Source: Methanoregulaceae archaeon
Lineage (GTDB): Archaea; Halobacteriota; Methanomicrobia; Methanomicrobiales; Methanospirillaceae
Direction: 5' to 3'
Length of the DNA: 64,000 bases
NCBI GenBank assembly: GCA_021371995.1
Contig: JAJFVA010000010.1
Coordinates: forward strand, 62,001-126,000
Shown here: positions 1 to 64,000 of the stretch, one piece after another
Layout of the letters: each line of letters starts with the position of its first letter
Numbering within the stretch: position 1 is the stretch's first letter
Position numbers and translations under genes: made by a program
Notes under the pieces: generated by a model
What the model was told of the DNA's origin: nothing
The model's database searches: none
The model's input: the letters and a program-made list of their open reading frames with translations, nothing else

Positions 1-463
1 GGAAGAGTGAATCCCCGGTGCTTCCGGCAAGGGCTGCGGCAACCTTGGCAAGGCAGTCGCGCAAACCCCCTGCATGATCTCCCTCAAAACCTCCGGAATC
101 GATGGCGATGGCTTTTGATGCGACAGAGGCCTCCCGGACAGCCGCGCTGACGTCTTCCCCGATAATTCCTGTTGCACAGCAGGAAAGGACAAAGAGCAGA
201 TCCGGGTGAAATGTGCTGTCAAGTTCAACAATAGCCCTTGTAAGTTTCTCTTCAGCACCAAAGATCACATCGTGCTCATCAAGGCATGTTGAAAATATCT
301 CGCTTGGCCGGTCCCCCCTCATACCAAGGATATAATTGATGTGGTACACGCAGCCTTTCGGTCCATGCACAAGAATGATTGCATTCTTTATCGTCGAAAG
401 CGCTTTTATCGTGCCAAAAAGCCTGCACGTACTTCGTGGAATTCTGGATGCTGCCTGCGGCAT
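1..463 (-). CDS. Nitrogenase component 1-like protein, N-terminal part (runs off left edge)
   Basis: I translated this stretch by hand on the minus strand; it stays open from an ATG at 461-463 to base 1, giving the first 154 residues. It shows the NifD/NifK/CfbD-type layout: Cys13, then HGPKGC with Cys38, then SCCATGIIGED with Cys95/Cys96. These three sites match the cluster-ligand cysteines of nitrogenase component 1 proteins. The frame is open upstream back to a TAG near 583, but no ATG, GTG or TTG lies there, so the ATG at 463 is the likely start. Family members bind Fe-S clusters and reduce complex substrates with electrons from a NifH-like partner; in methanogens CfbD makes coenzyme F430. 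The C-terminal half is missing, so a specific role cannot be assigned. Confidence 0.8.
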   Translation of the reverse strand, partial: MPQAASRIPRSTCRLFGTIKALSTIKNAIILVHGPKGCVYHINYILGMRGDRPSEIFSTCLDEHDVIFGAEEKLTRAIVELDSTFHPDLLFVLSCCATGIIGEDVSAAVREASVASKAIAIDSGGFEGDHAGGLRDCLAKVAAALAGSTGDSLF

Positions 464-648
464 ACAGTACGTTCCCCCGGGCTCCTCTTCTGATGATTGG
501 GCTGCCTGATCTTTAAACCAATGGATTGCATACCGAGAGGATCTGTGCCAGCATGGTTTCAGGGTCAGGGCGAAGCGGGGATTCTAGCCCTTACGACAGA
601 GGCAAGTAATGATATTAATGAGAAGCGAGAATAGTAATGACGCGTTGA

Positions 649-1254
649 ATGATGAACAGGCGGGTTAATGAGGAGTATATCCTCCTTTTTTTCGAGTTGT
701 TGTTCCTTGGATTTGCCTACCAGGCAATCGTAATAGAGGATACAACAAGATTTTATGTTGTCATTGCCTCCATGCTCCTCATTCTTGTCCCGCTTCTCGC
801 GGAAAGGAAGTTTGCTATCAGCCTGCCCGCCGGAACAAAGGCATTGATTGCATTCGCCCTCTTTCTCCATGTTGCCGGGGGAATCAACCGCTGGTACTGG
901 AAATTTATGCCCTATTACGACAAGTTCGCGCATATCGTCTCCGCCTTCGCTCTCGGGCTGGTAATCTTCTCTTTCTTCCTTCTCCTCGATTACTGGGAGA
1001 TCCGGATGCAGCCTTCCCGTATATATGCCGGGATCTTTATTTTCGTTCTCATATTTGGTGTCAGCTGGGAGATAGGTGAATACTACATCGATGTGCTCGT
1101 AAAATCATCGTATAATAACGGAATTACGGATTCCATCCTTGATGTAATCTCAAATATCATTGGGTCCCTCCTGGCGATTGCATTAGCATGCCATGCACTG
1201 AAGCAGGTGCCCGAGAGTGAATACCCCTCCTCCCTGCTGAAGCCAGGGGTGTAA
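649..1254 (+). CDS. DUF2238/YjdF-like membrane protein
   Basis: A 201-residue protein with about six hydrophobic segments. The conserved pattern is HIVSAFALG near residue 95, WEIGEYY near residue 145 and D-SILDVISNIIG near residue 163, which resembles DUF2238 (YjdF-type) integral membrane proteins of unknown function. Charged residues embedded in these segments (His, Glu, Asp) are typical of the family and suggest a polar site in the membrane. No clear Shine-Dalgarno precedes the two adjacent ATGs at 649 and 652, so the exact start is uncertain. The gene stands alone, divergent from the nitrogenase-like gene on its left and convergent with the permease on its right. Function unknown. Confidence 0.7.
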   Translation: MMNRRVNEEYILLFFELLFLGFAYQAIVIEDTTRFYVVIASMLLILVPLLAERKFAISLPAGTKALIAFALFLHVAGGINRWYWKFMPYYDKFAHIVSAFALGLVIFSFFLLLDYWEIRMQPSRIYAGIFIFVLIFGVSWEIGEYYIDVLVKSSYNNGITDSILDVISNIIGSLLAIALACHALKQVPESEYPSSLLKPGV

Positions 1255-1371
1255 CCGATTGTGCAATCTGCATGACAATTTTTCCAGAAATCTGAAGCCA
1301 GGAGATATTCCATCCTTCATGAAAAAGGAGGATAGATTCGTCCCACTATAACAAGGGTCGATTAAAGGAAT

Positions 1372-1389
1372 TTCCGGATAAATCCGGAA
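1372..1389. terminator. Perfect inverted repeat between convergent genes
   Basis: TTCCGGAT-AA-ATCCGGAA is a perfect 8-bp inverted repeat. It sits between the end of the DUF2238-like gene (1254) and the end of the TauE/SafE gene (1403), so it could form a hairpin in both transcripts. There is no strong T-run after it in either direction, so a terminator role is only a suggestion. Confidence 0.35.
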
Positions 1390-1402
1390 CGGTCCATTCC
1401 TG

Positions 1403-2212
1403 TTACATAAAACTGTTAATTCCCATGGCCAGCGCAACTACTGCAAAAAGAAGGCCGATACAGATCCTGAGTACCCTTTCCGGAGCCCGTGGGGCGAGAC
1501 GTGCCCCGAGATAGCCACCAATCACTGCCCCGCATGAAAAGAGGGATGCATACCAGATGTTCACATGGCCGAGTATTGCATGGATTCCGCCGCCCGTAAC
1601 TGAAGTACAGAGAACCACCAGGGTGGAGGTTGCTGTTGCGAAGTGGACCGGCATTCCGGCTGTTACCAGCGCAGGTACATTGATCACCCCGCCGCCTATT
1701 CCGATCAGACCGCTGGCGAGTCCGGAAAAAAGCCCCCATGCAAGATAATGGAGATGAAAAATCCTGTGCCTTGCGGTGACCGAGAAACAGTCATAACAGA
1801 CCTCATCACAGGCAGGTCCGCATTCAATCGGCCGGATAAGTGGAAATGAAGGGAAAAGAAGTTTGATTGAAAGGAGTCCGACTATCAGGGAGAAGAGAAC
1901 CCCTATGAGAGCGCCCGGAATGATAGCAGTCGCATATGCCCCTATCATCGCACCAGCTATGCCCGGGATGACGAGAAAGAGTGCACTCCGGAAGAAGACC
2001 CTCCCCTGCCGCAGATATGATGCTGATGCAGCAAGCGTGGTAAAGATGATTACAATCAGGCTTGTTCCGACAGCATCGACCGGCCCGAGTCCGAAAACAA
2101 GGGTAAGAAGCGGAACGTAGAGGAACCCGCCTCCTACCCCTGCTATTGCTGCAATCGCAGAAGTAATAAGGGCAAGCACAACTGCTGCAAGAGCAAAGGT
2201 AACAGGAATCAC
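1403..2212 (-). CDS. TauE/SafE (TSUP) family anion permease
   Basis: A 269-residue membrane protein with eight or so hydrophobic segments in two halves. Each half carries the glycine-rich family signature: AGVGGGFLYVPLL near residue 24 and GIGGGVINVPAL near residue 170. TSUP proteins move sulfite, sulfonates or related organic anions across the membrane; the substrate here cannot be read from sequence. The loop between the halves (about residues 130-148) holds four cysteines in the order CGPACDEVCYDC, a possible metal or redox site that is not a general feature of the family. No gene next to it hints at a pathway. Confidence 0.85.
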   Translation of the reverse strand: MIPVTFALAAVVLALITSAIAAIAGVGGGFLYVPLLTLVFGLGPVDAVGTSLIVIIFTTLAASASYLRQGRVFFRSALFLVIPGIAGAMIGAYATAIIPGALIGVLFSLIVGLLSIKLLFPSFPLIRPIECGPACDEVCYDCFSVTARHRIFHLHYLAWGLFSGLASGLIGIGGGVINVPALVTAGMPVHFATATSTLVVLCTSVTGGGIHAILGHVNIWYASLFSCGAVIGGYLGARLAPRAPERVLRICIGLLFAVVALAMGINSFM

Positions 2213-2358
2213 GAATTCACCACAGTATCAGGATCTTCCTGATCCGGTCAGCTAAGCCGGGTATATTTTTCTTATTGAACCATTCCACATCCGTGAATTC
2301 TTCTCCCATGGATTACCAACCATTTCGATCGAGCGATACCTTTGCTCTTTTTTTCCTC

Positions 2359-2391
2359 CCGGAATCTAAAAATTTTGATTCCGGAAAAAAA
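2359..2391 (-). terminator. Hairpin and T-run after the DUF1622 gene
   Basis: Directly after the DUF1622 stop codon the minus strand reads seven Ts and then CCGGAATC-10 nt-GATTCCGG, a perfect 8-bp stem. A T-run near the stop codon is a common archaeal termination signal. The stem is close in sequence to the inverted repeat at 1372-1389. Confidence 0.45.
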
Positions 2392-2727
2392 TTATGGTTC
2401 AAGCTGATATTCCTCGGTCTCCCTGGCAAGGAAATAGCCGAGAACCGTTCTTATAATAACAACTACGGCGAGAAGGAGTATCTCTTCCCGCGTGGGAGCG
2501 ATGAGCGTTGTGAGAACATCTGAAGCAATAAAAAATTCCAGCCCGAAAACAATCTTGCTGGTAAACTCGCGCCTTATGAGATTGTAACCGAAGGGGCGTT
2601 TAAACACTTCACGAAGGAATACTTTATAGGCAGCGGTTATCCCGCCATAGCCGATCAGGACTGCGCCGACAACAGAAAAAAAGAAGGCCAGTATCTCGAT
2701 TATATCAGTATAAACAATGAATTCCAT
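2392..2727 (-). CDS. DUF1622 family membrane protein
   Basis: A 111-residue protein with three predicted membrane segments: about 10-30, 60-75 and 83-102. The order matches DUF1622: a first helix ending in GYGGI, a basic stretch with RREFTSKIVFGLEFF, and a last helix containing VIIRTVLGYFLARE. The function of the family is unknown. It follows the TauE/SafE gene region on the same strand but is more than 170 bases away, so it is probably transcribed separately. The ATG at 2727 is the only sensible start. Confidence 0.75.
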   Translation of the reverse strand: MEFIVYTDIIEILAFFFSVVGAVLIGYGGITAAYKVFLREVFKRPFGYNLIRREFTSKIVFGLEFFIASDVLTTLIAPTREEILLLAVVVIIRTVLGYFLARETEEYQLEP

Positions 2728-2796
2728 CCTGGTATCCTCCTATAACTCCTCTCTCCGGCAAAGGTATTAAATCCGCCATCAGCCGGAACAAAGGGA

Positions 2797-4569
2797 TCAG
2801 GGAAATCTCTTCTTATCAGTCTCAATGTCAACAATTACGGGGAGACTGCTCTTTCCAGCTCTGAACAGGGTATCCCTAAGATCCTTGGGGGACTCAACCC
2901 TGAATCCAGCACCTCCGCATGATTCGGCAAAGTGTGAAAAATCCGGGTTATGGAGATCGGTGCCGAAATTCGGGTAATCTTCCATCATCTGTTCCACCTG
3001 GATCATCCCCAACTGGTGGTTATTGAGAATTACGACCACTATGGGCAGTTCATATTTCACTGCAGTAAGGAATTCGGCCATCGCCATGGCAAATCCGCCA
3101 TCACCAGTAATACAGAAAACCTGCCTTTCGGGATAAGCGATTTTTGCTGCAATGGCTCCGGGAAGGGCAAATCCCATTGTGGCAAGATACCCGGACATGA
3201 TCATGTTCTGTCCCTTTGTCCGGAAGTTACGACCAAACCACCAGCCGTTTTCCCCTACATCGATGCTTATGATCCCATCGGCTGGAATGACATCAGAAAG
3301 AACTTTCATGATATAGGGGGGTCGTATTGGGAGAGCGCTTTCATCTGCCTCGAGCCCGAGTTGTATTTGCCACTCCCCTTTCATGGTGAGCAGCTGAGTC
3401 TGCGCTGTTCCATCTTCCCGCTTGGTAAGAAGAGGCAGGAGTTCGGGAAGAACATACGCACAGTTACCCCATACCGGCACACAGTCCGGTCCTTTCCCGA
3501 GCTTCATGGGATCAATATCCACCTGGACCATTGGGACATCAAGAGGGATGCCGGTCATTTTGGAAAAACCGGCTCCGAGAGTAATGAGCAAATCCGCTGA
3601 TTCAACGAGAGATCGTGCTGCAGGTGCACCCACATTTCCAAGGATTCCAAAGACCCAGGGGTGATCGTCCGGGAGGATCCCTTTTGCCCTGAATGTAGTC
3701 AGTATTGGCGCTTTTAGTAGGGATGCCATTGTACCAACCATCTCTCCAAGACCCCAGGCCCCCCACCCAGCAATGATTACCGGTTTTACGGCTCGGTTGA
3801 TCCTGTCCGCCGCTTTCCGCAACTCAGCAGCCGGCGGCATAACTGGAAATCCCTCTAACCGGCTCTCACGGATGCAGCAGCGAGGATCCAGCGGTTCTTT
3901 CTGGATGTCATTAGGGACGGATATCTGGGCAACCCCGCGCTGGATCGATGCATGCCTGAGAGCCATTGTGAGAAGACGGAGAGTCATGTTCTTGTCATAG
4001 ATGGTGTTGTTAAAGACGGTTATCGGACGGAAGAACGCATCCTGATCAATCTCCTGGAACCCCCCCGGCCCGGAATACTGAGTCTCGACCTGGCCGTTAA
4101 TCGAGATGACTGCAGCATGATCCTCTTTTGCATCATACAATCCGGTAGCGAGGTTAGTCGCACCAGGTCCGGCAATGGTCACGCATGCGGCGATCTTTCC
4201 TGTCAGCTTGTTGAACGCTGATGCAGCCAGGGCTGCGTTCTCTTCATGCCGGACAGCGATATAGCGCATGTCAGAGCGTTTCCTTATTGCATCAATAATC
4301 CCAAGTGAGGATGTTCCCGGAATACTGAATACCACTGAGACCCCCCACCGGGCCAGCTCATCAACAATTACATCGGACACCGTTGTAGTTACCCCTCCGT
4401 CAAGAAGCATATCAATCCTTGAAAATGCCGTTTTCTCCGCCCGGCAGACAGGGCAGCGCCAGTCCGAAGGAAGATCCAAAAAACGTGTTCCCGGGTTTAT
4501 TCCTCCTGCCCTGTCACCGCTGTCCTCATCGTACACATACCCGCATACCCTGCATCGCCATCGTGCCAT
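2797..4569 (-). CDS. Rubredoxin domain fused to a ThDP-dependent enzyme (acetolactate synthase/pyruvate oxidase-like)
   Basis: A 590-residue protein with two parts. Residues 1-49 are a complete rubredoxin: Cys6-x2-Cys9 and Cys39-x2-Cys42 with the usual Tyr11/Tyr13 and DWRCPVC. Residues about 60-590 are a thiamine-diphosphate enzyme of the acetolactate synthase/pyruvate oxidase/sulfopyruvate decarboxylase superfamily: [12 protein letters not shown] near 84, a catalytic-type Glu in VRHEEN near 109, a central domain with AGWGAWGLG, and the ThDP-Mg motif GDGGFAMAM...ILNN near 485-515. The enzyme should break or make a bond next to a 2-oxo acid carbonyl; the rubredoxin suggests one-electron transfer from the ThDP intermediate, as in an oxidoreductase rather than a simple decarboxylase. 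That is inference. It stands alone, so the substrate is unknown. Confidence 0.85.
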
Positions 4570-4953
4570 TACAAAAAAGCCCCCCTTCCTAATGACTACA
4601 ATTGAGCTTGATCAGGTCACTTCCTTCTATTTTTATATTCCGGTCAGACATTACGGATTCCCCCCAAACAGATGGCAGAGAACCGGTGCGGAATACTGAC
4701 GAAAATGTGCTGATTTTCCCGATCGAGATTATTCAGGATATGTGAGGAGTTGAAAGGCCACCTCCTGAACTGAATCCCTTATATGGAGCATGATGTATCC
4801 GCCGGTCATATCCGGGATTGGATGATCGTATTTTTGTGAAATCCGGCATGAGGGGAACAGGAATCATTACCATGGCGGGTTTAATACCATACTACAAGGA
4901 ACAAGAAGTGAAATACTTACAGGATATTAAAATGGGTAAGCGGGGAACTGACA
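4570..4953. other. 384-bp divergent intergenic region
   Basis: It lies between the rubredoxin-ThDP gene (leftward) and moaE (rightward). I see no open frame with a start signal. GATATTAAAATGG at about 4922-4934 is a possible TATA-like element for moaE. Nothing else recognised. Confidence 0.5.
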
Positions 4954-5367
4954 ATGATCGCGATAACCGAGGATGACTTTGATCCCGGGGCCTATATCGA
5001 TGCTGCCCGGACTCCTGATAATGGAGGAATCGTCGCTTTCACAGGTATAGTCAGGGATGATGGCATCATATCAATGGAGCTTGAATCGTACAAAGATGTA
5101 GCGCTCCAGGAACTGACACTCATCAGGGATGAGGCAATGGCCAGGTATGGAATCAATTCCCTTGACATTATCCATAGGACAGGAAAACTGGCGGTAGGTG
5201 AACACATCGTTCTGATTGTTGTCGGGTCTTCCCATCGTAAAGCAGCGTTTCAGGCCTGTGAGTATGTTATTGACAGGATAAAGGAGAGTGTTCCAATCTG
5301 GAAAAAGGAGCGGACTAAGGAAGGAACACGATGGGTCCCGGGAGAGCACAATCCAGGGAGTGGCTGA
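4954..5367 (+). CDS. moaE: Molybdopterin synthase catalytic subunit MoaE
   Basis: A 137-residue protein of normal MoaE length. It contains HRTGKLAVGE near residue 69, VVGSSHRKAAF near 89 and the active-site lysine segment VPIWKKE at about 113-119. MoaE transfers sulfur from thiocarboxylated MoaD to precursor Z (cyclic pyranopterin monophosphate), producing molybdopterin for Mo/W enzymes such as formylmethanofuran and formate dehydrogenases of methanogens. MoaD is not encoded nearby. Start at the ATG at 4954, preceded by a purine-rich GCGGGGAA. The next gene begins 8 bases after its stop, so the two are probably co-transcribed. Confidence 0.92.
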   Translation: MIAITEDDFDPGAYIDAARTPDNGGIVAFTGIVRDDGIISMELESYKDVALQELTLIRDEAMARYGINSLDIIHRTGKLAVGEHIVLIVVGSSHRKAAFQACEYVIDRIKESVPIWKKERTKEGTRWVPGEHNPGSG

Positions 5368-5375
5368 ACAGACCG

Positions 5376-5843
5376 ATGGGTGCTTTGATCAGGTTATTTG
5401 CGCAGGCTGATTTTCCCGGTATCTGTCTCCTTGAAATGGGGGAGAGGGGGGCTCAGTATCCTGCATGCGTTTTTATCCGGCAGGCTTCGGTGCTCTACCC
5501 AAAGACATTCCTGGTTGCTCTTGAGAATGGTGAACCGGCCGGGTATTGTATTGGCGCGATGCCGCAGGACAATTACCGGGAGGCATGGATTCTCCGCCTT
5601 AAAGTTTCCGCACCATATCGCCGGAGACATATCGGTTCAGATCTTCTCAGCACCCTCCTGGCTGAATTTAAACAAAAAGAAGTGTCCGCGGTTCAGCTTT
5701 CAGTTGCACCCGGAAACACCGGGGCACAGGCCCTTTACAGATTATTCGGATTCGAGGTTGCGGCATTCCATAAAGGATATTTTGGGGATGGAGAGGATCG
5801 GCTTATTATGGCACTCCGGCTGGATCAGCCCTGCAGAACGTGA
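5376..5843 (+). CDS. GNAT family N-acetyltransferase (RimI-like)
   Basis: About 155 residues from the ATG at 5376. The GNAT acetyl-CoA loop is visible as LRLKVSAPYRRRHIGSDLL, with the Q/RxxGxG/A-type signature RRRHIGS, followed by LSVAPGNTGAQALYRLFGFE, the usual strand 5 to helix 4 region. RimI-type enzymes acetylate protein N-termini or small amines. An in-frame ATG at 5331 would overlap moaE by 37 bases; the internal ATG has a GGGAG 15 bases upstream and begins right at the domain, so I prefer it. Substrate unknown; association with moaE is probably only transcriptional. Confidence 0.8.
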   Translation: MGALIRLFAQADFPGICLLEMGERGAQYPACVFIRQASVLYPKTFLVALENGEPAGYCIGAMPQDNYREAWILRLKVSAPYRRRHIGSDLLSTLLAEFKQKEVSAVQLSVAPGNTGAQALYRLFGFEVAAFHKGYFGDGEDRLIMALRLDQPCRT

Positions 5844-5949
5844 TTCTTCTTCAGCTATTTCTCTTACCAGATTTATTAAATTCAGTGATTATGAGGGATC
5901 CGTAATGGGGCTTATCCTGCCACTAAAAGAGTATTACCGTAAAAAAGTT

Positions 5950-7230
5950 TCATTTTTTTCGGAAAAAGAGAACAGCTGCCATCATTGCAACAGCCGCAAT
6001 AAGAATTTCAATACCAGTCGGAGTGGGAACCGGGGCAAGAGCCGCCTGGACCTGGAATGCCTCCCCAGGTGAAATGGTGAGTGGAGTAGAATAATCGGCA
6101 TACCCCGCAAGTCTGAGAAGAAGAGTATGGTTGCCCGCAGGGACTGAAGGAATAGTCAAAGGGGTGATGCCCACACATGCATTGTCAAGAAAGACATTTG
6201 CTCCCTGGGGGTTTGAATTAATAAGAAGGGTGCCGCTCTGTGAAGGAGTTGTTGCAGGAATGAGATCGGCGTTTACGATGCTCACCCTTCCGGCCCTAAC
6301 CTCAACCTGAGTGGTAAAGGCCTGGTAGTTCTGGAGCTGAAGCAGGATAGTGTGCGTTCCCGGAAGTAATCCGGTCAGGTCCATCGCATCGCCAGGTTGG
6401 GTATTCCCCTGATAAACCCCGTCATTGAAAACGGATGCACCGGGGGGATTGGAGGAAACCAGAATAGCTCCGGTTGTAGCAGCGGATGCCACCTCAAGTT
6501 GTGCATCAATAAACGCAACAGAATTTTCGGGAACCTCGATCGTTCCGTGCCAGTCCTCATATCCCGCGAGCCGGAGTGTTACATAATGTGAACCTGCAGC
6601 CAGGTTCCCGATAGAGGTGGCTGTGTAACCACTGTAAAATCCATCAATATAGATATCCGCGCCACCCGGGGAACTCTTTACCTGGAGGGCCCCAATTTGT
6701 GAAAGGGGCGACATAGGAGCATCAACCGTGATAGTGCCGCCAGGCGGGACATTCACAAGGGTGAGATAGGGCTGGTAACCGGATAGCACTGCCCGCACAA
6801 CATGACTGCCGGCAGAGATACCAGTATAGGTCCACGGTGCCTGCTGTCCCATACTTCCATCGATTGTCACTAGAGCACCGGATGGCGAGGACTTAACGAT
6901 AAGGGTTCCCTGTTCTGAGCTTGGTTCAAGCACAGCATTGACAGCGATCGTCTGTCCTGCAGCAGGATTTGAATTATAAGTCCTTGTCCAGGGAAGATAC
7001 CCTGGTTTTGATACGGTAATCGTATGGGAAGGGGTCCCGGTGACGTAAACCGGGACAACGAGCGGCGTATTTCCGCGATAGATCCCGTCCATGATCACCT
7101 GGGCTTCTCCGGGGATCGATGCAATTGAGAAAAACCCTGTATCTCCTCCGATACCAGTCTGGCAGGTAGCCGGGCTTATGAGTGAAACTATCAGAAGCAT
7201 ACCTGTAATGGGAAGGATGCACTTGCGCAT
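5950..7230 (-). CDS. Secreted protein with five PEGA repeats and a C-terminal membrane anchor
   Basis: From the ATG at 7230 the protein has 426 residues: a signal peptide (hydrophobic core ILPITGMLLIVSLI, likely cleavage after ATCQ), five tandem PEGA repeats of about 70 residues, and a C-terminal hydrophobic helix ending FFRKK. Each repeat has the form (G)xLxVxSxPxGAxVxxDGxYxGxTP...GxHxxxLxLxGYxxW, for instance SSPSGALVTIDG and SNPQGANVFLDN. PEGA domains are beta-rich surface modules. A PTPTG linker precedes the anchor. An in-frame ATG exists at 7248, but AATTAAATAATTG centred about 26 bases before 7230 looks like a TATA box for a leaderless start there. Probably a cell-envelope protein; ligand unknown. 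Confidence 0.8.
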   Translation of the reverse strand: MRKCILPITGMLLIVSLISPATCQTGIGGDTGFFSIASIPGEAQVIMDGIYRGNTPLVVPVYVTGTPSHTITVSKPGYLPWTRTYNSNPAAGQTIAVNAVLEPSSEQGTLIVKSSPSGALVTIDGSMGQQAPWTYTGISAGSHVVRAVLSGYQPYLTLVNVPPGGTITVDAPMSPLSQIGALQVKSSPGGADIYIDGFYSGYTATSIGNLAAGSHYVTLRLAGYEDWHGTIEVPENSVAFIDAQLEVASAATTGAILVSSNPPGASVFNDGVYQGNTQPGDAMDLTGLLPGTHTILLQLQNYQAFTTQVEVRAGRVSIVNADLIPATTPSQSGTLLINSNPQGANVFLDNACVGITPLTIPSVPAGNHTLLLRLAGYADYSTPLTISPGEAFQVQAALAPVPTPTGIEILIAAVAMMAAVLFFRKK

Positions 7231-7329
7231 GATAAGAGGGAATTGCATACAATTATTTAATTCTTCATATGCACGTTCCTCATACGTATACCAGCGGCAC
7301 TGATAAATTCTCTAAAAACTAATAGAGCG

Positions 7330-7767
7330 ATGGAGAATACCCGGATGCTGGAAACAATAAACAAGTTCGAGAGGGGCGTTTATTATGCCCTTATGATCAT
7401 GCTTGCAGCCGTCATCTTTTTCGGTGTGATTGAACTCATCATAATTCTTATCTCGGCAATCTGGCTGGATCTCTCATATCGTCTTGCAAACCATGAGATA
7501 TTACAGATATTTGGGTATTTCCTTCTGATCCTGATCGGAATTGAACTGCTTGAAACCATAAAGGCATATCTCATTAAAAACGAGATTCATGTAGAGATTA
7601 TTATCCTCGTCGCAATCATCGCCGTAGCCCGTAAAATCATCCTCCTCGACCCATTTGTGGAGGGAGCCGAAGCGTTGAACAGCGCCGGGATGATGGCACT
7701 CGGGGTAGTTATCATTGCACTGGCAGCATCCTACTATCTTGTGAAGAAAAGCGGTACGGGAAGCTGA
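7330..7767 (+). CDS. PsiE-like membrane protein
   Basis: A 145-residue protein with four predicted membrane helices. The pattern ERGVYYALMIMLA, GYFLLILIGIELLETIKAYL and H-EIIILVAIIAVARKIIL matches the PsiE (phosphate-starvation-inducible E) family, whose role is unknown. The conserved ELLETIK and ARKII segments carry charges inside or at the ends of helices. It is transcribed away from the PEGA gene from a short shared promoter region of about 100 bp. A second in-frame ATG at 7345 is possible as the start. Confidence 0.75.
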   Translation: MENTRMLETINKFERGVYYALMIMLAAVIFFGVIELIIILISAIWLDLSYRLANHEILQIFGYFLLILIGIELLETIKAYLIKNEIHVEIIILVAIIAVARKIILLDPFVEGAEALNSAGMMALGVVIIALAASYYLVKKSGTGS

Positions 7768-7882
7768 ACCATCCTGTAAGAGGATTCTCGGAGTCTTTGG
7801 CAGCAAAGGAAGAAATCTTTGGTACCTTCTCCTTTTACCATGATACATCCATCCTAAAATCAAATTTCCGAAGGGAAAATAT

Positions 7883-8542
7883 TTGAGCGGTAATGGAAAA
7901 GCTGAGAAAGAGATGACACTGCTTCCCACCGTTCCTGGTAATGATCCTGCGGGCTTCACGATGGATGATTACACAACGATACGAAGCACCTGTTCACGCC
8001 TTCTGGCATCCACCACAAAAGGTGAACTGGCCAAAAATATTGCCTGTGAACTTGAAAGGTATTCAGTCCTTGACCTGCAGGTTATATGCGGAAGGCTTCA
8101 TCATGAGGTTGAACGCCTTCCTTCCCCTTATCGTGAGGCCGTCCGTCCCTTTTTTATCGACCAGCTGTTTGGTACCCACCATCGCCTCCTGCTGATGTTC
8201 AGGTGCGGGGTTTTCAATACCCTGTGTGAACCTCTCACTGATCCTGCATCATTTTCAGATTATATAAGAATGGTCCCGGAAGCATGTTTTTGCCGGGAGA
8301 TACAGTCAGATTATATTCCTGACTTTAACTCGCCATTCCAGGGACTCTTTTATTATCTGATGGCTGCATTTGCAATGTTTGTCCTTGACCAGCCCGGTCA
8401 CCCCGTAGGAATGCCATTTCCAGGAGGCTTGCGCGTTGAAGAGAGGGGGGGAGCTTATTACTGCCCTGTCCGGGAAAAGGAAAAAGAAGTGTACCATTCT
8501 ATCTGTAACTTCTGCCCGGCAAAGCAGAGTGAAATACGATGA
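7883..8542 (+). CDS. DUF2115 (UPF0305) family protein
   Basis: About 219 residues; soluble. The C-terminal third, with GLFYYLMAAFAMFVLDQPGHPVGMPFPGG and the closing Y-C-P-V-R-x-K-E...C-x-x-C pattern (CNFCPAKQ), is characteristic of DUF2115, a family found almost only in methanogens. Cysteines include FCRE near residue 135, YYCPV near 192 and the terminal CNFC near 211, so a metal site is possible. The start is taken at a TTG at 7883 behind GAAGGG; the ATG at 7913 is an alternative. Function unknown. No operon partner. Confidence 0.7.
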   Translation: MSGNGKAEKEMTLLPTVPGNDPAGFTMDDYTTIRSTCSRLLASTTKGELAKNIACELERYSVLDLQVICGRLHHEVERLPSPYREAVRPFFIDQLFGTHHRLLLMFRCGVFNTLCEPLTDPASFSDYIRMVPEACFCREIQSDYIPDFNSPFQGLFYYLMAAFAMFVLDQPGHPVGMPFPGGLRVEERGGAYYCPVREKEKEVYHSICNFCPAKQSEIR

Positions 8543-8815
8543 AAAAGCGTATCTCCCCAGGTACTTGACCTCCATAAGAATGGCTAAGAGTATGTTTCCC
8601 TCCGGCCAGTTCGTATTTCTGTCAGATATCTCACCGTGATTTTTTAAATCCTGGTGTGACGGTTCATGAAGGAATTCATTCAGGAAAATCCGGAAATACA
8701 CTCCCTGATGCGAAACGAGCTGGGTTACACAAACTGAGTTCCAGGGAATTAAAGTATGTATTTTCGGAAAACAGGATAGATTAATTTCAGGAAATGAAGT
8801 ATAGAACATAGCGGA

Positions 8816-9211
8816 ATGAGTACCATGCTCAATATCGAAGGAATGACATCCGAAGCAAAAATCGGGAAGATCCTGATCCTCGTTTCAGTCGTGCTTGGCA
8901 TACTTGCCGTGATTATTCTCGGGGCAGCGACCGTAATCATCCGACCATCGGGTGGATTGAACGGGTTCGGGGTCATGATGGTGATTCCGTTCTGGATTCT
9001 TGTCACAATCCTGGTATTGAAAGTTATTGGGGTGACTCTTGGTGTTATTGCCCTGTACTATTCAGAAAAGAATGAATTTTCAAAGGCAGGAATCCTGGCA
9101 ACCATTTCTTCCGTGCTCCCACCTATCGACCTTATTATGTTAATCGGCGGGATTTTCTGTCTCATCAGCAAAGAGGCCAATGAGACCAGGATTTCCCCCC
9201 CGCCCCTCTGA
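8816..9211 (+). CDS. Small membrane protein of unknown function
   Basis: A 131-residue protein with three hydrophobic segments at about 18-42, 52-80 and 93-117. The spacing (short cytoplasmic N-terminus, long first helix, helix-turn-helix with YYSEKNEFSKAGI between) resembles DUF4064-type small membrane proteins, but I cannot name a family with confidence. An ATG at 8825 is an alternative start. It is convergent with the flavodoxin-fold gene, only 14 bases apart. Confidence 0.55.
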   Translation: MSTMLNIEGMTSEAKIGKILILVSVVLGILAVIILGAATVIIRPSGGLNGFGVMMVIPFWILVTILVLKVIGVTLGVIALYYSEKNEFSKAGILATISSVLPPIDLIMLIGGIFCLISKEANETRISPPPL

Positions 9212-9225
9212 TTATTCCGGCTATT

Positions 9226-9867
9226 CTAAAATTTTTCAAGTAATGCCCTGTATCGTTCAAGCTGTCGTGTTCCCTCCTCCCTGGTCATCTCAGCTGCCCC
9301 AAAAATAATAAAGGAGGGCAGGGCGGTCATTCCAACAAATTCAAAGATATTGTGGGTGATTATCGAAAGGTGGGTCTCCAGGTCACCATGAATCCCACCG
9401 GGACTATACATCTCCTGTGTCCCTCCGGTTGTGGTAACGATAATCGCCGTTTTACCCTTCAGCAATCCCTCGCCATAGGCATGTCCCTTCTCGAGATCAA
9501 CGACAAAGCCCTGGACAAAGACCCGGTCGAACCATCCCTTCAGGATTGCTGGCATTGATGACCACCAGACAGGGAACTGGAAGATCAGGAGATCTGCCCA
9601 CGCTACTTTCGCGATCTCCTCCTGAATGTCAGGTGCCAGGCTTCTTGAGACGACCCCATGGATCTGTTCTACCGCCGGATTGAACTGATAGGGATTCTGG
9701 CGCATGCGAAAATCCTGCGCATCCAGCACTGCTTTCCATTTTATTGCATACAGGTTGGATACCTTTACAGCGTGGCCTTTTTTTGCAAGCGTCACCATCG
9801 CCATGTCTTTTAAAGCACCATTGAATGATCGGGGTTCAGGATGTGCGTAAACATAAAGGATATTCAT
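9226..9867 (-). CDS. Flavodoxin-fold NAD(P)H oxidoreductase (quinone reductase/KefF type)
   Basis: About 213 residues from the ATG at 9867. The N-terminus MNILYVYAHPEPRSFN is the FMN-binding start of the Flavodoxin_2 family; FQFPVWWSSMPAILKGWFDRVF near residue 100 and TTTGGTQEMYSP near 145 complete the flavin site. Such enzymes use NAD(P)H to reduce quinones or other acceptors by two electrons. An in-frame ATG 12 bases upstream would leave no space for the GGTGAATTTC ribosome-binding site, so the internal ATG is preferred. Single gene, no context for a substrate. Possibly protective against oxidants. Confidence 0.85.
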   Translation of the reverse strand: MNILYVYAHPEPRSFNGALKDMAMVTLAKKGHAVKVSNLYAIKWKAVLDAQDFRMRQNPYQFNPAVEQIHGVVSRSLAPDIQEEIAKVAWADLLIFQFPVWWSSMPAILKGWFDRVFVQGFVVDLEKGHAYGEGLLKGKTAIIVTTTGGTQEMYSPGGIHGDLETHLSIITHNIFEFVGMTALPSFIIFGAAEMTREEGTRQLERYRALLEKF

Positions 9868-10090
9868 GAAATTCACCATCTACATTCTGGGGCTTCGTCC
9901 TGAAATAGGCTTTCGCATTACAAAATCTGCCCATGTAACTGGTGAACAGTCAGCTGCAACAAAAATTGTACTGAACATCTCCATTCATGGCGGAACATTA
10001 TTATTTGGATCATAAGAGTTCCCCTGGCCATACTTCATGAAATCATGATAACCTGCGGAATCTTAAAAAACGGCTGGCAAACACTTTACG

Positions 10091-10822
10091 CTAATTTGGA
10101 TAAGAGACTATGTACAGGGTCATCTTTTCCAGGGCTTCGCGGGCAGCCTGCTGGGTAGCCTCCAATTTGCTTTTTCCCGTGCCTCTTCCGAGAATGATCC
10201 CTCCTGATTTAACCAGGTATGAGAAGTGTGGTGAATGGGGTTTGCCCTCGCAGCATTCAAGCTCATACAAAGGAAGCGGGAGGGTTTTTTTCTGAAGGCA
10301 CTCCTGGAGTTTCTTCTTATAATTTGTATCGGTTGAGAATTCCATGATATTCTCTGCAAAAAAGGCGTCGATCATAGTTTTAACCGTTTCAAGACCGGCA
10401 TCAAGATACAATGCCCCGATAAATGCCTCAAATGCTCCTGCAATAATCCTTGGAGTCAACACCTGTTTTCCTCCGACACGGATAAGCCCGGGAAACGCAG
10501 GATAAACATTGGAAATAACATACGCGAGGTTCCGATTCTTTGTCCACTCCATCCGGGCTGTAAGAGCACCTTCAGGTTCATCAAACGCAGAGAAAAGAAA
10601 TTCAGCGATTACCAGGTTGAGTATCCTGTCACCAAGAAATTCAAGTCTCTCGTTATCGGCCATTATTCCTTTAAGACCGGCATCTCCCGCCCTGGTATAA
10701 GATCGATGGGTGAATGCAGCATCATATCGGGTGAATGCAGCACGGGAAATTCTCCGCCTTCCGATTTCCGGACGGGCAAGAAACTCCCGGATCGCTGTTA
10801 TTCTCTCGGTCTCGCTGATCAT
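10091..10822 (-). CDS. rnc: Ribonuclease III
   Basis: A 243-residue protein with both RNase III domains. The catalytic domain (about 10-165) has the signature DNERLEFLGDRILNLV near residues 56-71 with the metal-binding Glu and Asp, and the second acidic site in AGAFEAFIGALYLDAG near 125. A double-stranded RNA-binding domain follows (about 170-240) with SGGIILGRGTGKSKLEATQQAAREAL. It should cleave double-stranded RNA, as in rRNA or antisense-RNA processing. True RNase III is patchily distributed in archaea, so its presence is notable. The gene stands alone. Start ATG at 10822. Confidence 0.9.
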   Translation of the reverse strand: MISETERITAIREFLARPEIGRRRISRAAFTRYDAAFTHRSYTRAGDAGLKGIMADNERLEFLGDRILNLVIAEFLFSAFDEPEGALTARMEWTKNRNLAYVISNVYPAFPGLIRVGGKQVLTPRIIAGAFEAFIGALYLDAGLETVKTMIDAFFAENIMEFSTDTNYKKKLQECLQKKTLPLPLYELECCEGKPHSPHFSYLVKSGGIILGRGTGKSKLEATQQAAREALEKMTLYIVSYPN

Positions 10823-11059
10823 AAACCTGCAATACGGTCGTACCTTAGCATTAAATAACCATCCGCGATCCGGAAATGGGATGTGAGATACCTATCATGA
10901 TTATGACCAGTGCCGATCACCTGATTGTCAGAGCAAGTTACAACTGGCGTTTACGTATTGGGTTTTCGATAACAGGTTCCATTCCAGAGCGTGAATCAGG
11001 GCCCCTGATGAGGAACAATCAGTTAATCCTCATCGTTTCCTTTTCAAAATTCCCGGATT

Positions 11060-11302
11060 CTACACCTGATGCTTCCTTCTCACTGGTTCGTGATCGAATC
11101 TCCTGATGTACATTAGCTTCGAATTCCCTTCCGGCATCTTCAAATTTTTAAGCAGGGCATCTCCTTTTTCCGTGTAAGTAACTCCTAGAGTCTTCCGGGC
11201 TGTTGTGGGGAATTCCAGGATTCGTTCTAAAAGGGCCCCTCCTCTCATCCCGTTCTTCAATTCTTTCCAGTTATCGGCCGGCATTTCGTTTCTTTCGTCC
11301 AT
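11060..11302 (-). CDS. Small hypothetical protein
   Basis: An 80-residue frame on the minus strand, downstream of the DNA ligase on the same strand. It is basic, with WKELKNGMRGGALLERILEF and KMPEGNSKLMYIRRFD, and has no recognisable domain. AGTATATTC about 25 bases before the ATG could be a promoter element. I cannot rule out that it is chance coding; base composition looks like the neighbours. Confidence 0.4.
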   Translation of the reverse strand: MDERNEMPADNWKELKNGMRGGALLERILEFPTTARKTLGVTYTEKGDALLKNLKMPEGNSKLMYIRRFDHEPVRRKHQV

Positions 11303-11349
11303 ACTTCCATACTGGGGAGAGAATATACTATCGTCCCATTCCTACAGGA

Positions 11350-12330
11350 TCATCCCGTGACTGTATCACCCGGTATCCCTGTCTGGTCAAGAGAGCATTC
11401 CCTGGGACTCTTATCGCCCCGAACCCGAATGAACACAGGAAAACGCAGGATGTTATTTCGTGTTACCTCCAGTGCCTTCACCTCGACCACGAGCTCAGGA
11501 AGGGTCCAGCGTGCGTCAGGCTCGTTTGGTGGATTTGAGAATGCCGGGGAGGCCGTACTTTTCAACACTGAATAGATAATGCCTGCCTCTTCCCGGGAAA
11601 ATCCCGAACCGGCCCTGCCGACATAGACAAATGCGCCATTTGGGGCATAGGCGCCAAGAAGAAGAGCCCCGAAGGTGTCGTTCCGTTTACCATGTCCCGG
11701 AGTATATCCCCCCACTACCAGGTCAAACCCGGTTGACCGCTTGAATTTCACCCACTGGACACTGCGGACGCCCGGGAGATATGGTGAATCAAGCCGTTTA
11801 GCAACGACTCCCTCAAAGCCGTTCCTCTGTGCAGCTTCAAAGTACAGTTCACCGGATTGTTCGACAAACACAGTCAGTGCAATAGTATTGTTCTGGCGCA
11901 GGATTCGGGCAAGAATTTTCTTTCGCTCCCGCAATGGATATGCAGCCAAAGACTCTCCACCAAGTTTTATAATATCAAATACGACATACTGCGCCGGAGT
12001 TGTCCGAGCAAAAAGCTGCGCTGCAAGGGATGAACTGATAAACATCCTTTTCTGGATGGCAGATACATCGGGCTTCCCATCGCTCATGATGATTATCTCT
12101 CCGTCAAGTATGCAATCCGTATCTACTGCATCCGGTAATGCGTCAACAATTTCCGGAAACGCTTCAGTTATGATGGAGAGGCGCCGGTTCCAGAGGGTAA
12201 CTTTTCGTTTCCTAAGGGATGCCAGACATCGTATCCCGTCAAACTTCGGTTCAAATAACCATCCCTCAGCTGAAAAAGGTTTCCCGGCAACAGCGAGCAT
12301 CGGGCGAACACTATCCTCATGCGGATACAT
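11350..12330 (-). CDS. ATP-dependent DNA ligase, LigD-type catalytic core
   Basis: A 326-residue protein made only of the adenylation domain (about 1-200) and OB-fold (about 205-326) of the LigD/LigC class. The nucleotide lysine is Lys29 in EPKFDGIR; ILDGEIII near 93, FDIIKL near 138, EGVVAKRL near 193 and WVKFKR near 208 are the other conserved ligase motifs. It should seal DNA nicks using ATP. This is not the large archaeal replicative Lig1, which also carries a DNA-binding domain. No Ku, primase or nuclease of the bacterial end-joining system is seen within the window. It starts 20 bases after a PRTase gene, so the two form an operon. Confidence 0.88.
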   Translation of the reverse strand: MYPHEDSVRPMLAVAGKPFSAEGWLFEPKFDGIRCLASLRKRKVTLWNRRLSIITEAFPEIVDALPDAVDTDCILDGEIIIMSDGKPDVSAIQKRMFISSSLAAQLFARTTPAQYVVFDIIKLGGESLAAYPLRERKKILARILRQNNTIALTVFVEQSGELYFEAAQRNGFEGVVAKRLDSPYLPGVRSVQWVKFKRSTGFDLVVGGYTPGHGKRNDTFGALLLGAYAPNGAFVYVGRAGSGFSREEAGIIYSVLKSTASPAFSNPPNEPDARWTLPELVVEVKALEVTRNNILRFPVFIRVRGDKSPRECSLDQTGIPGDTVTG

Positions 12331-12350
12331 GCATCTCTTCTCTCTTGCTG

Positions 12351-13034
12351 TCAGGCTTCTCCCCCAAATACCTCTTCATCCGGTTTTACATATAAATCCC
12401 CGTGCCTGATTGCCCTGCGCATACGGACCAGATCTTCAGCAGCATTCGAAATATGCTGGGATGATACATGCATTTCATACCGTTCCTGCAGCAATTCCCG
12501 GAGATCTGAGAGAGAGACAGGTTTTTTTGTAAGTTCAAGTTCAAGGAACCCACAAAGGTCTTCATGCACCGCCCATGGATAGATGACCCAGCGCCAGTTA
12601 GTGACAAGCTCTGCATAATAGTCCGGGGTGAATGCCGAAGATATTTTATGATGCAGCACTCCGGTGCGGATACGAGCCGGCCGCAACTGGTGCAGATAGT
12701 CTACTGCCGTCATCAGGGTTTCCCCCGTATCGGTGACATCATCGATGACAAGGAGATCCATCCCTTCAACGGAACAGGCCAGCGGATATTGTACCAGAGC
12801 GGTCTCTTTCCGGCTGGCGGCTGGCCCCCAGTGCTCAAGCCTGATGCTGGTAAGATGTGTTGTAAGAAGTTCATCACACACCACCCGGGCAGGAACGTAA
12901 CCCCCCCTGCCGATCGCAATCACCAGGTCAGGCTGTCGGGTACGCTCTTCTTTCAGGAACCGTGCCAGTGACCGGGCAAGGCGGGCTGAATCTTCCCATG
13001 ATACCAGTTGCACCGGGAATGAATGGGAGATCAT
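12351..13034 (-). CDS. Phosphoribosyltransferase (type I, hypoxanthine/xanthine PRTase-like)
   Basis: A 227-residue protein. The PRPP loop LLVIDDVTDTGETL at about 94-107 is the type I phosphoribosyltransferase signature, and IAIGRGGYVPARV near residue 40 is the pyrophosphate loop. The catalytic domain covers roughly 1-150; an extra C-terminal part (about 160-227) with LSDLRELLQE and SSQHISNAAEDLVRMRRAI looks helical and may be a small DNA-binding or regulatory domain. It probably salvages purine bases, though it may regulate. It is upstream of the ligase gene with 20 bases between. Start ATG at 13034. Confidence 0.82.
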   Translation of the reverse strand: MISHSFPVQLVSWEDSARLARSLARFLKEERTRQPDLVIAIGRGGYVPARVVCDELLTTHLTSIRLEHWGPAASRKETALVQYPLACSVEGMDLLVIDDVTDTGETLMTAVDYLHQLRPARIRTGVLHHKISSAFTPDYYAELVTNWRWVIYPWAVHEDLCGFLELELTKKPVSLSDLRELLQERYEMHVSSQHISNAAEDLVRMRRAIRHGDLYVKPDEEVFGGEA

Positions 13035-13122
13035 ATACTCCCTTACCTGACCTCTCCATCTTTAATATTTTCCCTGATCACCAGATTTATCCCGGATTAA
13101 GCCAAGTTCCAGAGTTACAGGA

Positions 13123-13320
13123 ATGTGCGATCAGATTCTTTACCGTAAAAAAGGGGATTTGTATGAATGCATCAGGGTATTCTCTGACGGAGAGGAAGAG
13201 ATTCTCGGGAGGGGAACAAAGGAAGATATCCTGGCATGGCTGGCTTCCCACGGGTTTGGATTCGTGCGGCCGGATGTTCTTGATATGGACCTTGAGATGT
13301 TGTGCGAAAAGGATCTATAA
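13123..13320 (+). CDS. Small hypothetical protein (65 residues)
   Basis: Acidic small protein beginning MCDQILYRKKGDLYECIRVF and containing GTKEDILAWLASHGFGF, which reads like a compact alpha/beta protein rather than noise. ACAGGA precedes the ATG. It stands alone in a 350-base gap between divergent and convergent neighbours. No family recognised. Confidence 0.5.
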   Translation: MCDQILYRKKGDLYECIRVFSDGEEEILGRGTKEDILAWLASHGFGFVRPDVLDMDLEMLCEKDL

Positions 13321-13384
13321 ATGTCATGATGCCGCTGGCCGGCTTTATTTGAAACAGACAGGCGGCTTTTATTCCCCGACCTGT

Positions 13385-13921
13385 TTATTCGAATAACTTT
13401 GTCGGGTCCTCATCCTGCACCTCGATTCCCCGCTCATGCCGGACATCCAGGACTTTTGCCATCCATTTGAGGAACGCAACTCCGATCGCACCGGTACTGA
13501 CAACTGCCTGAAAAGCGATGTCCAGGGTGCGGAGGTTGAACTCCGGCTGGTAGGGATAGATATGTTTTGACACGGTATAACCGATAACCCTGCCCCGCTC
13601 AATTATTCTCGAGAAGGCAGTTAATGGAGAAGAGAATGCCCGCGTCAGCTCATAGATGAACTGGGCATCATTCCTTTCGTAGAAATTGTTCAGGTGGGTT
13701 ATCGCATGCTCATCCTGCAGTGTGATCTGGAACGCGACCACGCAGTAATGAGTACCCTTACCATGATCAATAAGGACAGGGAAGTTACCAAATTTTGTCC
13801 AGATGCCCCAGTTTCCCTCGTTCCCGACTTCTTTCACAATCTCAATATCCATACTCGCAAGGTACTGCTTGAGTTGTTCTTTGACTTGATCATCAGTACG
13901 CGGAGATGCTGTCAGTTCCAT
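13385..13921 (-). CDS. DUF2299-like protein
   Basis: From the ATG at 13921 the protein has 178 residues: MELTASPRTDDQVKEQL, then EVGNEGNWGIWTKFGNFPVLIDHGKGTHYC and a helical C-terminal half with FYERNDAQFIYELTRAFSS and IERGRVIGYTVSKHIYPY. I recognise the pattern as DUF2299-like; function unknown. The frame stays open up to 14128, overlapping the isomerase gene, but CATTTATTTATAATTC on the minus strand at 14038-14053 is a good TATA box located inside that extension, so the extension is most likely untranslated. The last 30 residues contain a mildly hydrophobic helix. Confidence 0.65.
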   Translation of the reverse strand: MELTASPRTDDQVKEQLKQYLASMDIEIVKEVGNEGNWGIWTKFGNFPVLIDHGKGTHYCVVAFQITLQDEHAITHLNNFYERNDAQFIYELTRAFSSPLTAFSRIIERGRVIGYTVSKHIYPYQPEFNLRTLDIAFQAVVSTGAIGVAFLKWMAKVLDVRHERGIEVQDEDPTKLFE

Positions 13922-14037
13922 GGGAGGGAGATTCACATGCCGGTAATATGAGGATTTTGATACATGCGTAATGGAAACGAACAGTGGCCACCCAGGTACC
14001 GAAAAGAGCAGGTCTTTTCCGGATCTGGTCTCTTTTG

Positions 14038-14053
14038 AATTATAAATAAATGC
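14038..14053 (-). promoter_or_regulatory. TATA-like element for the DUF2299-like gene
   Basis: The minus strand reads CATTTATTTATAATTC between the isomerase gene and the DUF2299-like gene. It argues for a separate transcript and for the start at 13921. Confidence 0.45.
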
Positions 14054-14093
14054 GATTGTATTATGCCATGGTCCTGTAATGAACCAAAAATAT

Positions 14094-14747
14094 TTATTGA
14101 ACGTTGGAAAGACGCTCTCTCGCTTCATCCAGGCTGCAATGTCTTGCCTCTATCAGTGCCGATATAAGGGCATCTGAAAAAATCAGGGCCGCCGTTTCAA
14201 AGAGCGTTCCAAACGGTGCAAAGGAAGCTGTTACCGAGCGGTATTGCCCGGTAATCTGACGGACCTCATACTGGCTTGGAAGGCTGGTGCCAGAAGTCTG
14301 AGTGCCACAGAGTATGACAACACAATCTGCAAGAGCTGTCATGCGGGACACGCGGGTTGCCGTGATAAGACAGAGACGTCCGCCAAGTTCCTTTGCTGTC
14401 TCGGATACATCATACACCGAGTTGGTCTCACCAGACCCGGAAAAGACCACAAGAGTGTCCCCGGGGGACAGGGCGGGAGTGATGGTCTCGCCAATGACAT
14501 AAGATTCAAAGCCGATATGCATGAGGCGCATGGCAAATGCCCTTGCGACCAGACCGGATCGTCCGGCACCTGCTACGTATATTTTCCGGGCAGTAAGCAT
14601 CTCGGAAAAGAAAGATGCCGCTTCATCCTGACTGAGCATCAGTGCGGTCTCTCGCATCTGGCCCACCATTAAAAGCATCAGTTCGTTTATTGAAGGCTCC
14701 CCCGAGAGACTTTCGGAATCAACTTTGTGGGAATCCGGCATGATCAA
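14094..14747 (-). CDS. SIS-domain isomerase, 6-phospho-3-hexuloisomerase-like
   Basis: A 217-residue single SIS domain. The sugar-phosphate site is shown by VAGAGRSGLVARAFAMRLMH near residue 58 and by VVFSGSGETNSV near 99, and PFGTLFETAALIFSDALI near 176 matches the C-terminal helix of archaeal 6-phospho-3-hexuloisomerases. In archaea this enzyme interconverts 3-hexulose 6-phosphate and fructose 6-phosphate to supply or use ribulose 5-phosphate. Its usual partner, 3-hexulose-6-phosphate synthase, is not in the window. Start ATG at 14747 or 14741. Confidence 0.82.
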   Translation of the reverse strand: MIMPDSHKVDSESLSGEPSINELMLLMVGQMRETALMLSQDEAASFFSEMLTARKIYVAGAGRSGLVARAFAMRLMHIGFESYVIGETITPALSPGDTLVVFSGSGETNSVYDVSETAKELGGRLCLITATRVSRMTALADCVVILCGTQTSGTSLPSQYEVRQITGQYRSVTASFAPFGTLFETAALIFSDALISALIEARHCSLDEARERLSNVQ

Positions 14748-14964
14748 ATGGTGATCACGGAAGAATTAAACCCTGCCGGAACGGCACTGAACAGGGGAAC
14801 AATGCTTCACCTTCCCTGTTGAAGACGCCCCGCATTTCTCATTAGTATCATTGGGTGCTTTCTGATTCCCGTCCTCCCTGAAATTCTTGGTTTGAAAAAT
14901 TAAAATCAGAATTCTTATAAATTTCCGGAGATTAACAGCATACGAACGATTAAATAGTGGTAAA

Positions 14965-15618
14965 ATGGTTGAAAGCGTTGCCCCTGTATCTCCCCCTTCA
15001 GGGTTCTCAAAGAACCGGATCGAAGCCCTGACAGATGGGATATTTGCAATAGCGATGACCCTTCTCGTACTTGGGATTGAAGTACCACAACTGTTCCCGC
15101 TCATTCCCCTGAATCGGCTTTTTGAGAGCCTTTTTCCAGACATAATCCACTACGTGATTTCATTTCTCGCACTTGCTGTCATCTGGGTGCTTCATCACCA
15201 GCAGTTTCACTATATCCGGTTTATCGATCATACCCTCCTCTGGCTGAATATTGTATGGCTGATGCTGGTGGGTCTTGTCCCATTCTCTACCTCGCTTGCC
15301 GATACCTATACCGGGATTAAGTTTGCAAATATCCCCTTTGCCATCAACATCCTCTTGATCAGCCTGCTCCTTATCGCACAATGGCAGCATGCTGTGAAAA
15401 ATCGTCATCTTACCATACCCGAACTGACCAAAGAGACGACAATCATGGAGCGGAACAGGAATGTTGCAATACTCACAATCACCTTCTTTGGCAGTGTCCT
15501 CGCTTTCATATCGATAGTTGAGGGAATTTTCATTTATTTGCTTATTCCCGTTTTTTTTGGAATATTTCCAAGAATTGACCGGCATATCAAGGATAGGATT
15601 GTCCGGAAAAAACCATGA
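14965..15618 (+). CDS. TMEM175 (DUF1211)-like channel protein
   Basis: A 217-residue membrane protein with six helices. The pore-helix signature (R)xxALTDGIFAIAMTLLVL at about 18-36 corresponds to the F-S-D-G-x-x-A-I-A motif of TMEM175 proteins, here with Thr for Ser and Leu for Phe. WVLHHQQFHYIRFID near residue 73 is also family-typical. Prokaryotic TMEM175 proteins form tetrameric potassium channels; selectivity here is inferred. Two divergent promoters seem to share the 217 bases between it and the isomerase gene. Alone on its strand. Confidence 0.78.
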   Translation: MVESVAPVSPPSGFSKNRIEALTDGIFAIAMTLLVLGIEVPQLFPLIPLNRLFESLFPDIIHYVISFLALAVIWVLHHQQFHYIRFIDHTLLWLNIVWLMLVGLVPFSTSLADTYTGIKFANIPFAINILLISLLLIAQWQHAVKNRHLTIPELTKETTIMERNRNVAILTITFFGSVLAFISIVEGIFIYLLIPVFFGIFPRIDRHIKDRIVRKKP

Positions 15619-15920
15619 TGGCAAAAAATCCTCAAGAAACTGAATAAACCTTTTAAAATAGTGAGAATTGGATTTTTCTACGTTCATTTAGCAATCTGGA
15701 ATTTTTTCACCACACTCACAGAGACCTTTGTTCCGGTCATATTTTCACGCCACCAGAGAAGTCCAATCTGGCCTGAACGAAACATCTTAATCCGCACTAT
15801 ACAAAAATTAGAGAGGGAGTCTGGGGAGTGCAAATTCCTGCCATGAGTGCTTCCCTCCGTGGCCTTCTGAGATTTCCCTATACCGAAATTCCTTAAGGGC
15901 GCACGACATGTTTATTCCAT
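15619..15920. other. 302-bp intergenic region
   Basis: Between the TMEM175-like gene and uvsE, both rightward. A 61-codon frame at 15661-15846 is open but low in protein-like character and I do not accept it. No promoter or hairpin stands out. Confidence 0.4.
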
Positions 15921-16811
15921 ATGCGGATCGGATACCCCTGTATCAACCGGAGGATTGGGTGCAGGAGTGACCGCAAATTCCGGCTTGCCTCTTATACCGA
16001 AGAACGTTTTTTTTCTACCGTCAGGAGTAACCTCTCCTGCCTGAGGCAGATACTCGAATGGAACGTTATGCATGACATCCGCTTCTTTCGCATCTCATCG
16101 GACTTCATACCGTTTGCATCCCATCTAATTTGCTCATTCCCCTGGCAGAAGCGCTTTGCTGATGAGCTTGCCCTGATCGGGAGTTACCTTTCGGAATCAG
16201 GGATCCGAATATCGATGCACCCTGACCAGTTCATCATTCTCAACTCCCCTGATCAAAAGATCGTTGCGCGGAGTATCGATGAGTTAATCTATCACGCAGA
16301 CCTGCTCGACCTGATGGGGCTCGATGTTTCAGCAAAAATTCAACTTCATATAGGAGGCCTTTACGGGGATCCACAGGAAAGCACCGCCCGGTTTATCAGG
16401 GTATATAATCACCTGGATCCTGCTATATGCCGGCGTCTCGTAATTGAAAATGATGATCAAAGATTCAATGCGGCAGATTGCCTGAAAATTTACGAACAGA
16501 CCGGCATACCCGTTCTCTTCGATGTCTTTCACCATTCCTGTAAAAATAACGGTGAAGGGATCAGGGAGATGCTTCTGAAAATTGGAAAAACATGGAAAAA
16601 CAAGGATGGGATAATGATGGTGGACTATAGTTCCCAGCATCCTGATAAAAGGCCAGGGGGGCATGCAGAACGGATAGATATCAATGATTTCAAGCGTTTC
16701 CTTGAAATTTCACATCCCTTTGATATGGATATCATGCTTGAAATTAAGGATAAGGAAGCCAGTGCCCTTGCCGCGGTTTATCTGGCAAAGGCAGATCCAA
16801 GATTCCTATAA
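15921..16811 (+). CDS. uvsE: UV damage endonuclease UvsE
   Basis: A 296-residue TIM-barrel nuclease. The opening MRIGYPCINR is diagnostic for UvsE/UVDE; SMHPDQFIILN near residue 98, LHIGGLYGD near 142, RLVIENDD near 170, PVLFDVFHHSC near 195 and DIMLEIKDKE near 277 supply the metal-binding His, Glu and Asp residues. The enzyme cuts DNA next to UV photoproducts and other distortions, starting an alternative excision repair route. Its 3' end overlaps the end of the decayed metallo-hydrolase gene on the other strand by 34 bases. Confidence 0.9.
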   Translation: MRIGYPCINRRIGCRSDRKFRLASYTEERFFSTVRSNLSCLRQILEWNVMHDIRFFRISSDFIPFASHLICSFPWQKRFADELALIGSYLSESGIRISMHPDQFIILNSPDQKIVARSIDELIYHADLLDLMGLDVSAKIQLHIGGLYGDPQESTARFIRVYNHLDPAICRRLVIENDDQRFNAADCLKIYEQTGIPVLFDVFHHSCKNNGEGIREMLLKIGKTWKNKDGIMMVDYSSQHPDKRPGGHAERIDINDFKRFLEISHPFDMDIMLEIKDKEASALAAVYLAKADPRFL

Positions 16812-17367
16812 CCTTGATTTTCAGATTGATACTCATTCCAGATTTCATATTTTGGTGGAATAGCGGAATAGAGTATCTCCATTCTGCCACCAGGTTCTGT
16901 ATTCAGAATAGGGACTGCCTTTCTTTCGGTACAATGACCGATAATGACCCAGTGGCACCCAAGGGAGACCAGCTTCTTGGCGATAAAGTGGATCTCATCA
17001 GGGTTTACACCCATTGTATCGAGATATGGAGTGTCGATCAGGTGGAATCCTCCTATAAAAACAGCTTTTGCCGGTTTTCCCGGGAAGCGTTCCATAGCCG
17101 CATCGATGAGGTTCAGAATCCCTAAGTGACCGCACCCACTTACCACAACGATTCCATCTTCCTCTTCAACTACAAGCAGGAGTTCATGGGTGAAAGGATC
17201 AGACTCGAAATGATCGTTGACTTACTGACTAATCGCCGGTTACCTGCCGGGACGGACTTATCAAAGAGGAAACTGCAACCTCCCGAATTGAGCCAGAGTG
17301 ACTGTCCGTGCTGGGCTTCCGATCCAGAACTTCCCTTATGGTTTTTGACCAGGGTGACGAGCTGCAT
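16778..17367 (-). pseudogene. Metallo-beta-lactamase fold hydrolase (COG1237-like), internally deleted
   Basis: The minus strand holds two parts of one protein in different frames. An N-terminal piece from the ATG at 17367 reads MQLVTLVKNHKGSSG, then AQHGQSLWLNSGG and FLFD, matching the start of COG1237-type metallo-hydrolases (dihydropterin/beta-RFAP-synthase-like). The C-terminal piece, in another frame from about 17220 to 16778, reads NDHFESDPFTHELLLVVE, SGCGHLGILNLI, VFIGGFHLID and VIIGHCTE. The whole central domain, including the HxHxDH metal site, is missing between them. With both a deletion of over 100 codons and a frame change, it cannot be an active enzyme. Confidence 0.75.
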
Positions 17368-17915
17368 GAATGGGAATACAGATTCCTTTATCTCTGATAT
17401 TTCTTTTGCAAAGGAAATTCCGCCAGAAAAAGAGTAGTTACCACCCCGGGTTTCATGGGAGGCTGGAATGTTTTTTCTAGAGGTGCCATTCTTTGAATGT
17501 CATTGCCCGCCGTATACTATACCGGATGAGATACCACTGAATCCTGATCTCTGCACCGATTCTCCTGGAATTCATTTATCATCCCTCGGTACAACGTTTG
17601 TAAAACACGTACTTTTTTTGGGGGATATCTGCGGGTAGAGGTGCCGATGTCCTTCTTAGATTTTCCAGTTCATCACAATCCATACGGAGCCTGCGTTTTG
17701 CAGTAATCTGGTATTTTCTGGTAGCGAGTCGGTTTGGTATTGGTATTCCGGGCATACTTCTACCAGATGAGGAACAAGGTAAAAAATTATGCAGCTATGG
17801 CAGGTTCATTCCTTGAACCCCCAGGTAGAATCTGCTGAAGAAGGAGATGAGGAAATGAACGGCAATTTGAGGCTTATGTTAGAGAATCGAAAATAATTTC
17901 CCGAAAGGTATCATG
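17368..17915. other. 548-bp gap upstream of the decayed hydrolase
   Basis: No full gene seen. It probably contains the old promoter of the decayed hydrolase. The only frame with start signals is the 35-codon one listed separately at 17789-17896. Confidence 0.4.
17789..17896 (+). CDS. Possible 35-residue small protein
   Basis: ATG preceded by AAGGT with 8 bases spacing, then MQLWQVHSLNPQVESAEEG and an acidic stretch ending LMLENRK before TAA. Acidic composition and a plausible ribosome-binding site are the only support. Could well be chance. Confidence 0.2.
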   Translation: MQLWQVHSLNPQVESAEEGDEEMNGNLRLMLENRK

Positions 17916-18722
17916 TCATTGTTTTCCGCCATAACGCCTTACATGCTCCCATATGCGCTGGTAAGGAGCATTTTCCGTGGTTTGCTCGTATATTGTTGGA
18001 TCTTCCCGGTTGTAGAAGATCCTGTCTTCACCAATGGGACACACCTTGATGCAGATCCCGCAAGGTGATATATGCCGCCGGTGCAATGAGGCACTCCATG
18101 TTGCACATGCTTTTTTATCGGTGATGCCTTCGGGATAGTCAAGGGGCAGAAGTGCAGATGAAGGACACATCCGGACACAACGCATGCACCGAATACAGAG
18201 TTCATCATCCCTCACCGGGTCAGCTGGGAGAGGGGCTGTAGTGATGATTGAACCAAACCGCACCCTGGGACCGAATTCCGGCGTAAGGATCATATTGTTT
18301 ATCCCGAATGTTCCAAGACCTGCGCAAAATGCTGCATGCCGGTGCGAGAAGAAGGCAAGGGGTCTCTCCAGAAGGACCTCTATACTCCCGTACCCGTCCC
18401 TGGGGACGAATACTGACGGAAATCCCTCGGTATTGAGGAATTCAGCAATAACATAACTGTACTGGTCGAGTAAAGAATTCAGCAGGTTGTACATATCCCT
18501 GTAATAAATGGAGGGAGAGGTTTCAAGGACAGGCAGCTGAACAGGAAGGCCAATTACCACTACCGATTTTGCTCCGGGAAAAATCGAATGGGGAAAGAAC
18601 TCAGGAGGCATCCATGGCTGGAATGGCGGGTCCTCCCATCGCATTACATCTGCTATTCCAACCAGAGGTATGCCCATATTTCTGCATTTGGTCAGAATGA
18701 GTTGTTTCAGTTGCTGATCCAT
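17916..18722 (-). CDS. QueG-like protein with two [4Fe-4S] motifs
   Basis: A 268-residue protein. The C-terminal part has two ferredoxin motifs, CIRCMRCVRMCP near residue 178 and CGICIKVCP near 222, and the middle part has RHAAFCAGLGTFGINNMILTPEFG near 128, the conserved core of epoxyqueuosine reductase-related proteins (DUF1730 plus 4Fe-4S). Bacterial QueG uses cobalamin and Fe-S clusters to make queuosine in tRNA. Archaea use archaeosine instead, so in a methanogen this is more likely a related reductase of unknown substrate. It lacks the HEAT-like extension of full QueG. Single gene. Confidence 0.78.
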   Translation of the reverse strand: MDQQLKQLILTKCRNMGIPLVGIADVMRWEDPPFQPWMPPEFFPHSIFPGAKSVVVIGLPVQLPVLETSPSIYYRDMYNLLNSLLDQYSYVIAEFLNTEGFPSVFVPRDGYGSIEVLLERPLAFFSHRHAAFCAGLGTFGINNMILTPEFGPRVRFGSIITTAPLPADPVRDDELCIRCMRCVRMCPSSALLPLDYPEGITDKKACATWSASLHRRHISPCGICIKVCPIGEDRIFYNREDPTIYEQTTENAPYQRIWEHVRRYGGKQ

Positions 18723-18877
18723 TGCTGCTCAATAGTCAATTCTATGTATACTAAAAGGTTCAGGAGTACCAGATACCAGTCAGATTAAATAAGCCAAAGT
18801 AAAAGCATGCTGTAACTAAGCAGAGTAAATCGACAATAACGGCAATGGTACCGCCCATTTACCGAAAGAAATCAACA

Positions 18878-19246
18878 TTAATTCTTTGACCTGATTTTTA
18901 TCAGTGATTCCTCCGCCATAGTTCGCACGTAACAATTCGGGTCGTTACAGGCTTTTGAAAGCGGTTCGATAGCCCGTTTGTCTCCCAGTTCTCCAAGCGC
19001 GATGGCACTCGCGAAACGAACATCATGATCAGGGTCATCGAGCATTTTCACCAGGTGTTCGTATGCCCGGTGATCACCGATTGCACCAAGAGCATCCACC
19101 GCGGCCATCCGGACTCTTTTGTCAGTATCCCAGAGGTTGATGATCAGATATTCTACCGCAGGGCGGCCCATTTTCTTCAGCTCGGATACTGCTTTCCAAC
19201 GTTCCATTCCGGTCTGCCCGATGATCTCTTCCGCCTTTGCACTCAT
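18878..19246 (-). CDS. HEAT-repeat protein
   Basis: A 122-residue protein built of three to four HEAT (PBS-lyase-type) repeats: RWKAVSELKKMGRPAVEYLI, DKRVRMAAVDALGAIGDHRA, DHDVRFASAIALGELGDKRA and a final CYVRTMAEESLIKI. Such proteins are scaffolds or subunits binding to other proteins. The ATG at 19246 has GGGGGT upstream and GAATAAAAATAAATTTC about 35 bases further as a TATA-like element. Partner unknown. Confidence 0.85.
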   Translation of the reverse strand: MSAKAEEIIGQTGMERWKAVSELKKMGRPAVEYLIINLWDTDKRVRMAAVDALGAIGDHRAYEHLVKMLDDPDHDVRFASAIALGELGDKRAIEPLSKACNDPNCYVRTMAEESLIKIRSKN

Positions 19247-19548
19247 GATGATTACCCCCGGTTTTTACCGCTTGAAATTTATTTTTATTCACATTCTGAT
19301 TATAATTAGAAAAATTGAGTGTGAGATATATTTTTTAGAATATAAACATATGCGAAGCATTAGAGAACTCAAAATCGACCGGGGGTCTTTACCCTCTCTT
19401 TGACGGAGATGAAGTAAATTATGTTCCCCGCATTGCTCCCTGCGGAATAGATTCAGTATATCATAGGCAGGGAAACAATGATTCCGGATATTTTATGAAG
19501 CCAGATCATAGGTACTGCAGCGTTTTTTACTAAAAAAAAGGAGAGAAT
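19247..19548. other. 302-bp AT-rich intergenic region
   Basis: Between the HEAT gene start and the end of the chagasin-like gene, both leftward. The right part carries the stop-proximal T-run of the chagasin transcript (CTCTCC-TTTTTTT on the minus strand). The left part carries the HEAT gene promoter. No gene seen. Confidence 0.4.
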
Positions 19549-20538
19549 TTATGATACCAATACTGAAAGGTCAAACGTTCTTATCTCTTCAATTAACGTG
19601 AGATTCACCGGATTTCCCCACATCTGAATGGTGGCAGTATCTTTAACCGGCTCATATTCAAATGCGACCCTGAGTCCGTCTTTTTTATACTGCTTATCCA
19701 TCTGCAATGGGTAATAGTTTGTTCCATCATCCCCGATGATACCGTAAAATCCTCCCTCAAGATCAACGAAGGTAACCGTTCCTGCCGGGACCCAGCTCCG
19801 CAGGTACTCGCCGTGCAGGGTTTGGGTACCGGGATTGACGGCCTTAACAGAGAATGAATGGACACCTCCGCTCCCGGCAATCTTCCCGGATACGTTGGTT
19901 TGGATAAACTCATCATGGGTCAATTCCAGTCCACTGGACAGGGTAATATTCCACATATAACCAGTAGTCGGGTTTTCTGCCAGGCGAAGATTGAATTCAT
20001 CCCCGAGGGATTCATTCACCGTACGTCCGGAATCTGACTCGGTATAGATATTTAATGCGGGCGAACCTTCCGGGGGAGTAAGAATCTCCCCGACATCAAG
20101 CGTGAGGGTGAAGGTTGGCAGGTCTGTGATATTCGATTCCCAGGGACGTGAATAAACCCCGGATATCATCTGATTTCCAGGCTGGACGGGTTTCAGGACC
20201 CAAAGATAGGTCCCGCCAGAACCAACCATCGTCCCGGATTTATCATCGGGGATGTAACTTTCATTCACTATCACAATTCCCTGTGTGGTATTCAGCTGCC
20301 ATGAATAGCCGGTAGTCGGATTCCCTGGTAGCCTGAGCCATAGTTCTGAGTCGAGTCCGACAAAATAGGTCTCATTATTGTTTGCCTGGGAAAACAGATA
20401 GACGGATGCGGAGCTTTGAGCTGGAGGGGGGGTGGCGGCAGGTTCCGGTTGGTCAACCGGGCTTGTGCAGCCACATGCAAAGATTGCTACAATGCAGATG
20501 AGAACGATACCTGCTGAAATCTGAATGCTTTTTTTCAT
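19549..20538 (-). CDS. Lipoprotein with two chagasin-like (I42) protease-inhibitor domains
   Basis: A 329-residue exported protein: signal peptide with a lipobox-like end (IFACGC, lipid Cys22 or Cys24), a Pro-rich linker, then two chagasin domains. Each domain has the three inhibitory loops: NPTTGY at 73-78 and 189-194, GSGG at 106-109 and 222-225, and RPW/RSW at 131-133 and 247-249. Chagasin-family proteins block papain-like (C1) cysteine proteases. A third region (about 275-329) with YYPLQMDKQYKKDGL is unrelated and unrecognised. A secreted papain-like protease is encoded at 45.5-47.5 kb, a plausible target. Start ATG 20538; GGTGATTCGAAGGT lies upstream. Confidence 0.85.
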   Translation of the reverse strand: MKKSIQISAGIVLICIVAIFACGCTSPVDQPEPAATPPPAQSSASVYLFSQANNNETYFVGLDSELWLRLPGNPTTGYSWQLNTTQGIVIVNESYIPDDKSGTMVGSGGTYLWVLKPVQPGNQMISGVYSRPWESNITDLPTFTLTLDVGEILTPPEGSPALNIYTESDSGRTVNESLGDEFNLRLAENPTTGYMWNITLSSGLELTHDEFIQTNVSGKIAGSGGVHSFSVKAVNPGTQTLHGEYLRSWVPAGTVTFVDLEGGFYGIIGDDGTNYYPLQMDKQYKKDGLRVAFEYEPVKDTATIQMWGNPVNLTLIEEIRTFDLSVLVS

Positions 20539-20854
20539 ACCTTCGAATCACCTACGTTATACCCCATTTTGATTATCTTATCAGATATACTTTCCATAAA
20601 CTGCGAAATTAACTGCAGCAATCAATAAAGGTCCCGAAATTCCCCATTTCCATGAGTCCGGGATTGGGCTGACGCTATTGACCACTCAGGTTCTCATAGA
20701 TATTATTATTGTAACCTCCCAAATTGTATCGCCGATCCCAATGCCTGGTTTAAAGAAATGCTCCAAGGGAAATCAATAAAGGAAATCATTATATATCATC
20801 TTTCACGAGTCTTTCACATTGCTGACTCAATCAGCAAGATGCAGGAGTGATGGA
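20539..20854. other. Divergent promoter region, 316 bp
   Basis: Between the chagasin-like gene and the first secreted paralogue. The right end carries the TATA box and leader described separately. GATAAGATAATC near 20570-20582 could be part of the leftward promoter. Confidence 0.4.
20787..20854 (+). promoter_or_regulatory. Promoter and hairpin leader of secreted paralogue 1
   Basis: CATTATATATC at about 20787-20797 is the TATA box. The leader contains GCTGA-CTCAA-TCAGC (20821-20835), a 5-bp stem, just before the ribosome-binding site GGAGTGA. The same arrangement, with the stem kept and the loop changed, occurs before paralogue 2. Confidence 0.6.
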
Positions 20855-21733
20855 ATGAAAAAAACCATTCTGGTTCTGATTATAATGGCGGTTCTTACAG
20901 GGATTACCCTGGCCGACCACGGCATTTCCCCGGTACCGGAGACACAAGGTATCGTGACCTCAACAACGATCGATGCCGTTGGGAACTTTGCCTCAACATC
21001 CGAGATACAGTGGAGGATTACTGATGATCCGGACGGGCTGCCTGGAATTCCTCCGCTCGAGATCGAATTTGCATCAATTTACGAATCGGTGTATACCGAG
21101 GACACGGCCTCGAACGGCAACGGGCTTATCCTCTATGATAAGGAACTCGATGTTGAAACTTCAGGCCAGATCAGCGGCCAGTGGAACATCGAGGCGCTGA
21201 AAGAACTTGCCTTCGTCGGCATTGATGGGGCACGTGTCACGTCATCAGACACCATTTTCGTGGACGGGGCTGCAACACCATACCTGACCGAAGATGTGGT
21301 GATCTGTCCGTTCGCAAGCGATGCTTCGTTCATCTTCCCGGCATACTGTAATAGGGCAGAGGCGGGAAGCACTATCGACATGACAGTGGCAAACGTGAGA
21401 ACAACTTCGACCGACCGGTTTGTAATGCCATCCGGTGATCATGCCGTCGAGCTAAACCACGACATACTCGTTACCGAACTGATTGATGACTTGCCCTCCA
21501 TGGGGACAGCATCTGCCTACATGGAAGTCCTGGTCCAGGAAGGGAGAGGAGTGTTTATGATCGATGGTATTGGTGGCGGCGAGATTGGGATAAACCAGAT
21601 CGAAAACGACCCGCTGATGGAGCGGATCGAGTTCTCGGAAGAGACGACCGTTACCGGTGATATCACTACATTCGAGAAACTTATGCATTACGAGTCGATC
21701 CTGACGGGTGGTTCCGGTATAATCGAAACTTAG
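20855..21733 (+). CDS. Secreted protein, tandem paralogue 1
   Basis: 292 residues from the ATG at 20855, which has GGAGTGA 6 bases upstream. A clear signal peptide (MKKTILVLIIMAVLTGITLA) is followed by a mature acidic protein with no cysteine except two (VVICPF, AYCNRAEAG), which may form a disulfide. It is beta-rich by eye: TIDAVGNFASTSEIQWRI, VYTEDTASNGNGLILYDK, TIDMTVANVRTTSTDRF. No membrane anchor. It is about 75-80 percent identical to the next gene. I do not recognise the family; it looks like an exported or cell-surface protein. Confidence 0.8.
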   Translation: MKKTILVLIIMAVLTGITLADHGISPVPETQGIVTSTTIDAVGNFASTSEIQWRITDDPDGLPGIPPLEIEFASIYESVYTEDTASNGNGLILYDKELDVETSGQISGQWNIEALKELAFVGIDGARVTSSDTIFVDGAATPYLTEDVVICPFASDASFIFPAYCNRAEAGSTIDMTVANVRTTSTDRFVMPSGDHAVELNHDILVTELIDDLPSMGTASAYMEVLVQEGRGVFMIDGIGGGEIGINQIENDPLMERIEFSEETTVTGDITTFEKLMHYESILTGGSGIIET

Positions 21734-22277
21734 CAGAGGATTGACAGATTTACAGAACCTCCCTCATATCCTTTTTAAAATAAAAAATTAGGGTTTAGCG
21801 TCATTGTTACCATCCGTCTTTCTGACAAATCATGACGAAAAATTTAGTAAAATCCTGTCACTCCTGTTTTGCTGGAAAAAGAGCTGTTTATAGGTTTCGT
21901 AACACCTATGCGATAGACCCCGCCGTCCCATACGGGCGCCCCGGCATCGGTTCAATACCCATTCATATTTTTGAATTGACGAACGAAGTTATCATCTGAA
22001 ATTTATAAAAAAAATTGCAAGGGAATCCGCCTCAATGCACCGGGATTATTCATCCCGTTCGACAAAAAGTTTGGTGGCGAGATTGTCACTATACCCAAAA
22101 TAATTCAGAAATCAGGTAAATAATTGTTTTTGACAGACATGACCATGTTTTTTTATCCCTGGATCATAACTCCGTAGTCGGACTGATTACAGATTCCCAT
22201 TTGAGAAATTATTATATATTCTTCTTCGCGAGTCTTTCACATTGCTGATACAATCAGCAAGATGCAGGAGTGATGGA
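21734..22277. other. 544-bp spacer between the two secreted paralogues
   Basis: No gene seen. ATAGGT-8 nt-ACCTAT at 21892-21911 and the nearby GC-rich CCGCCGTCCCATACGGGCG are possible RNA structure. The last 70 bases are the second copy of the promoter/leader. Confidence 0.4.
22208..22277 (+). promoter_or_regulatory. Promoter and hairpin leader of secreted paralogue 2
   Basis: ATTATTATATATTC is the TATA box. From CGAGTCTTTCACATTGCTGA onward the leader is nearly identical to that of paralogue 1, with GCTGA-TACAA-TCAGC: the stem is identical and two loop bases differ. GGAGTGA is the ribosome-binding site. Confidence 0.6.
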
Positions 22278-23162
22278 ATGAAAAAAACCATTCTTGTTCT
22301 GATAATAATGGCGATTCTTACAGGGATTGGCCTGGCCGACCACGGTATTCCTCCGGTACCGGAGACGCAGGGTATTGTCACCTCAACAACGATCGATGCT
22401 GTTGGGAACTTTGCCTCAACATCCGAGATACAATGGAGGATTACCGATGATTCGGACGGGCTGCCGGGAGTTCCGCCTCTGGGTCTGATTGTGGCTACAA
22501 TCTACGAATCGGTGTATACCGAGGACACGGCCTCGAACGGCAACGGGCTTATCCTCTATGATAAGGAACTTGATGTTGAAACTTCAGGCCAGATCAGCGG
22601 CCAGTGGAACATCGAGGCGCTGAAAGAACTTGCCTTCGTCGGCATTGATGGGGCACGTGTCACGTCATCAGACACAATCTTTGTTGACGGAGCTGCAACA
22701 CCATACATGACCGAAGATGTGGTGATCTGTCCGTTTGCGAGCGTTGATCCTTCGGTCTTCCCGGCATACTGCAATAGGGCAGAGGCAGGGAGCACCATTG
22801 ACATGACAGTAGCAAACGTGAGAACAACTTCGACCGACCGGTTCGTGATGCCATCCGGTGATCATGCTGTCGAGCTTAACCACGACATACTCGTGACAGA
22901 GCTTATTGAAGACCTCCCCTCAATCGGGACTGCATCGGCTTACATGGAAGTCCTGATCCAGGAAGGCAGGGGCGCATGGGAGATCGACAGTGGTGGCCCG
23001 ATTACAAATCTTGACCCGCTTATGGAACGGATTGAATTCTCTGAAGAGACGACCGTTTCCGGCGATATTACGACCTTCGAGAAACTCATGCATTATGAGT
23101 CGATCCTGACCAGTCCTGGCGGAGCCGGAGGCCCGATCCCAGCTACCCCTGTAGAGCCGTAA
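22278..23162 (+). CDS. Secreted protein, tandem paralogue 2
   Basis: 294 residues, with signal peptide, same layout as paralogue 1. The two proteins are nearly identical from EDTASNGNG to the first VDGAATPY, differ in a short block after LPG(I/V)PPL, and differ at the C-terminus: this copy lacks the IGGGEIGINQI insert and ends in a Gly/Pro-rich tail (SPGGAGGPIPATP). The two cysteines are kept (VVICPF, AYCNRAEAG). Duplication must be followed by patchy conversion, see findings. Function unknown; exported. Confidence 0.8.
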   Translation: MKKTILVLIIMAILTGIGLADHGIPPVPETQGIVTSTTIDAVGNFASTSEIQWRITDDSDGLPGVPPLGLIVATIYESVYTEDTASNGNGLILYDKELDVETSGQISGQWNIEALKELAFVGIDGARVTSSDTIFVDGAATPYMTEDVVICPFASVDPSVFPAYCNRAEAGSTIDMTVANVRTTSTDRFVMPSGDHAVELNHDILVTELIEDLPSIGTASAYMEVLIQEGRGAWEIDSGGPITNLDPLMERIEFSEETTVSGDITTFEKLMHYESILTSPGGAGGPIPATPVEP

Positions 23163-23176
23163 GTACTGACTGAATC

Positions 23177-23202
23177 CAGGGGAAACCCTGGGATTTTTTT
23201 TA
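23177..23202 (+). terminator. Hairpin-plus-T terminator after paralogue 2
   Basis: CCAGGG-GAAA-CCCTGG, a 6-bp stem capped by a GAAA tetraloop, followed two bases later by eight Ts. It lies 15 bases after the stop codon. Confidence 0.7.
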
Positions 23203-23328
23203 ATTTAATATTTGTCGGTTTTTAAAAGCAGAGCATCGTTGTGTTGTTCCACGGATGGGATAATACAAATGTTTATTATCAGATAATTGTAATATTTAAA
23301 GACAGTTTTTAACTGTTTGAGTAAAACC

Positions 23329-23496
23329 ATGTATAAATCAAACTATGGCAGCCCGAGAAATGACGGCCCCCGTGAAATGACAAAAGTAGTCTGTTCAGAC
23401 TGTGGAAAAGAATGTGAAGTACCGTTCAAGCCGACTGAAGGAAGACCCGTCTATTGCAGAGAGTGCCTTCCCAAACACCGGCGCCCCCGGTTTTAA
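23329..23496 (+). CDS. Small CxxC-x17-CxxC zinc-ribbon protein (55 residues)
   Basis: A short gene found by reading the sequence. The protein has Cys22-x2-Cys25, exactly 17 residues, then Cys43-x2-Cys46, in the frame CSDCGKECEVPFKPTEG...YCREC. This is the CxxC-x17-CxxC motif known from methanogen and other archaeal small proteins and probably binds zinc. The ends are basic (KHRRPRF), which suits nucleic acid binding. TGTAATATTTAAAGAC at 23287-23302 is a TATA-like box about 27 bases before a start near the ATG, consistent with a leaderless or short-leader mRNA. Function unknown. Confidence 0.75.
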   Translation: MYKSNYGSPRNDGPREMTKVVCSDCGKECEVPFKPTEGRPVYCRECLPKHRRPRF

Positions 23497-23899
23497 TCTT
23501 TTTACCTTTTTTAGAGAATCATCATTCAAGCAGCGGACGCTCATTGAATGAGAGAGAAGTTCTGATTATCGACAACAGCATATGTAATTTTCCATAAAAT
23601 CTGAAGTTCATCTCCTGTATGTCAGTGAGACCCTCATTCCTGAATCTTGATCCTGACTATATGGAAACCTTGTCATGCCACAAACTGTCACTGCAGTCAG
23701 CGCCGCCTTGAATTCCTGGTTACCCGAGCCTCCCCCAATAGACCGGGAACAAATACTTCATTTGATGAAATTACTGTTTTTCCGATGTTCTTGAAAGAAA
23801 TCCAGTATAGGGAAATCTGGAGGCCAGATTTGGAGAGTCGTTCGCATGCGGGAACTTTGTGGTACCCTGATACTTGGGCACAAACAGATGGGAAAAGAG
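23497..23899. other. 403-bp intergenic region before tRNA-Thr
   Basis: No supported gene. An open frame at 23647-23934 runs into the tRNA and its end is simply the antisense of the tRNA. Confidence 0.5.
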
Positions 23900-23971
23900 A
23901 GCCGCCGGAGGGACTTGAACCCTCGACCTGCTGATTACGAATCAGCCGCTATACCGCTAAGCCACGGCGGC
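23900..23971 (-). tRNA. tRNA-Thr (anticodon CGT)
   Basis: On the minus strand: acceptor GCCGCCG paired with CGGCGGC, anticodon stem GCTGA/TCAGC with loop TTCGTAA, T-arm GAGGG-TTCAAGT-CCCTC. The anticodon CGT reads the Thr codon ACG. The discriminator base is T and no CCA is encoded, as usual for archaea. Confidence 0.92.
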
Positions 23972-24031
23972 AATATACCTCATACTATCGACCTTTTAAA
24001 TTATTAATAGTAACGGGAGAGCGCAGGGATT

Positions 24032-24328
24032 TTATGAATAACCCCGCATCGTTGTGACGCTCTCACCCTGTGTTTTGCCCTGCGGAACCTCTATCTTGCC
24101 AAATTTTGATTCGTAATCAGAAAACGTCTTAGTGAAAACGGCAAGGAGGTTCTTTGCGTGCTGGGGGGTGATACTAACGATTGCCTTTGCACGCGCCTGG
24201 TTAACCCCAGGGATCTGGTGCAGGAAAACAAAGGTAAACTCGTCCTCCTTGTAAGCGATCTGGATCATGTTGCTGTAGACCGGATCAAGGTTCTGCGGGA
24301 CATTGACAGCAATCTCATGCTGGGACAT
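24032..24328 (-). CDS. DUF3467 family protein
   Basis: A 98-residue protein with the family pattern: YSNMIQIAYKEDEFTFVFLH at about 18-37, AKAIVSITPQHAKNLLAVF near 47-65 and a C-terminal FGKIEVPQ. DUF3467 proteins are small, probably alpha/beta, of unknown function. The gene lies alone after tRNA-Thr on the same strand, with ACCAGGTA... no clear ribosome-binding site; AATCTGGAAG upstream may serve. Start ATG 24328. Confidence 0.82.
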   Translation of the reverse strand: MSQHEIAVNVPQNLDPVYSNMIQIAYKEDEFTFVFLHQIPGVNQARAKAIVSITPQHAKNLLAVFTKTFSDYESKFGKIEVPQGKTQGESVTTMRGYS

Positions 24329-24458
24329 AAGAGGTATATCACCCGCTTCCAGATTAAGGCTTTTTAAAGATGCATGATTTTTGGCAAGGTAAAACCGGGT
24401 GCACTCGTTAAAACTGCAAATCAGCAGTTATACATAACACTTACCCCATACTTCCTGT

Positions 24459-25139
24459 TTGAAACCTGTGATCCCTGAGTTGAGTATCTCTTCAGTAATC
24501 ACTACCTCTGTGTGTCCTATACGGTTCTTTCTCGGGCAGAAAAACCGGACATCCGAGACCCCGAGGTATACCGTGGCAAAGCAGATTTCGTATCACCTTG
24601 GGAGGGATATAGATAAAGAAGATATCTGGGAAGAGATATCTCTCATCCAGGGCGAAACCAGTCATGAGACCCGGGAATTCTTCGAAGAATGTGTAAGGAT
24701 TTGCCATAATAATCCCGGATGGCGGAAATGTTGTGATTCGGATGTGAAGGTATACTCCACACAATACCATATCTATGGCGTTGTTGACAAGTTGTTCGAA
24801 GATGAACCGGTATTTTCCATAATCAGGCCATCTCTTGCTCCTCCTTCAGGTATTTATACTACTGATCGCCTCCGAATCGCCGCATACACGGCCTGCCTTC
24901 AGGAAATGCTCGGAAAGGATATTCACGGGGGAAGCGTGGAATATATCCCATCAGGGATAACCAGGTTTTGCAAAGTAGAACCTCTTGACAAGCGAAGATT
25001 ATTACGGGCACTCAATGAAACCAGGAGGATCAAGGACGGAAAAGTGCCACGAAGACCTCTACGGCCTCCCTGTGAGAACTGCCCGCAAAAGGGAAGTTGT
25101 GGACCTGAAGATGGCATGAGGCTCTCGGACCTGTTGTAG
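24459..25139 (+). CDS. Cas4-like (DUF83/PD-(D/E)XK) protein
   Basis: A 226-residue protein with the Cas4 layout: Cys19 near the N-terminus and Cys205, Cys208, Cys214 near the C-terminus (PPCENCPQKGSC) as likely [4Fe-4S] ligands, and YGVVDKLF at about 106-113 giving the catalytic Asp110. The following E-x-K expected some ten residues later is not there (FSIIRPS instead); D-R-L-R-I-A-A-Y near 136-143 matches the last motif. Cas4 proteins are nucleases acting in spacer acquisition, but no CRISPR array or other cas gene is in the window. Start is TTG at 24459 or GTG at 24468; TTATACATA at 24428 fits a leaderless promoter. Confidence 0.7.
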   Translation: MKPVIPELSISSVITTSVCPIRFFLGQKNRTSETPRYTVAKQISYHLGRDIDKEDIWEEISLIQGETSHETREFFEECVRICHNNPGWRKCCDSDVKVYSTQYHIYGVVDKLFEDEPVFSIIRPSLAPPSGIYTTDRLRIAAYTACLQEMLGKDIHGGSVEYIPSGITRFCKVEPLDKRRLLRALNETRRIKDGKVPRRPLRPPCENCPQKGSCGPEDGMRLSDLL

Positions 25140-25212
25140 CTTCCTCAGGGACATTAAGAATTTGGTCTTTTCAAGCGTGAAATGGAGGAGCAGAAGGAAA
25201 AATCATTAAAAA

Positions 25213-26160
25213 TCATCCAAGGCAATCCTGATTACTCCCTTCAAGGAGACTTATCGAACGGATATACTCGCCCCTTGCATCCCTGGTTGTGCCAACAATC
25301 AGCCATTTCTCACCGTTATGCTCTTCACAGACCCCCCGTGCCTCGATTAGTTCTCCGGCAAGAGCCTGTCCGCTATAGGTGTGCGAGAATGAAAGGACTC
25401 TCGTAATCTCTTCATGATGGATCCGGTAAACCGCAGGGCTGTCAAATGCAAGTGAGGCATCCGTTACCAATGCCCGGATGGTGACAGTTCCGCATGATTT
25501 CCCTTTTACAATTGGAAAAGGATTGAGGGCCTTGTAAGAACGCGTATACAGGATATCAAAATAAACGGTATCAATCTGTCCACGATTCCACTTCCGCTTT
25601 TCGTGAAGGAGAAATTCATCCTCTGATATTTCCGGATTTCGCTTCCGGTAAATATAGTCCCACATATCATCAGTGACAGGGGCAATCCGGCCCTTATTCA
25701 TGGCAAATCTGAGCAGTTCCCGGGCTGAAAAGAACGTCCGTCCATACACTACAAGATCAATATCAGAACTCTCATTTTCAAGCCCGCACAGCAGAGACCC
25801 TGTGCAGCCATATGTCCTTTCCGGAAGATTTAGAATGCTGATGAGCCTGGATACCCGGGCATTTCTCCGGAGGACTGCACCTATCTCTTCTTCAGGTTTG
25901 AGTACCTTTCGGATATCAGCAAGCGGGATCCGCTGAACGGTATCAGCATACTCCGGCTTTTCCCTTAAAATATATGCAAATGCTTCCTCAAATTCGAGTT
26001 TATGGTATCTTGATCCGGACGGGTTTACCCTTTCACCATTATTATCGGGGATATAACGGAGAATGCATCCTGCCTGTTCACTATTGTCATAGGTAGCGAC
26101 GGCATAGAGCCTCCCTTCAGGGTCTTCAATAAAGTCGCGGAGGCGAAGCGGTTTTTTCAT
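25213..26160 (-). CDS. Predicted nucleotidyltransferase (COG1665-like)
   Basis: A 315-residue protein. The nucleotidyltransferase signature GCTGSLLCGLENESSDIDLVVYG (about 115-137) provides the G-S...D-x-D catalytic set. The N-terminal 90 residues and the beta-rich C-terminal 100 residues are extra domains; a glycine-containing SGSRYHKLEFEEAFAYI links them. The fold adds nucleotides to RNA, protein or small molecules; the target is unknown. It begins 6 bases after the TsaC gene, so it is the last gene of a three-gene operon with the ACT-domain protein. Confidence 0.7.
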   Translation of the reverse strand: MKKPLRLRDFIEDPEGRLYAVATYDNSEQAGCILRYIPDNNGERVNPSGSRYHKLEFEEAFAYILREKPEYADTVQRIPLADIRKVLKPEEEIGAVLRRNARVSRLISILNLPERTYGCTGSLLCGLENESSDIDLVVYGRTFFSARELLRFAMNKGRIAPVTDDMWDYIYRKRNPEISEDEFLLHEKRKWNRGQIDTVYFDILYTRSYKALNPFPIVKGKSCGTVTIRALVTDASLAFDSPAVYRIHHEEITRVLSFSHTYSGQALAGELIEARGVCEEHNGEKWLIVGTTRDARGEYIRSISLLEGSNQDCLG

Positions 26161-26166
26161 ATCGAT

Positions 26167-26742
26167 TCATCTCCCGGAGGAGAGATAGGTCAGTACCTGC
26201 TCAACCTGGGCTCCTGCCCTGATAATCCTCCGTGCAGTGAGGTCGACTACCGTGCTCGGTGTTCCCGGAAGCTTTCCCCCATCAATCAGAAAATCATGGG
26301 CAACATTACACTCATCCGGAATTACCGGATCTTTTGCTCCGGTGATATTCGCACTGGTTGCTGTAATGGGGTTATCAATCAATGATATCAGCTGCAGGGC
26401 AACGGGATGGCGGGGATACCGGATCCCGATCAACCCTGTCCCTCCGGTCAATATATAGGGAATGGAATTCCGCGCCGGAAGCACAACCGTGACAGGTCCA
26501 GGGAGAAAATTGTCTATAAAACCGGCAGCAAATTCGTCAACTTTGGCCACCCCAAAAATCATATCGCAGTTCGATACAGCAATGGAGATAGGCTGTGAAA
26601 GGGGACGTCGTTTGGCTTCGTACACTTTGAGGATAGCTTCATCTGAAAAAGCATCACCTCCAAGTCCATAAACAGTATCGGTAGGATAGATAACGATCCC
26701 GTCGTGCCTTAGCACCTGTGCCGCTTCCTCGACAGGGTCCAT
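26167..26742 (-). CDS. tsaC: L-threonylcarbamoyladenylate synthase (Sua5/YrdC family)
   Basis: A 191-residue YrdC/Sua5 domain protein. The signature PTDTVYGLGGDA near residue 20, KRRPLSQPISI near 45, PGPVTVVLPA near 80, IGIRYPRHP near 105 and PITATSANITGAKDP near 124 form the ATP and threonine site. It makes threonylcarbamoyl-AMP from threonine, bicarbonate and ATP for the t6A37 modification of ANN-decoding tRNAs, a universal step. It has no C-terminal Sua5 domain. Its ATG overlaps the ACT gene stop by one base (TGATG). Confidence 0.92.
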   Translation of the reverse strand: MDPVEEAAQVLRHDGIVIYPTDTVYGLGGDAFSDEAILKVYEAKRRPLSQPISIAVSNCDMIFGVAKVDEFAAGFIDNFLPGPVTVVLPARNSIPYILTGGTGLIGIRYPRHPVALQLISLIDNPITATSANITGAKDPVIPDECNVAHDFLIDGGKLPGTPSTVVDLTARRIIRAGAQVEQVLTYLSSGR

Positions 26743-27422
26743 CAGAACTGCCGCCCTTTCACCCGTTTGACATCGAATACGGCCTTAGTGCTCACATGCA
26801 TGACGGCAAATACACCAGCCTGGATAGGATCGGTGACAACGAGATCCGCATGCTCCGGAACACTACCGGCCATCCGGAGGGCAATGACGGGTATGCCGGC
26901 TTCCTTCACCCGGTCAACTGCCAGTGAGATCTCCCCCCCCATCAGAGACCCTGCAAGGACAAGAATTGCTGCCCGGGGAAGTCTTGCAACAGCATCGACT
27001 GCCTGGGCCACAGTCTTCTCTCCAACGAGCGGGATCGTATCCACCGAGATCCGCTCGCCCCTGATATTATGGCGGTCAGCCTCATTGACAGCACCAAGGG
27101 CTACCTGGGCGACCTGCGCACCGCCGCCGATGATGATTACTCTGGTGCCGTAAATATGACTGAACGGTTCATGGGGTTTGACTTCCCTGACGGCTGGCAG
27201 CATGAGGAGTTCCTGTGTCATCAAGTCAGAATCGACCCCGTTTTCATATTCAAGGTACAGCTCAGCCAGACCCTTGAAATGCCCCGAATCGAATATCTCC
27301 TGATGAATCATAATCACATTGGCATCATGCCGTACCAGTACGGTCGAAATATCCCGGAGGACGCCTTTCCTGTTTTCAGCTATGATGCGAATTGCAAAAA
27401 GATCGCATTCAGGATCGTTCAT
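26742..27422 (-). CDS. ACT-domain protein with DUF5612-type C-terminal domain
   Basis: A 226-residue protein: an N-terminal ACT domain (about 6-75; RIIAENRKGVLRDISTVLVRHDANVIMI) and a C-terminal domain with a dinucleotide-like RVIIIGGGAQVAQVALGAVNEADRHNIRGERISVD and a closing LVVTDPIQAGVFAVMHVS. It matches a methanogen family annotated as ACT plus DUF5612. ACT domains bind amino acids and regulate partner enzymes. It is the first gene of an operon with tsaC and a nucleotidyltransferase and starts 10 bases after the tRNA-Gly, so transcription may be shared. Confidence 0.75.
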   Translation of the reverse strand: MNDPECDLFAIRIIAENRKGVLRDISTVLVRHDANVIMIHQEIFDSGHFKGLAELYLEYENGVDSDLMTQELLMLPAVREVKPHEPFSHIYGTRVIIIGGGAQVAQVALGAVNEADRHNIRGERISVDTIPLVGEKTVAQAVDAVARLPRAAILVLAGSLMGGEISLAVDRVKEAGIPVIALRMAGSVPEHADLVVTDPIQAGVFAVMHVSTKAVFDVKRVKGRQF

Positions 27423-27432
27423 GGCAAAGAAG

Positions 27433-27503
27433 TGCGATAGCCGGGGATCGAACCCGGGCTAAAGGCTTGGGAAGCCTCTGTCCTGCCGCTAGACTACTAT
27501 CGC
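27433..27503 (-). tRNA. tRNA-Gly (anticodon CCC)
   Basis: On the minus strand: acceptor GCGATAG with CTATCGC, anticodon loop TTCCCAA between GAGGC and GCCTT, T-arm with CCGGG-TTCGATC-CCCGG. Anticodon CCC reads the Gly codon GGG. Discriminator A, CCA not encoded. Confidence 0.92.
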
Positions 27504-27607
27504 CCTGTAAAGCGTATAATCGTATGTCGCCCTGCAGAGATAAAATTTCGCTGTCATTGCCGGGGATTCCCCCAACTCATTCTCTAAAAGGAGAGAAGGT
27601 CCATTTC

Positions 27608-28534
27608 CTACTTCTTCTGATCCTGACTCTCCCGGAGGGACTGGATCTCGCGCATAACTTCGCGGTGGAAAGCGAGTGTCATGTCACTCAGGACTCCAAA
27701 TATAAAGATCTGGAAACCGGAAATGACAAGAAGAACGGTAAGAATGGTCAATGGAATATGTTCAATGTCCTGTAACCATTCATATATGACATAAGTCCCG
27801 GTGATAATACCACAGCAGAAAATAATTATCCCGATTAGGCCGAAATAAAAGAGCGGATTACTCATTTTTGCAAGCCGGTAAATTGTGGTGGTAATTTTCA
27901 AGCCATCATGGAATGGGTTGAGTTTCGTTGGAGTCCCTGATCTCTTTTTGTAGCGAATCGGAACGATATGGATATCCTGCCGGTTCCTGACTGCTTCTGC
28001 AGAAATCTCGGTCTCGATGCCAAAACCTGATTCATGTAGTTGCATCTGACGGATTGATTCGAGAGTAAATGCACGATACCCGGAAAGGATATCATTCAGA
28101 TACCTTCCATGGGCAATTTTAAAGAGACGATTCAGTATCTGGTTGCCTGCGTAATTCAGTCCTGAGAAAGAGGAGCGGTTCTCATCGGTCAGACGGTCGC
28201 CGATTACCTGATCAGCTCCAGCGGACAGGGGGTTAAGCATCTTTTCTGCATCATCCGGAAGGTATGTTCCATCCCCGTCAATCATAAGGATAAACGGCTG
28301 GTCAATCAGTGAAAAAGCCTCGCTGATTGCCGTCCCTTTACCTTTTCCATGTTGTACAACCACCTTGGCTCCCGCAGCACCAGCTATCTGGCGGGTGGCA
28401 TCAGTGCTGTGACCATCAATAACAAGGATATTGTTGAATCCCAGTTCATTGAAATTACGAATCAGGGTCCCAATGGTAGGAGCCTCGTTTAAGGTTGGGA
28501 TCAGGATGCAGACCTGGTCCTTGTCGATGCTCAT
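27608..28534 (-). CDS. aglJ: AglJ-type glycosyltransferase (GT2, dolichyl-phosphate hexose transfer)
   Basis: About 308 residues from the ATG at 28534: a GT2 catalytic domain (VCILIPTLNEAPTIGTLI, LVIDGHSTDATRQIA, LMIDGDGTYLPDD with the DxD-type site, and DILSGYRAFTLES) and two C-terminal membrane helices (about 225-290: PLFYFGLIGIIIFCCGII and LTVLLVISGFQIFIFG). This is the AglJ/dolichyl-phosphate-glucosyltransferase layout used to load the first sugar on the lipid carrier for S-layer N-glycosylation. The frame is open further up to 28579, but the domain starts right after the ATG at 28534. It is divergent from a DUF99 gene. Confidence 0.88.
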   Translation of the reverse strand: MSIDKDQVCILIPTLNEAPTIGTLIRNFNELGFNNILVIDGHSTDATRQIAGAAGAKVVVQHGKGKGTAISEAFSLIDQPFILMIDGDGTYLPDDAEKMLNPLSAGADQVIGDRLTDENRSSFSGLNYAGNQILNRLFKIAHGRYLNDILSGYRAFTLESIRQMQLHESGFGIETEISAEAVRNRQDIHIVPIRYKKRSGTPTKLNPFHDGLKITTTIYRLAKMSNPLFYFGLIGIIIFCCGIITGTYVIYEWLQDIEHIPLTILTVLLVISGFQIFIFGVLSDMTLAFHREVMREIQSLRESQDQKK

Positions 28535-28573
28535 TGGGATATTGTTTTTTAATTCCCTGTCATAAGTGCTTCC

Positions 28574-29146
28574 ATGCATATCGCGAAAAAAGGGATCCGG
28601 GTCCTTGGCATCGCGGAAAGTTTCTCTTCCCGAAAAAATTCAATCCTTGCCGGAGTAGTGATGCGAAAAGACCTCCGAATTGATGGATTTTCGTTTACGA
28701 CCACTACTGTTGGGGGGATGGATGCTACGGATTCAGTGCTGACTCTTTTCCGGAGTTTCGCGAGGGATGATATCAATATCATCATGATCAGTGGCGGGAT
28801 AATATCTTGGTATAATATTATAGACCCGGTCCGCGTTTTTCTTGAAAGTGCAAGAAGGACTATCATCGTTACATACGAGGAATCCGATGGAATTGAGGAT
28901 GACATCCTCCATCATTTTCCGGGGGACGACCAGCGGATTACTGCATACCGGCAACTCGGCACCAGGGTTCCTATTACCCTTCCAACAGGGCACACACTCT
29001 ATGTAAGGTCGCATGGATTAACTGATATCGACGCAGGGGTGGTCTGTTCTGACTTCACTTATGATGGCAGCATTCCCGAACCCCTGCGGGTTGCACGGCT
29101 TTATGCACGATCGGTTATGCGCTCCGAAACCCGCATAAGAGATTAG
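28574..29146 (+). CDS. DUF99 (UPF0215) family protein
   Basis: A 190-residue protein matching UPF0215/DUF99: HIAKKGIRVLGIAESF at the start, TVGGMDATDSVLTL near 46, MISGGIISWYNIIDP near 70, PVRVFLE near 85 and the closing EPLRVARLYARSV. The family has an endonuclease V-like fold in my recollection, but its activity is unknown. It is archaeal. It faces away from aglJ with about 40 bases between the two start codons, so they share a compact promoter region. Start ATG at 28574. Confidence 0.82.
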   Translation: MHIAKKGIRVLGIAESFSSRKNSILAGVVMRKDLRIDGFSFTTTTVGGMDATDSVLTLFRSFARDDINIIMISGGIISWYNIIDPVRVFLESARRTIIVTYEESDGIEDDILHHFPGDDQRITAYRQLGTRVPITLPTGHTLYVRSHGLTDIDAGVVCSDFTYDGSIPEPLRVARLYARSVMRSETRIRD

Positions 29147-29264
29147 GAAATGCACGATAATTTTCATCAGCGGGATTTTCACAAAACGGGATCGGAAATA
29201 AATAATTTTTTCAGCCCGTCGCCGGGATAATGTTATTTACACCAGAATGATAAAATAAGGGATT

Positions 29265-29525
29265 ATGGTAGAGAACACTTCCAGACCCAGTATTTTAAGG
29301 ATTATTGCCGCAATATTTCTTGGGATTGTTGTTGGATTCTTCGTTTTCTTCGCAATAACGCTAGTCCTTGGAGCGTTAGACATCGCTGTATCCATGCAGT
29401 TTGCGTCTAACATTTACAGTGCATTCCTGCTCATCATTTCCCTTGCGGTGTGTATCGGAGGTTTCCTCTGGCTGGTATGGACCAATCCGCCGACCGAACC
29501 CGCACCCGAAGAAGAATCAGAATAA
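29265..29525 (+). CDS. Small two-helix membrane protein
   Basis: An 86-residue protein with two hydrophobic helices (about 12-37 and 44-69) and an acidic tail EPAPEEESE. AAGGGA lies 5 bases before the ATG, and GGAAATAAATAATTT at 29193-29207 is a TATA-like box, which supports real expression. No family recognised. Confidence 0.6.
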   Translation: MVENTSRPSILRIIAAIFLGIVVGFFVFFAITLVLGALDIAVSMQFASNIYSAFLLIISLAVCIGGFLWLVWTNPPTEPAPEEESE

Positions 29526-29693
29526 GAATGCTCTCTATTTTTCCCGTCAGCAATCTCTTTTAACACTTGATCGCGTTAAAAACACGACAGTGGGCAAGAT
29601 GTCTGAATATCACCAGCTATGATTTTTTGTTAGAGATGGAGATGGATATCCGGTTTTTTCTTGAGGGCAATCACAAGTATTGATGAAGGGAAT

Positions 29694-30221
29694 TCAAGAA
29701 ATGAATACATGGCTGGAAACCAGTCTCCCGTCAGTTTTCTGGAATACATCTATTCTTATCTGGTCTCCGGGGTGGAATGTTCCGTCAGTAAAATCGATTG
29801 AAATTTTCTCCTTCGGAAGCCAGGTCGGTCCTGAACAGCCTAGACCTCCCATTGTCTGGACACCATAATGATGGGTGGAGATGAAGAGATCACCATTCAT
29901 CGTATCAACCAGTGCAGGAATTTTTAGGCCGTTACAGAAAAATTCCGCTCTGAGGTTCTTATTTTCAAAAAGATCCGTTCCATTGTTGATGAGAATAACC
30001 CGCGAGTCAAAATTGAGGTGACCTTGTTCATCATTATGGTAGACACGGAGGATCTGTAGGAATGAAGGAGTGGCAAGTGTTCCAAGGTCAAATGAGGGAA
30101 TCTTTATGAGCAGTAAAACAAGTGCAGCAAGTATGATACAGATTGCGACAAGGAGTAGTATGGCGACCGGGTGGGATACTGCCTGATCCCTTGGACTTGG
30201 TGACAAACTATCGAATGTCAT
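29694..30221 (-). CDS. Archaeal type IV pilin-like protein (DUF1628 type)
   Basis: A 175-residue protein. The N-terminus has a short charged leader, DQAVSHPVAILLLVAICIILAALVLLL, which is the archaeal pilin pattern of a polar start followed by a 20-residue helix; the mature part (about 40-175) is a soluble beta-rich domain with two cysteines (FFCNG, GLGCSG). Typical pilins have AVSPVIG; this one has AVSHPVA. It could be a minor pilin or an adhesin assembled on the cell surface. No assembly genes (pilB, pilC, pibD) are nearby. Start ATG at 30221. Confidence 0.72.
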   Translation of the reverse strand: MTFDSLSPSPRDQAVSHPVAILLLVAICIILAALVLLLIKIPSFDLGTLATPSFLQILRVYHNDEQGHLNFDSRVILINNGTDLFENKNLRAEFFCNGLKIPALVDTMNGDLFISTHHYGVQTMGGLGCSGPTWLPKEKISIDFTDGTFHPGDQIRIDVFQKTDGRLVSSHVFIS

Positions 30222-30252
30222 ATATGAAAAATTGATAAAGATTATGAAAAGA

Positions 30253-30322
30253 ACCTGCAGCAGGCAGGATAAATTGCATTCTGCAGGTGAATTTTAATTG
30301 GACATCAAAAAAATGAAAAAAT
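30253..30322 (-). terminator. Terminator region of the amt-glnK operon
   Basis: Right after the glnK stop the minus strand has two T-runs (ATTTTTTC, ATTTTTTTG). Further on, ACCTGCAG and CTGCAGGT at 30253-30260 and 30281-30288 form an 8-bp inverted repeat. Together they probably end transcription. Confidence 0.5.
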
Positions 30323-30658
30323 TTATTCGTTGTTATCTTCCTCTCCTGTCCGCACTTTAATGGACCGTTCGACAGGAAGGACAAATATTCTTCCGTCGCC
30401 AATCTTTCCTGTTCTTGCACTCGTGCATATGACCTGAATGGCGGCATCAAGATCCTTATTTCTTACTACTATCTCAATCTGGACTTTCGGGATCATGTCA
30501 ACATTGATTGCACCACCCCGATACTGAAGAGAGATCCCTTTCTGATCTCCGCGTCCCTCCACCGCCATCACAGTCATGCCGAAGATACCGTTATTTTCCA
30601 GGGCTTTTTTTACAAACTCGAGCCGCTCTGGTCTGATAATTGCCTTGATCATCTTCAT
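30323..30658 (-). CDS. glnK: PII-family regulator GlnK (adjacent to amt)
   Basis: A 111-residue PII protein: MKMIKAIIRPERLEFVKKAL, a T-loop GRGDQKGISLQYRGG, and the C-terminal signature ARTGKIGDGRIFVLPVERSIKVRTGE. PII proteins sense 2-oxoglutarate, ATP and ADP and block the ammonium transporter when nitrogen is plentiful. The T-loop contains one tyrosine (QYRGG) but not in the ELYRG context of the bacterial uridylylation site. It starts 12 bases after the amt stop, with AAGGTGG as ribosome-binding site, so amt-glnK is a classic pair. Confidence 0.92.
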   Translation of the reverse strand: MKMIKAIIRPERLEFVKKALENNGIFGMTVMAVEGRGDQKGISLQYRGGAINVDMIPKVQIEIVVRNKDLDAAIQVICTSARTGKIGDGRIFVLPVERSIKVRTGEEDNNE

Positions 30659-30670
30659 ATGAAGACCACC

Positions 30671-31867
30671 TTAAGCACGCTCCCCGTGCTGGGAGATATC
30701 TAGTCCCACATACTCCTCTTCTTCCGAGACCCGGAGTCCGATGGTCCTGTCAATGACGTATGCAAGGATTAGTGTTACCACAAGCGCATATGCGAGTGCA
30801 GCTAATGCACCGATTGCATTGGCGATAAACTGCTGGACATTTCCTTCAATGAGGCCCGAATACCCGCCAATGGCAGCTGTGGCAAAGATACCTGTTGCAA
30901 AGGCACCCCAGAGACCTCCCATCCCATGCACCGCCCAGGCATCAAGGCTCTCATCGAGTCCTTTTTTGATCCGGAACAGCATGGCCGCATAGCAGACTAG
31001 ACCAGCTATTATACCAATGATGATGGCGGATCCGACCCCGACATATCCGGCAGCGGGAGTGATTGCTACAAGGCCGGCAATTGCCCCACTCACCATTCCG
31101 AGTGAGCTTGGCTTTCCCCTATACCAGCTTGCCGCGAGCCATGCGAGTGCTCCGGCTGCAGCAGATACATTGGTGACAAGGAGCGCATTTGCGGCGATTT
31201 CGTTTGCGGCAAGTGCACTCCCAGCATTGAACCCAAACCAGCCGAACCATAGGAGGGCAGCACCAAGCAGTGTCATCGGAATGTTGTGCGGTTCCATGGT
31301 GTACTGCCCGAATCCGGCACGTTTCCCTATCACCCACGCTACTGCCAGTGCGGCAAACCCGGAGCTGATGTGAACTACCGTGCCTCCGGCAAAGTCAAGG
31401 GAACCTAACTGGGATGCCCAGCCGCCTCCCCATGCCCAGTGAGCAAGCGGATCGTAGACAAGCGTCGTCCAAAGGAGTGCAAACAGGATGAATGCTGAAA
31501 GTTTCACCCGTTCGGCAAATCCCGATGTTACAATGGCCATGGCAATTGCTGCAAACACTCCCTGGAATGCGACAAACAGAAGGGGAGGATAACCGCCTGA
31601 TCCGGCCTCCATTCCAATGCCCTCAAGACCGATGTACTGAAGGTTCCCTATGAATCCACCGATATCTTCGCCAAATGAGAGAGAATATCCGAAGAGGACC
31701 CACTGGATGCTCACCAGTGCAAAAACGATAAACGAAAGGGCCACCATCGAAATGAAGTTCTTCCGCCGGACAAGACCCCCGTAAAAGAATCCGACTCCAG
31801 GAGTCATCAGCATAACGAGAGCTGTTGATGCCAGCAGCCATGCTGTTGTACCTGTATCAAGTGTCAT
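30671..31867 (-). CDS. amt: Ammonium transporter
   Basis: A 398-residue membrane protein with 11 predicted helices. The family twin-histidines are in [13 protein letters not shown] (about 157-170) and [11 protein letters not shown] (about 312-322); [15 protein letters not shown] near residue 23 and [21 protein letters not shown] near 198 are also diagnostic. It conducts ammonium into the cell and is controlled by GlnK. AAAGGTGAATGT precedes the ATG at 31867. A short upstream frame (31864-31917) ends on the amt start codon. Confidence 0.95.
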
Positions 31868-31917
31868 ACATTCACCTTTAAGCGATCATTTTCTGGTTTC
31901 AAATTCCAGTTCATCAT
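31864..31917 (-). CDS. Possible 17-residue leader peptide overlapping the amt start
   Basis: On the minus strand GAGGTGA runs into ATGATGAACTGG; the frame encodes [17 protein letters not shown] and stops at TGA, which overlaps the amt ATG (ATGA). This could couple translation of amt to the small frame. Evidence is the ribosome-binding site and the overlap only; peptide has no known match. Confidence 0.3.
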
Positions 31918-32197
31918 TCACCTCTATGTTCATTACGGATGATTGTCTAATAGACCTGTTCTTCAACTGAAAGAATGGCATAATTGACCATTGCTTTAAC
32001 CCCTGTCAGCCCTGAACATTTTTTCCATCAGACCGAAGTCAATTCTTCAGTAAATAACCCAGGGATTTCCTCTTGGCGCTGAAAGGCGGACCAACATACG
32101 TGTGACCCCCATGGAAGATCTTGCCTGGATTTTTATTTTTTCTTTCAAAGGGGCATAGATCTCACGAATTTACTATATGGATCATGGATTCCCATAT

Positions 32198-32234
32198 GGA
32201 TAGAAGTTTCCTTCCATGCTATATAATATTATTT
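32198..32234 (-). promoter_or_regulatory. Candidate promoter/operator upstream of amt
   Basis: The minus strand has AATAATATTATATAG as a TATA box and directly after it GGAAGGAAAC and GGATAGAAGTTTCC (32198-32211 on plus), one base off the GGAA-N6-TTCC operator of the methanogen nitrogen repressor NrpR. The GGAAGGAAA sequence also occurs, inverted, at the promoter of the second PII gene. Confidence 0.35.
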
Positions 32235-32295
32235 TTTTATTGTTAGAGATAAGAGAATGCAGGGCAAACCATTACAAAAGAAAAACAAGCTGGAA

Positions 32296-32320
32296 TCAGA
32301 GGATTGACAGGATCCTCTGA
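32296..32320 (-). terminator. Hairpin terminator after the second PII gene
   Basis: TCAGAGGAT-7 nt-ATCCTCTGA is a perfect 9-bp stem, followed on the minus strand by GTTTTTCTTTTG after 11 bases. A second hairpin (TCTGATAT-TTAC-ATATCAGA, 32380-32399) overlaps the stop codon. Confidence 0.5.
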
Positions 32321-32394
32321 TCCTTTGAGCATGCACAGCCAGCAAAAGCTGTACGGAGAGAGATTTGTGTTTGGGAGGATCTGATATTTACATA

Positions 32395-32742
32395 TCAGAC
32401 CTCCACTTCACCAGTCCGAATCCGGTGAGACTCATGGATCGGCATTACGAATATCTTCCCGTCTCCCTCTTTGCCCAGTCTTGCAGCAGAAAGAATCCGT
32501 TCTATTACAATATCCACCTGGTCATCATGAACCACAATATCAATCGCTGTTTTCGGGAGGAGATCAATATTAAAAATACCCCCGCGGAACTGAAGATGGA
32601 TGCCACCCTGTTCGCCCCGCCCCATTACTGAAGAGACGGTCATTCCGAAAATATTCCTGTCAGCAAGCGCTTTCTGGACATAGGGTACCCGCTCCTCCCT
32701 GATTATCGCCCTCACTAATTTTATACCAGGTGTTCCGGCCAT
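32395..32742 (-). CDS. Second PII-family regulator
   Basis: A 115-residue PII paralogue: KLVRAIIREERVPYVQKALADRN, T-loop GRGEQGGIHLQFRGG with Phe where GlnK at 30.3 kb has Tyr, and ARLGKEGDGKIFVMPIHESHRIRTGE at the end. It is about half identical to the amt-linked GlnK. The lack of tyrosine in the loop makes nucleotidyl control of that site impossible. Sitting between amt and glnA it may act on glutamine synthetase or the glutamate synthase, but that is inference. The ATG at 32742 has a long leader of about 200 bases behind a TATA-like AATTAAATATTATAG near 32943-32957. Confidence 0.88.
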   Translation of the reverse strand: MAGTPGIKLVRAIIREERVPYVQKALADRNIFGMTVSSVMGRGEQGGIHLQFRGGIFNIDLLPKTAIDIVVHDDQVDIVIERILSAARLGKEGDGKIFVMPIHESHRIRTGEVEV

Positions 32743-32924
32743 ACTGTTTACAACTTCTTTCCCATTGATTTCCCGGGAGTTTTTTCAAGTCCGTTCTCTT
32801 CATACTCCAGAATCGGAAGCCATTTCAGTTGAATATCAATCAATTTCGCTGTGATAAGACCGGCAGGGTCTCTCTCTTCATCCTGTCTGTCCTGCCCGCG
32901 AACGATTGGCGATTGCATAAGAGT

Positions 32925-32957
32925 GGAAGGAAATTATCTACTATAATATTTAATTAT
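32925..32957 (-). promoter_or_regulatory. Promoter of the second PII gene with a GGAAGGAAA element
   Basis: The minus strand reads AATTAAATATTATAG and then TTTCCTTCC (GGAAGGAAA on the plus strand at 32925-32933). The same 9-mer in the opposite direction adjoins the TATA box upstream of amt. It may be a nitrogen-control site. Confidence 0.35.
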
Positions 32958-32982
32958 ATTGTTTTAGAGAATGAAAAAAAAA

Positions 32983-34311
32983 TTAATAGGTTGCCAGGTA
33001 CCTGTCAAGTTCCCAGGGATGAACTGCAAGTCTGAATGCATCACTTTCCAACCGGGTAATCAAATTGAGCCCTTCCATGATATGGGACCCCATTGCCTTT
33101 GCAATGACAGTATCTTTGTTAAGCTCATTCTGTGACTCGATTAGGCTGCCAGGGAGCATCTCAATCCCCAGTTTCTTCCTCTCGCCTTCACTCATATGAT
33201 AGATATTCATATTCGTGCTTTCCGGAGGTTCGATCTTGTTCCTTATCCCGTCAAGTCCGGCAGCAAGCATAGCCGCAAAGGTAAGGTAAGGATTACACAT
33301 CGGGTCCGGACTCCTGAACTCTGCCCGTGTACTATTTCCCCGTGCTGCAGGCACTCTCACGAGTGCGGATCGGTTGGCGGCACTCCACGAAATATAAACC
33401 GGAGCCTCGTATCCGGGGACCAGACGCTTGTAGGAGTTGATTGTCGGGTTTGCTATCCTGGTGATCGCCTTTGCATGCTTGAGGAGCCCTCCAATATAAT
33501 AAAGAGCGGTATTTGAGAGCTCCATGGATCCATCGGGGTCATAGAATGCATTCTTGCCATTTTTAGAAAGTGAGCCATGGGTATGCATTCCGCTCCCGTT
33601 AATTCCTGCAATGGGCTTTGCCATGAAGGTAGCATTCAGGTTCTTCATCAATGCGAGAGTCTTTGTGGCAAATTTGAATGTAATGACCTTGTCTGCGGTA
33701 TTGAGTGCTTCACTGTACTTGAAATCGATCTCATGCTGGCTCTCAGCCACCTCATGGTGCGATGCTTCGATTTCAAATCCCATCTGAGTCAGGGCTATCA
33801 CAATGTCCCTCCTGACATCCTCGGCAAGGTCGGTGGGAGCCAGATCGAAATAGCCCCCATAATCCTGAAACTTCGTGGATGGTCTTCCGTCAATCATCTT
33901 GAAAAGGAAAAATTCAAGTTCAGGACCGGTATTGAAGGTAAAACCCATTTTCTTGGCATCCGCGATGGCTTTTTTCAGGACATTCCTGGGATCTCCATCA
34001 AAAGGCTTATTGCCATACGTACAGATGTCACAGATAAACCGGGCCACCCTCGTCTCGACAGGCCTCCATGGAAGAATGGAATAGGTTGAAGGATCCGGTT
34101 TGAGGAGCATATCTGATTCCTCTATTCGTGCAAAACCTTCAATAGAAGACCCATCAAACCATATGCCTTCGGTGAGAGCTTTTTCGGCCTGCTCAACAGG
34201 TATGGCAACATTTTTCGGCTGCCCCTGGATATCGGTGAACTGGAGACGCAAAAATTTTACAAGATCTGCGTCGATGCGCTCCAGCATTCCGGATACGACA
34301 TCTCTGGTCAT
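32983..34311 (-). CDS. glnA: Glutamine synthetase type I
   Basis: A 442-residue GSI-alpha type enzyme. It contains the N-terminal beta-grasp FTDIQGQPKNVAIP, WFDGSSIEGFARI, the ATP/metal site GPELEFFLF and NGSGMHTHGSL, and the C-terminal RVPAARGNSTRAEFRSPDP. It joins ammonium to glutamate with ATP. The adenylylation-site loop of GSI-beta enzymes (NLYDLPPEE type) is replaced by MNIYHMSEGERKKLG and there is no 25-residue insert, so control is probably by feedback or by PII. It is divergent from the glutamate synthase operon. Confidence 0.95.
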   Translation of the reverse strand: MTRDVVSGMLERIDADLVKFLRLQFTDIQGQPKNVAIPVEQAEKALTEGIWFDGSSIEGFARIEESDMLLKPDPSTYSILPWRPVETRVARFICDICTYGNKPFDGDPRNVLKKAIADAKKMGFTFNTGPELEFFLFKMIDGRPSTKFQDYGGYFDLAPTDLAEDVRRDIVIALTQMGFEIEASHHEVAESQHEIDFKYSEALNTADKVITFKFATKTLALMKNLNATFMAKPIAGINGSGMHTHGSLSKNGKNAFYDPDGSMELSNTALYYIGGLLKHAKAITRIANPTINSYKRLVPGYEAPVYISWSAANRSALVRVPAARGNSTRAEFRSPDPMCNPYLTFAAMLAAGLDGIRNKIEPPESTNMNIYHMSEGERKKLGIEMLPGSLIESQNELNKDTVIAKAMGSHIMEGLNLITRLESDAFRLAVHPWELDRYLATY

Positions 34312-34403
34312 ATGGAAAATAGCTTCTACCCAATTATATTTATACCTAATTGAGCATACATTATGAGAACAACACCCGACAGTTAGTCAGTGTCTGTGGT
34401 AAT
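34312..34403. promoter_or_regulatory. Divergent promoter between glnA and the glutamate synthase operon
   Basis: 92 bases. On the minus strand GGTATAAATATAATTGGG (34333-34350) is a strong TATA box for glnA, followed by TAGAAGCTATTTTCC, which resembles the TAGAAG-TTTCC at the amt promoter. A TATA-like CATACATTATG lies near 34354-34364 for the rightward operon. Confidence 0.5.
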
Positions 34404-35456
34404 ATGTGTGGAATCATTGGTGTAATTGATCGCACCCGCCAGTGCATGGACGGGACTGGAATTCGGGCAGCCCTTTCCCAGATGGATGAGCGCGGCAGCG
34501 GAGAGGGGGCAGGATATGCCGTATACGGTGCTTTTCCCGATTTTAAAGACTACTATGCCGTGCACGTCTTCTTTGATAATCTGCATGAGACAAAGCCGCT
34601 TGTCGAAGAAGAACTCTCAAAATGGGGCATCATTGAACACCAGGAAGCGATTCCCACCTACGATCAGCCAAATATCCGGAAGGTGCACTTTCCCTGGAGA
34701 TTTTTTTTCAAACCAGACTCACACCTGATGCCTTGGAGTACTACTCCGGCAGATGATATCGTGACGCACCTGGTGATGAAGATAAATTCCAGCATCCCGG
34801 GTGCCCTTGTCTACGCTTCCGGAAAGAATGTTGCCGTGTTTAAAGCTTCGGGCTGGCCAGAAGATGTGGCCGACTTTTACCGGATACAGGACTATAAAGG
34901 ATATCTATGGCTCGGGCACAACCGTTACCCGACCAACACCCCTGGCTGGTGGGGTGGGGCGCACCCCTTCAATCTCCTGCACTGGAGTGTCGTGCATAAT
35001 GGTGAAATTACCTCATATGGAACAAACCGGCGTTATATCGAAAGTTACGGTTACCGCTGCTCAATGTATACTGATACCGAAGTGGTGGCATACCTGTTCG
35101 ATCTCCTAATACGGCGCCATGGTCTTTCTATCGAGACTGCAGTAAAAGCACTGGCTCCGCCATTCTGGGATGAGATCGATCAGATGCCTGAACGGGATAA
35201 GGAGATCATGCGTGCTATCCGGCTCACTTATGGATCTGCGCTCATGAACGGCCCCTTTGCTATCGTTGTTGCCAATCATGACAGCATGGTCGGTTTTACC
35301 GATCGGATCAAACTCCGCCCCCTCGTTTCCGGAGAATTAGGAAACCGCCTTTATATCTCGAGCGAAGAAGCGGCCATCAGGACTATGGAACCCGACGTCG
35401 GAGAGATCATCATGCCAAAAGCTGGTGAACCGGTCATCGGGAGGGTGAGAGGTTGA
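34404..35456 (+). CDS. Glutamate synthase, glutaminase subunit (archaeal split GltB1)
   Basis: 350 residues from the ATG at 34404, so that the protein begins MCGIIGVID with Cys2 as the N-terminal nucleophile of a class II glutamine amidotransferase. NRYPTNTPGWWGGAHPFNLLH...VVHNGEI near residues 190-215 forms the glutamine pocket. It releases ammonia from glutamine for the synthase subunit. An earlier in-frame ATG at 34350 would put 18 residues in front of the catalytic Cys and must be wrong. The stop overlaps the next start by 4 bases. In bacteria this domain is fused to the others. Confidence 0.92.
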   Translation: MCGIIGVIDRTRQCMDGTGIRAALSQMDERGSGEGAGYAVYGAFPDFKDYYAVHVFFDNLHETKPLVEEELSKWGIIEHQEAIPTYDQPNIRKVHFPWRFFFKPDSHLMPWSTTPADDIVTHLVMKINSSIPGALVYASGKNVAVFKASGWPEDVADFYRIQDYKGYLWLGHNRYPTNTPGWWGGAHPFNLLHWSVVHNGEITSYGTNRRYIESYGYRCSMYTDTEVVAYLFDLLIRRHGLSIETAVKALAPPFWDEIDQMPERDKEIMRAIRLTYGSALMNGPFAIVVANHDSMVGFTDRIKLRPLVSGELGNRLYISSEEAAIRTMEPDVGEIIMPKAGEPVIGRVRG

Positions 35457-36961
35457 GTATCGGAAGTGTGCCCCTCCGCTACCGCATCAGCGTTGATCAC
35501 GACCAGTGTATGCTCTGCGGTCGCTGTGTCGAGAGTTGCCCCTACGGCGTGTTCAGGAAGGAGGGTGAGCATATCCATGTGAATTCCCGGGTATGTGTTG
35601 CCTGTCACCGTTGTATCTCAATGTGTCCCCGGGATGCAATCAGCCTTGTCGAAAGACCGGTCGATTATCGCAGCCACCCGCTCTGGACTCCACAGGTCCG
35701 GGAAGCGATTTACAACCAGGCCCGGACCGGGAAGATTATCCTTTCCGGAATGGGAAATGCTCAGGATTACCCGGTCATCTTCGACCGTCTTGTCCTTGAT
35801 GCCTGCCAGGTGACGAATCCCAGTATTGATCCGCTCAGGGAACCTATGGAACTCAGGACATACCTTGGAAAGAAACCATCGCATCTCGATTTCCAGAAGA
35901 TCGATGGCGATACCGTTCTTGAGACAAAGTTATCTCCAAATCTGATGGTCGAAACTCCGATTATGATTGGTCATATGAGCTACGGGGCTATCAGTCTTAA
36001 TGCACAGAAATCACTCGCACGTGCAGTCACTGAATGCGGAACATTCATGGGAACTGGTGAAGGCGGGCTGCATGAATCGCTTTATCCATATCAGAACCAC
36101 ATGATCGTCCAGGTGGCGTCCGGCCGCTTTGGCGTTGATATAAATTATCTCGAAAGGGGCGCAGCAATTGAGATCAAGATCGGTCAGGGAGCAAAGCCAG
36201 GACTTGGCGGGCATCTCCCCGGAGAGAAGGTCTGCGCCGATGTCTCATGTACACGAATGATCCCTGAAGGGAGCGATGCAATCAGCCCGGCTCCGCACCA
36301 CGACATCTATAGCATCGAAGACCTGAAACAGCTCGTACGGAGCCTGAAAGAGGCAACTGAGTGGAAAAAGCCGGTATTTGTAAAAATTGCAGCAGTCCAT
36401 AATTCGGCGGCGATTGCTGCAGGGATAGCGCGGTCTTCCGCTGATGCTGTCGTTATCGATGGTTTCAGAGGCGGGACGGGTGCTGCCCCACGAGTCTTCC
36501 GGGACCATGTTGGCATCCCGATCGAAGCGGCTGTCGCCAGTGTAGATGCAAAACTCCGTTCGCAGGGGATCCGGAACGAGGTATCGATTATCGCAAGCGG
36601 AGGGATTCGTGAAAGTGCCGATGTGGCCAAGGTGATTGCCCTTGGAGCCGACGCAGTATACATCGGGACAGCGGCCCTTGTTGCCATGGGTTGCAGGGTC
36701 TGCGGGACCTGTTATAAAGGGCTCTGCCCCTGGGGAATTGCCACCCAGCGGCCGGACCTGGTTGCACGGCTCGATCCTGATGTTGCATCAGCAAATGTGG
36801 CAAACCTCATTCATGCCTGGACACTTGAACTCTCTGAACTGATGGGAGCTGCCGGTATTAACAGCATCGAATCGTTACGAGGAAATCGTGACCGTTTGAG
36901 GGGATATCTGCTTGATGAAAGCATCATGAAAATTCTCGATATCAAGACAGTGGGGGCATGA
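35453..36961 (+). CDS. Glutamate synthase, ferredoxin-FMN synthase subunit (GltB2)
   Basis: A 502-residue protein. Residues about 10-60 are a two-cluster ferredoxin (CMLCGRCVESCP and CVACHRCISMCP). The rest is the FMN-binding glutamate synthase barrel: IGHMSYGAISLNAQKSLARA, GTGEGGLHESLYPY, GGHLPGEKV, DGFRGGTGAAPRVF, IASGGIRESADVAKVIALGADAVYIG and the 3Fe-4S cysteines in MGCRVCGTCYKGLCPWG. It combines ammonia with 2-oxoglutarate and two electrons to make glutamate. GTG-like start TTG/ATG: overlap with gltB1 suggests TTGAGT or the ATG-coupled start at 35453. Confidence 0.92.
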   Translation: MSIGSVPLRYRISVDHDQCMLCGRCVESCPYGVFRKEGEHIHVNSRVCVACHRCISMCPRDAISLVERPVDYRSHPLWTPQVREAIYNQARTGKIILSGMGNAQDYPVIFDRLVLDACQVTNPSIDPLREPMELRTYLGKKPSHLDFQKIDGDTVLETKLSPNLMVETPIMIGHMSYGAISLNAQKSLARAVTECGTFMGTGEGGLHESLYPYQNHMIVQVASGRFGVDINYLERGAAIEIKIGQGAKPGLGGHLPGEKVCADVSCTRMIPEGSDAISPAPHHDIYSIEDLKQLVRSLKEATEWKKPVFVKIAAVHNSAAIAAGIARSSADAVVIDGFRGGTGAAPRVFRDHVGIPIEAAVASVDAKLRSQGIRNEVSIIASGGIRESADVAKVIALGADAVYIGTAALVAMGCRVCGTCYKGLCPWGIATQRPDLVARLDPDVASANVANLIHAWTLELSELMGAAGINSIESLRGNRDRLRGYLLDESIMKILDIKTVGA

Positions 36962-37713
36962 GACCGATGGTTGATACCATCCGTATTGATGCAAAAGGAA
37001 TGCATTATACGCCATTGAACAAGGCCATAAGAGCAGCGGTTGCATCAGGCGCCCGGAAGATTGAACTGGATCATGTCATGGGCCAGAGGTTTATCGCTGA
37101 CGGACTCAGGGGAAATGTTGAGATAGTAATAAACGGAGTGCCTGGTGGAGACCTCGGGATGTTCATGAGCGGCCCGACCTGCATCGTTCATGGCAACTGC
37201 GAACATGCACCTGGGAATACCATGGATTCCGGGACAATTGTGATCCATGGAAATGCCGGGGATGCCGTGGCACATTCAATGAGGGGAGGGATGATCTTTG
37301 TCAGGGACGATATCGGGTACCGGGGAGGCATTCACATGAAGCAGTATAAGGAAAAGCGCCCCATTCTTGTTATCGGAGGTTCCGCAAGGGCATTTCTCGG
37401 GGAGTACATGGCGGGGGGACTCATCCTTATCCTTGGCAGAAAAGGAAAATTCCCTGATATCGATAGAGGAATCGGTTCGGGCATCCATGGAGGCAAGATT
37501 ATTATCCGAGGAAGCGTTACCGATCATAACCTGGGTGTCGGTGCAAAGAAAAATGATCTGAAAGAGGAGGAGAGACAGGAAATCGCCCCCCTCATAGAAA
37601 AATTCACCGGTTTCTTTGGCCTTGATCCGGCTCCACTTCTTAATGACAGGTATTATGTTATCACACCATCTAGCGCCCGTCCCTTCGCGAGTAAATATAC
37701 ATGGGAGGTGTGA
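36958..37713 (+). CDS. Glutamate synthase, GXGXG subunit (GltB3)
   Basis: A 251-residue protein made of the right-handed beta-helix with G-x-x-G-x-x-x-G repeats: GNCEHAPGNTMDSGTIVIHG, GDAVAHSMRGGMIFVRDD, IGGSARAFLGEYMAGGLILILG. In fused GltB this domain positions the channel between glutaminase and synthase; here it is a separate subunit. Start ATG at 36958 overlaps the previous stop by 4 bases (ATGA). The gap to the next gene is 6 bases. So the synthase is a three-gene unit. Confidence 0.9.
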   Translation: MRPMVDTIRIDAKGMHYTPLNKAIRAAVASGARKIELDHVMGQRFIADGLRGNVEIVINGVPGGDLGMFMSGPTCIVHGNCEHAPGNTMDSGTIVIHGNAGDAVAHSMRGGMIFVRDDIGYRGGIHMKQYKEKRPILVIGGSARAFLGEYMAGGLILILGRKGKFPDIDRGIGSGIHGGKIIIRGSVTDHNLGVGAKKNDLKEEERQEIAPLIEKFTGFFGLDPAPLLNDRYYVITPSSARPFASKYTWEV

Positions 37714-37719
37714 CAGGTC

Positions 37720-38751
37720 ATGAGAGAGAAGAGAAGTTACAGAGATCTCAAGACCATGGTTTGGGACCGGGGAATATGTGCAGGCTGTGGGGCATGTGTT
37801 GCAGTCTGCCCGGCGGATGCAATCTGTTTTGGAGAGAGTGGCGGAACACCATGCCCGTCCAATATCGGGTACTGCAAGGAAGCAAATGACGAGGTACCCT
37901 GTGGGGCCTGTTATTATGCATGCCCCAGAACGGGGGAGTCAAGGGAGGAGAGTCTCGGGCCATACCAGACCATCATCACGGCAAAGGCAGGTTTTGATGT
38001 GCCGAAAAAACAGAGCGGCGGAGCTGTCACTGCTCTCCTTGTAAATGCACTGGAAGAGGGCATGATCGATGCCATTGTCACTGTCAGCGAGGACCGGTGG
38101 ACTCTCAAACCCTCCTCGGTAGTCATCACCTCTTCCGAAGAACTTATCCATCAGGCGGGAAGCCGGTATAACTGGTGGGTCCCTCTTGTTGCTGCACTGA
38201 AGACTGCAGTGATTGAAAGGAAGTACCGGAAGATTGCAGTAATAGGTGTACCCTGTGTGGTCCAGGCGCTCCATTCAATCCGGACCAGTGATCATGACCT
38301 TCTCATACCCTATGGCAGAACAATCCGCTTGATCATTGGGTTATTCTGTACAGAGTCCTTTGACTATGCGGCCCTTGTTGAGGGAAAACTAAAAAAAGAG
38401 TACCAGGTCGATACATGGAAGGTAGAAAGGCTGGATGTGACGAAGGGCAAGCTCGAGGTAAAAATGAAAGACGGGTCCTCACTCCTGCTGCCAATGAATG
38501 AACTTGAGACAACCGTCAGACCGGGCTGCCATTACTGCATGGATCTGACGGCTGTCTATTCTGATATCTCGGCCGGGGCAATCGGATCCGTACCGGGATA
38601 TACTTCGCTGATCGTCAGAAACGACGTAGGGAAGATGTTCGTGGAGAGCGCGGTGAAGAACAAAAAGCTGGTATTCGGGCCGGAAGCAGATATCGCTGCA
38701 ATAGAGAGGCTTGCTTCGCTCAAAGTACAAAAGAACAAGCCCGGAAAATAA
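37720..38751 (+). CDS. FrhB-like F420 hydrogenase/dehydrogenase beta subunit family protein
   Basis: A 343-residue protein. The N-terminus has ferredoxin motifs CAGCGACVAVCP (about 21-32) and CGACYYACP (about 67-75); the rest is the FrhB F420-binding fold: KQSGGAVTALL, VIGVPCVVQAL, GLFCTESF and RPGCHYCMDLTAVYSDISAGAIGS. FrhB family proteins carry FAD and Fe-S clusters and oxidise coenzyme F420H2. It closes the glutamate synthase operon, replacing the NADPH-binding GltD of bacteria, so electrons probably run from F420H2 through these clusters to the FMN subunit. That pairing is inferred from the operon. Confidence 0.85.
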   Translation: MREKRSYRDLKTMVWDRGICAGCGACVAVCPADAICFGESGGTPCPSNIGYCKEANDEVPCGACYYACPRTGESREESLGPYQTIITAKAGFDVPKKQSGGAVTALLVNALEEGMIDAIVTVSEDRWTLKPSSVVITSSEELIHQAGSRYNWWVPLVAALKTAVIERKYRKIAVIGVPCVVQALHSIRTSDHDLLIPYGRTIRLIIGLFCTESFDYAALVEGKLKKEYQVDTWKVERLDVTKGKLEVKMKDGSSLLLPMNELETTVRPGCHYCMDLTAVYSDISAGAIGSVPGYTSLIVRNDVGKMFVESAVKNKKLVFGPEADIAAIERLASLKVQKNKPGK

Positions 38752-39208
38752 TCCGATATTTTCTCATTATTTTAAAAAATAACTAAAATTTATTGAATTT
38801 AAGACGGACCTTGTATAAATTTATCGCACATATTATATTTGTTAGATAACATAATATACAAAAGTAGAAAGAGATTGTTGCTTTTCTAATACTCTTATTC
38901 ATGCCATTTTATCAATATTTTGCGTAGAATATGGGAAAACTTTTATATACAATAATTTCATACGCTGGAATAATCCCTTTTCGGACAAGGGGCACTGCAA
39001 ACCCTGTGATTGCAAAACGGGGTCAGCAGGAAAAAAATGTCCGGGTTCTCATCATATATGATGGGAATCTAAAAATCAGCTGCAGATTACTCATGATACG
39101 CCGGGGAGCCGGCCTCTACAAATGGCAGCAAAGGTGCACTATGCTGTCATGAGCCAGGTGGCATGGAGGCTGGGATGACCGGAGATTCATGCAACGGAGG
39201 ATATCCCT
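38752..39208. other. 457-bp region before the surface-protein operon
   Basis: AT-rich first half (transcript end after the FrhB-like gene) and a TATA box ACTTTTATATACAAT at 38940-38954 for the following operon, giving a leader of about 235 bases. A 73-codon frame at 38931-39152 has no ribosome-binding site and overlaps the TATA box; rejected. Confidence 0.5.
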
Positions 39209-42200
39209 ATGTCAAAATGGCCATTGAATGAAAGAATGCATAAGCTCGTACTTATTGGAATTATTTTGGCAGGCTGCCTGCTCTTTTCACCCGCAGCAGC
39301 TACAGTGACGAACGTTCAGGTCTCAATTACCCCTGATGACATCTGTGCGGACAACAATGTTACCGTAACATTCCACGTGTTTTCAGGTCTGAACAAGAAT
39401 ATCAATGGTATTTACATTACCTTTGATGAAAACTTCATTATCGATGATTCAATCACTACTGATTGCGTCACAATAATGAATAGTACAGGGGTTACGAATC
39501 ATCCGACAACCATTGAGGTAATTCACAATCCGGATTTGGATTATAACCAGTTCGGCTTTCCGGATGGGACAACAACACTGAAAATGACGGTGCCGATTGA
39601 CATCCAGCAGAACACCAATGTCGTTGTGAATATTACCTGCGGACTGGATGTGGAGTGTCCATGTGATTGCAGTGGTTACAACGTCTGGGCAAACACTGAC
39701 CTTGAGATGCTCCCCGTTATTAGCAACACGGTCTTCCTGAAAGCCCGTATTGAAGCGTTCGCAGGGCCGCATGGTTCAATCACACCTGCAGGTACCCAGT
39801 TGTTCCCTTGCTGCAGCAATGCAAGCTACCTTATCCAGGCGGATCCTTGTTTCCTTATTCAGAATATCACCATTACTCCCCTCTGTGACGGATGTGGTGA
39901 TTGTTATGTTCTTACCTTTGCATCTCCGACATCCAGTTATGTCTACAACTTCACCAATATCCAGTGCTGCTACAACATTACAGCGTATTTCACAGTAAAG
40001 ACCTGCAATGTTACCGCGATACCCGGGCCAAACGGAGGCATTCTTACCCCTGATGGTGAATGGGTTTACTATCCGGACACCAGTGTAAGAAAATACAACT
40101 GCAGTGAGCAGCATACGTACCTAATACGGCCCGATGTCAGTTACAGCATTGAGAATATTACCATCAATGGTATTATGCAGGATTTTGATCCCATGCAGAA
40201 TGGCTCTGCAATCCTGTACTACACCAGTGACTGTAATGACACTATCATCCGGGCGAACTTCAAGCATTCTCCTGTGGATGTATTCCTGAAGTGGAGGAGG
40301 ACCTTCGAGGACTGTGATACCGTCGATGAATACCAGGTTGCCGGATTCAATACCATCACAGACGCAGTAGAATTTTCAGATTCCCTCTACTCCAGCGGGA
40401 ATTCCTCGTCATTCAACATAACTGGAACTCCGGGCGCGGTTAATTTCGGTTCCTATTCAGGAGGAGTATTCACAGATGGAGTGCTCAGCGGAACCGGAAA
40501 AGTACTGGATATCACGGTCTTATCCCTTCCATCCCCAAATCCTGAAACCTACCGGATAACCTACCTGCAGGGTGCCGTTCAGCGGAATGCATCACTCACC
40601 ATCCTCACAGATGGAACCGTAATATGGTTTAATGGAGCACCCCCCTGGGTCTCTGAAGCCCCGGACAGTGTCACAGACATCGTCAATATAGAAGCCCAGA
40701 TGCCTGCATGGCAGATGGTTACCCAGGACTTCCTCGATCATAATCCAGACTGGGAGGGGCTTGTCGGTGCTGTCATTTATGTAGCCGATGGAACCTATAA
40801 CGAGGTATTCGAGGTTGATACTCCGGGTCTTCACCTGAAAGACATGGATGGAATAGCCCCATTCCCGGTTATTGACGCCAATGGAATGTCTACTGGCGGC
40901 GGAGCGGTATTCCTATCTGCTGGGTGTACCGGGATAGATGGATTTACCATAACCGACTCAGGGGCTAATGGCATCATGGTATATCCCTCGAGTCAAAAAT
41001 GCGAGCTGGCAACTATTTCCGATTGGATGGAAGGACAGGGTAACGTAACCGTACCCTGCAGGATTGGCAGGATAAATATTGTCAATAACACAATATTTGG
41101 GAATGCTGACAATGGTATCAGGGCTATGGACTGTGTTGTCCTGATCCTTAACAACATCATCTATGGCAATGTTGACGATGGAATCGATGCAGGATGCCTC
41201 TATACTGGTGTTGAATGTGTCGATCCCGAAGCTATCACCCATGACCCGGCTGCCAGTGAAATTGTCTGGAACACCATCTTTGACAATGGGAACCATGACA
41301 AAGAAGTAGGGGTTTGGGAAGTCGGAGATCCGCAAAGATTTACCAGCAACCCGATCGGGTGCGCCGATATTCCCGGCTGGACTGATTCAGGTATCCAGAT
41401 CAGGTGTATTGGAGAGGGACGGCAGGGTATTGAACAGATTCTCTATATCGTCCATAACAATATCACCATGAACAATCATGCTGGCATCTATCTCATGGAA
41501 GACGCAACATTGGGAGGTAACATCACTATCCAGGCGAATAACATCACAAATAACAAAGTATTCGGTATTTCCACTGAAGCACTGAATCCAGACCAGATTG
41601 AGGTTCTCTACAACAATATTTACGGTAACAAGTGGTGGGGGATCAAGAATTGGGTAAAGGAGAACCTGACAGCAAAAGAGAATTATTGGGGATTGTGGGG
41701 AGTGCGCAATGAGACGGTCCCTTCAGGAGGCCCTGATAAAGGACCAGAGCCGATTGTCCAGTGTATAGAGTGCCGCTGCCACGAGGAGGATCAGAGGAGC
41801 GATGCTCTTGGTAATGGTGACAATGTGAGCCATTATGTCCACTACAACCCGTGGCTGTATCTCCCGTCTGATAAAATTTTCCATGACACCCCAAGCCCGG
41901 TACGGATGTATGGTTCGGACTCACTCCTGCTGCAGGCCGGATGGAATACACTTTCGGTTCCGTGCAGCCTGTATACAAAAGCGGATAATGTCACCGAAGT
42001 TATGGCGCTTGGCGACTTCCTGACCATGGATAATTTTGTAATCCTGTACAAGTGGGATGCTGTCTCCGACATGTGGGTTAATATCGGTCCAACCGGTGAG
42101 AAGATCATACCCGGGCAGGGTTATTACATCAAAATGAAATCTCCCTCAAGATTACCGGTCCTCTATAACAATGATGTATCACCCGGGCTGCCTTCGGTCG

Positions 42201-42625
42201 CCCTCCAGGACGGATGGAACCTTATCGGCGCTCCATGGGGTATTGACCGGTCTACCGACAGCAGTATGCTTGGAGGTATTTGTGATGGAGGAATCTGTGC
42301 ACCGTATCATAGCTCCGAATCCGACCAGGGACGCTGGGGGGTTGCCAGCCCTTATGATGACGATCCTGAAGCATTCATGCTGGTTCGGGAAGCACTCGAA
42401 TCCATAAAGGAAGGAAATGGCGGGACAAAGGGTGTTGCCATTATTGTAAGCCCATCGGTTCCCGGGCAGATTGATATCTACAGTTCGTCAGTTACAACCG
42501 GCTTCTGGGAGATTACCAACAGCAAGGAAATGGCAACTGGCGAAGGATATTGGGTATTTATGGTGAATCCGGCAACCTACGGCGGATTTGAGATCACCCC
42601 GTTCTATTTCAGCACAATGGGCTGA
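39209..42625 (+). CDS. Large secreted surface protein with InlB-type repeats, beta-helix and C-terminal domain
   Basis: 1138 residues, ATG behind GGAGGA. After a signal peptide (LVLIGIILAGCLLFSPAAA) come: a beta-sandwich rich in Cys (about 25-185), two or three InlB B-type repeats (GPHGSITPAGT, GPNGGILTPDGEWVYY...), a repeat-coil domain of the parallel beta-helix type (about 575-880: GITGFTI-like GIDGFTITDSGANGIM, NNTIFGNADNGIRA, NNIIYGNVDDGIDAG, NNITMNNHAGIYL) and a C-terminal domain with WNTLSVPC and DGWNLIGAPW repeated twice. Many cysteines suggest disulfides outside the cell. It has no transmembrane anchor. Probably a cell-surface adhesin or sugar-binding protein. Confidence 0.82.
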   Translation: MSKWPLNERMHKLVLIGIILAGCLLFSPAAATVTNVQVSITPDDICADNNVTVTFHVFSGLNKNINGIYITFDENFIIDDSITTDCVTIMNSTGVTNHPTTIEVIHNPDLDYNQFGFPDGTTTLKMTVPIDIQQNTNVVVNITCGLDVECPCDCSGYNVWANTDLEMLPVISNTVFLKARIEAFAGPHGSITPAGTQLFPCCSNASYLIQADPCFLIQNITITPLCDGCGDCYVLTFASPTSSYVYNFTNIQCCYNITAYFTVKTCNVTAIPGPNGGILTPDGEWVYYPDTSVRKYNCSEQHTYLIRPDVSYSIENITINGIMQDFDPMQNGSAILYYTSDCNDTIIRANFKHSPVDVFLKWRRTFEDCDTVDEYQVAGFNTITDAVEFSDSLYSSGNSSSFNITGTPGAVNFGSYSGGVFTDGVLSGTGKVLDITVLSLPSPNPETYRITYLQGAVQRNASLTILTDGTVIWFNGAPPWVSEAPDSVTDIVNIEAQMPAWQMVTQDFLDHNPDWEGLVGAVIYVADGTYNEVFEVDTPGLHLKDMDGIAPFPVIDANGMSTGGGAVFLSAGCTGIDGFTITDSGANGIMVYPSSQKCELATISDWMEGQGNVTVPCRIGRINIVNNTIFGNADNGIRAMDCVVLILNNIIYGNVDDGIDAGCLYTGVECVDPEAITHDPAASEIVWNTIFDNGNHDKEVGVWEVGDPQRFTSNPIGCADIPGWTDSGIQIRCIGEGRQGIEQILYIVHNNITMNNHAGIYLMEDATLGGNITIQANNITNNKVFGISTEALNPDQIEVLYNNIYGNKWWGIKNWVKENLTAKENYWGLWGVRNETVPSGGPDKGPEPIVQCIECRCHEEDQRSDALGNGDNVSHYVHYNPWLYLPSDKIFHDTPSPVRMYGSDSLLLQAGWNTLSVPCSLYTKADNVTEVMALGDFLTMDNFVILYKWDAVSDMWVNIGPTGEKIIPGQGYYIKMKSPSRLPVLYNNDVSPGLPSVALQDGWNLIGAPWGIDRSTDSSMLGGICDGGICAPYHSSESDQGRWGVASPYDDDPEAFMLVREALESIKEGNGGTKGVAIIVSPSVPGQIDIYSSSVTTGFWEITNSKEMATGEGYWVFMVNPATYGGFEITPFYFSTMG

Positions 42626-42627
42626 TG

Positions 42628-42684
42628 AAAGGAGAGTTAATGCCAAGAGTAGAGAGGAGGACGGGACAAAATACCCTCTCCTTT
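42628..42684 (+). other. Intergenic hairpin in the surface-protein operon (first gap)
   Basis: AAAGGAGAG and CTCTCCTTT, a perfect 9-bp inverted repeat 39 bases apart, located between the stop of the 1138-residue gene and the next ribosome-binding site. No T-run follows. Confidence 0.5.
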
Positions 42685-42704
42685 AAAGTACTGAGGTGGA
42701 AAAC

Positions 42705-44345
42705 ATGACAAAATCATTATCAGGACGGCAGAATCTTGCAATATTCATCGCAGTCATTTGTATCCTGGTATGTGTACCCGCCGTATCTGCCGAATTCACG
42801 CTTCCCCATATATTTTATGGAAATGTGACTATCAACACACTCCCGGCACCTAACGGCACATATATCAATGCAGTGGTAGCGGGGGGCGAAGGGAACTTCA
42901 CCACCACCATCCCGGGGAAGTATGGAAATCCCGAGCCGGATAAAGCAAAGCTGGAAGTCCAGGGGGCCAATATCGAGAATGATGCTCCGATTACATTCTT
43001 TGTCAATGGTATCCATGCAGAATGTTATGATGTAGATTCCCAGGGTCCATGGCTGGAGTATTACCCATTTGAAGCTGGTGAGGATACACACCTCAATCTC
43101 GCGATTACAGGTCCGGCATACACTATTTCAGCTTCAGCAGGTGACGGCGGGACCATCTCCCCCTCCGGCAGTGTGCCGGTTATCGAAGGAACAAACAAGA
43201 CTTTCACAATTGCTCCCGACAGCTGTCACATAATTTCCACTGTCCTTGTCAATGGCATCACGGTTGGGGCGGTACCGGAATATACCTTCACAAATGTCAC
43301 CTCCAACCAGACAATTCATGCAACGTTTACCGCAAAAACGGTCTATATCTCTGCTTCTGCCGGTTCCGGGGGATCCATCAGCCCGTCCGGACTGGTGCCG
43401 GTACTATGCGGAAATAACCAGACATTCACCATTTCACCTTCAACAGGGCATTATATCGGTGACGTCATGGTAGATGGGGTATCCGTTGGTGCTCTCTCCG
43501 AGGTTACGGTGGGACCGGTCACAGATAACTGGACTGTCGTGGCTTATTTTACCCCATTCACCTTCACCATCAACGCCACTGCGGGTCTGAACGGGAACAT
43601 TTCTCCTTCAGGGATTGTTCCCGTCAGTTATGGCGATGACATATCATTCACCATTACGCCGGATACCGGGTACCGGATTAATTCGCTGCTGGTGAATGGA
43701 AACCTGACCACCTCCCAGCCGGTATATACGTTCTATAACGTGAGTGCAAACCAGACCATAGCTGTCACATTCGGGATAGGGCCTCCGGACTATTTCATCG
43801 TCTACCTCGGTAATGGCTGGAATACCTTCTCAACTCCGGTTGACCTTGCTGCCGGCCATAAACAGCTTGATGAAATATTTCCTGCCGGCTCTATAGAAAA
43901 AATTGAAGTGATTCTCGGATGGGATGGATCCAAATGGTTTATTCCAAATACAGCCCAGGAAAAGGAAGTGAATCCGCTTTGGGCTTTTTATATTAAAGTG
44001 AAGGGAAATACTACAGGATATATTTATCCGAATCCTGAAGTAAAGATTGGCCCCCCGGTGCCCGAGCGGATACTCGGGGTGGGACCTAACCTGATAGGCC
44101 CTGCTCCTGCTTTCATGAATTGCACCTTCTCTGAAATGACCGTCAAAGAGGCATTAGTCTCTGTTGATTATGAAGGAGGATATTCAATTGCAGTAAGCCC
44201 GTCACTGATCCCGAACCAGGAGGGATGGGCAGTTTCCCGGCTTGGAAATGATACGCAGTATTTCGAACCGTACAAAGGATATTGGGTATATATGGTGGAA
44301 TCCGGTACTCTTATCGGATTCTCTCAGACTCCGTTATCCTGCTGA
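42705..44345 (+). CDS. Secreted surface protein with three InlB-type repeats
   Basis: 546 residues from the ATG at 42705 (GAGGTG six bases upstream; an earlier in-frame GTG overlaps that site). Signal peptide, then an N-terminal domain (about 30-140; LPHIFYGNVTINTLPAPNG, HAECYDVDSQGPW), three InlB B repeats of about 75 residues (SAGDGGTISPSG, SAGSGGSISPSG, TAGLNGNISPSG), and a C-terminal domain starting YLGNGWNTFSTPVDL, which matches the C-terminal domain of the preceding protein. No anchor. Likely exported to the cell surface together with its neighbours. Confidence 0.82.
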   Translation: MTKSLSGRQNLAIFIAVICILVCVPAVSAEFTLPHIFYGNVTINTLPAPNGTYINAVVAGGEGNFTTTIPGKYGNPEPDKAKLEVQGANIENDAPITFFVNGIHAECYDVDSQGPWLEYYPFEAGEDTHLNLAITGPAYTISASAGDGGTISPSGSVPVIEGTNKTFTIAPDSCHIISTVLVNGITVGAVPEYTFTNVTSNQTIHATFTAKTVYISASAGSGGSISPSGLVPVLCGNNQTFTISPSTGHYIGDVMVDGVSVGALSEVTVGPVTDNWTVVAYFTPFTFTINATAGLNGNISPSGIVPVSYGDDISFTITPDTGYRINSLLVNGNLTTSQPVYTFYNVSANQTIAVTFGIGPPDYFIVYLGNGWNTFSTPVDLAAGHKQLDEIFPAGSIEKIEVILGWDGSKWFIPNTAQEKEVNPLWAFYIKVKGNTTGYIYPNPEVKIGPPVPERILGVGPNLIGPAPAFMNCTFSEMTVKEALVSVDYEGGYSIAVSPSLIPNQEGWAVSRLGNDTQYFEPYKGYWVYMVESGTLIGFSQTPLSC

Positions 44346-44365
44346 TGAAGAAATGAATCAGAGAG

Positions 44366-44384
44366 AAAGGGGTATAACCCCTTT
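44366..44384 (+). other. Intergenic hairpin in the surface-protein operon (second gap)
   Basis: AAAGGGGT-ATA-ACCCCTTT, a perfect 8-bp stem with a 3-base loop, in the gap before the third gene. Its 5' arm starts AAAGG like the hairpin in the first gap. Confidence 0.55.
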
Positions 44385-44406
44385 TAACGAATTTTAAGGT
44401 GATACG

Positions 44407-45240
44407 ATGAGAAAAGAAATGTTAACCAGGTTCTCGATTCTTCTGATATCGATAGTCTTTCTTGTCATTGTGCCAGTGATCGCAGCTGATTCCGTAGGCC
44501 AGCCGCAACTTCCCCATGCATTCTTCGGGACGATAGAGGCAGGGGGCAGTCCGGTAAATGCAGGATTGGCGGTTGAAGCGGTAGGCATTGGTGTACGATC
44601 AGGGATTGAAGAAAATCCGGTCACCACATCTACAGGCAGCTATGGTGCTGCCGGAGCTACCGGGGAAAAACTCCTTGTCCAGGGGACCGTTGACACGGGA
44701 ACCCTTATCGATTTCTATGTCGGTGGACTCCATGCAGAAGTATATGATGTTGCCGCCGGGGGTCCATGGAGTGAGAATTTTACTTATGAACCCGGGGGAT
44801 ATACCGAGTTAAACCTCCGCATCGCTTCCCAGCCGGCTGTTGGCCAGACCCGGGAGCCGACTCCGGTACAGACCTATTCAGTCTCCTCCGAAGTGACTGC
44901 ATCTTCGACGGTTGCCTCCTTTGGTGGTTCATCACTCCCACAGCTCCCTGAATCACAGGGTCAGCAACCGGCATCTGAAGGGACTCTGCAGGCTCCTGCA
45001 GAAAACGGGCAGTCCGGGGCGACCGGACAGGGAGGAGATCCTTCTGCCGGAAGTCCCGGTTCGGGAAGTCAGAGCACCGGTAACGGTACAGAAAACCCCC
45101 TGGGTTCAGGGAACATGACCCTTCTCATCGGAGCAGGTATTGTTCTCCTCATTGTAATTGCAGGTGGAGCATATTACTATACCAATCAGAAAAAAAGTGA
45201 ATCCTTAAAGACGGAAGAACCCGAACAGAAGAAAGAATAA
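44407..45240 (+). CDS. Membrane-anchored surface protein, third gene of the operon
   Basis: 277 residues: signal peptide (LLISIVFLVIVPVIAA), an N-terminal domain homologous to that of the preceding protein (QLPHAFFGTIEAGGSPVNAG, YVGGLHAEVYDVAAGGPW), a Gln/Ser/Gly/Pro-rich low-complexity linker (about 150-235), one hydrophobic helix (MTLLIGAGIVLLIVIAGGAYYY) and a Lys-rich cytoplasmic tail. AAGGTGA lies 5 bases before the ATG. As the only anchored member it could tether the two larger proteins; that is inference. Confidence 0.8.
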   Translation: MRKEMLTRFSILLISIVFLVIVPVIAADSVGQPQLPHAFFGTIEAGGSPVNAGLAVEAVGIGVRSGIEENPVTTSTGSYGAAGATGEKLLVQGTVDTGTLIDFYVGGLHAEVYDVAAGGPWSENFTYEPGGYTELNLRIASQPAVGQTREPTPVQTYSVSSEVTASSTVASFGGSSLPQLPESQGQQPASEGTLQAPAENGQSGATGQGGDPSAGSPGSGSQSTGNGTENPLGSGNMTLLIGAGIVLLIVIAGGAYYYTNQKKSESLKTEEPEQKKE

Positions 45241-45417
45241 AATTTCTTACTTTTTTGATTATACCAGTACCATCCTATCATTTTATTAGTTCTGACCAGG
45301 ACACTACTGTCAAAGTCCGGAGGTTCTTCAGAATACAAGAATCCAGGTCCCGGAAAGGTTTCGGTCTCACATGAAGACAGAATCTCCCGATTCGATTGCA
45401 TCTGGTGGTGTCGACCT

Positions 45418-45432
45418 AGTAAAATATAAATA
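45418..45432 (+). promoter_or_regulatory. TATA-like element for the papain-like protease
   Basis: AGTAAAATATAAATAA lies about 45 bases before the ATG of the protease gene, with a ribosome-binding site in between. Confidence 0.45.
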
Positions 45433-45473
45433 ACTAAATGTTAAAATAACTTTACAATAGTGTGAGGGAACAG

Positions 45474-47507
45474 ATGAAGTACCGGACTCAAATATGGGGG
45501 GGAGTGATCCTTCTCTTTCTGCTTCTCGTCAGTATCCCGGTGACGGGCGCAGATGATTACACCGTCAGGACTACGGTTGACGGCGCCCCCTCCCTGTCAC
45601 CTGTCAATCCTGAATTCACCAGTTTCCTCTATGACTCACGCGCTGCACGACTGGATTTCAACTCCGAAACTACGAGCACACTTGGTCTTGTGCCTTCAAC
45701 AGTTGATCTTTCTTTCTCCCGGGGAATCCAGATTTCAGATATGGGGGGGGTATCATCTCAAGTAAACCAGTATTCGGAGATCGTATCCTCACTATCAGAT
45801 CGGGGGCAGACTTATGGGGCCGTGTCTGCGACCACCCTTCCGGGTACGTTTGATTTGAGAACTCAGGGAAAAGTTACTTCTGTAAAAGAACAGGGGCAAT
45901 GCGGGAGTTGCTGGGCTTTTTCCACCTTTGCCTCTCTTGAATCCATTCTTCTTCCTGGCGAATCATGGGATTTTTCCGAGAATAACCTGAGGAACACGCA
46001 CGGTTATGATCTTACCTCCTGTCAGGGAGGGAATGCGATGATGGCAACTGCCTATCTGGCACGGTGGAGTGGGGCCCTTACCGAATCAAGTGATCCGTAT
46101 TCCACCGTATCAAAAAGTGCAACATCCATCACGTATCCAAATTCCGATTCAGTAAAGCATGTCCAGGAAGTGCTCTATATCCCCGGGCGTGGCAGTTCTC
46201 TCGACAATACCAATATAAAACGGGCATTGTATGAAAAAGGGGCCGTTTATTCGACAATACGATGGGAAGAGTCGTCATACCGGTCGTCCTCTGCAAGCTA
46301 CTATTACAAGGGGAGTTCCGGGGCAAACCATGCAATTACTATTATCGGATGGGATGATTCATATGATCGAAGCAAGTTTACCTCTCAACCCCCGGGTAAT
46401 GGCGCCTTTATCGTGAAAAATTCCTGGGGAAGCAACTGGGGAGAGGGAGGCTATTTCTATGTCTCATACTACGACACCGTCATTGGAGAGGATAACGCGG
46501 TGTTTACTTCTGAAGAATCAGATAATTATTACCATATCTACCAGTATGACCCGTTGGGATGGGTCGTTTCGTACGGTGAAAACAGCGAAACTGAGTATTT
46601 TGCGAATATCTTCACCGCCCAGTCGGAGGAGGACCTTTCAGCTGTCAGCTTCTATACCGCTGCACCCAATTCAAAATACCAGTTATTTGTGTACAAGGGA
46701 GTCAGTGGAACGCCGGTATCAGGAAGTGCTCTCGTCTCGCAGTCGGGTACTATCAGCGTTTCGGGATACCACACAATCCCTCTCTCTTCAGCAGTCCGCC
46801 TGCAGAAGGGTGAGAAATTCTCCATTGTGATTAAACTGACTACCCCGGACTACAAATACCCGGTGGCGATAGAGTATCCCCTGTCCGGGTTCTCTTCAGG
46901 AGCACGTGCCACAAGCGGGCAGAGTTACGTGAGCAGTAGCGGGACATTATGGTATGACCTCTCAACAATTTATCCGAACAGCAACGTCTGCATAAAAGCC
47001 TTTACCACCTCTGCTTCCGGGTCTACTGCAGATACCCCTACCTCCACTCCTTCTGCCACAACGACCCCGACACCAACAACAACGACCTCTGCAGCCGATA
47101 CAAAATCTCCGACAGTGACCCTTACATCGCCTCGCGCTTTCAGTTCGGTAACCCCCGGGTCCACCGTCAAGGTCATCTGGAGTGCGACCGATAATAAAGG
47201 TGTTTCCGGTGTTGATATTGCCGTGTCAAAAGACAAAGGGAGCACATGGACCACGGTAGCAATGAATCTGGCAAAGACAGGGACCTATACTCTTACCGTA
47301 CCTCAGGATGTTTCAGGTACTTTCATGATCCGTGTCACGGCACGGGACAGTGCCGGAAATGAAGGGTCTTCAACCCGGAGCTGCATTGTGAGAGCATCGA
47401 CCCTGTCGACCACTACTGTCCGGACGACGACCACGACGACCACTCCGGTTCCGACCACAATCGCGCTTGATAGGACTTCGCGTATTACAGAATTTTTGTC
47501 ACGATAA
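45474..47507 (+). CDS. Secreted papain-family (C1A) cysteine protease
   Basis: 677 residues from the ATG at 45474 (GAGGGA upstream). Signal peptide (GGVILLFLLLVSIPVTGA), a propeptide of about 90 residues, then the protease: oxyanion Gln140, nucleophile Cys146 in GQCGSCWAF, His286 in GANHAITIIGW and Asn316 in VKNSWGSNWGEGGYF. It is followed by a beta-sandwich domain (about 335-505), a Thr/Pro-rich linker (about 510-550) and an Ig-like domain (VIWSATDNKGVSGVDIAVSKD). The tail (TTTTTTPVPTT) is also Thr-rich. All catalytic residues are present. A chagasin-type inhibitor is encoded at 19.5-20.5 kb. No anchor seen. Confidence 0.9.
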   Translation: MKYRTQIWGGVILLFLLLVSIPVTGADDYTVRTTVDGAPSLSPVNPEFTSFLYDSRAARLDFNSETTSTLGLVPSTVDLSFSRGIQISDMGGVSSQVNQYSEIVSSLSDRGQTYGAVSATTLPGTFDLRTQGKVTSVKEQGQCGSCWAFSTFASLESILLPGESWDFSENNLRNTHGYDLTSCQGGNAMMATAYLARWSGALTESSDPYSTVSKSATSITYPNSDSVKHVQEVLYIPGRGSSLDNTNIKRALYEKGAVYSTIRWEESSYRSSSASYYYKGSSGANHAITIIGWDDSYDRSKFTSQPPGNGAFIVKNSWGSNWGEGGYFYVSYYDTVIGEDNAVFTSEESDNYYHIYQYDPLGWVVSYGENSETEYFANIFTAQSEEDLSAVSFYTAAPNSKYQLFVYKGVSGTPVSGSALVSQSGTISVSGYHTIPLSSAVRLQKGEKFSIVIKLTTPDYKYPVAIEYPLSGFSSGARATSGQSYVSSSGTLWYDLSTIYPNSNVCIKAFTTSASGSTADTPTSTPSATTTPTPTTTTSAADTKSPTVTLTSPRAFSSVTPGSTVKVIWSATDNKGVSGVDIAVSKDKGSTWTTVAMNLAKTGTYTLTVPQDVSGTFMIRVTARDSAGNEGSSTRSCIVRASTLSTTTVRTTTTTTTPVPTTIALDRTSRITEFLSR

Positions 47508-47718
47508 CTCCACTTTTTACCCCTCCCTTTCGTGTCCTGCCTGCGAAGAAAATTATTCCGGAAGAACTACCTATGCCATTCCCGGCATAGTGAGGTAGTA
47601 ATCTCCCTCACCCTTTCTCTGAATGTTCGCTGCACCTGATATCCTTGTGAAACCTGTTATCATCCCGTTCCTGCAATGAAAGGTTCAATCTAACAGGAAG
47701 CAAATATACTCCAGATAA

Positions 47719-48702
47719 ATGAGAATTCTTCCCGCCACCGGCTGCACTTTCTGCCATGAAGGGGCCAAGATGGTCCTCTTCATCACCGGGGTATGCAGTC
47801 ATGCCTGCTGGTATTGCCCCTTATCCCGTGAAAGGAAGGGAAAGGACCAGGTCTATGCCAATGAGCACCGGGTCTCTACTCCTGATGAAGCTGTTGCTGA
47901 AGCAAAAAATATGAGTGCAATGGGTACGGGTATTACCGGTGGAGAACCCTTTGAACGGCTGGACCGGGTTATCAGCTACGCATCACGGTTGAAAAAGGAG
48001 TTCGGGCAGGAGCACCACATTCACATGTATACCTCGTGCGCCCCTTCCGAAAAAGAATTATCCGATATTTCCGGATTAATCGATGAGATCAGGATGCACC
48101 CTCCGGTCGAGTGCTGGAGAGAGATTGAGAAGAGCGAATATATCAGGTCTGCAGAGAGGGCAGCAGGAATGGGATTTGAAGTAGGGTTTGAAGTGCCTGC
48201 CCTGCCAGAAATTGATCTCCTTATCCCGGCACTCCAGTATCTTGACTTCCTGAACATCAATGAGCTCGAATGGGGAGAGACGAATGCTCCGGAAATGCGG
48301 AGGAGAGAGATGATTCCCGAAGACTCGGTCCACAATGCCGTGGAAGGAGCCCGCGCCTGGTGCCGGAACATCCGCAGGTACAAAAAAGTCTATTTCTGCA
48401 GCTCCGCTTTTAAGGATTCCGTACAGCTCAGGAAAAGGCTCATCCGGATTGCGGAGAACACTGCACGCGCTTTTGATGAGATCAGCGACGACGGAACGAT
48501 CATCTACGGCAGGATAGAAGATACTCCGTTCATCCCCGATTCTGTCCGGCAGCTTGGTCCTGAAATGTTCGAAGAAAGAGATGGCGCCCTTGAGACGGCA
48601 TGGTGGATTCTTGCAGAAAAAGGGAATGAGATAGGGGGCAAAAAGACAATTGTCGAGCGATACCCGAACCGCGGGATCATTGTTGAGGTGACACCGATCT
48701 GA
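47719..48702 (+). CDS. Radical SAM protein (COG2108-like)
   Basis: A 327-residue radical SAM protein: the cluster motif CSHACWYCP at about 26-34 and an extra Cys pair CTFCHEG near residue 9. The SAM-binding GGEP near 75 (GITGGEPFERLD) and LNINELEWGE near 181 follow. It splits S-adenosylmethionine to start a radical reaction; the target is unknown. COG2108 proteins are archaeal. Its stop overlaps the start of the cis-prenyltransferase gene by one base (TGATG), so they are co-transcribed. Confidence 0.82.
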   Translation: MRILPATGCTFCHEGAKMVLFITGVCSHACWYCPLSRERKGKDQVYANEHRVSTPDEAVAEAKNMSAMGTGITGGEPFERLDRVISYASRLKKEFGQEHHIHMYTSCAPSEKELSDISGLIDEIRMHPPVECWREIEKSEYIRSAERAAGMGFEVGFEVPALPEIDLLIPALQYLDFLNINELEWGETNAPEMRRREMIPEDSVHNAVEGARAWCRNIRRYKKVYFCSSAFKDSVQLRKRLIRIAENTARAFDEISDDGTIIYGRIEDTPFIPDSVRQLGPEMFEERDGALETAWWILAEKGNEIGGKKTIVERYPNRGIIVEVTPI

Positions 48703-49466
48703 TGCTCCGGAATTTTCTGGAACCGGTCTATGAAAGATCCCTGATAGCACAAATCAGGCATATTCCCTGTCATGTGGCAATTATCCAGGACGGGAACCGG
48801 AGGTTTGCCACCGCCCGCGGTATCGTTCGCCAGGAAGGTCATCGTGCAGGTGCAGATCGTACCGAACAGGTGCTCGACTGGGCCCGGGAAATGGGAATCA
48901 GACATATTACCCTGTACTCGTTCTCGACCGAGAATCTTCTCCGTGATGAAGGTGAAGTGAAGGACTTGTTTGAACTGTTTAAAGAGCGGTTCAGCAAGAT
49001 AGTGTCGGATGAAAGGATTCACAAGGACCGGATCCGGGTCAGGATGGTGGGCGACAGGTCGTTGTTGCCGGCCGATCTCACTTCCGTGATTACCCGGGCA
49101 GAAGCGGCAACAAACAAGTACGATTCATATTTTCTCAATGTTGCACTCGCCTATGGCGGTCGAAACGAGATCGTGCGTGCGGCAAAAGAGATACTTGAAA
49201 AGGTGAGAACCGGAGAATACAACATTGGCAGCATTGACTCATCACTGGTGGAACAGCATCTCTGCGCCGACCATAACCTTCCGCCCGTAGATCTCGTCAT
49301 CCGGACCGGGAATGAATACCGGACTTCGAACTTCCTCCCATGGCTTGCAAACGGGCATGAGTCGGCTGTGTATTTCTGCGCTCCTTTCTGGCCAGTGTTT
49401 CGGAAAATTGACCTCCTGCGGGCAATACGGGTATACTCGCAGCGCCGGGAAGCAACGATGGGCTAA
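48702..49466 (+). CDS. uppS: cis-prenyltransferase (undecaprenyl/dolichyl diphosphate synthase), catalytic
   Basis: A 254-residue enzyme with all cis-prenyltransferase motifs: HVAIIQDGNRRFA with Asp30, GHRAGADRTEQVL near 47, TLYSFSTENLLR near 70 and the C-terminal RTGNEYRTSNFLPW with Arg201 and Arg207, which bind the pyrophosphate of IPP. It builds the long polyprenyl diphosphate that becomes the lipid carrier for glycosylation (compare AglJ at 27.6 kb). ATG follows the radical SAM stop directly. It converges, 10 bases apart, with an inactive-looking paralogue. Confidence 0.93.
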   Translation: MLRNFLEPVYERSLIAQIRHIPCHVAIIQDGNRRFATARGIVRQEGHRAGADRTEQVLDWAREMGIRHITLYSFSTENLLRDEGEVKDLFELFKERFSKIVSDERIHKDRIRVRMVGDRSLLPADLTSVITRAEAATNKYDSYFLNVALAYGGRNEIVRAAKEILEKVRTGEYNIGSIDSSLVEQHLCADHNLPPVDLVIRTGNEYRTSNFLPWLANGHESAVYFCAPFWPVFRKIDLLRAIRVYSQRREATMG

Positions 49467-49476
49467 GCTCCCTGCC

Positions 49477-50115
49477 CTATTTTCCAAATCTTCTGACTCT
49501 TGCCTGATAATCACGGAGAGCCCTTAAAAAATCGATCTTCCGGAAATATTTCCAGTTCACATCAGAAAAGAATAATTCCGAATACACTGACTGCCAGATG
49601 AGAAAGTCAGTAAGGTGCGACCCTCCTGTTTTTATCACAAGATCAGGGGCATAGGGGAAGGTGAGATACTCCTCAAATGTCTGTTCACAGGTGGTTTCTG
49701 GTGAGATCCCATCTTCTGCCATCCTCCTGATACAGCACACTATCTCCTCCCTTCCGCTGTTTCCCACTGCAACGCAGACATCCATTCCCTCCCCTGCCAC
49801 TTCTGTATTTTCCCCGAGATGGAGATGCAGTCGTGCATGGTCGCCCACCTTACGGATCATGGAAAGGTAGGTATCCAGGCGTGTCGGGTCGGGGGTGCTG
49901 ATATGAAAGGTGATTCCCTTAATTGCGGGATACGGTGCGTCTCCCCCTGTATTTTTTCCCGCGATAAAATCATTTACAGACAGACACCACCTCGTCACGT
50001 CATTCAGTTTCGATTGAGAAGCCTCCATATCACTCTCAGTAATCATAAAGCAGATGTGAGCAGGGAGGACCTCAATTCCACGGAGAAGAGCCCGTTCATA
50101 AAGCCAGTGGATCAT
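49477..50115 (-). CDS. cis-prenyltransferase-like protein lacking catalytic residues
   Basis: 212 residues from the ATG at 50115, which overlaps the PolX stop (ATGA). The C-terminus (APDLVIKTGGSHLTDFLIW, FRKIDFLRALRDY) aligns with the active enzyme next door, but the key residues are changed: DGN is TES (26-28), Arg201 is Lys162, Arg207 is Leu168, Ser is Asp170. The protein is also about 40 residues shorter in the middle. It keeps the dimer-interface end of the fold. By analogy with eukaryotic Nus1/NgBR subunits it may pair with the active enzyme. Confidence 0.8.
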   Translation of the reverse strand: MIHWLYERALLRGIEVLPAHICFMITESDMEASQSKLNDVTRWCLSVNDFIAGKNTGGDAPYPAIKGITFHISTPDPTRLDTYLSMIRKVGDHARLHLHLGENTEVAGEGMDVCVAVGNSGREEIVCCIRRMAEDGISPETTCEQTFEEYLTFPYAPDLVIKTGGSHLTDFLIWQSVYSELFFSDVNWKYFRKIDFLRALRDYQARVRRFGK

Positions 50116-51800
50116 GCAGCCCACTCCAGAAGTTCACCGGTACTGAGCGTATTGAGTACATTCTTCCGGGAGCACCACCCCCTCCTGCAGGTCATGACGC
50201 CGTATTGCATATGTAAAAATTCCGGACTGTCATGCGTGTCAGTACCGATAGCAATCCTGACCCCCTTCTCCACCGCCTCCCTTATATACGTATCATCAAG
50301 ATCGAGCCTGAAAGGGGATGCATTGCATTCGAGAGAAGTGCCGGTCTCCCTTGCCCTCTCGATAAGCCTTGAGATATCAACGGAATACCCCTGCCTCTTC
50401 CCGATAAGCCGGCCGGTAGGATGACCAATGATATCCACGTGATCGTGTTCAACGGCCGCGAGAATGCGTCTCGTCATAATGTCCCGGGGCTGTGAAAAAC
50501 CTGAATGAACCGAGGCAATCACGATTTCCAGATCCGAAAGGGCCCGGTTCGGGAGACCAAGAGAGCCGTCCGCGAGAATATCGACCTCAATCCCGTGGAT
50601 AATTCTGCATGACGAGGATCGGTTTATCATCTCAATTTCATGGGCCTGTTTCGTGAGACCGCCTTCATCGAGACCATGGGCAATTCCCAGTGTTGCCGAA
50701 TGATCTGAGCAGACGATATACTCGTATCCAAGATCCTCTCCTGCTTTTGCAAGGGCTTTGAGAGAGAGGAGGCCGTCGGTCCAGCTGCTGTGCACATGGA
50801 GGTCTCCCCTGATATCACGGGAGTCCACCAGGACAGGGAGGCTATGGGATAGCGCTCTTTCCACTTCACCCCAGTCTTCCCTCAGTTCCGGAACAATGTA
50901 GTCCAGGCCAAGAAACGCAAGGATCTCATCTTCCCGGGAGAACTCTTTATGGGTACCGGTTGAACGATCTTCAATCCCATACTCGTTCAGTTTGTAGCCG
51001 CGGGACATTGCAATCTCCCTGAGTTTTATATTGAACGCTTTTGAGCCGGTGAGGTAGAGAAGCATGGAACCAAACTGCTGTGACCGGGTGAAACGGAAAT
51101 CCACCCGCTTCCCAAGGATTCGAAGGGAGGTCTTCCGGTCGCCGGCGTCAATAACCTCTTCTGCGATGGTCCGGAGCTTCGGGTTAAGGCGGCCGGGAAG
51201 TTCTATGGTGACAACATCGATATCGCCGATGCTGCTCTTCCCCCTCCGGTAGCTGCCCGCAAATTCATAGGTCCCGGGATCAAGGATCGGCCGGATTTTT
51301 CCGGCCACTGCATCGGCCTCCAGACGATTCATACGTCCGGACTGGTCACGGTAGATCGCAATCGATTTCAGAAATCCCTCCTCTTTTTTCTCTCCGAATC
51401 CTCTGATGGCCCTGATACGATGTCCTTTTGCCGCCCGTTCTAGATCATCTATACAAAGGACATTCAGTTTTTTCCAGAGCGTTGAAACGGTTTTCGGGCC
51501 AACTCCCTCGAGATTCAGGAGCTCGATAAGGGTTCCGGGTATTCCGGATTTTGCCTCTTCAAGTTCAGTAAAAGTCCCTTTTTCGACAATTTCGCGGATT
51601 TTTCGCGCGATATTTTTTCCTATCCCATCGATGCTGGAGAGGGCATGGTCATCCATTCCGGCAACCGGTGCTGCCAGCCGGTCGATGATGTCGGAGGCCC
51701 GGTAAAAAGCCCGGATTTTAAAGACATTCTCCCCTTTTATCTCGAGGATCTGTCCCATGAGGTTCAGCTGCGCCGCTACCTGCTGGTTTGTTACCTCCAT
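50112..51800 (-). CDS. polX: Family X DNA polymerase with PHP domain (PolX)
   Basis: A 562-residue protein: helix-hairpin-helix N-terminus (DGIGKNIARKIREI, LEGVGPKTVSTLW), the PolX nucleotidyltransferase site (FAGSYRRGKSSIGDIDVV and DFRF) at about 178-245, and a C-terminal PHP metallophosphoesterase domain (DLHVHSSWTDG near 343, CSDHSATLGI, IHGIEVDIL, GHPTG, GTDTHDSPEFL). Such polymerases fill short gaps in base-excision repair; the PHP domain is a 3'-5' exonuclease in related bacterial enzymes. Start ATG 51800. Its end overlaps the paralogue gene of the cis-prenyltransferase. Confidence 0.93.
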   Translation of the reverse strand: MEVTNQQVAAQLNLMGQILEIKGENVFKIRAFYRASDIIDRLAAPVAGMDDHALSSIDGIGKNIARKIREIVEKGTFTELEEAKSGIPGTLIELLNLEGVGPKTVSTLWKKLNVLCIDDLERAAKGHRIRAIRGFGEKKEEGFLKSIAIYRDQSGRMNRLEADAVAGKIRPILDPGTYEFAGSYRRGKSSIGDIDVVTIELPGRLNPKLRTIAEEVIDAGDRKTSLRILGKRVDFRFTRSQQFGSMLLYLTGSKAFNIKLREIAMSRGYKLNEYGIEDRSTGTHKEFSREDEILAFLGLDYIVPELREDWGEVERALSHSLPVLVDSRDIRGDLHVHSSWTDGLLSLKALAKAGEDLGYEYIVCSDHSATLGIAHGLDEGGLTKQAHEIEMINRSSSCRIIHGIEVDILADGSLGLPNRALSDLEIVIASVHSGFSQPRDIMTRRILAAVEHDHVDIIGHPTGRLIGKRQGYSVDISRLIERARETGTSLECNASPFRLDLDDTYIREAVEKGVRIAIGTDTHDSPEFLHMQYGVMTCRRGWCSRKNVLNTLSTGELLEWAA

Positions 51801-51961
51801 CTGCCTTCAGCACTCCAGCGTGTATTACTCCTGTCTTTTGTTGTCCGGTTCCCTGATATGTATTTCTTATCATGGTGCGTTACCGGTATAAGAAAATGTT
51901 AAAGCGTCAGGGCGTATGGAGTTTCGCCGTATAGGTAGTATCCAAATTCATAAGTGCATTC

Positions 51962-52618
51962 ATGCCGATTCTTCTTTACATGGAGGCCTCCTCTTTACGG
52001 GAAGATATTCTGGAAGCTTTGTACAAAGCCCGTTTTACAGGAACAAAACAATCCCTCTTGGAGGAACTCGCTTTAACGCTCGGGAAGGAACCCGGGGAAC
52101 TCCGGCCTGTGCTGATTCAGCTAGAACAGAACGGAGAACTGGTATTCAATCCTGATGGATCTCTTTCCCTGACCCCGGCAGGGAATGAAACCGGTGGCAG
52201 GGTGATGCGCAAACACAGGATCCTTGAATGTTTCTTCTCCGAGATGCTCGGGATGTCCCCGGATACTGCTTCGGAAGAGGCATGTACGCTGGAACATGGG
52301 GTCTCTGATGAGGCTATCGAGCGCCTCGGCAGGTACATCCGGGGGCCCGGCCGCAGCGGGCTCCATGGGATAAGGAGAGGTAAACGGTGGCAGGCTCTGA
52401 CACTGCTCGAGGCTGTGGAAGGGGATCTCCTCGTTGTCTCATGTGTCCGTTGTCGCGGTCTGGGCGGTCGCCTGCATGATCTGGGCCTGTTCCCTGGCAC
52501 GGAAATCACGGTGGTGCGGAAAATTCCCGGGAACGGGATTGTCGTAAGGGTTAAGGAATGTGACATTGCACTCAGTACGGAAATCGCTGCTTCTATACTC
52601 GTGGAGCGGGCCGGATGA
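51962..52618 (+). CDS. DtxR-like regulator with C-terminal FeoA domain
   Basis: A 218-residue protein: N-terminal winged helix (about 15-60), a DtxR/MntR dimer-and-metal segment (KHRILECFFSEMLGMSPDTASEEACTLEHGVSDEAIERL at about 85-122) and a C-terminal FeoA/SH3-like domain (about 145-215; LGGRLHDLGLFPGTEITVVRK). It may bind Fe2+ or Mn2+ and repress the operon while also serving as the FeoA partner of FeoB, because no separate feoA gene is present. Its stop overlaps the FeoB start (ATGA). Start could also be the ATG at 51980. Confidence 0.8.
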   Translation: MPILLYMEASSLREDILEALYKARFTGTKQSLLEELALTLGKEPGELRPVLIQLEQNGELVFNPDGSLSLTPAGNETGGRVMRKHRILECFFSEMLGMSPDTASEEACTLEHGVSDEAIERLGRYIRGPGRSGLHGIRRGKRWQALTLLEAVEGDLLVVSCVRCRGLGGRLHDLGLFPGTEITVVRKIPGNGIVVRVKECDIALSTEIAASILVERAG

Positions 52619-54465
52619 AGGTCGGGCTTATCGGTAATCCGAACGTCGGCAAATCGCTCATCTTTCACCAGCTGACCGGGCTTGGCGTAGAAGTCAGCAA
52701 TTACCCCGGTACCACCATCGATCTCCAGAGCGGAACCACCTGTTTTCAGAAAGAGATGATCGAGGTCACCGACCTCCCGGGCACGTATTCCATCGAAGGT
52801 GATTCCGAAGAAGAGAAGATAGTTCGTTCATTTGTTGATTCCGGAAAGGCCGATGTGATTGTCGCGGTTCTCGATGCCGGGCGCCTTGAACGGAACCTCT
52901 ACCTCCTGCTACAGGTCGCAGAATACAGGAGGCCGATGCTCGTTGTCCTCAATATGATGGATGAGGCAGAGAAATCGGGTATCCGGGTGGATGCCGGAAA
53001 ACTTTCATCCCTTCTTGGGGTTGAGGTAATCCCTACGGTGGCCATCCAGGGCAAGAATACCAGCAGCATTATCCCTGCCGTGCTGTCATCGGTAAAATCC
53101 CCCATAGTAAACGTCTTGTATGATCACCATATCGAAGCTGCGGTAAAAAGCCTGAAAACTGTTCATAACCTTGAATGGATCGAAGCAATACAGGCCCTTC
53201 TCGGTCATGCAAAAGATCCGGATGTCCGTGAGGCAGCAGCTGCCCTGTCTGAAGAGATTGAGCGGATGCACCGTATGACCGTTGCCCAGATCATCGCCGG
53301 CAACCGGCACCACTGTGCAGAACACATTGCAGATGAGGTCGTGCAACTCCGGACCCCTGAGAGAGGTCCGGATATCGACCGGCTGCTCACCTCCCGGATT
53401 CCAGGCATACCGATCCTCGCCGCGATCCTGATTGGAATCCTCCTCACGGTCTTTGTTATTGGATCATGGCTCGAGGAGGCGATTGTAACCCTGATCAATA
53501 TCTTCGTCCTGCAACCATTCCTGGCTGCCGGATTTCCCCCGCTCGCTGAACAACTCGGCGTCTCCCTCATCCTCGCCATCCAGGCCGGATTCGGGATAGC
53601 CTTTCCCTTCATCTTCACCTTTTACCTGTTTATCGCACTGCTCGAAGACTCGGGATATCTGACACGGGCCGCTTTTCTTGCTGATCGAACCCTTCACCGC
53701 TTCGGAATGCACGGGCAGGGGATCATCCCGCTCGTGCTCGGCTTCGGGTGTAATGTTCCGGCAATCATGAGCATCAAGCTCCTCCGGACAAAAAGGGAGC
53801 GGCTTATCGCCTCGTTCCTGGTTACCCTGGTTCCCTGTTCGGCACGCACGGTGATCATCGCAGGTCTCGTTGCTGCGTTTATCGGGCTTGCGGCAGCAAT
53901 GAGCGTGTATCTGTTCGTCATGGTCATCATCCTCATCACCGGGCTTATTCTGTCAAGGGTGACTCCCGGGGAACAGTATGGAATGATCCTCGAGATGAGC
54001 CCGCTCCGGAGACCGACGGTAAAAAATGTCCTCCTCAAATCCTGGATGCGTATCAGGGAGTTCCTGCTGGTGGCCATGCCCCTCCTCATTGTCGCCAGCA
54101 TTATTCTCGGACTGTTCCAGTACTCCGGACTGATGGCAGCATTTGAAGAATTTATTGCACCTTTCTCTGAGGCAGTACTTGGTCTGCCTTCCTATGCAAC
54201 CACCGCACTCATTTTCGGAATTCTGCGAAAGGAGATGGCACTTGAAACCCTGGTCATCCTTGCAGGGACCGCCGATCTCGGCTCGGTCCTGACCATGGCC
54301 CAGATCTATATCTTTGCCGTAGTCAGTGTGCTGTTTATCCCCTGCATCGCCACCATTGCTGTCCTCAGAAAGGAGATCGGGACGAAGATGGCACTGGTGA
54401 TTTCAGCCTATACTCTGGCCATAGGTCTTCTGGTTGGAGCGCTCCTCAACATGCTGTTATCATGA
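52615..54465 (+). CDS. feoB: Ferrous iron transporter FeoB
   Basis: A 616-residue protein. N-terminal G domain (about 1-200): GLIGNPNVGKS, YPGTTID, DLPGTYSIEG and NMMDEAEK; the long C-terminal part has about eight helices with the Gate motifs GFGCNVPAIMSIKLLRTKRER and LRKEMALETLV. It imports Fe2+ in a GTP-dependent manner. Overlap with the regulator gene implies co-regulation. Methanogens have high iron needs for hydrogenases and the many Fe-S proteins coded around here. Confidence 0.95.
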   Translation: MKVGLIGNPNVGKSLIFHQLTGLGVEVSNYPGTTIDLQSGTTCFQKEMIEVTDLPGTYSIEGDSEEEKIVRSFVDSGKADVIVAVLDAGRLERNLYLLLQVAEYRRPMLVVLNMMDEAEKSGIRVDAGKLSSLLGVEVIPTVAIQGKNTSSIIPAVLSSVKSPIVNVLYDHHIEAAVKSLKTVHNLEWIEAIQALLGHAKDPDVREAAAALSEEIERMHRMTVAQIIAGNRHHCAEHIADEVVQLRTPERGPDIDRLLTSRIPGIPILAAILIGILLTVFVIGSWLEEAIVTLINIFVLQPFLAAGFPPLAEQLGVSLILAIQAGFGIAFPFIFTFYLFIALLEDSGYLTRAAFLADRTLHRFGMHGQGIIPLVLGFGCNVPAIMSIKLLRTKRERLIASFLVTLVPCSARTVIIAGLVAAFIGLAAAMSVYLFVMVIILITGLILSRVTPGEQYGMILEMSPLRRPTVKNVLLKSWMRIREFLLVAMPLLIVASIILGLFQYSGLMAAFEEFIAPFSEAVLGLPSYATTALIFGILRKEMALETLVILAGTADLGSVLTMAQIYIFAVVSVLFIPCIATIAVLRKEIGTKMALVISAYTLAIGLLVGALLNMLLS

Positions 54466-54616
54466 ACAGGGGAACCGGTCATACAATAAAGATGGACGAC
54501 CATAATCGATGTGAAATGACCGGACGAAGCGGTTCCGTAAGCGTGGAGCTGATGCAGAGAGAATATATCAGGAACCCAGGTATTTTCCGGTATCTTTCCG
54601 GGCAGAGGGGGGAATC

Positions 54617-55366
54617 GTGCTCACCTTTGTAGGGCTCGGCCTTTACGACCTGCGGGATATTTCGGTGAAAGGGCTGGATTGTATCCGGAACGCCGACGCT
54701 GTATATCTCGAGGCGTATACTTCATGTCTGTCCGGGTGTACGCTGAGCGAGATGGAAGAGTTTTATAAAAAAGAGATCCGGGTCCTTTCCAGGCATGATG
54801 TCGAAGTGGACCCTGAACCCCTTCTCGAACGCGCTGCAACAAGCGATGTAGTCTTTCTCATGGGGGGTGACCCCATGGTATCTACAACCCATATCGATCT
54901 TCGCATCAGGGCATGCCTGAAGGGGGTTACAACGAAAGTCATCCACGGCTCTTCCATATCCACTGCAGTCTGCGGCCTCACCGGTCTTCAGAATTACCGG
55001 TTTGGAAAGTCATGTTCGCTCCCGTTCCCGCATGGATCCTGGTTTCCCATGACTCCGGTCAAAGTCATTGCGGAAAATCTTCTCCACGATCTCCATACCC
55101 TCGTATATCTCGACATCCAGGATAACCGTTTCATGACCATCCCTGAAGCAGTCGCACTCCTTGAGGAGATGGCCGGAAGGTCCGGAGCTGCCATTCCGCT
55201 GTATGTAGGCGTTGCGCGTGCCGGGTCTGATAATCCGGTTATCAGGGCCGGGGATTCCCGTACAATCCAGTCCACCGATTTCGGGACACCCCTGCATATC
55301 CTTGCAATCCCGGCATCCCTTCATGTGATGGAACGTGAATACCTTGAGTTGTTTGCTGATCTATGA
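54617..55366 (+). CDS. dphB: Diphthine synthase
   Basis: A 249-residue methyltransferase. [20 protein letters not shown] opens the protein, with the DphB/DPH5 signature [15 protein letters not shown] near 76-90, [23 protein letters not shown] near 111-133 and DIQ near 172. It methylates the modified histidine of translation elongation factor aEF2 on the way to diphthamide. The start is GTG at 54617 with AGAGGGGGGAATC upstream. Its stop overlaps the next ATG (ATGA). Diphthamide is universal in archaea. Confidence 0.93.
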
Positions 55367-55935
55367 CCCCGTCTGACTGCAGGGATGATCTTATCCGGCG
55401 GAATAATGGGATCAGGACCATTCCGGAAGAGGGAACCATCCTGTACTCCTCAGCAACTGTATTCCGGGATATGATCGAAGCCTATCTTGCGGACGGTGAG
55501 GGATTTCTGGCCAGAAACGACATTAAAAACGCATATGCAAGTTACTGGTATGCACTTGGCTGGATGGATGCAGGATTCTCTCTTGGCCTTGTTTCCACCC
55601 CCCATTCCAACCCAAAACCGGATTTTGCCGGAAGCACTGTGACTGACCCGGATTGCGGGCGCCAGCAGGAAAAAACGGCACGGTATCGCTCTCTGCTCGG
55701 TCAGGCCCTTGAAAACCTCGATGCTGCACCGGAAAATGGTTCATCCCTCTTTATTGCGACAAAGAGGATGTGTGGAGTTGCCAGATCCTGTCACCATCAG
55801 GGCATTTCCCTCGAAGAACATGGAAAAATTGCAGGTGCACTCGGGGCATACAGCTACGGATTTGCATGGCTTGATGCAGGTGTCAGGTTCGGGGTCTTCA
55901 GAATTATAAAAAACAGGGAATTGTTCACGATATAG
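55363..55935 (+). CDS. DUF357 family protein
   Basis: A 190-residue protein with two related halves: [41 protein letters not shown] (about 35-75) is the DUF357 core, and [27 protein letters not shown] (about 150-176) a partial second copy. The family is archaeal with helix-turn-helix pairs of unknown function. The overlap with dphB suggests a role linked to translation or simply co-transcription. Confidence 0.75.
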
Positions 55936-56028
55936 GGAGAACAGACCGGATTCTTTCCTTAAAGGGTTTATACTATGCGCAGTAACCAATTATGAATCTG
56001 CCATAAATTAGAGGAGAAGACTGCATCA

Positions 56029-57048
56029 ATGGACAAGACTCAGAAGAGGTGGTTGTGGGTCTCCCTCGGATTCTCTGCCGTGGTCCTGGTCGCTGTCCTG
56101 TATTTTACCGTTGATGCTTCCACCATTTCATATCTCAGACAACTCAGTCCCTTCTGGCTCGTCCTTGCCCTCTGCATTCACCTTCTCGCCCTCTGTTTCT
56201 GGGCTCTCCGTATCAAGTTCATGAGCAGGTCACTCGGGTACAAGGTAGGATTCTTTTATTCGCTCAACCTCGTGTTCGCCAATATGCTGCTCGCAGCGGT
56301 AACACCTTCCCAGGCCGGTGGCGAGCCGGTGCGGGTTCACGAACTGTATAAGGCTGGAGTAAAAATAGGCGACTCCACCGCTATCGTGATTACCGAAAGG
56401 ATCCTTGACGGGATAGTGCTTGGAATCGGCGGGGCATTTTTTATGTTTGTATTGGGAAGTGAATGGCAGCGGATCGGATCTGTATTCAGCTATCTGATGT
56501 ACATCTCCTGGATTGTAATCACCGTTATTGTCATCATCTTTATCTATTCAGTGAAAAATCCCGGCTTTCTGAAGAGGATTATACATTACACCTCGCGATG
56601 GTTTACCCGGAAATGGGAGAGTAAAAAGATCGAGCGCCTGGCCATGTCTATTGACAGTGAGGTTGATAACTTCCATAACACGCTCTCGGATTTTCTCAGC
56701 CATGGGAAAGCAGGGCTGATATATGGCCTGTTCTTCACGGCTCTGTTCTGGTTTTGTGAGTTCATCATTGTTTCAATCCTGTTGATCGGACTCTCACAGC
56801 CACCCATATTTGTCGAATCGCTGATTGTGCAGCTTGTTATCGCTGTAGTAATGATGATCCCCCTTACTCCCGGGGCATCCGGAATCGCCGAGATCTCGTT
56901 CACCTCGCTCTACGGTCTTTTCGTGAACTCATCGATTCTTGGAATCCTTGTAGTGCTCTGGCGCTCGATCCTCTTTTATTTTAATATTCTCCTCGGGCTC
57001 ATCTCAAGCCTCCTGATCGTCCAGCGGGAAGCCCGGGAGCCTGACTGA
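56029..57048 (+). CDS. Flippase-like membrane protein (UPF0104/LPG synthase TM region)
   Basis: A 339-residue membrane protein with about eight helices. The family signature is TPSQAGGEPVRVHELYKAGVK at about 87-107 followed by ITERILDGIVLG near 117, and PLTPGASGIAEISFTSLYGLF near 280. Members include the lysylphosphatidylglycerol synthase membrane part and AglD-related archaeal proteins proposed to move lipid-linked sugars. Here the substrate is unknown. AGAGGAGAAGACTGCATC precedes the ATG. It stands next to dphB-DUF357 but with a gap of about 90 bases. Confidence 0.8.
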   Translation: MDKTQKRWLWVSLGFSAVVLVAVLYFTVDASTISYLRQLSPFWLVLALCIHLLALCFWALRIKFMSRSLGYKVGFFYSLNLVFANMLLAAVTPSQAGGEPVRVHELYKAGVKIGDSTAIVITERILDGIVLGIGGAFFMFVLGSEWQRIGSVFSYLMYISWIVITVIVIIFIYSVKNPGFLKRIIHYTSRWFTRKWESKKIERLAMSIDSEVDNFHNTLSDFLSHGKAGLIYGLFFTALFWFCEFIIVSILLIGLSQPPIFVESLIVQLVIAVVMMIPLTPGASGIAEISFTSLYGLFVNSSILGILVVLWRSILFYFNILLGLISSLLIVQREAREPD

Positions 57049-57089
57049 ACAAACCTTTTTTTAGCTATGCACCAATCATCCCTGCAGTC

Positions 57090-57542
57090 ATGCCATCGGT
57101 TCCATGCAGGGTGAAGGGGGTATTTGTCGCAAAAAATGCCCTTGGGGCCTCCCCTGCTGTCATCCTCTCTGTCGAGAACGATACCTGCCTGCCGATTTAC
57201 ATCGGTCTCTTTGAAGCTATGTCTATTCATTCTGCCCTGAACAATGAGATCCCTCCGCGTCCACTCACCCATGACCTCTTTGTGGAATTTTTAAAACAGT
57301 TTGAAATTTCCCTTAAAACCCTCATTATCGACTCCCTTGAAGATGGGGTATATTATGCCAATATGATCCTTGAACGGGATCACCACGAGATGACGATCGA
57401 TTGCAGGCCAAGTGACGGCATTGCAATCGGGATACGATGCCAGGCCGGCATCATGATTGATGAAGAGGTTGTCCTGCAGTCAGCAGTGGATGCCAGCGAA
57501 CTGCCGGAACTGGTCGATATAAGCGCCTATCTGGCAGTTTGA
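57090..57542 (+). CDS. Bifunctional nuclease (DUF151)-like protein
   Basis: A 150-residue protein with the DUF151 layout: VFVAKNALGASPAVILSV near 11, LPIYIGLFEAMSIHSAL near 34 and IDCRPSDGIAIGIRC near 105-120, where the SDG/A motif is conserved. DUF151 proteins are reported nucleases in plants and bacteria; activity here is inferred. It is convergent with hisE, three bases apart. Start ATG 57090. Confidence 0.8.
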   Translation: MPSVPCRVKGVFVAKNALGASPAVILSVENDTCLPIYIGLFEAMSIHSALNNEIPPRPLTHDLFVEFLKQFEISLKTLIIDSLEDGVYYANMILERDHHEMTIDCRPSDGIAIGIRCQAGIMIDEEVVLQSAVDASELPELVDISAYLAV

Positions 57543-57545
57543 AAA

Positions 57546-57839
57546 TTATTTTCTCCGTGATGACAGTTCGTTCAGGACATCCTGGAATGAAACGCCGGAG
57601 ACTCTCAAAGCAACCATGAGGTGGAACTGCAGATCTGCCGCTTCTGAAACAACCCGGGAAGGATCCTGGTTTTTTGCGGCGATGATAAATTCTGTTGCTT
57701 CCTCGCCAATCTTTTCAAGGACCCTGTCGGAACCCTTCTCACCGGAAACAAGCTGTGAAACATAGGACCGGGGTGAAGGATTTTCGAAGCGATCGTTAAT
57801 CACCTGCCAGAGCTCTGAAAGTATATCAGTTGTGGTCAT
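57546..57839 (-). CDS. hisE: Phosphoribosyl-ATP diphosphatase
   Basis: A 97-residue HisE: MTTTDILSELWQVINDRF, SYVSQL, GEEATEFIIAAKNQ and SEAADLQFHLMVALRVSGV with the metal-binding EE...E and D residues. It removes pyrophosphate from phosphoribosyl-ATP, the second step of histidine synthesis. No other his gene is in the window. Its ATG overlaps the nusA stop by 4 bases. Confidence 0.92.
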   Translation of the reverse strand: MTTTDILSELWQVINDRFENPSPRSYVSQLVSGEKGSDRVLEKIGEEATEFIIAAKNQDPSRVVSEAADLQFHLMVALRVSGVSFQDVLNELSSRRK

Positions 57840-58279
57840 GTCGCACCATCCCCTGTTTTGAGATCTCCCAACTCGGCACCCCAGAACTTCCGCATCAACA
57901 GGCGTGCTTTCTCGATATTTGCACCTTTTTTCCCGATCGCAGTCCCCAAATCGCTTTTTTTCTGTAATGAAACAAGCAGTGCCCCTGTTATCGGATCCCT
58001 CTCAATCTTTGTTATCTCCACAGGGTAAAAGATGTTCGCGATGAACGCATTCGGATCATCAGCGTATTCCACCATCTCAATCCGTTTTCCGAGCACGTTC
58101 TGCATTCTCCGGATATTTTCCCCTTTTTTTCCTATTGCAAGCCCCATATCGCCTTTTTGTATCACGTAGATAATGCGTTCAAATCGCTCGTCTATGATGC
58201 AGTCAAGGGCAGTCGCTTTTGTCAGGATCCGGAGTTCTTCAATATATCTTCGCTCTTTAAAGCCGATATTCCGTTCCAT
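57836..58279 (-). CDS. nusA: Archaeal NusA-like KH-domain protein
   Basis: 147 residues from the ATG at 58279 (AAAGGA nine bases upstream). Two KH domains: VIQKGDMGLAIGKKGENIRRM (about 40-60) and QKKSDLGTAIGKKGANIEKAR (about 107-127), each with the GxxG loop. Archaeal NusA lacks the bacterial S1 and N-terminal domains; it binds RNA and may act in transcription elongation or termination. It is usually found beside the RNA polymerase and ribosomal protein genes, which are absent here; instead it is in an operon with hisE. Confidence 0.88.
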   Translation of the reverse strand: MERNIGFKERRYIEELRILTKATALDCIIDERFERIIYVIQKGDMGLAIGKKGENIRRMQNVLGKRIEMVEYADDPNAFIANIFYPVEITKIERDPITGALLVSLQKKSDLGTAIGKKGANIEKARLLMRKFWGAELGDLKTGDGAT

Positions 58280-58377
58280 TATCAAAATCCTTTATACTGT
58301 ATTCATGGAGCATGATTAAAGGTATTTCCGCTTTTATTACCGTGCTCCTGACCAGGAAAAATGAAGATGATGATGTT

Positions 58378-59115
58378 CTACCTGATCAGGTAGGAGATGG
58401 ATACCTGTGCGGTAACCGTGATCTGCCCGGTCTCGATCGGAGTCGGGACTGCTGCGGTTTTCATCTCTGCTGCGCCGGTGTACCGGTTATCGTAATAGAT
58501 CGGGACATAGACCGAGCCGACGCTGACTGATTTTACCCCGGTTATGGTGACCCCGGTTGCCACGGCAGTTACATCCGCATCATAACGGGCATTTGCCACC
58601 GCTTCTGTCAGGGCCTGTGCCCTGAGCGACTTCTCCTTTTCGGGAGAGAGGGTAAATCCGACTGAACTAACCTGGTTTGCTCCGTTGCTTACGGCAATAT
58701 CAATGATCTCTCCTGTCCGGGCGATATCCCGTACAGTCACCTGGACCATGCTTGTCACCTGGTAATACTTGATCTTCTGTCCGAATGGCAGTGTATTGTC
58801 ATCATACACCGGGTAGATGGTGTAACTTACCGTCTGTATATCATCCCGGGGGATCCCAGCCGCGACAAGGGTGGAAATAATACCATCCATAATCCTGGCA
58901 TTCTCCTGCTGTGCGGCTTTTACATCCTGGTTCTCGGTCTGGACTCCGAATGTCGCAAGTCCGATATCAGGAGAGGTCAGTATCTCTCCGCTCCCGGACA
59001 CCGAGATGAGGTTTTCAGGGCACGCTGCCGGATCCGCAGCAGCTGCGGTTATCGGCAGCAATGCCAGGGAAATAATAAGGAGGGCCGGAATGAATGACCA
59101 TATCTTTCTCTCCAT
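58378..59115 (-). CDS. Secreted SIMPL (DUF541) domain protein
   Basis: 245 residues from the ATG at 59115, which has GGTGAG four bases upstream. Signal peptide (FIPALLIISLALLPITAAAA), then the SIMPL domain: ISVSGSGEILTSPDIGLATFGV at about 40-61, TVSYTIYPVYDD, QVTSMVQVTVRDIARTGEIIDIA near 125-145 and ALTEAVANARYDADVTA near 178. Family proteins are exported and poorly understood. The frame extends to 59487 but that part is antisense to the leuC promoter and start; rejected. C-terminal tail ISYLIR. Confidence 0.82.
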   Translation of the reverse strand: MERKIWSFIPALLIISLALLPITAAAADPAACPENLISVSGSGEILTSPDIGLATFGVQTENQDVKAAQQENARIMDGIISTLVAAGIPRDDIQTVSYTIYPVYDDNTLPFGQKIKYYQVTSMVQVTVRDIARTGEIIDIAVSNGANQVSSVGFTLSPEKEKSLRAQALTEAVANARYDADVTAVATGVTITGVKSVSVGSVYVPIYYDNRYTGAAEMKTAAVPTPIETGQITVTAQVSISYLIR

Positions 59116-59272
59116 TGTTCTCACCATCCCAGAAATACAGGGTGAAAATTCAAATAAGTATCCATTCATGCGAAATATTTCGCAGTTATCTCTAAAATCC
59201 GACAAAGGGGATTCATCATTTTCAGCCACAATCTCCTTATCGTTTGATGAATCATTAATACTGGGAACTTTC

Positions 59273-60523
59273 ATGGGAGCAACCATCGTAGAGAAGATAT
59301 TCTCGTCCAGATGCGGCCATTCGGTCAGGGCAGGTGAAGTAGTGATGGCACCCGTGGATGGTGCGATGATCCATGATATCACGGGGCCACTCGCAATACG
59401 GAATTTTTTCGAGATGGGGGGGACGAACGTCTTTGACCCCGACAAGATCATCCTTCTCTTCGACCACCAGATTCCGGCAGACTCCATTGACGCTGCAGAA
59501 AATCATGTATTTATGAGGAAGTTTGCACGGGACCAGGGGATTCATAATTACGATATTCGTGAGGGGATCTGCCACCAGGTTGTTCTTGAAAAAGGCAGGG
59601 CAGCCCCGGGCGATATTATCGTCGGTGCCGACTCCCATACCTGCATGTATGGTTCAGTGGGTGCGTTTGCGACCGGGATTGGATCTACGGACATGGGATT
59701 CGTACTCAAGTTCGGGGCTCTCTACTTCAGGGTACCCGAGACCATACGTACTGAGGTTTCCGGGGCATTTCCATGGCGTGTTGGTGCAAAAGATCTCATC
59801 CTGTCAATTGCAAAGGATATCGGGGCTGATGGGGCTACCTACCAGGCCATTGAATTCACGGGAGAGACCTTTTCATCGATGTCCATGAACGGGAGGATGA
59901 CCTGCTGCAACATGGCTATCGAGATGGGAGCAAAGACGGGGATCGTGCCACCTGACGATATTACCTACGAGTATATGCAGAAGCGCAGGCAGTCGCATAC
60001 CGTTTCGATTGCAAGTGATCCTGATGCCTGTTATGCTGACAGGAGAGAGTATGGGGTAACAGACCTCTCTCCCCAGGTAGCAGTCCCCCATAATGTCGAC
60101 CTTGCCGTGGATGTTGAAAAGGTCGCCGGAACACCGGTTGATCAGGTCTTCATCGGGTCATGCACCAACGGGCGGTTTGAAGATCTCGCAGAGGCTGCCG
60201 AAGTGCTTGGCGATAAAAAATTCAACGAATCAATTCGCGTCATCATCATCCCTGCTTCACGGGATGAATACCTGAAGTCGCTGCAGGCCGGCCTTATCGA
60301 ACGGTTCGTGAAGGCAGGTGCCCTGGTTGAGGCGCCCTGCTGCGGACCCTGCATGGGTGGTGCGTTCGGGCTGCTCGCTCCCGGGGAGGTATCCCTGTCT
60401 ACATCGAACCGGAACTTCCGGGGGAGGCAGGGGAGCGCTGAAGCATCTGTATACCTCTGCTCGCCGGCGACAGCTGCAGCCAGTGCTCTCTATGGCGAGA
60501 TTACCGACCCGAGGGAGGTGTGA
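59273..60523 (+). CDS. leuC: 3-isopropylmalate dehydratase large subunit (or homoaconitase)
   Basis: 416 residues from the ATG at 59273. The aconitase fold is shown by GATIVEKIFSSRCGHSV, ILLFDHQIPADSI, GADSHTCMYGSVGAFATG and the [4Fe-4S] ligands Cys282-like in FIGSCTNGR plus APCCGPCMGG near 358-367, and by STSNRNFRGRQGS. It isomerises 2- to 3-isopropylmalate in leucine synthesis. Methanogens also have a close homoaconitase for coenzyme B; the loop of the adjacent small subunit (YLVY) favours the leucine enzyme. A longer frame to 58871 lies antisense to the SIMPL gene and is not used. Confidence 0.88.
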   Translation: MGATIVEKIFSSRCGHSVRAGEVVMAPVDGAMIHDITGPLAIRNFFEMGGTNVFDPDKIILLFDHQIPADSIDAAENHVFMRKFARDQGIHNYDIREGICHQVVLEKGRAAPGDIIVGADSHTCMYGSVGAFATGIGSTDMGFVLKFGALYFRVPETIRTEVSGAFPWRVGAKDLILSIAKDIGADGATYQAIEFTGETFSSMSMNGRMTCCNMAIEMGAKTGIVPPDDITYEYMQKRRQSHTVSIASDPDACYADRREYGVTDLSPQVAVPHNVDLAVDVEKVAGTPVDQVFIGSCTNGRFEDLAEAAEVLGDKKFNESIRVIIIPASRDEYLKSLQAGLIERFVKAGALVEAPCCGPCMGGAFGLLAPGEVSLSTSNRNFRGRQGSAEASVYLCSPATAAASALYGEITDPREV

Positions 60524-60525
60524 TC

Positions 60526-61023
60526 ATGCGAACCTGGAAATTCGGTGACAATATCGACACCGATGCAATTATCCCAGGGAGATACCTGGTCTATAACGAT
60601 CCCCGGGTACTCTCCTCCCATGCCTTTGAGGGGACACGGAATGACTTTGCCAAAGGTGTTTCCCCCGGTGATGTCATCATCGCCGGGAGAAATTTCGGAT
60701 GCGGCAGCTCGCGGGAGCATGCCCCCCTTGCACTGGCCGGGGCCGGGGTCAGGTTCATTGTCGCAAAGTCATTTGCCCGGATATTTTACCGGAATGCAGT
60801 GAATGTGGGGATGCTCCCCCTGGTCTGCCCTGACACCGGGTCTATCCCCGATGGCGAAGAGTGCACGGTGGACCTTGAAAAGAGGAGAATCGTATGCCAG
60901 GGCAGGTCATATGCAATCGAGCCGGTGCCTGATTTCCTGCTCAGGATTGCTGATGCAGGGGGTCTTATCGCATATGCAAGAAATCTTTCTGGGGTGGAGA
61001 CATGTACCGGGTCGCAGCGATAG
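60526..61023 (+). CDS. leuD: 3-isopropylmalate dehydratase small subunit
   Basis: 165 residues from the ATG at 60526 with GAGGTG upstream. The swivel domain motifs [19 protein letters not shown] (5-23), [17 protein letters not shown] near 58 and [17 protein letters not shown] near 80 are present. The substrate loop reads YLVY; in my recollection methanogen homoaconitases have YLRT there, which recognises a longer carboxylate chain, so this looks like isopropylmalate isomerase. Pairs with the large subunit two bases before it. Confidence 0.87.
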
Positions 61024-62117
61024 GCGGGGACGGAATCGGCCCTGAAATCATACATGAGGGGAAAAAAGTCCTTGATGCAGCTGGCGAACGGTTTGGCTTT
61101 GACATTGCCTGGGATGACTTTGGGATCGGTGCGGAGCGATACCTGGAAACAGGCGAGCTGGTCACGGAGGAGGAATTAAAGGATCTCTCCCGGTACCGGG
61201 CCATTTACTTTGGTGCAATCGGGGACGAACGGGTCACCCCCGGTATCCTTGAAAAAGGGATCCTCCTCCGGATAAGGTTTCATTTTGACCAGTTCGTCAA
61301 TTTAAGGCCAATCCGGCTGCTCGAGGGTGTGCCGACCCCACTGGCAGGGAAGGGGCCCGCAGACATCAATTTCCTGGTAGTCCGGGAGAACACCGAAGAC
61401 TTTTACGTTGGTATCGGTTCCCGGTTCCATGGCTCCCAGAAGACGACCCTCTGCATCGAACGGGAACTCTATCATGCCATCTTCAATCTTGATATAGTAT
61501 CCGATGCAGAAGAACTGGCCTACCAGATTGGCGTAATAACCCGGGAAGGAGCAGAAAGGGTCATATCGTATGCTTTTGACCTGGCTGTTCAGAGACAGAA
61601 AAAACTGACGTCTGTGGATAAAGCCAATGTCCTCTCGGATGTCTATGGCCTCTGGCGGGAGGTATTTGCTGAGGTTGCTGCCAGGAATCCGGGTGTTTCT
61701 ACTGAATTCACCTTTGTTGACGCAATCACCATGTGGTTTGTGAAGAATCCTGAATGGTTCGATGTTGTGGTCACACCAAACATGTTCGGGGATATCATCA
61801 CCGACCTTGGCGCAATGATACAGGGAGGCCTGGGACTGGCCCCCGGAGCAAATATCAATCCGGTGGGCACTTCGATGTTCGAGCCTATCCATGGATCGGC
61901 GCCAAAATACAAGGGACTGAATGTTGCAAATCCTGTCGCAACGATCTGGGCTGGTTCAATGCTCCTTGATCATCTTGGTGAGCATGCGGCAGCATCGGCA
62001 GTGCTGCAGGCAATCGAACGATCGATTGCTGACGGCGTGGTAACAAAAGATATGGGGGGCCATGCAAAGACCTCTGATGTCGGTAACTATCTTTCGAGGA
62101 TTGTCCTTTCAGGCTAA
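61002..62117 (+). CDS. leuB: 3-isopropylmalate dehydrogenase
   Basis: A 371-residue protein of the isocitrate/isopropylmalate dehydrogenase family: [88 protein letters not shown] and [12 protein letters not shown]. It oxidises and decarboxylates 3-isopropylmalate with NAD, the third step of leucine synthesis; a homoisocitrate dehydrogenase role (AksF) cannot be ruled out by eye. It overlaps leuD by 22 bases, so leuC-leuD-leuB is one operon. It converges with a hypothetical gene 6 bases away. Confidence 0.87.
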
Positions 62118-62123
62118 GTGGTA

Positions 62124-62567
62124 TCAGGCAGGGAGGGCACCCAAAACAGAACCTTCCCGTGAAGTACCCGGGCAATAATCGGTGATCTGCCGGTTCCTCT
62201 CGATCGGTCCTGCGACGCTGTAGGGAAGTGCTGCAACTGAGGCATACCGCTCCCTGGAGCAGAGGACCGCGTGGAGGGAGTCCAGGGCCACGGTGAACCG
62301 TTCGCCATTCCTGAGTTCGATATTCAGGGCTTTTCCTGATTTTGATATCCGGGCATTGCCTGCACTCCCCCCGATATATGCCATCCAGTTCCACCGTATT
62401 TTTTCCACCCGTGCTGAAACACCGGAACGGAGTGCATTCCGGAGTTCATTAACCCGGATACAGAGCCTCGTGCCATAGAGATACAGTTCAAGGATATCCA
62501 TGGGTATTCCGTCTTCATCAAGAACAGGACGACGATTCAGCTGGAGATACCCTGCATTTTTCATCAT
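62124..62567 (-). CDS. Hypothetical protein
   Basis: A 147-residue protein without a recognised domain. It contains NRRPVLDEDGIPMDILELYLYGTRLCIRVNELRNALRSG, YIGGSAGNARISKSGKALNIEL and a C-terminal tail of about 40 residues, a pattern like a small alpha/beta or beta-barrel protein. Two in-frame ATGs at 62567 and 62564. It converges with leuB and is upstream of no other gene; the nitrogenase-like pair lies 129 bases to the right on the same strand. Function unknown. Confidence 0.6.
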   Translation of the reverse strand: MMKNAGYLQLNRRPVLDEDGIPMDILELYLYGTRLCIRVNELRNALRSGVSARVEKIRWNWMAYIGGSAGNARISKSGKALNIELRNGERFTVALDSLHAVLCSRERYASVAALPYSVAGPIERNRQITDYCPGTSREGSVLGALPA

Positions 62568-62696
62568 GGTTCCCGACTCTTCCTGATACTACGTCGAAAG
62601 TACAGTTATATAAGCATTCAATGTGCGCGGAGTGAAAGTGACTGACAGAAAGCGGTTGTCAGGAAGATTCCCTGATGCTCGTGCCTGGGAGAGGGT

Positions 62697-63827
62697 TCAG
62701 GGATCCCTGGCGTGCTGATGATCCAGGCAGGCATTGAGTACATCCTCCATCAACCCTGCCAGACCCTGGATACCGATGATAGGCCGGGCTCTCAGTCTCA
62801 CCATGCCTCTCAGAGGATAAGTGAACGGGATAAAAGCTGCAGTCGGGCAGGCCATGCGTTCAAATGAAGACCCGAGAAGGAGATCGGGAGGATCACCTGC
62901 GATAAGTTCCTGCACCGCAGAAAGGGAGCATGCTTCAGCAACCCTGAACGGTGAATGCCGGATACCATTACGGCAGCCGATAACAGTAATCGATGCATCG
63001 AGATATTTTTTAAGCATTCGTGCAGCAAAATCGGCATAGGAAAAGCCTGAGAATAGGGCAACCTCCGGGGGGTCATGCCGCATCAGGAATTTCTCGCAGG
63101 ATGTCTCGATTGCATGTTCTGCGATATCCCGCTCTCTTTCGAATGCATCCAGTCTCACATCGTCATAATGCTTTTCCAGGCATTTGAGCGCTTTTTCTGT
63201 ATCATCAATCCCGAGAAACGTCCCCCTGGCCAGCCCGTGACCGGAAGCAAGATCCGGATTTGTCTGAACCGTACTACACGAAGCCGGATTTATCTGGTCA
63301 AAGGTACAGTCACAAAACCGGGCTGCAACCGGGATTCCGGCGGATGCAAGGATTCGCTCCGCCTCAAGGGAATTTCCTGAACAGAACGGGTCGAGGAGCT
63401 GTATCCCGTCAAGATTGACCCCGCAGACATCGGGATCCGGCTTCACGGGCAGTGCCCGGCATGCAGCCAGGTAGCCATCCTCAAAATTGCCGAGGAACCC
63501 GGGACTGTCCACCATGATGATTTCGCCGGGAAGGTAATGGCGGATGTCTTCGCCAATTATTGCCGGGGTGCAGGTATTAACAACGGCAACTGCTCTGTAA
63601 CGCTCCTGCAATGACCGGACGAGATCAAGAAGGCGCTCTTCTGCACCGAATATTATATCTTCCTCGATCAGGAAGGTGCAGTGAAGTTCACGGTGAAGGA
63701 TAGTCGCAGGATAAAAATAGCATCCGCTTGGCCCGTGGATGACAGTACCGATTCCCCCGATACCTGCAAAACAGGTGACTGCGCCCGTCATTGCACAGGG
63801 CCACAGGGCATTCATGCATTCACGCAT
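62697..63827 (-). CDS. Nitrogenase component 1-like protein
   Basis: 376 residues from the ATG at 63827 (MRECMNALWPC), which overlaps the upstream frame by 8 bases; the longer frame to 63914 overlaps that gene entirely. Cys11, Cys36 in IHGPSGCYFY and Cys86 in NTCTPAIIGED match the three cluster ligands of NifD/NifK-type proteins, and LLGSSFERM, RARPIIGIQGLAGLMEDVLN the C-terminal part. So it is a complete NifD/E-like subunit. A second, partial subunit follows upstream, suggesting a two-subunit complex. Candidate roles are a tetrapyrrole or other cofactor reductase; not nitrogen fixation on this evidence. Confidence 0.82.
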   Translation of the reverse strand: MRECMNALWPCAMTGAVTCFAGIGGIGTVIHGPSGCYFYPATILHRELHCTFLIEEDIIFGAEERLLDLVRSLQERYRAVAVVNTCTPAIIGEDIRHYLPGEIIMVDSPGFLGNFEDGYLAACRALPVKPDPDVCGVNLDGIQLLDPFCSGNSLEAERILASAGIPVAARFCDCTFDQINPASCSTVQTNPDLASGHGLARGTFLGIDDTEKALKCLEKHYDDVRLDAFERERDIAEHAIETSCEKFLMRHDPPEVALFSGFSYADFAARMLKKYLDASITVIGCRNGIRHSPFRVAEACSLSAVQELIAGDPPDLLLGSSFERMACPTAAFIPFTYPLRGMVRLRARPIIGIQGLAGLMEDVLNACLDHQHARDP

Positions 63828-64000
63828 GGATAACCCTCTGCCATCGGCTGAGCATCCGAAAAAGACCTGCTGTACCGACCGGAAGCGGATCAGGAAAAGA
63901 AAGCAGCCGTCCATGATCCTTCAGTTCAAGGTCAAAAGTCTCCAGCAACTCGGTAAGAACCGGACCGGATGTCTGACCCCAGTGGTGAATCATGACCGTT
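63820..64000 (-). CDS. C-terminal end of a second nitrogenase-like subunit (runs off right edge)
   Basis: Hand translation of the minus strand gives the last 59 residues of a protein ending RMLSRWQRVIHA; its stop overlaps the ATG of the next gene (ATGCGTGA). The end PLPVGTAGLFRMLSRW lines up with RPIIGIQGLAGLMEDVL at the end of the neighbouring nitrogenase-like protein, which suggests a related subunit. Only the C-terminus is visible, so the assignment is tentative. Confidence 0.5.
   Translation of the reverse strand, partial: TVMIHHWGQTSGPVLTELLETFDLELKDHGRLLSFPDPLPVGTAGLFRMLSRWQRVIHA

Follow-up and report, generated by a model that had tools for sequence, protein, structure and literature searches.

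A catalytic cis-prenyltransferase and its non-catalytic paralogue as predicted subunits of one heteromeric enzyme in a Methanoregulaceae archaeon

Why does an archaeal genome carry, next to an intact cis-prenyltransferase (cPT) gene, a second one that has lost its catalytic residues? The question is raised by a locus in the window, i.e., the whole stretch of 64,000 nucleotides analysed here (contig JAJFVA010000010.1 of assembly GCA_021371995.1). A PF01255 search of the 1.85-Mb genome, which is 98.6% complete, revealed these two cPT genes alone. They are convergent, one located at positions 48702–49466 on the plus strand and the other at 49477–50115 on the minus strand, and exactly 10 bases separate their stop codons, in agreement with an earlier note on this DNA that had described them as facing each other at that distance. 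The same note had predicted a two-subunit archaeal enzyme making the carrier lipid. Our comparisons make it very probable that the two genes encode the subunits of one heteromeric cPT which makes the polyprenyl diphosphate precursor of a dolichol-type glycosyl carrier lipid, a prediction supported by the co-occurrence of the genes, the distribution of the R-x-G motif between them, the conserved paralogue clade and the heteromer reported from Methanosarcina mazei.

The 254-amino acid product of 48702–49466 is a UppS/DHDDS-like protein and represents the putative catalytic subunit. It matches PF01255 over its full length (226 bits) and TIGR00055 with 227.6 bits, which exceeds the UppS equivalog cut-off; in the alignment its identity amounts to 34% with human DHDDS and 38% with E. 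coli UppS. The catalytic D-G-N (D30, G31, N32; 48789–48797, plus strand) and both diphosphate-binding arginines, R201 and R207 within RTGNEYR (49302–49322, plus strand), are present, as had been noted before. Residues were counted in an alignment that included E. coli UppS as well as DHDDS and NgBR from human, both of which had been checked against PDB entries; the 132 active-family and 108 paralogue sequences came from overlapping searches and include near-copies (89 and 83 sequences, respectively, at 80% identity). The equivalents of D26, G27, N28, N74, R77, R194 and R200 are retained in all 132 active proteins. Missing from 131 of them is the C-terminal R-x-G motif, which is found in a single member of the family; the window protein ends with the tail RREATMG (49443–49463, plus strand) and likewise lacks it. 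In homodimeric cPTs the arginine of this motif touches the Mg site and the backbone of its glycine the acceptor diphosphate (PMC8131916). Absence of R-x-G alone is no proof of dependence on a partner because MM_0014, which also lacks it, is nevertheless a homodimeric enzyme (PMC8131916).

The 212-amino acid product of 49477–50115 (minus strand) is predicted to be a non-catalytic, NgBR/Nus1-like subunit. As described in the earlier note, it is shorter than its neighbor and aligns at the C-terminus: PF01255 matches only the C-terminal half (84.6 bits; residues 105–214 of a 215-amino acid query that begins at an upstream GTG start). Homology to cPTs is far beyond chance because NCBIfam UppS models reach scores of up to 98 bits. 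The start at 50115 assumed previously is likely to be right since this ATG overlaps the stop codon of polX (ATGA) and relatives begin at the equivalent residue. The alignment confirmed that T-E-S (50032–50040, minus strand) replaces D-G-N and that lysine replaces the first arginine of the pair. With respect to the second arginine, its loss holds true, but the leucine named in its place is either histidine or leucine depending on where the gap of a one-residue deletion is placed.

These losses are not peculiar to the window. None of the 108 paralogues has the catalytic aspartate, and all of them lack the segment that contains R39 and H43. By contrast, positions 242 and 244 are [R/K] and G throughout, strictly R-x-G in 105 sequences and K-x-G in three. 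In the window the motif is the RFG (49483–49491, minus strand) of RRFGK, the last residues of the protein. Some distant paralogues, for example L153 and L136, retain one or both arginine equivalents; thus, the true marks of the paralogues are loss of the aspartate and the loop together with the kept R-x-G, rather than loss of the arginine pair. Lack of catalytic residues combined with mainly C-terminal similarity is a described property of non-catalytic cPT subunits (PMC7839719), and yeast Nus1 has an asparagine in the R-x-G motif (PMC7573591). The RRFGK end of the paralogue and the absence of R-x-G from its active partner had escaped the earlier note; the occurrence of the motif on the paralogue alone is the strongest evidence in favor of a heteromer.

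If the two proteins work together, their genes should travel together. The earlier note had named co-occurrence in related genomes as a check, and among the genomes surveyed, in the order as well as in the phylum, nearly all were indeed found to have both genes. PF01255 genes are present in 192 of 199 genomes of the order, nearly always exactly two, and in 195 of 197 genomes across the phylum. Matches to the paralogue protein were obtained in 194 of the 199 genomes and to the paralogue profile in 155 of 157 across the phylum, and because active proteins also weakly match paralogue queries, both genes were classified individually in representative families. One gene of each class occurs in nearly every genome examined, covering some 20 families. 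A single copy was seen only in drafts (G026, G124, G138, G139 and G332), and a few genomes have a third copy, MM_0014-like or other. Family f15 encodes a shorter second cPT homolog with an open frame of 164–168 amino acids (L232, G220:C1:104888-105187; L231, G228:C1:568994-569356), which is perhaps a further reduced non-catalytic subunit.

Where both genes lie on one stretch, 88 of 91 distinct pairs are convergent, 56 of these within 100 bases, a count that derives partly from stretches picked for gene closeness and should not be read as an unbiased frequency. Linkage is not universal: several families of the phylum have the two genes unlinked. Upstream of the catalytic gene, and overlapping its start by one base, is a gene for an uncharacterized radical-SAM protein (47719–48702, plus strand; PF04055/PF13353) for which no fitting NCBIfam equivalog was found. 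Among 84 loci with sufficient flanking sequence, 63 have a radical-SAM gene at this place and on this strand, including loci of family f9 outside the order; the product may act on the carrier lipid or in related metabolism. On the other side, the paralogue follows the gene for DNA polymerase X with a PHP domain (50112–51800, minus strand; NF006375 above cut-off), an arrangement shared by 40 of the 81 loci with sufficient flank, the cases seen so far being confined to this order. Further away, 45462–47507 (plus strand) encodes a large secreted-looking protein with the papain-like cysteine protease motif QGQCGSCWAF and a threonine-rich C-terminal region; this gene lies near others for predicted surface proteins.

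In a phylogenetic tree the paralogues form a single clade apart from the active family (support 100/85), which indicates one old split that predates the sampled phylum. Recent local duplication as the origin of the pair was rejected because this clade spans the phylum, and a frameshift or pseudogene was rejected on account of the phylum-wide open frame and purifying selection. Within the genus, where measurable, dN/dS is 0.10–0.21 for the paralogue and 0.06–0.08 for the active gene; hence, the paralogue evolves under purifying selection. Its conservation is unevenly distributed. Mean entropy is lowest in the R194/R200 region (0.63 bits) and in the C-terminal helix with R-x-G (0.92 bits), the corresponding values of the active family being 0.73 and 1.33 bits. 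The former catalytic and tunnel regions are least conserved (1.7–2.6 bits), and within the stretch that aligns with UppS residues 78–140 much is missing or variable. Such a pattern is as expected for a subunit that has been retained for its presumed interface and tail.

Taking these data into account, we propose that the 48702–49466 protein would bind the allylic diphosphate and IPP and carry out the chemistry. The 49477–50115 protein, itself unable to catalyze, would dimerize with the catalytic subunit via its conserved C-terminal half, and its RRFGK tail would enter the partner's active site and supply the Arg-x-Gly which the catalytic subunit has lost. Completion of the site in trans is suggested by analogy, because structures of the human complex and of homodimeric cPTs show the role of R-x-G. 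In the former, the C-terminus of NgBR, which bears R-x-G, reaches over the interface to form part of the active site of DHDDS, and activity is about 400-fold higher in the complex than with DHDDS by itself (PMC7573591). From such comparisons we infer that the two proteins associate physically and that the tail acts in trans, and likewise the nature of the product and its role in N-glycosylation. AlphaFold2 single-chain models were poor, with a pLDDT of 55 for the paralogue (three sequences) and 42 for the active protein (two sequences); in a Foldseek search the paralogue model, itself poor, matched cPT folds with TM-scores only near 0.4, a result given no weight here.

Other fates of the paralogue deserve consideration. 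It is conceivable, if improbable, that the active protein is homodimeric and that the paralogue forms a homodimer of its own with another role, such as prenyl diphosphate binding or flux regulation, no stable heteromer being made. Yeast Nus1 does homodimerize when expressed alone and DHDDS shows weak activity by itself (PMC7573591), and the unlinked genes of several families would suit such a division. However, separate homodimers are difficult to reconcile with near-strict co-occurrence, with an R-x-G motif that resides wholly on the paralogue and with the heteromer reported from M. mazei. Very unlikely, in our view, is an active paralogue of altered specificity, for instance head-to-middle or terpene synthase-like, that employs other residues. 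Archaea do harbor cPTs with unusual chemistry, namely MM_0014 and MA1831 (PMC8131916, PMC7839719), but MM_0014-like enzymes retain D-G-N whereas all 108 paralogues are devoid of the aspartate and of the R39/H43 segment, in addition to the missing or variable 78–140 region. Finally, lost catalytic residues might mark a decaying duplicate without function. This interpretation has hardly any probability left because it is contradicted by purifying selection on the paralogue, with dN/dS well below 1, and it also conflicts with near-universal presence and with a C-terminal motif kept across the phylum.

The two-subunit cPT has a precedent among archaea. According to a statement in PMC8131916 that cites Emi et al. 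(2019, BBRC 520:291), MM_0618 and MM_1083 of M. mazei form a heteromeric cPT with C45–50 products and are probably responsible for synthesis of the glycosyl carrier lipid; with this published case, heteromeric cPTs have already been reported from archaea. The Methanosarcina-like genomes G301 and G320 encode three cPTs, one that is very similar to MM_0014 and one of each family present in the window. Because the third enzyme is accounted for as MM_0014-like, the window pair is assigned, by elimination, to what are presumably the same two families as MM_0618 and MM_1083. Identity between the window and Methanosarcinaceae-like proteins is 47–49% for the active protein and 33% for the paralogue.

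A link to N-glycosylation is suggested by the genome itself, which encodes an STT3/AglB oligosaccharyltransferase. In family f12, two drafts of one genus (G217 and G225; 91% complete) are devoid of both cPT genes and also of STT3/AglB, and this joint absence is a weak but consistent pointer to a glycosyl carrier role. That genus is possibly a lineage without polyprenol-based N-glycosylation. A counter-case is G100, which lacks both cPT genes but has AglB; in this draft genome the pair may have fallen into a gap.

The existence of the pair in archaea raises the more interesting question of whether eukaryotic Nus1/NgBR descended from the archaeal subunit. One could speculate that a single split into a catalytic and a dead, R-x-G-bearing subunit took place in archaea and passed to eukaryotes together with the N-glycosylation pathway, making the archaeal non-catalytic subunit the ancestor of Nus1/NgBR, but we regard this scenario as tentative and rather doubtful. 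The paralogue protein, used as a single sequence, matches human NgBR (residues 6–51; E value 2e-5). Human NgBR scores 37.8 bits over its full length with the paralogue profile and 31.2 bits, in two pieces, with the active profile; its identity with the window paralogue is only 26%. In the tree that included E. coli UppS and the two human proteins, DHDDS and NgBR, the latter joins the paralogues with a support of only 51/4 on a branch of 5.8, which is uninformative either way.

Our analysis indicates that cPTs of two subunits are the norm throughout an archaeal phylum, being neither a eukaryotic specialty nor an oddity of Methanosarcina. It thereby becomes possible to test where NgBR/Nus1, which is a human disease gene, originated, and the small versions of 212 and 254 amino acids, which lack the extensions of NgBR and DHDDS, lend themselves to work on the way in which an inactive subunit completes the active site.

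Compared with known systems, the resemblance to DHDDS/NgBR and Rer2/Nus1 that the earlier note had pointed out is borne out by one intact and one dead subunit and by an R-x-G motif on the dead partner only. Like human DHDDS, the active subunit of the window has D-G-N and lacks R-x-G; like human NgBR, the paralogue lacks both D-G-N and the loop that follows it and carries T-E in the first two places of the former motif. It terminates with RRFGK and human NgBR with QRLGK, i.e., both with R-x-G plus lysine. By contrast, the window proteins have no counterpart of two extensions, the membrane region at the N-terminus of NgBR and the C-terminal helix-turn-helix of DHDDS that drives heterotetramer formation (PMC7573591). 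As in M. mazei with MM_0618 and MM_1083, two archaeal cPT paralogues are present, the heteromer in the window being predicted from homology. A long distance separates the two genes in Methanosarcina-like genomes, which may also encode an MM_0014-like enzyme as a third cPT, whereas in the window the genes are convergent neighbors and a third copy is absent. Both window proteins share the fold family of homodimeric E. coli UppS; yet D-G-N, both arginines and R-x-G, which UppS carries on one chain, are divided over two chains in the window.
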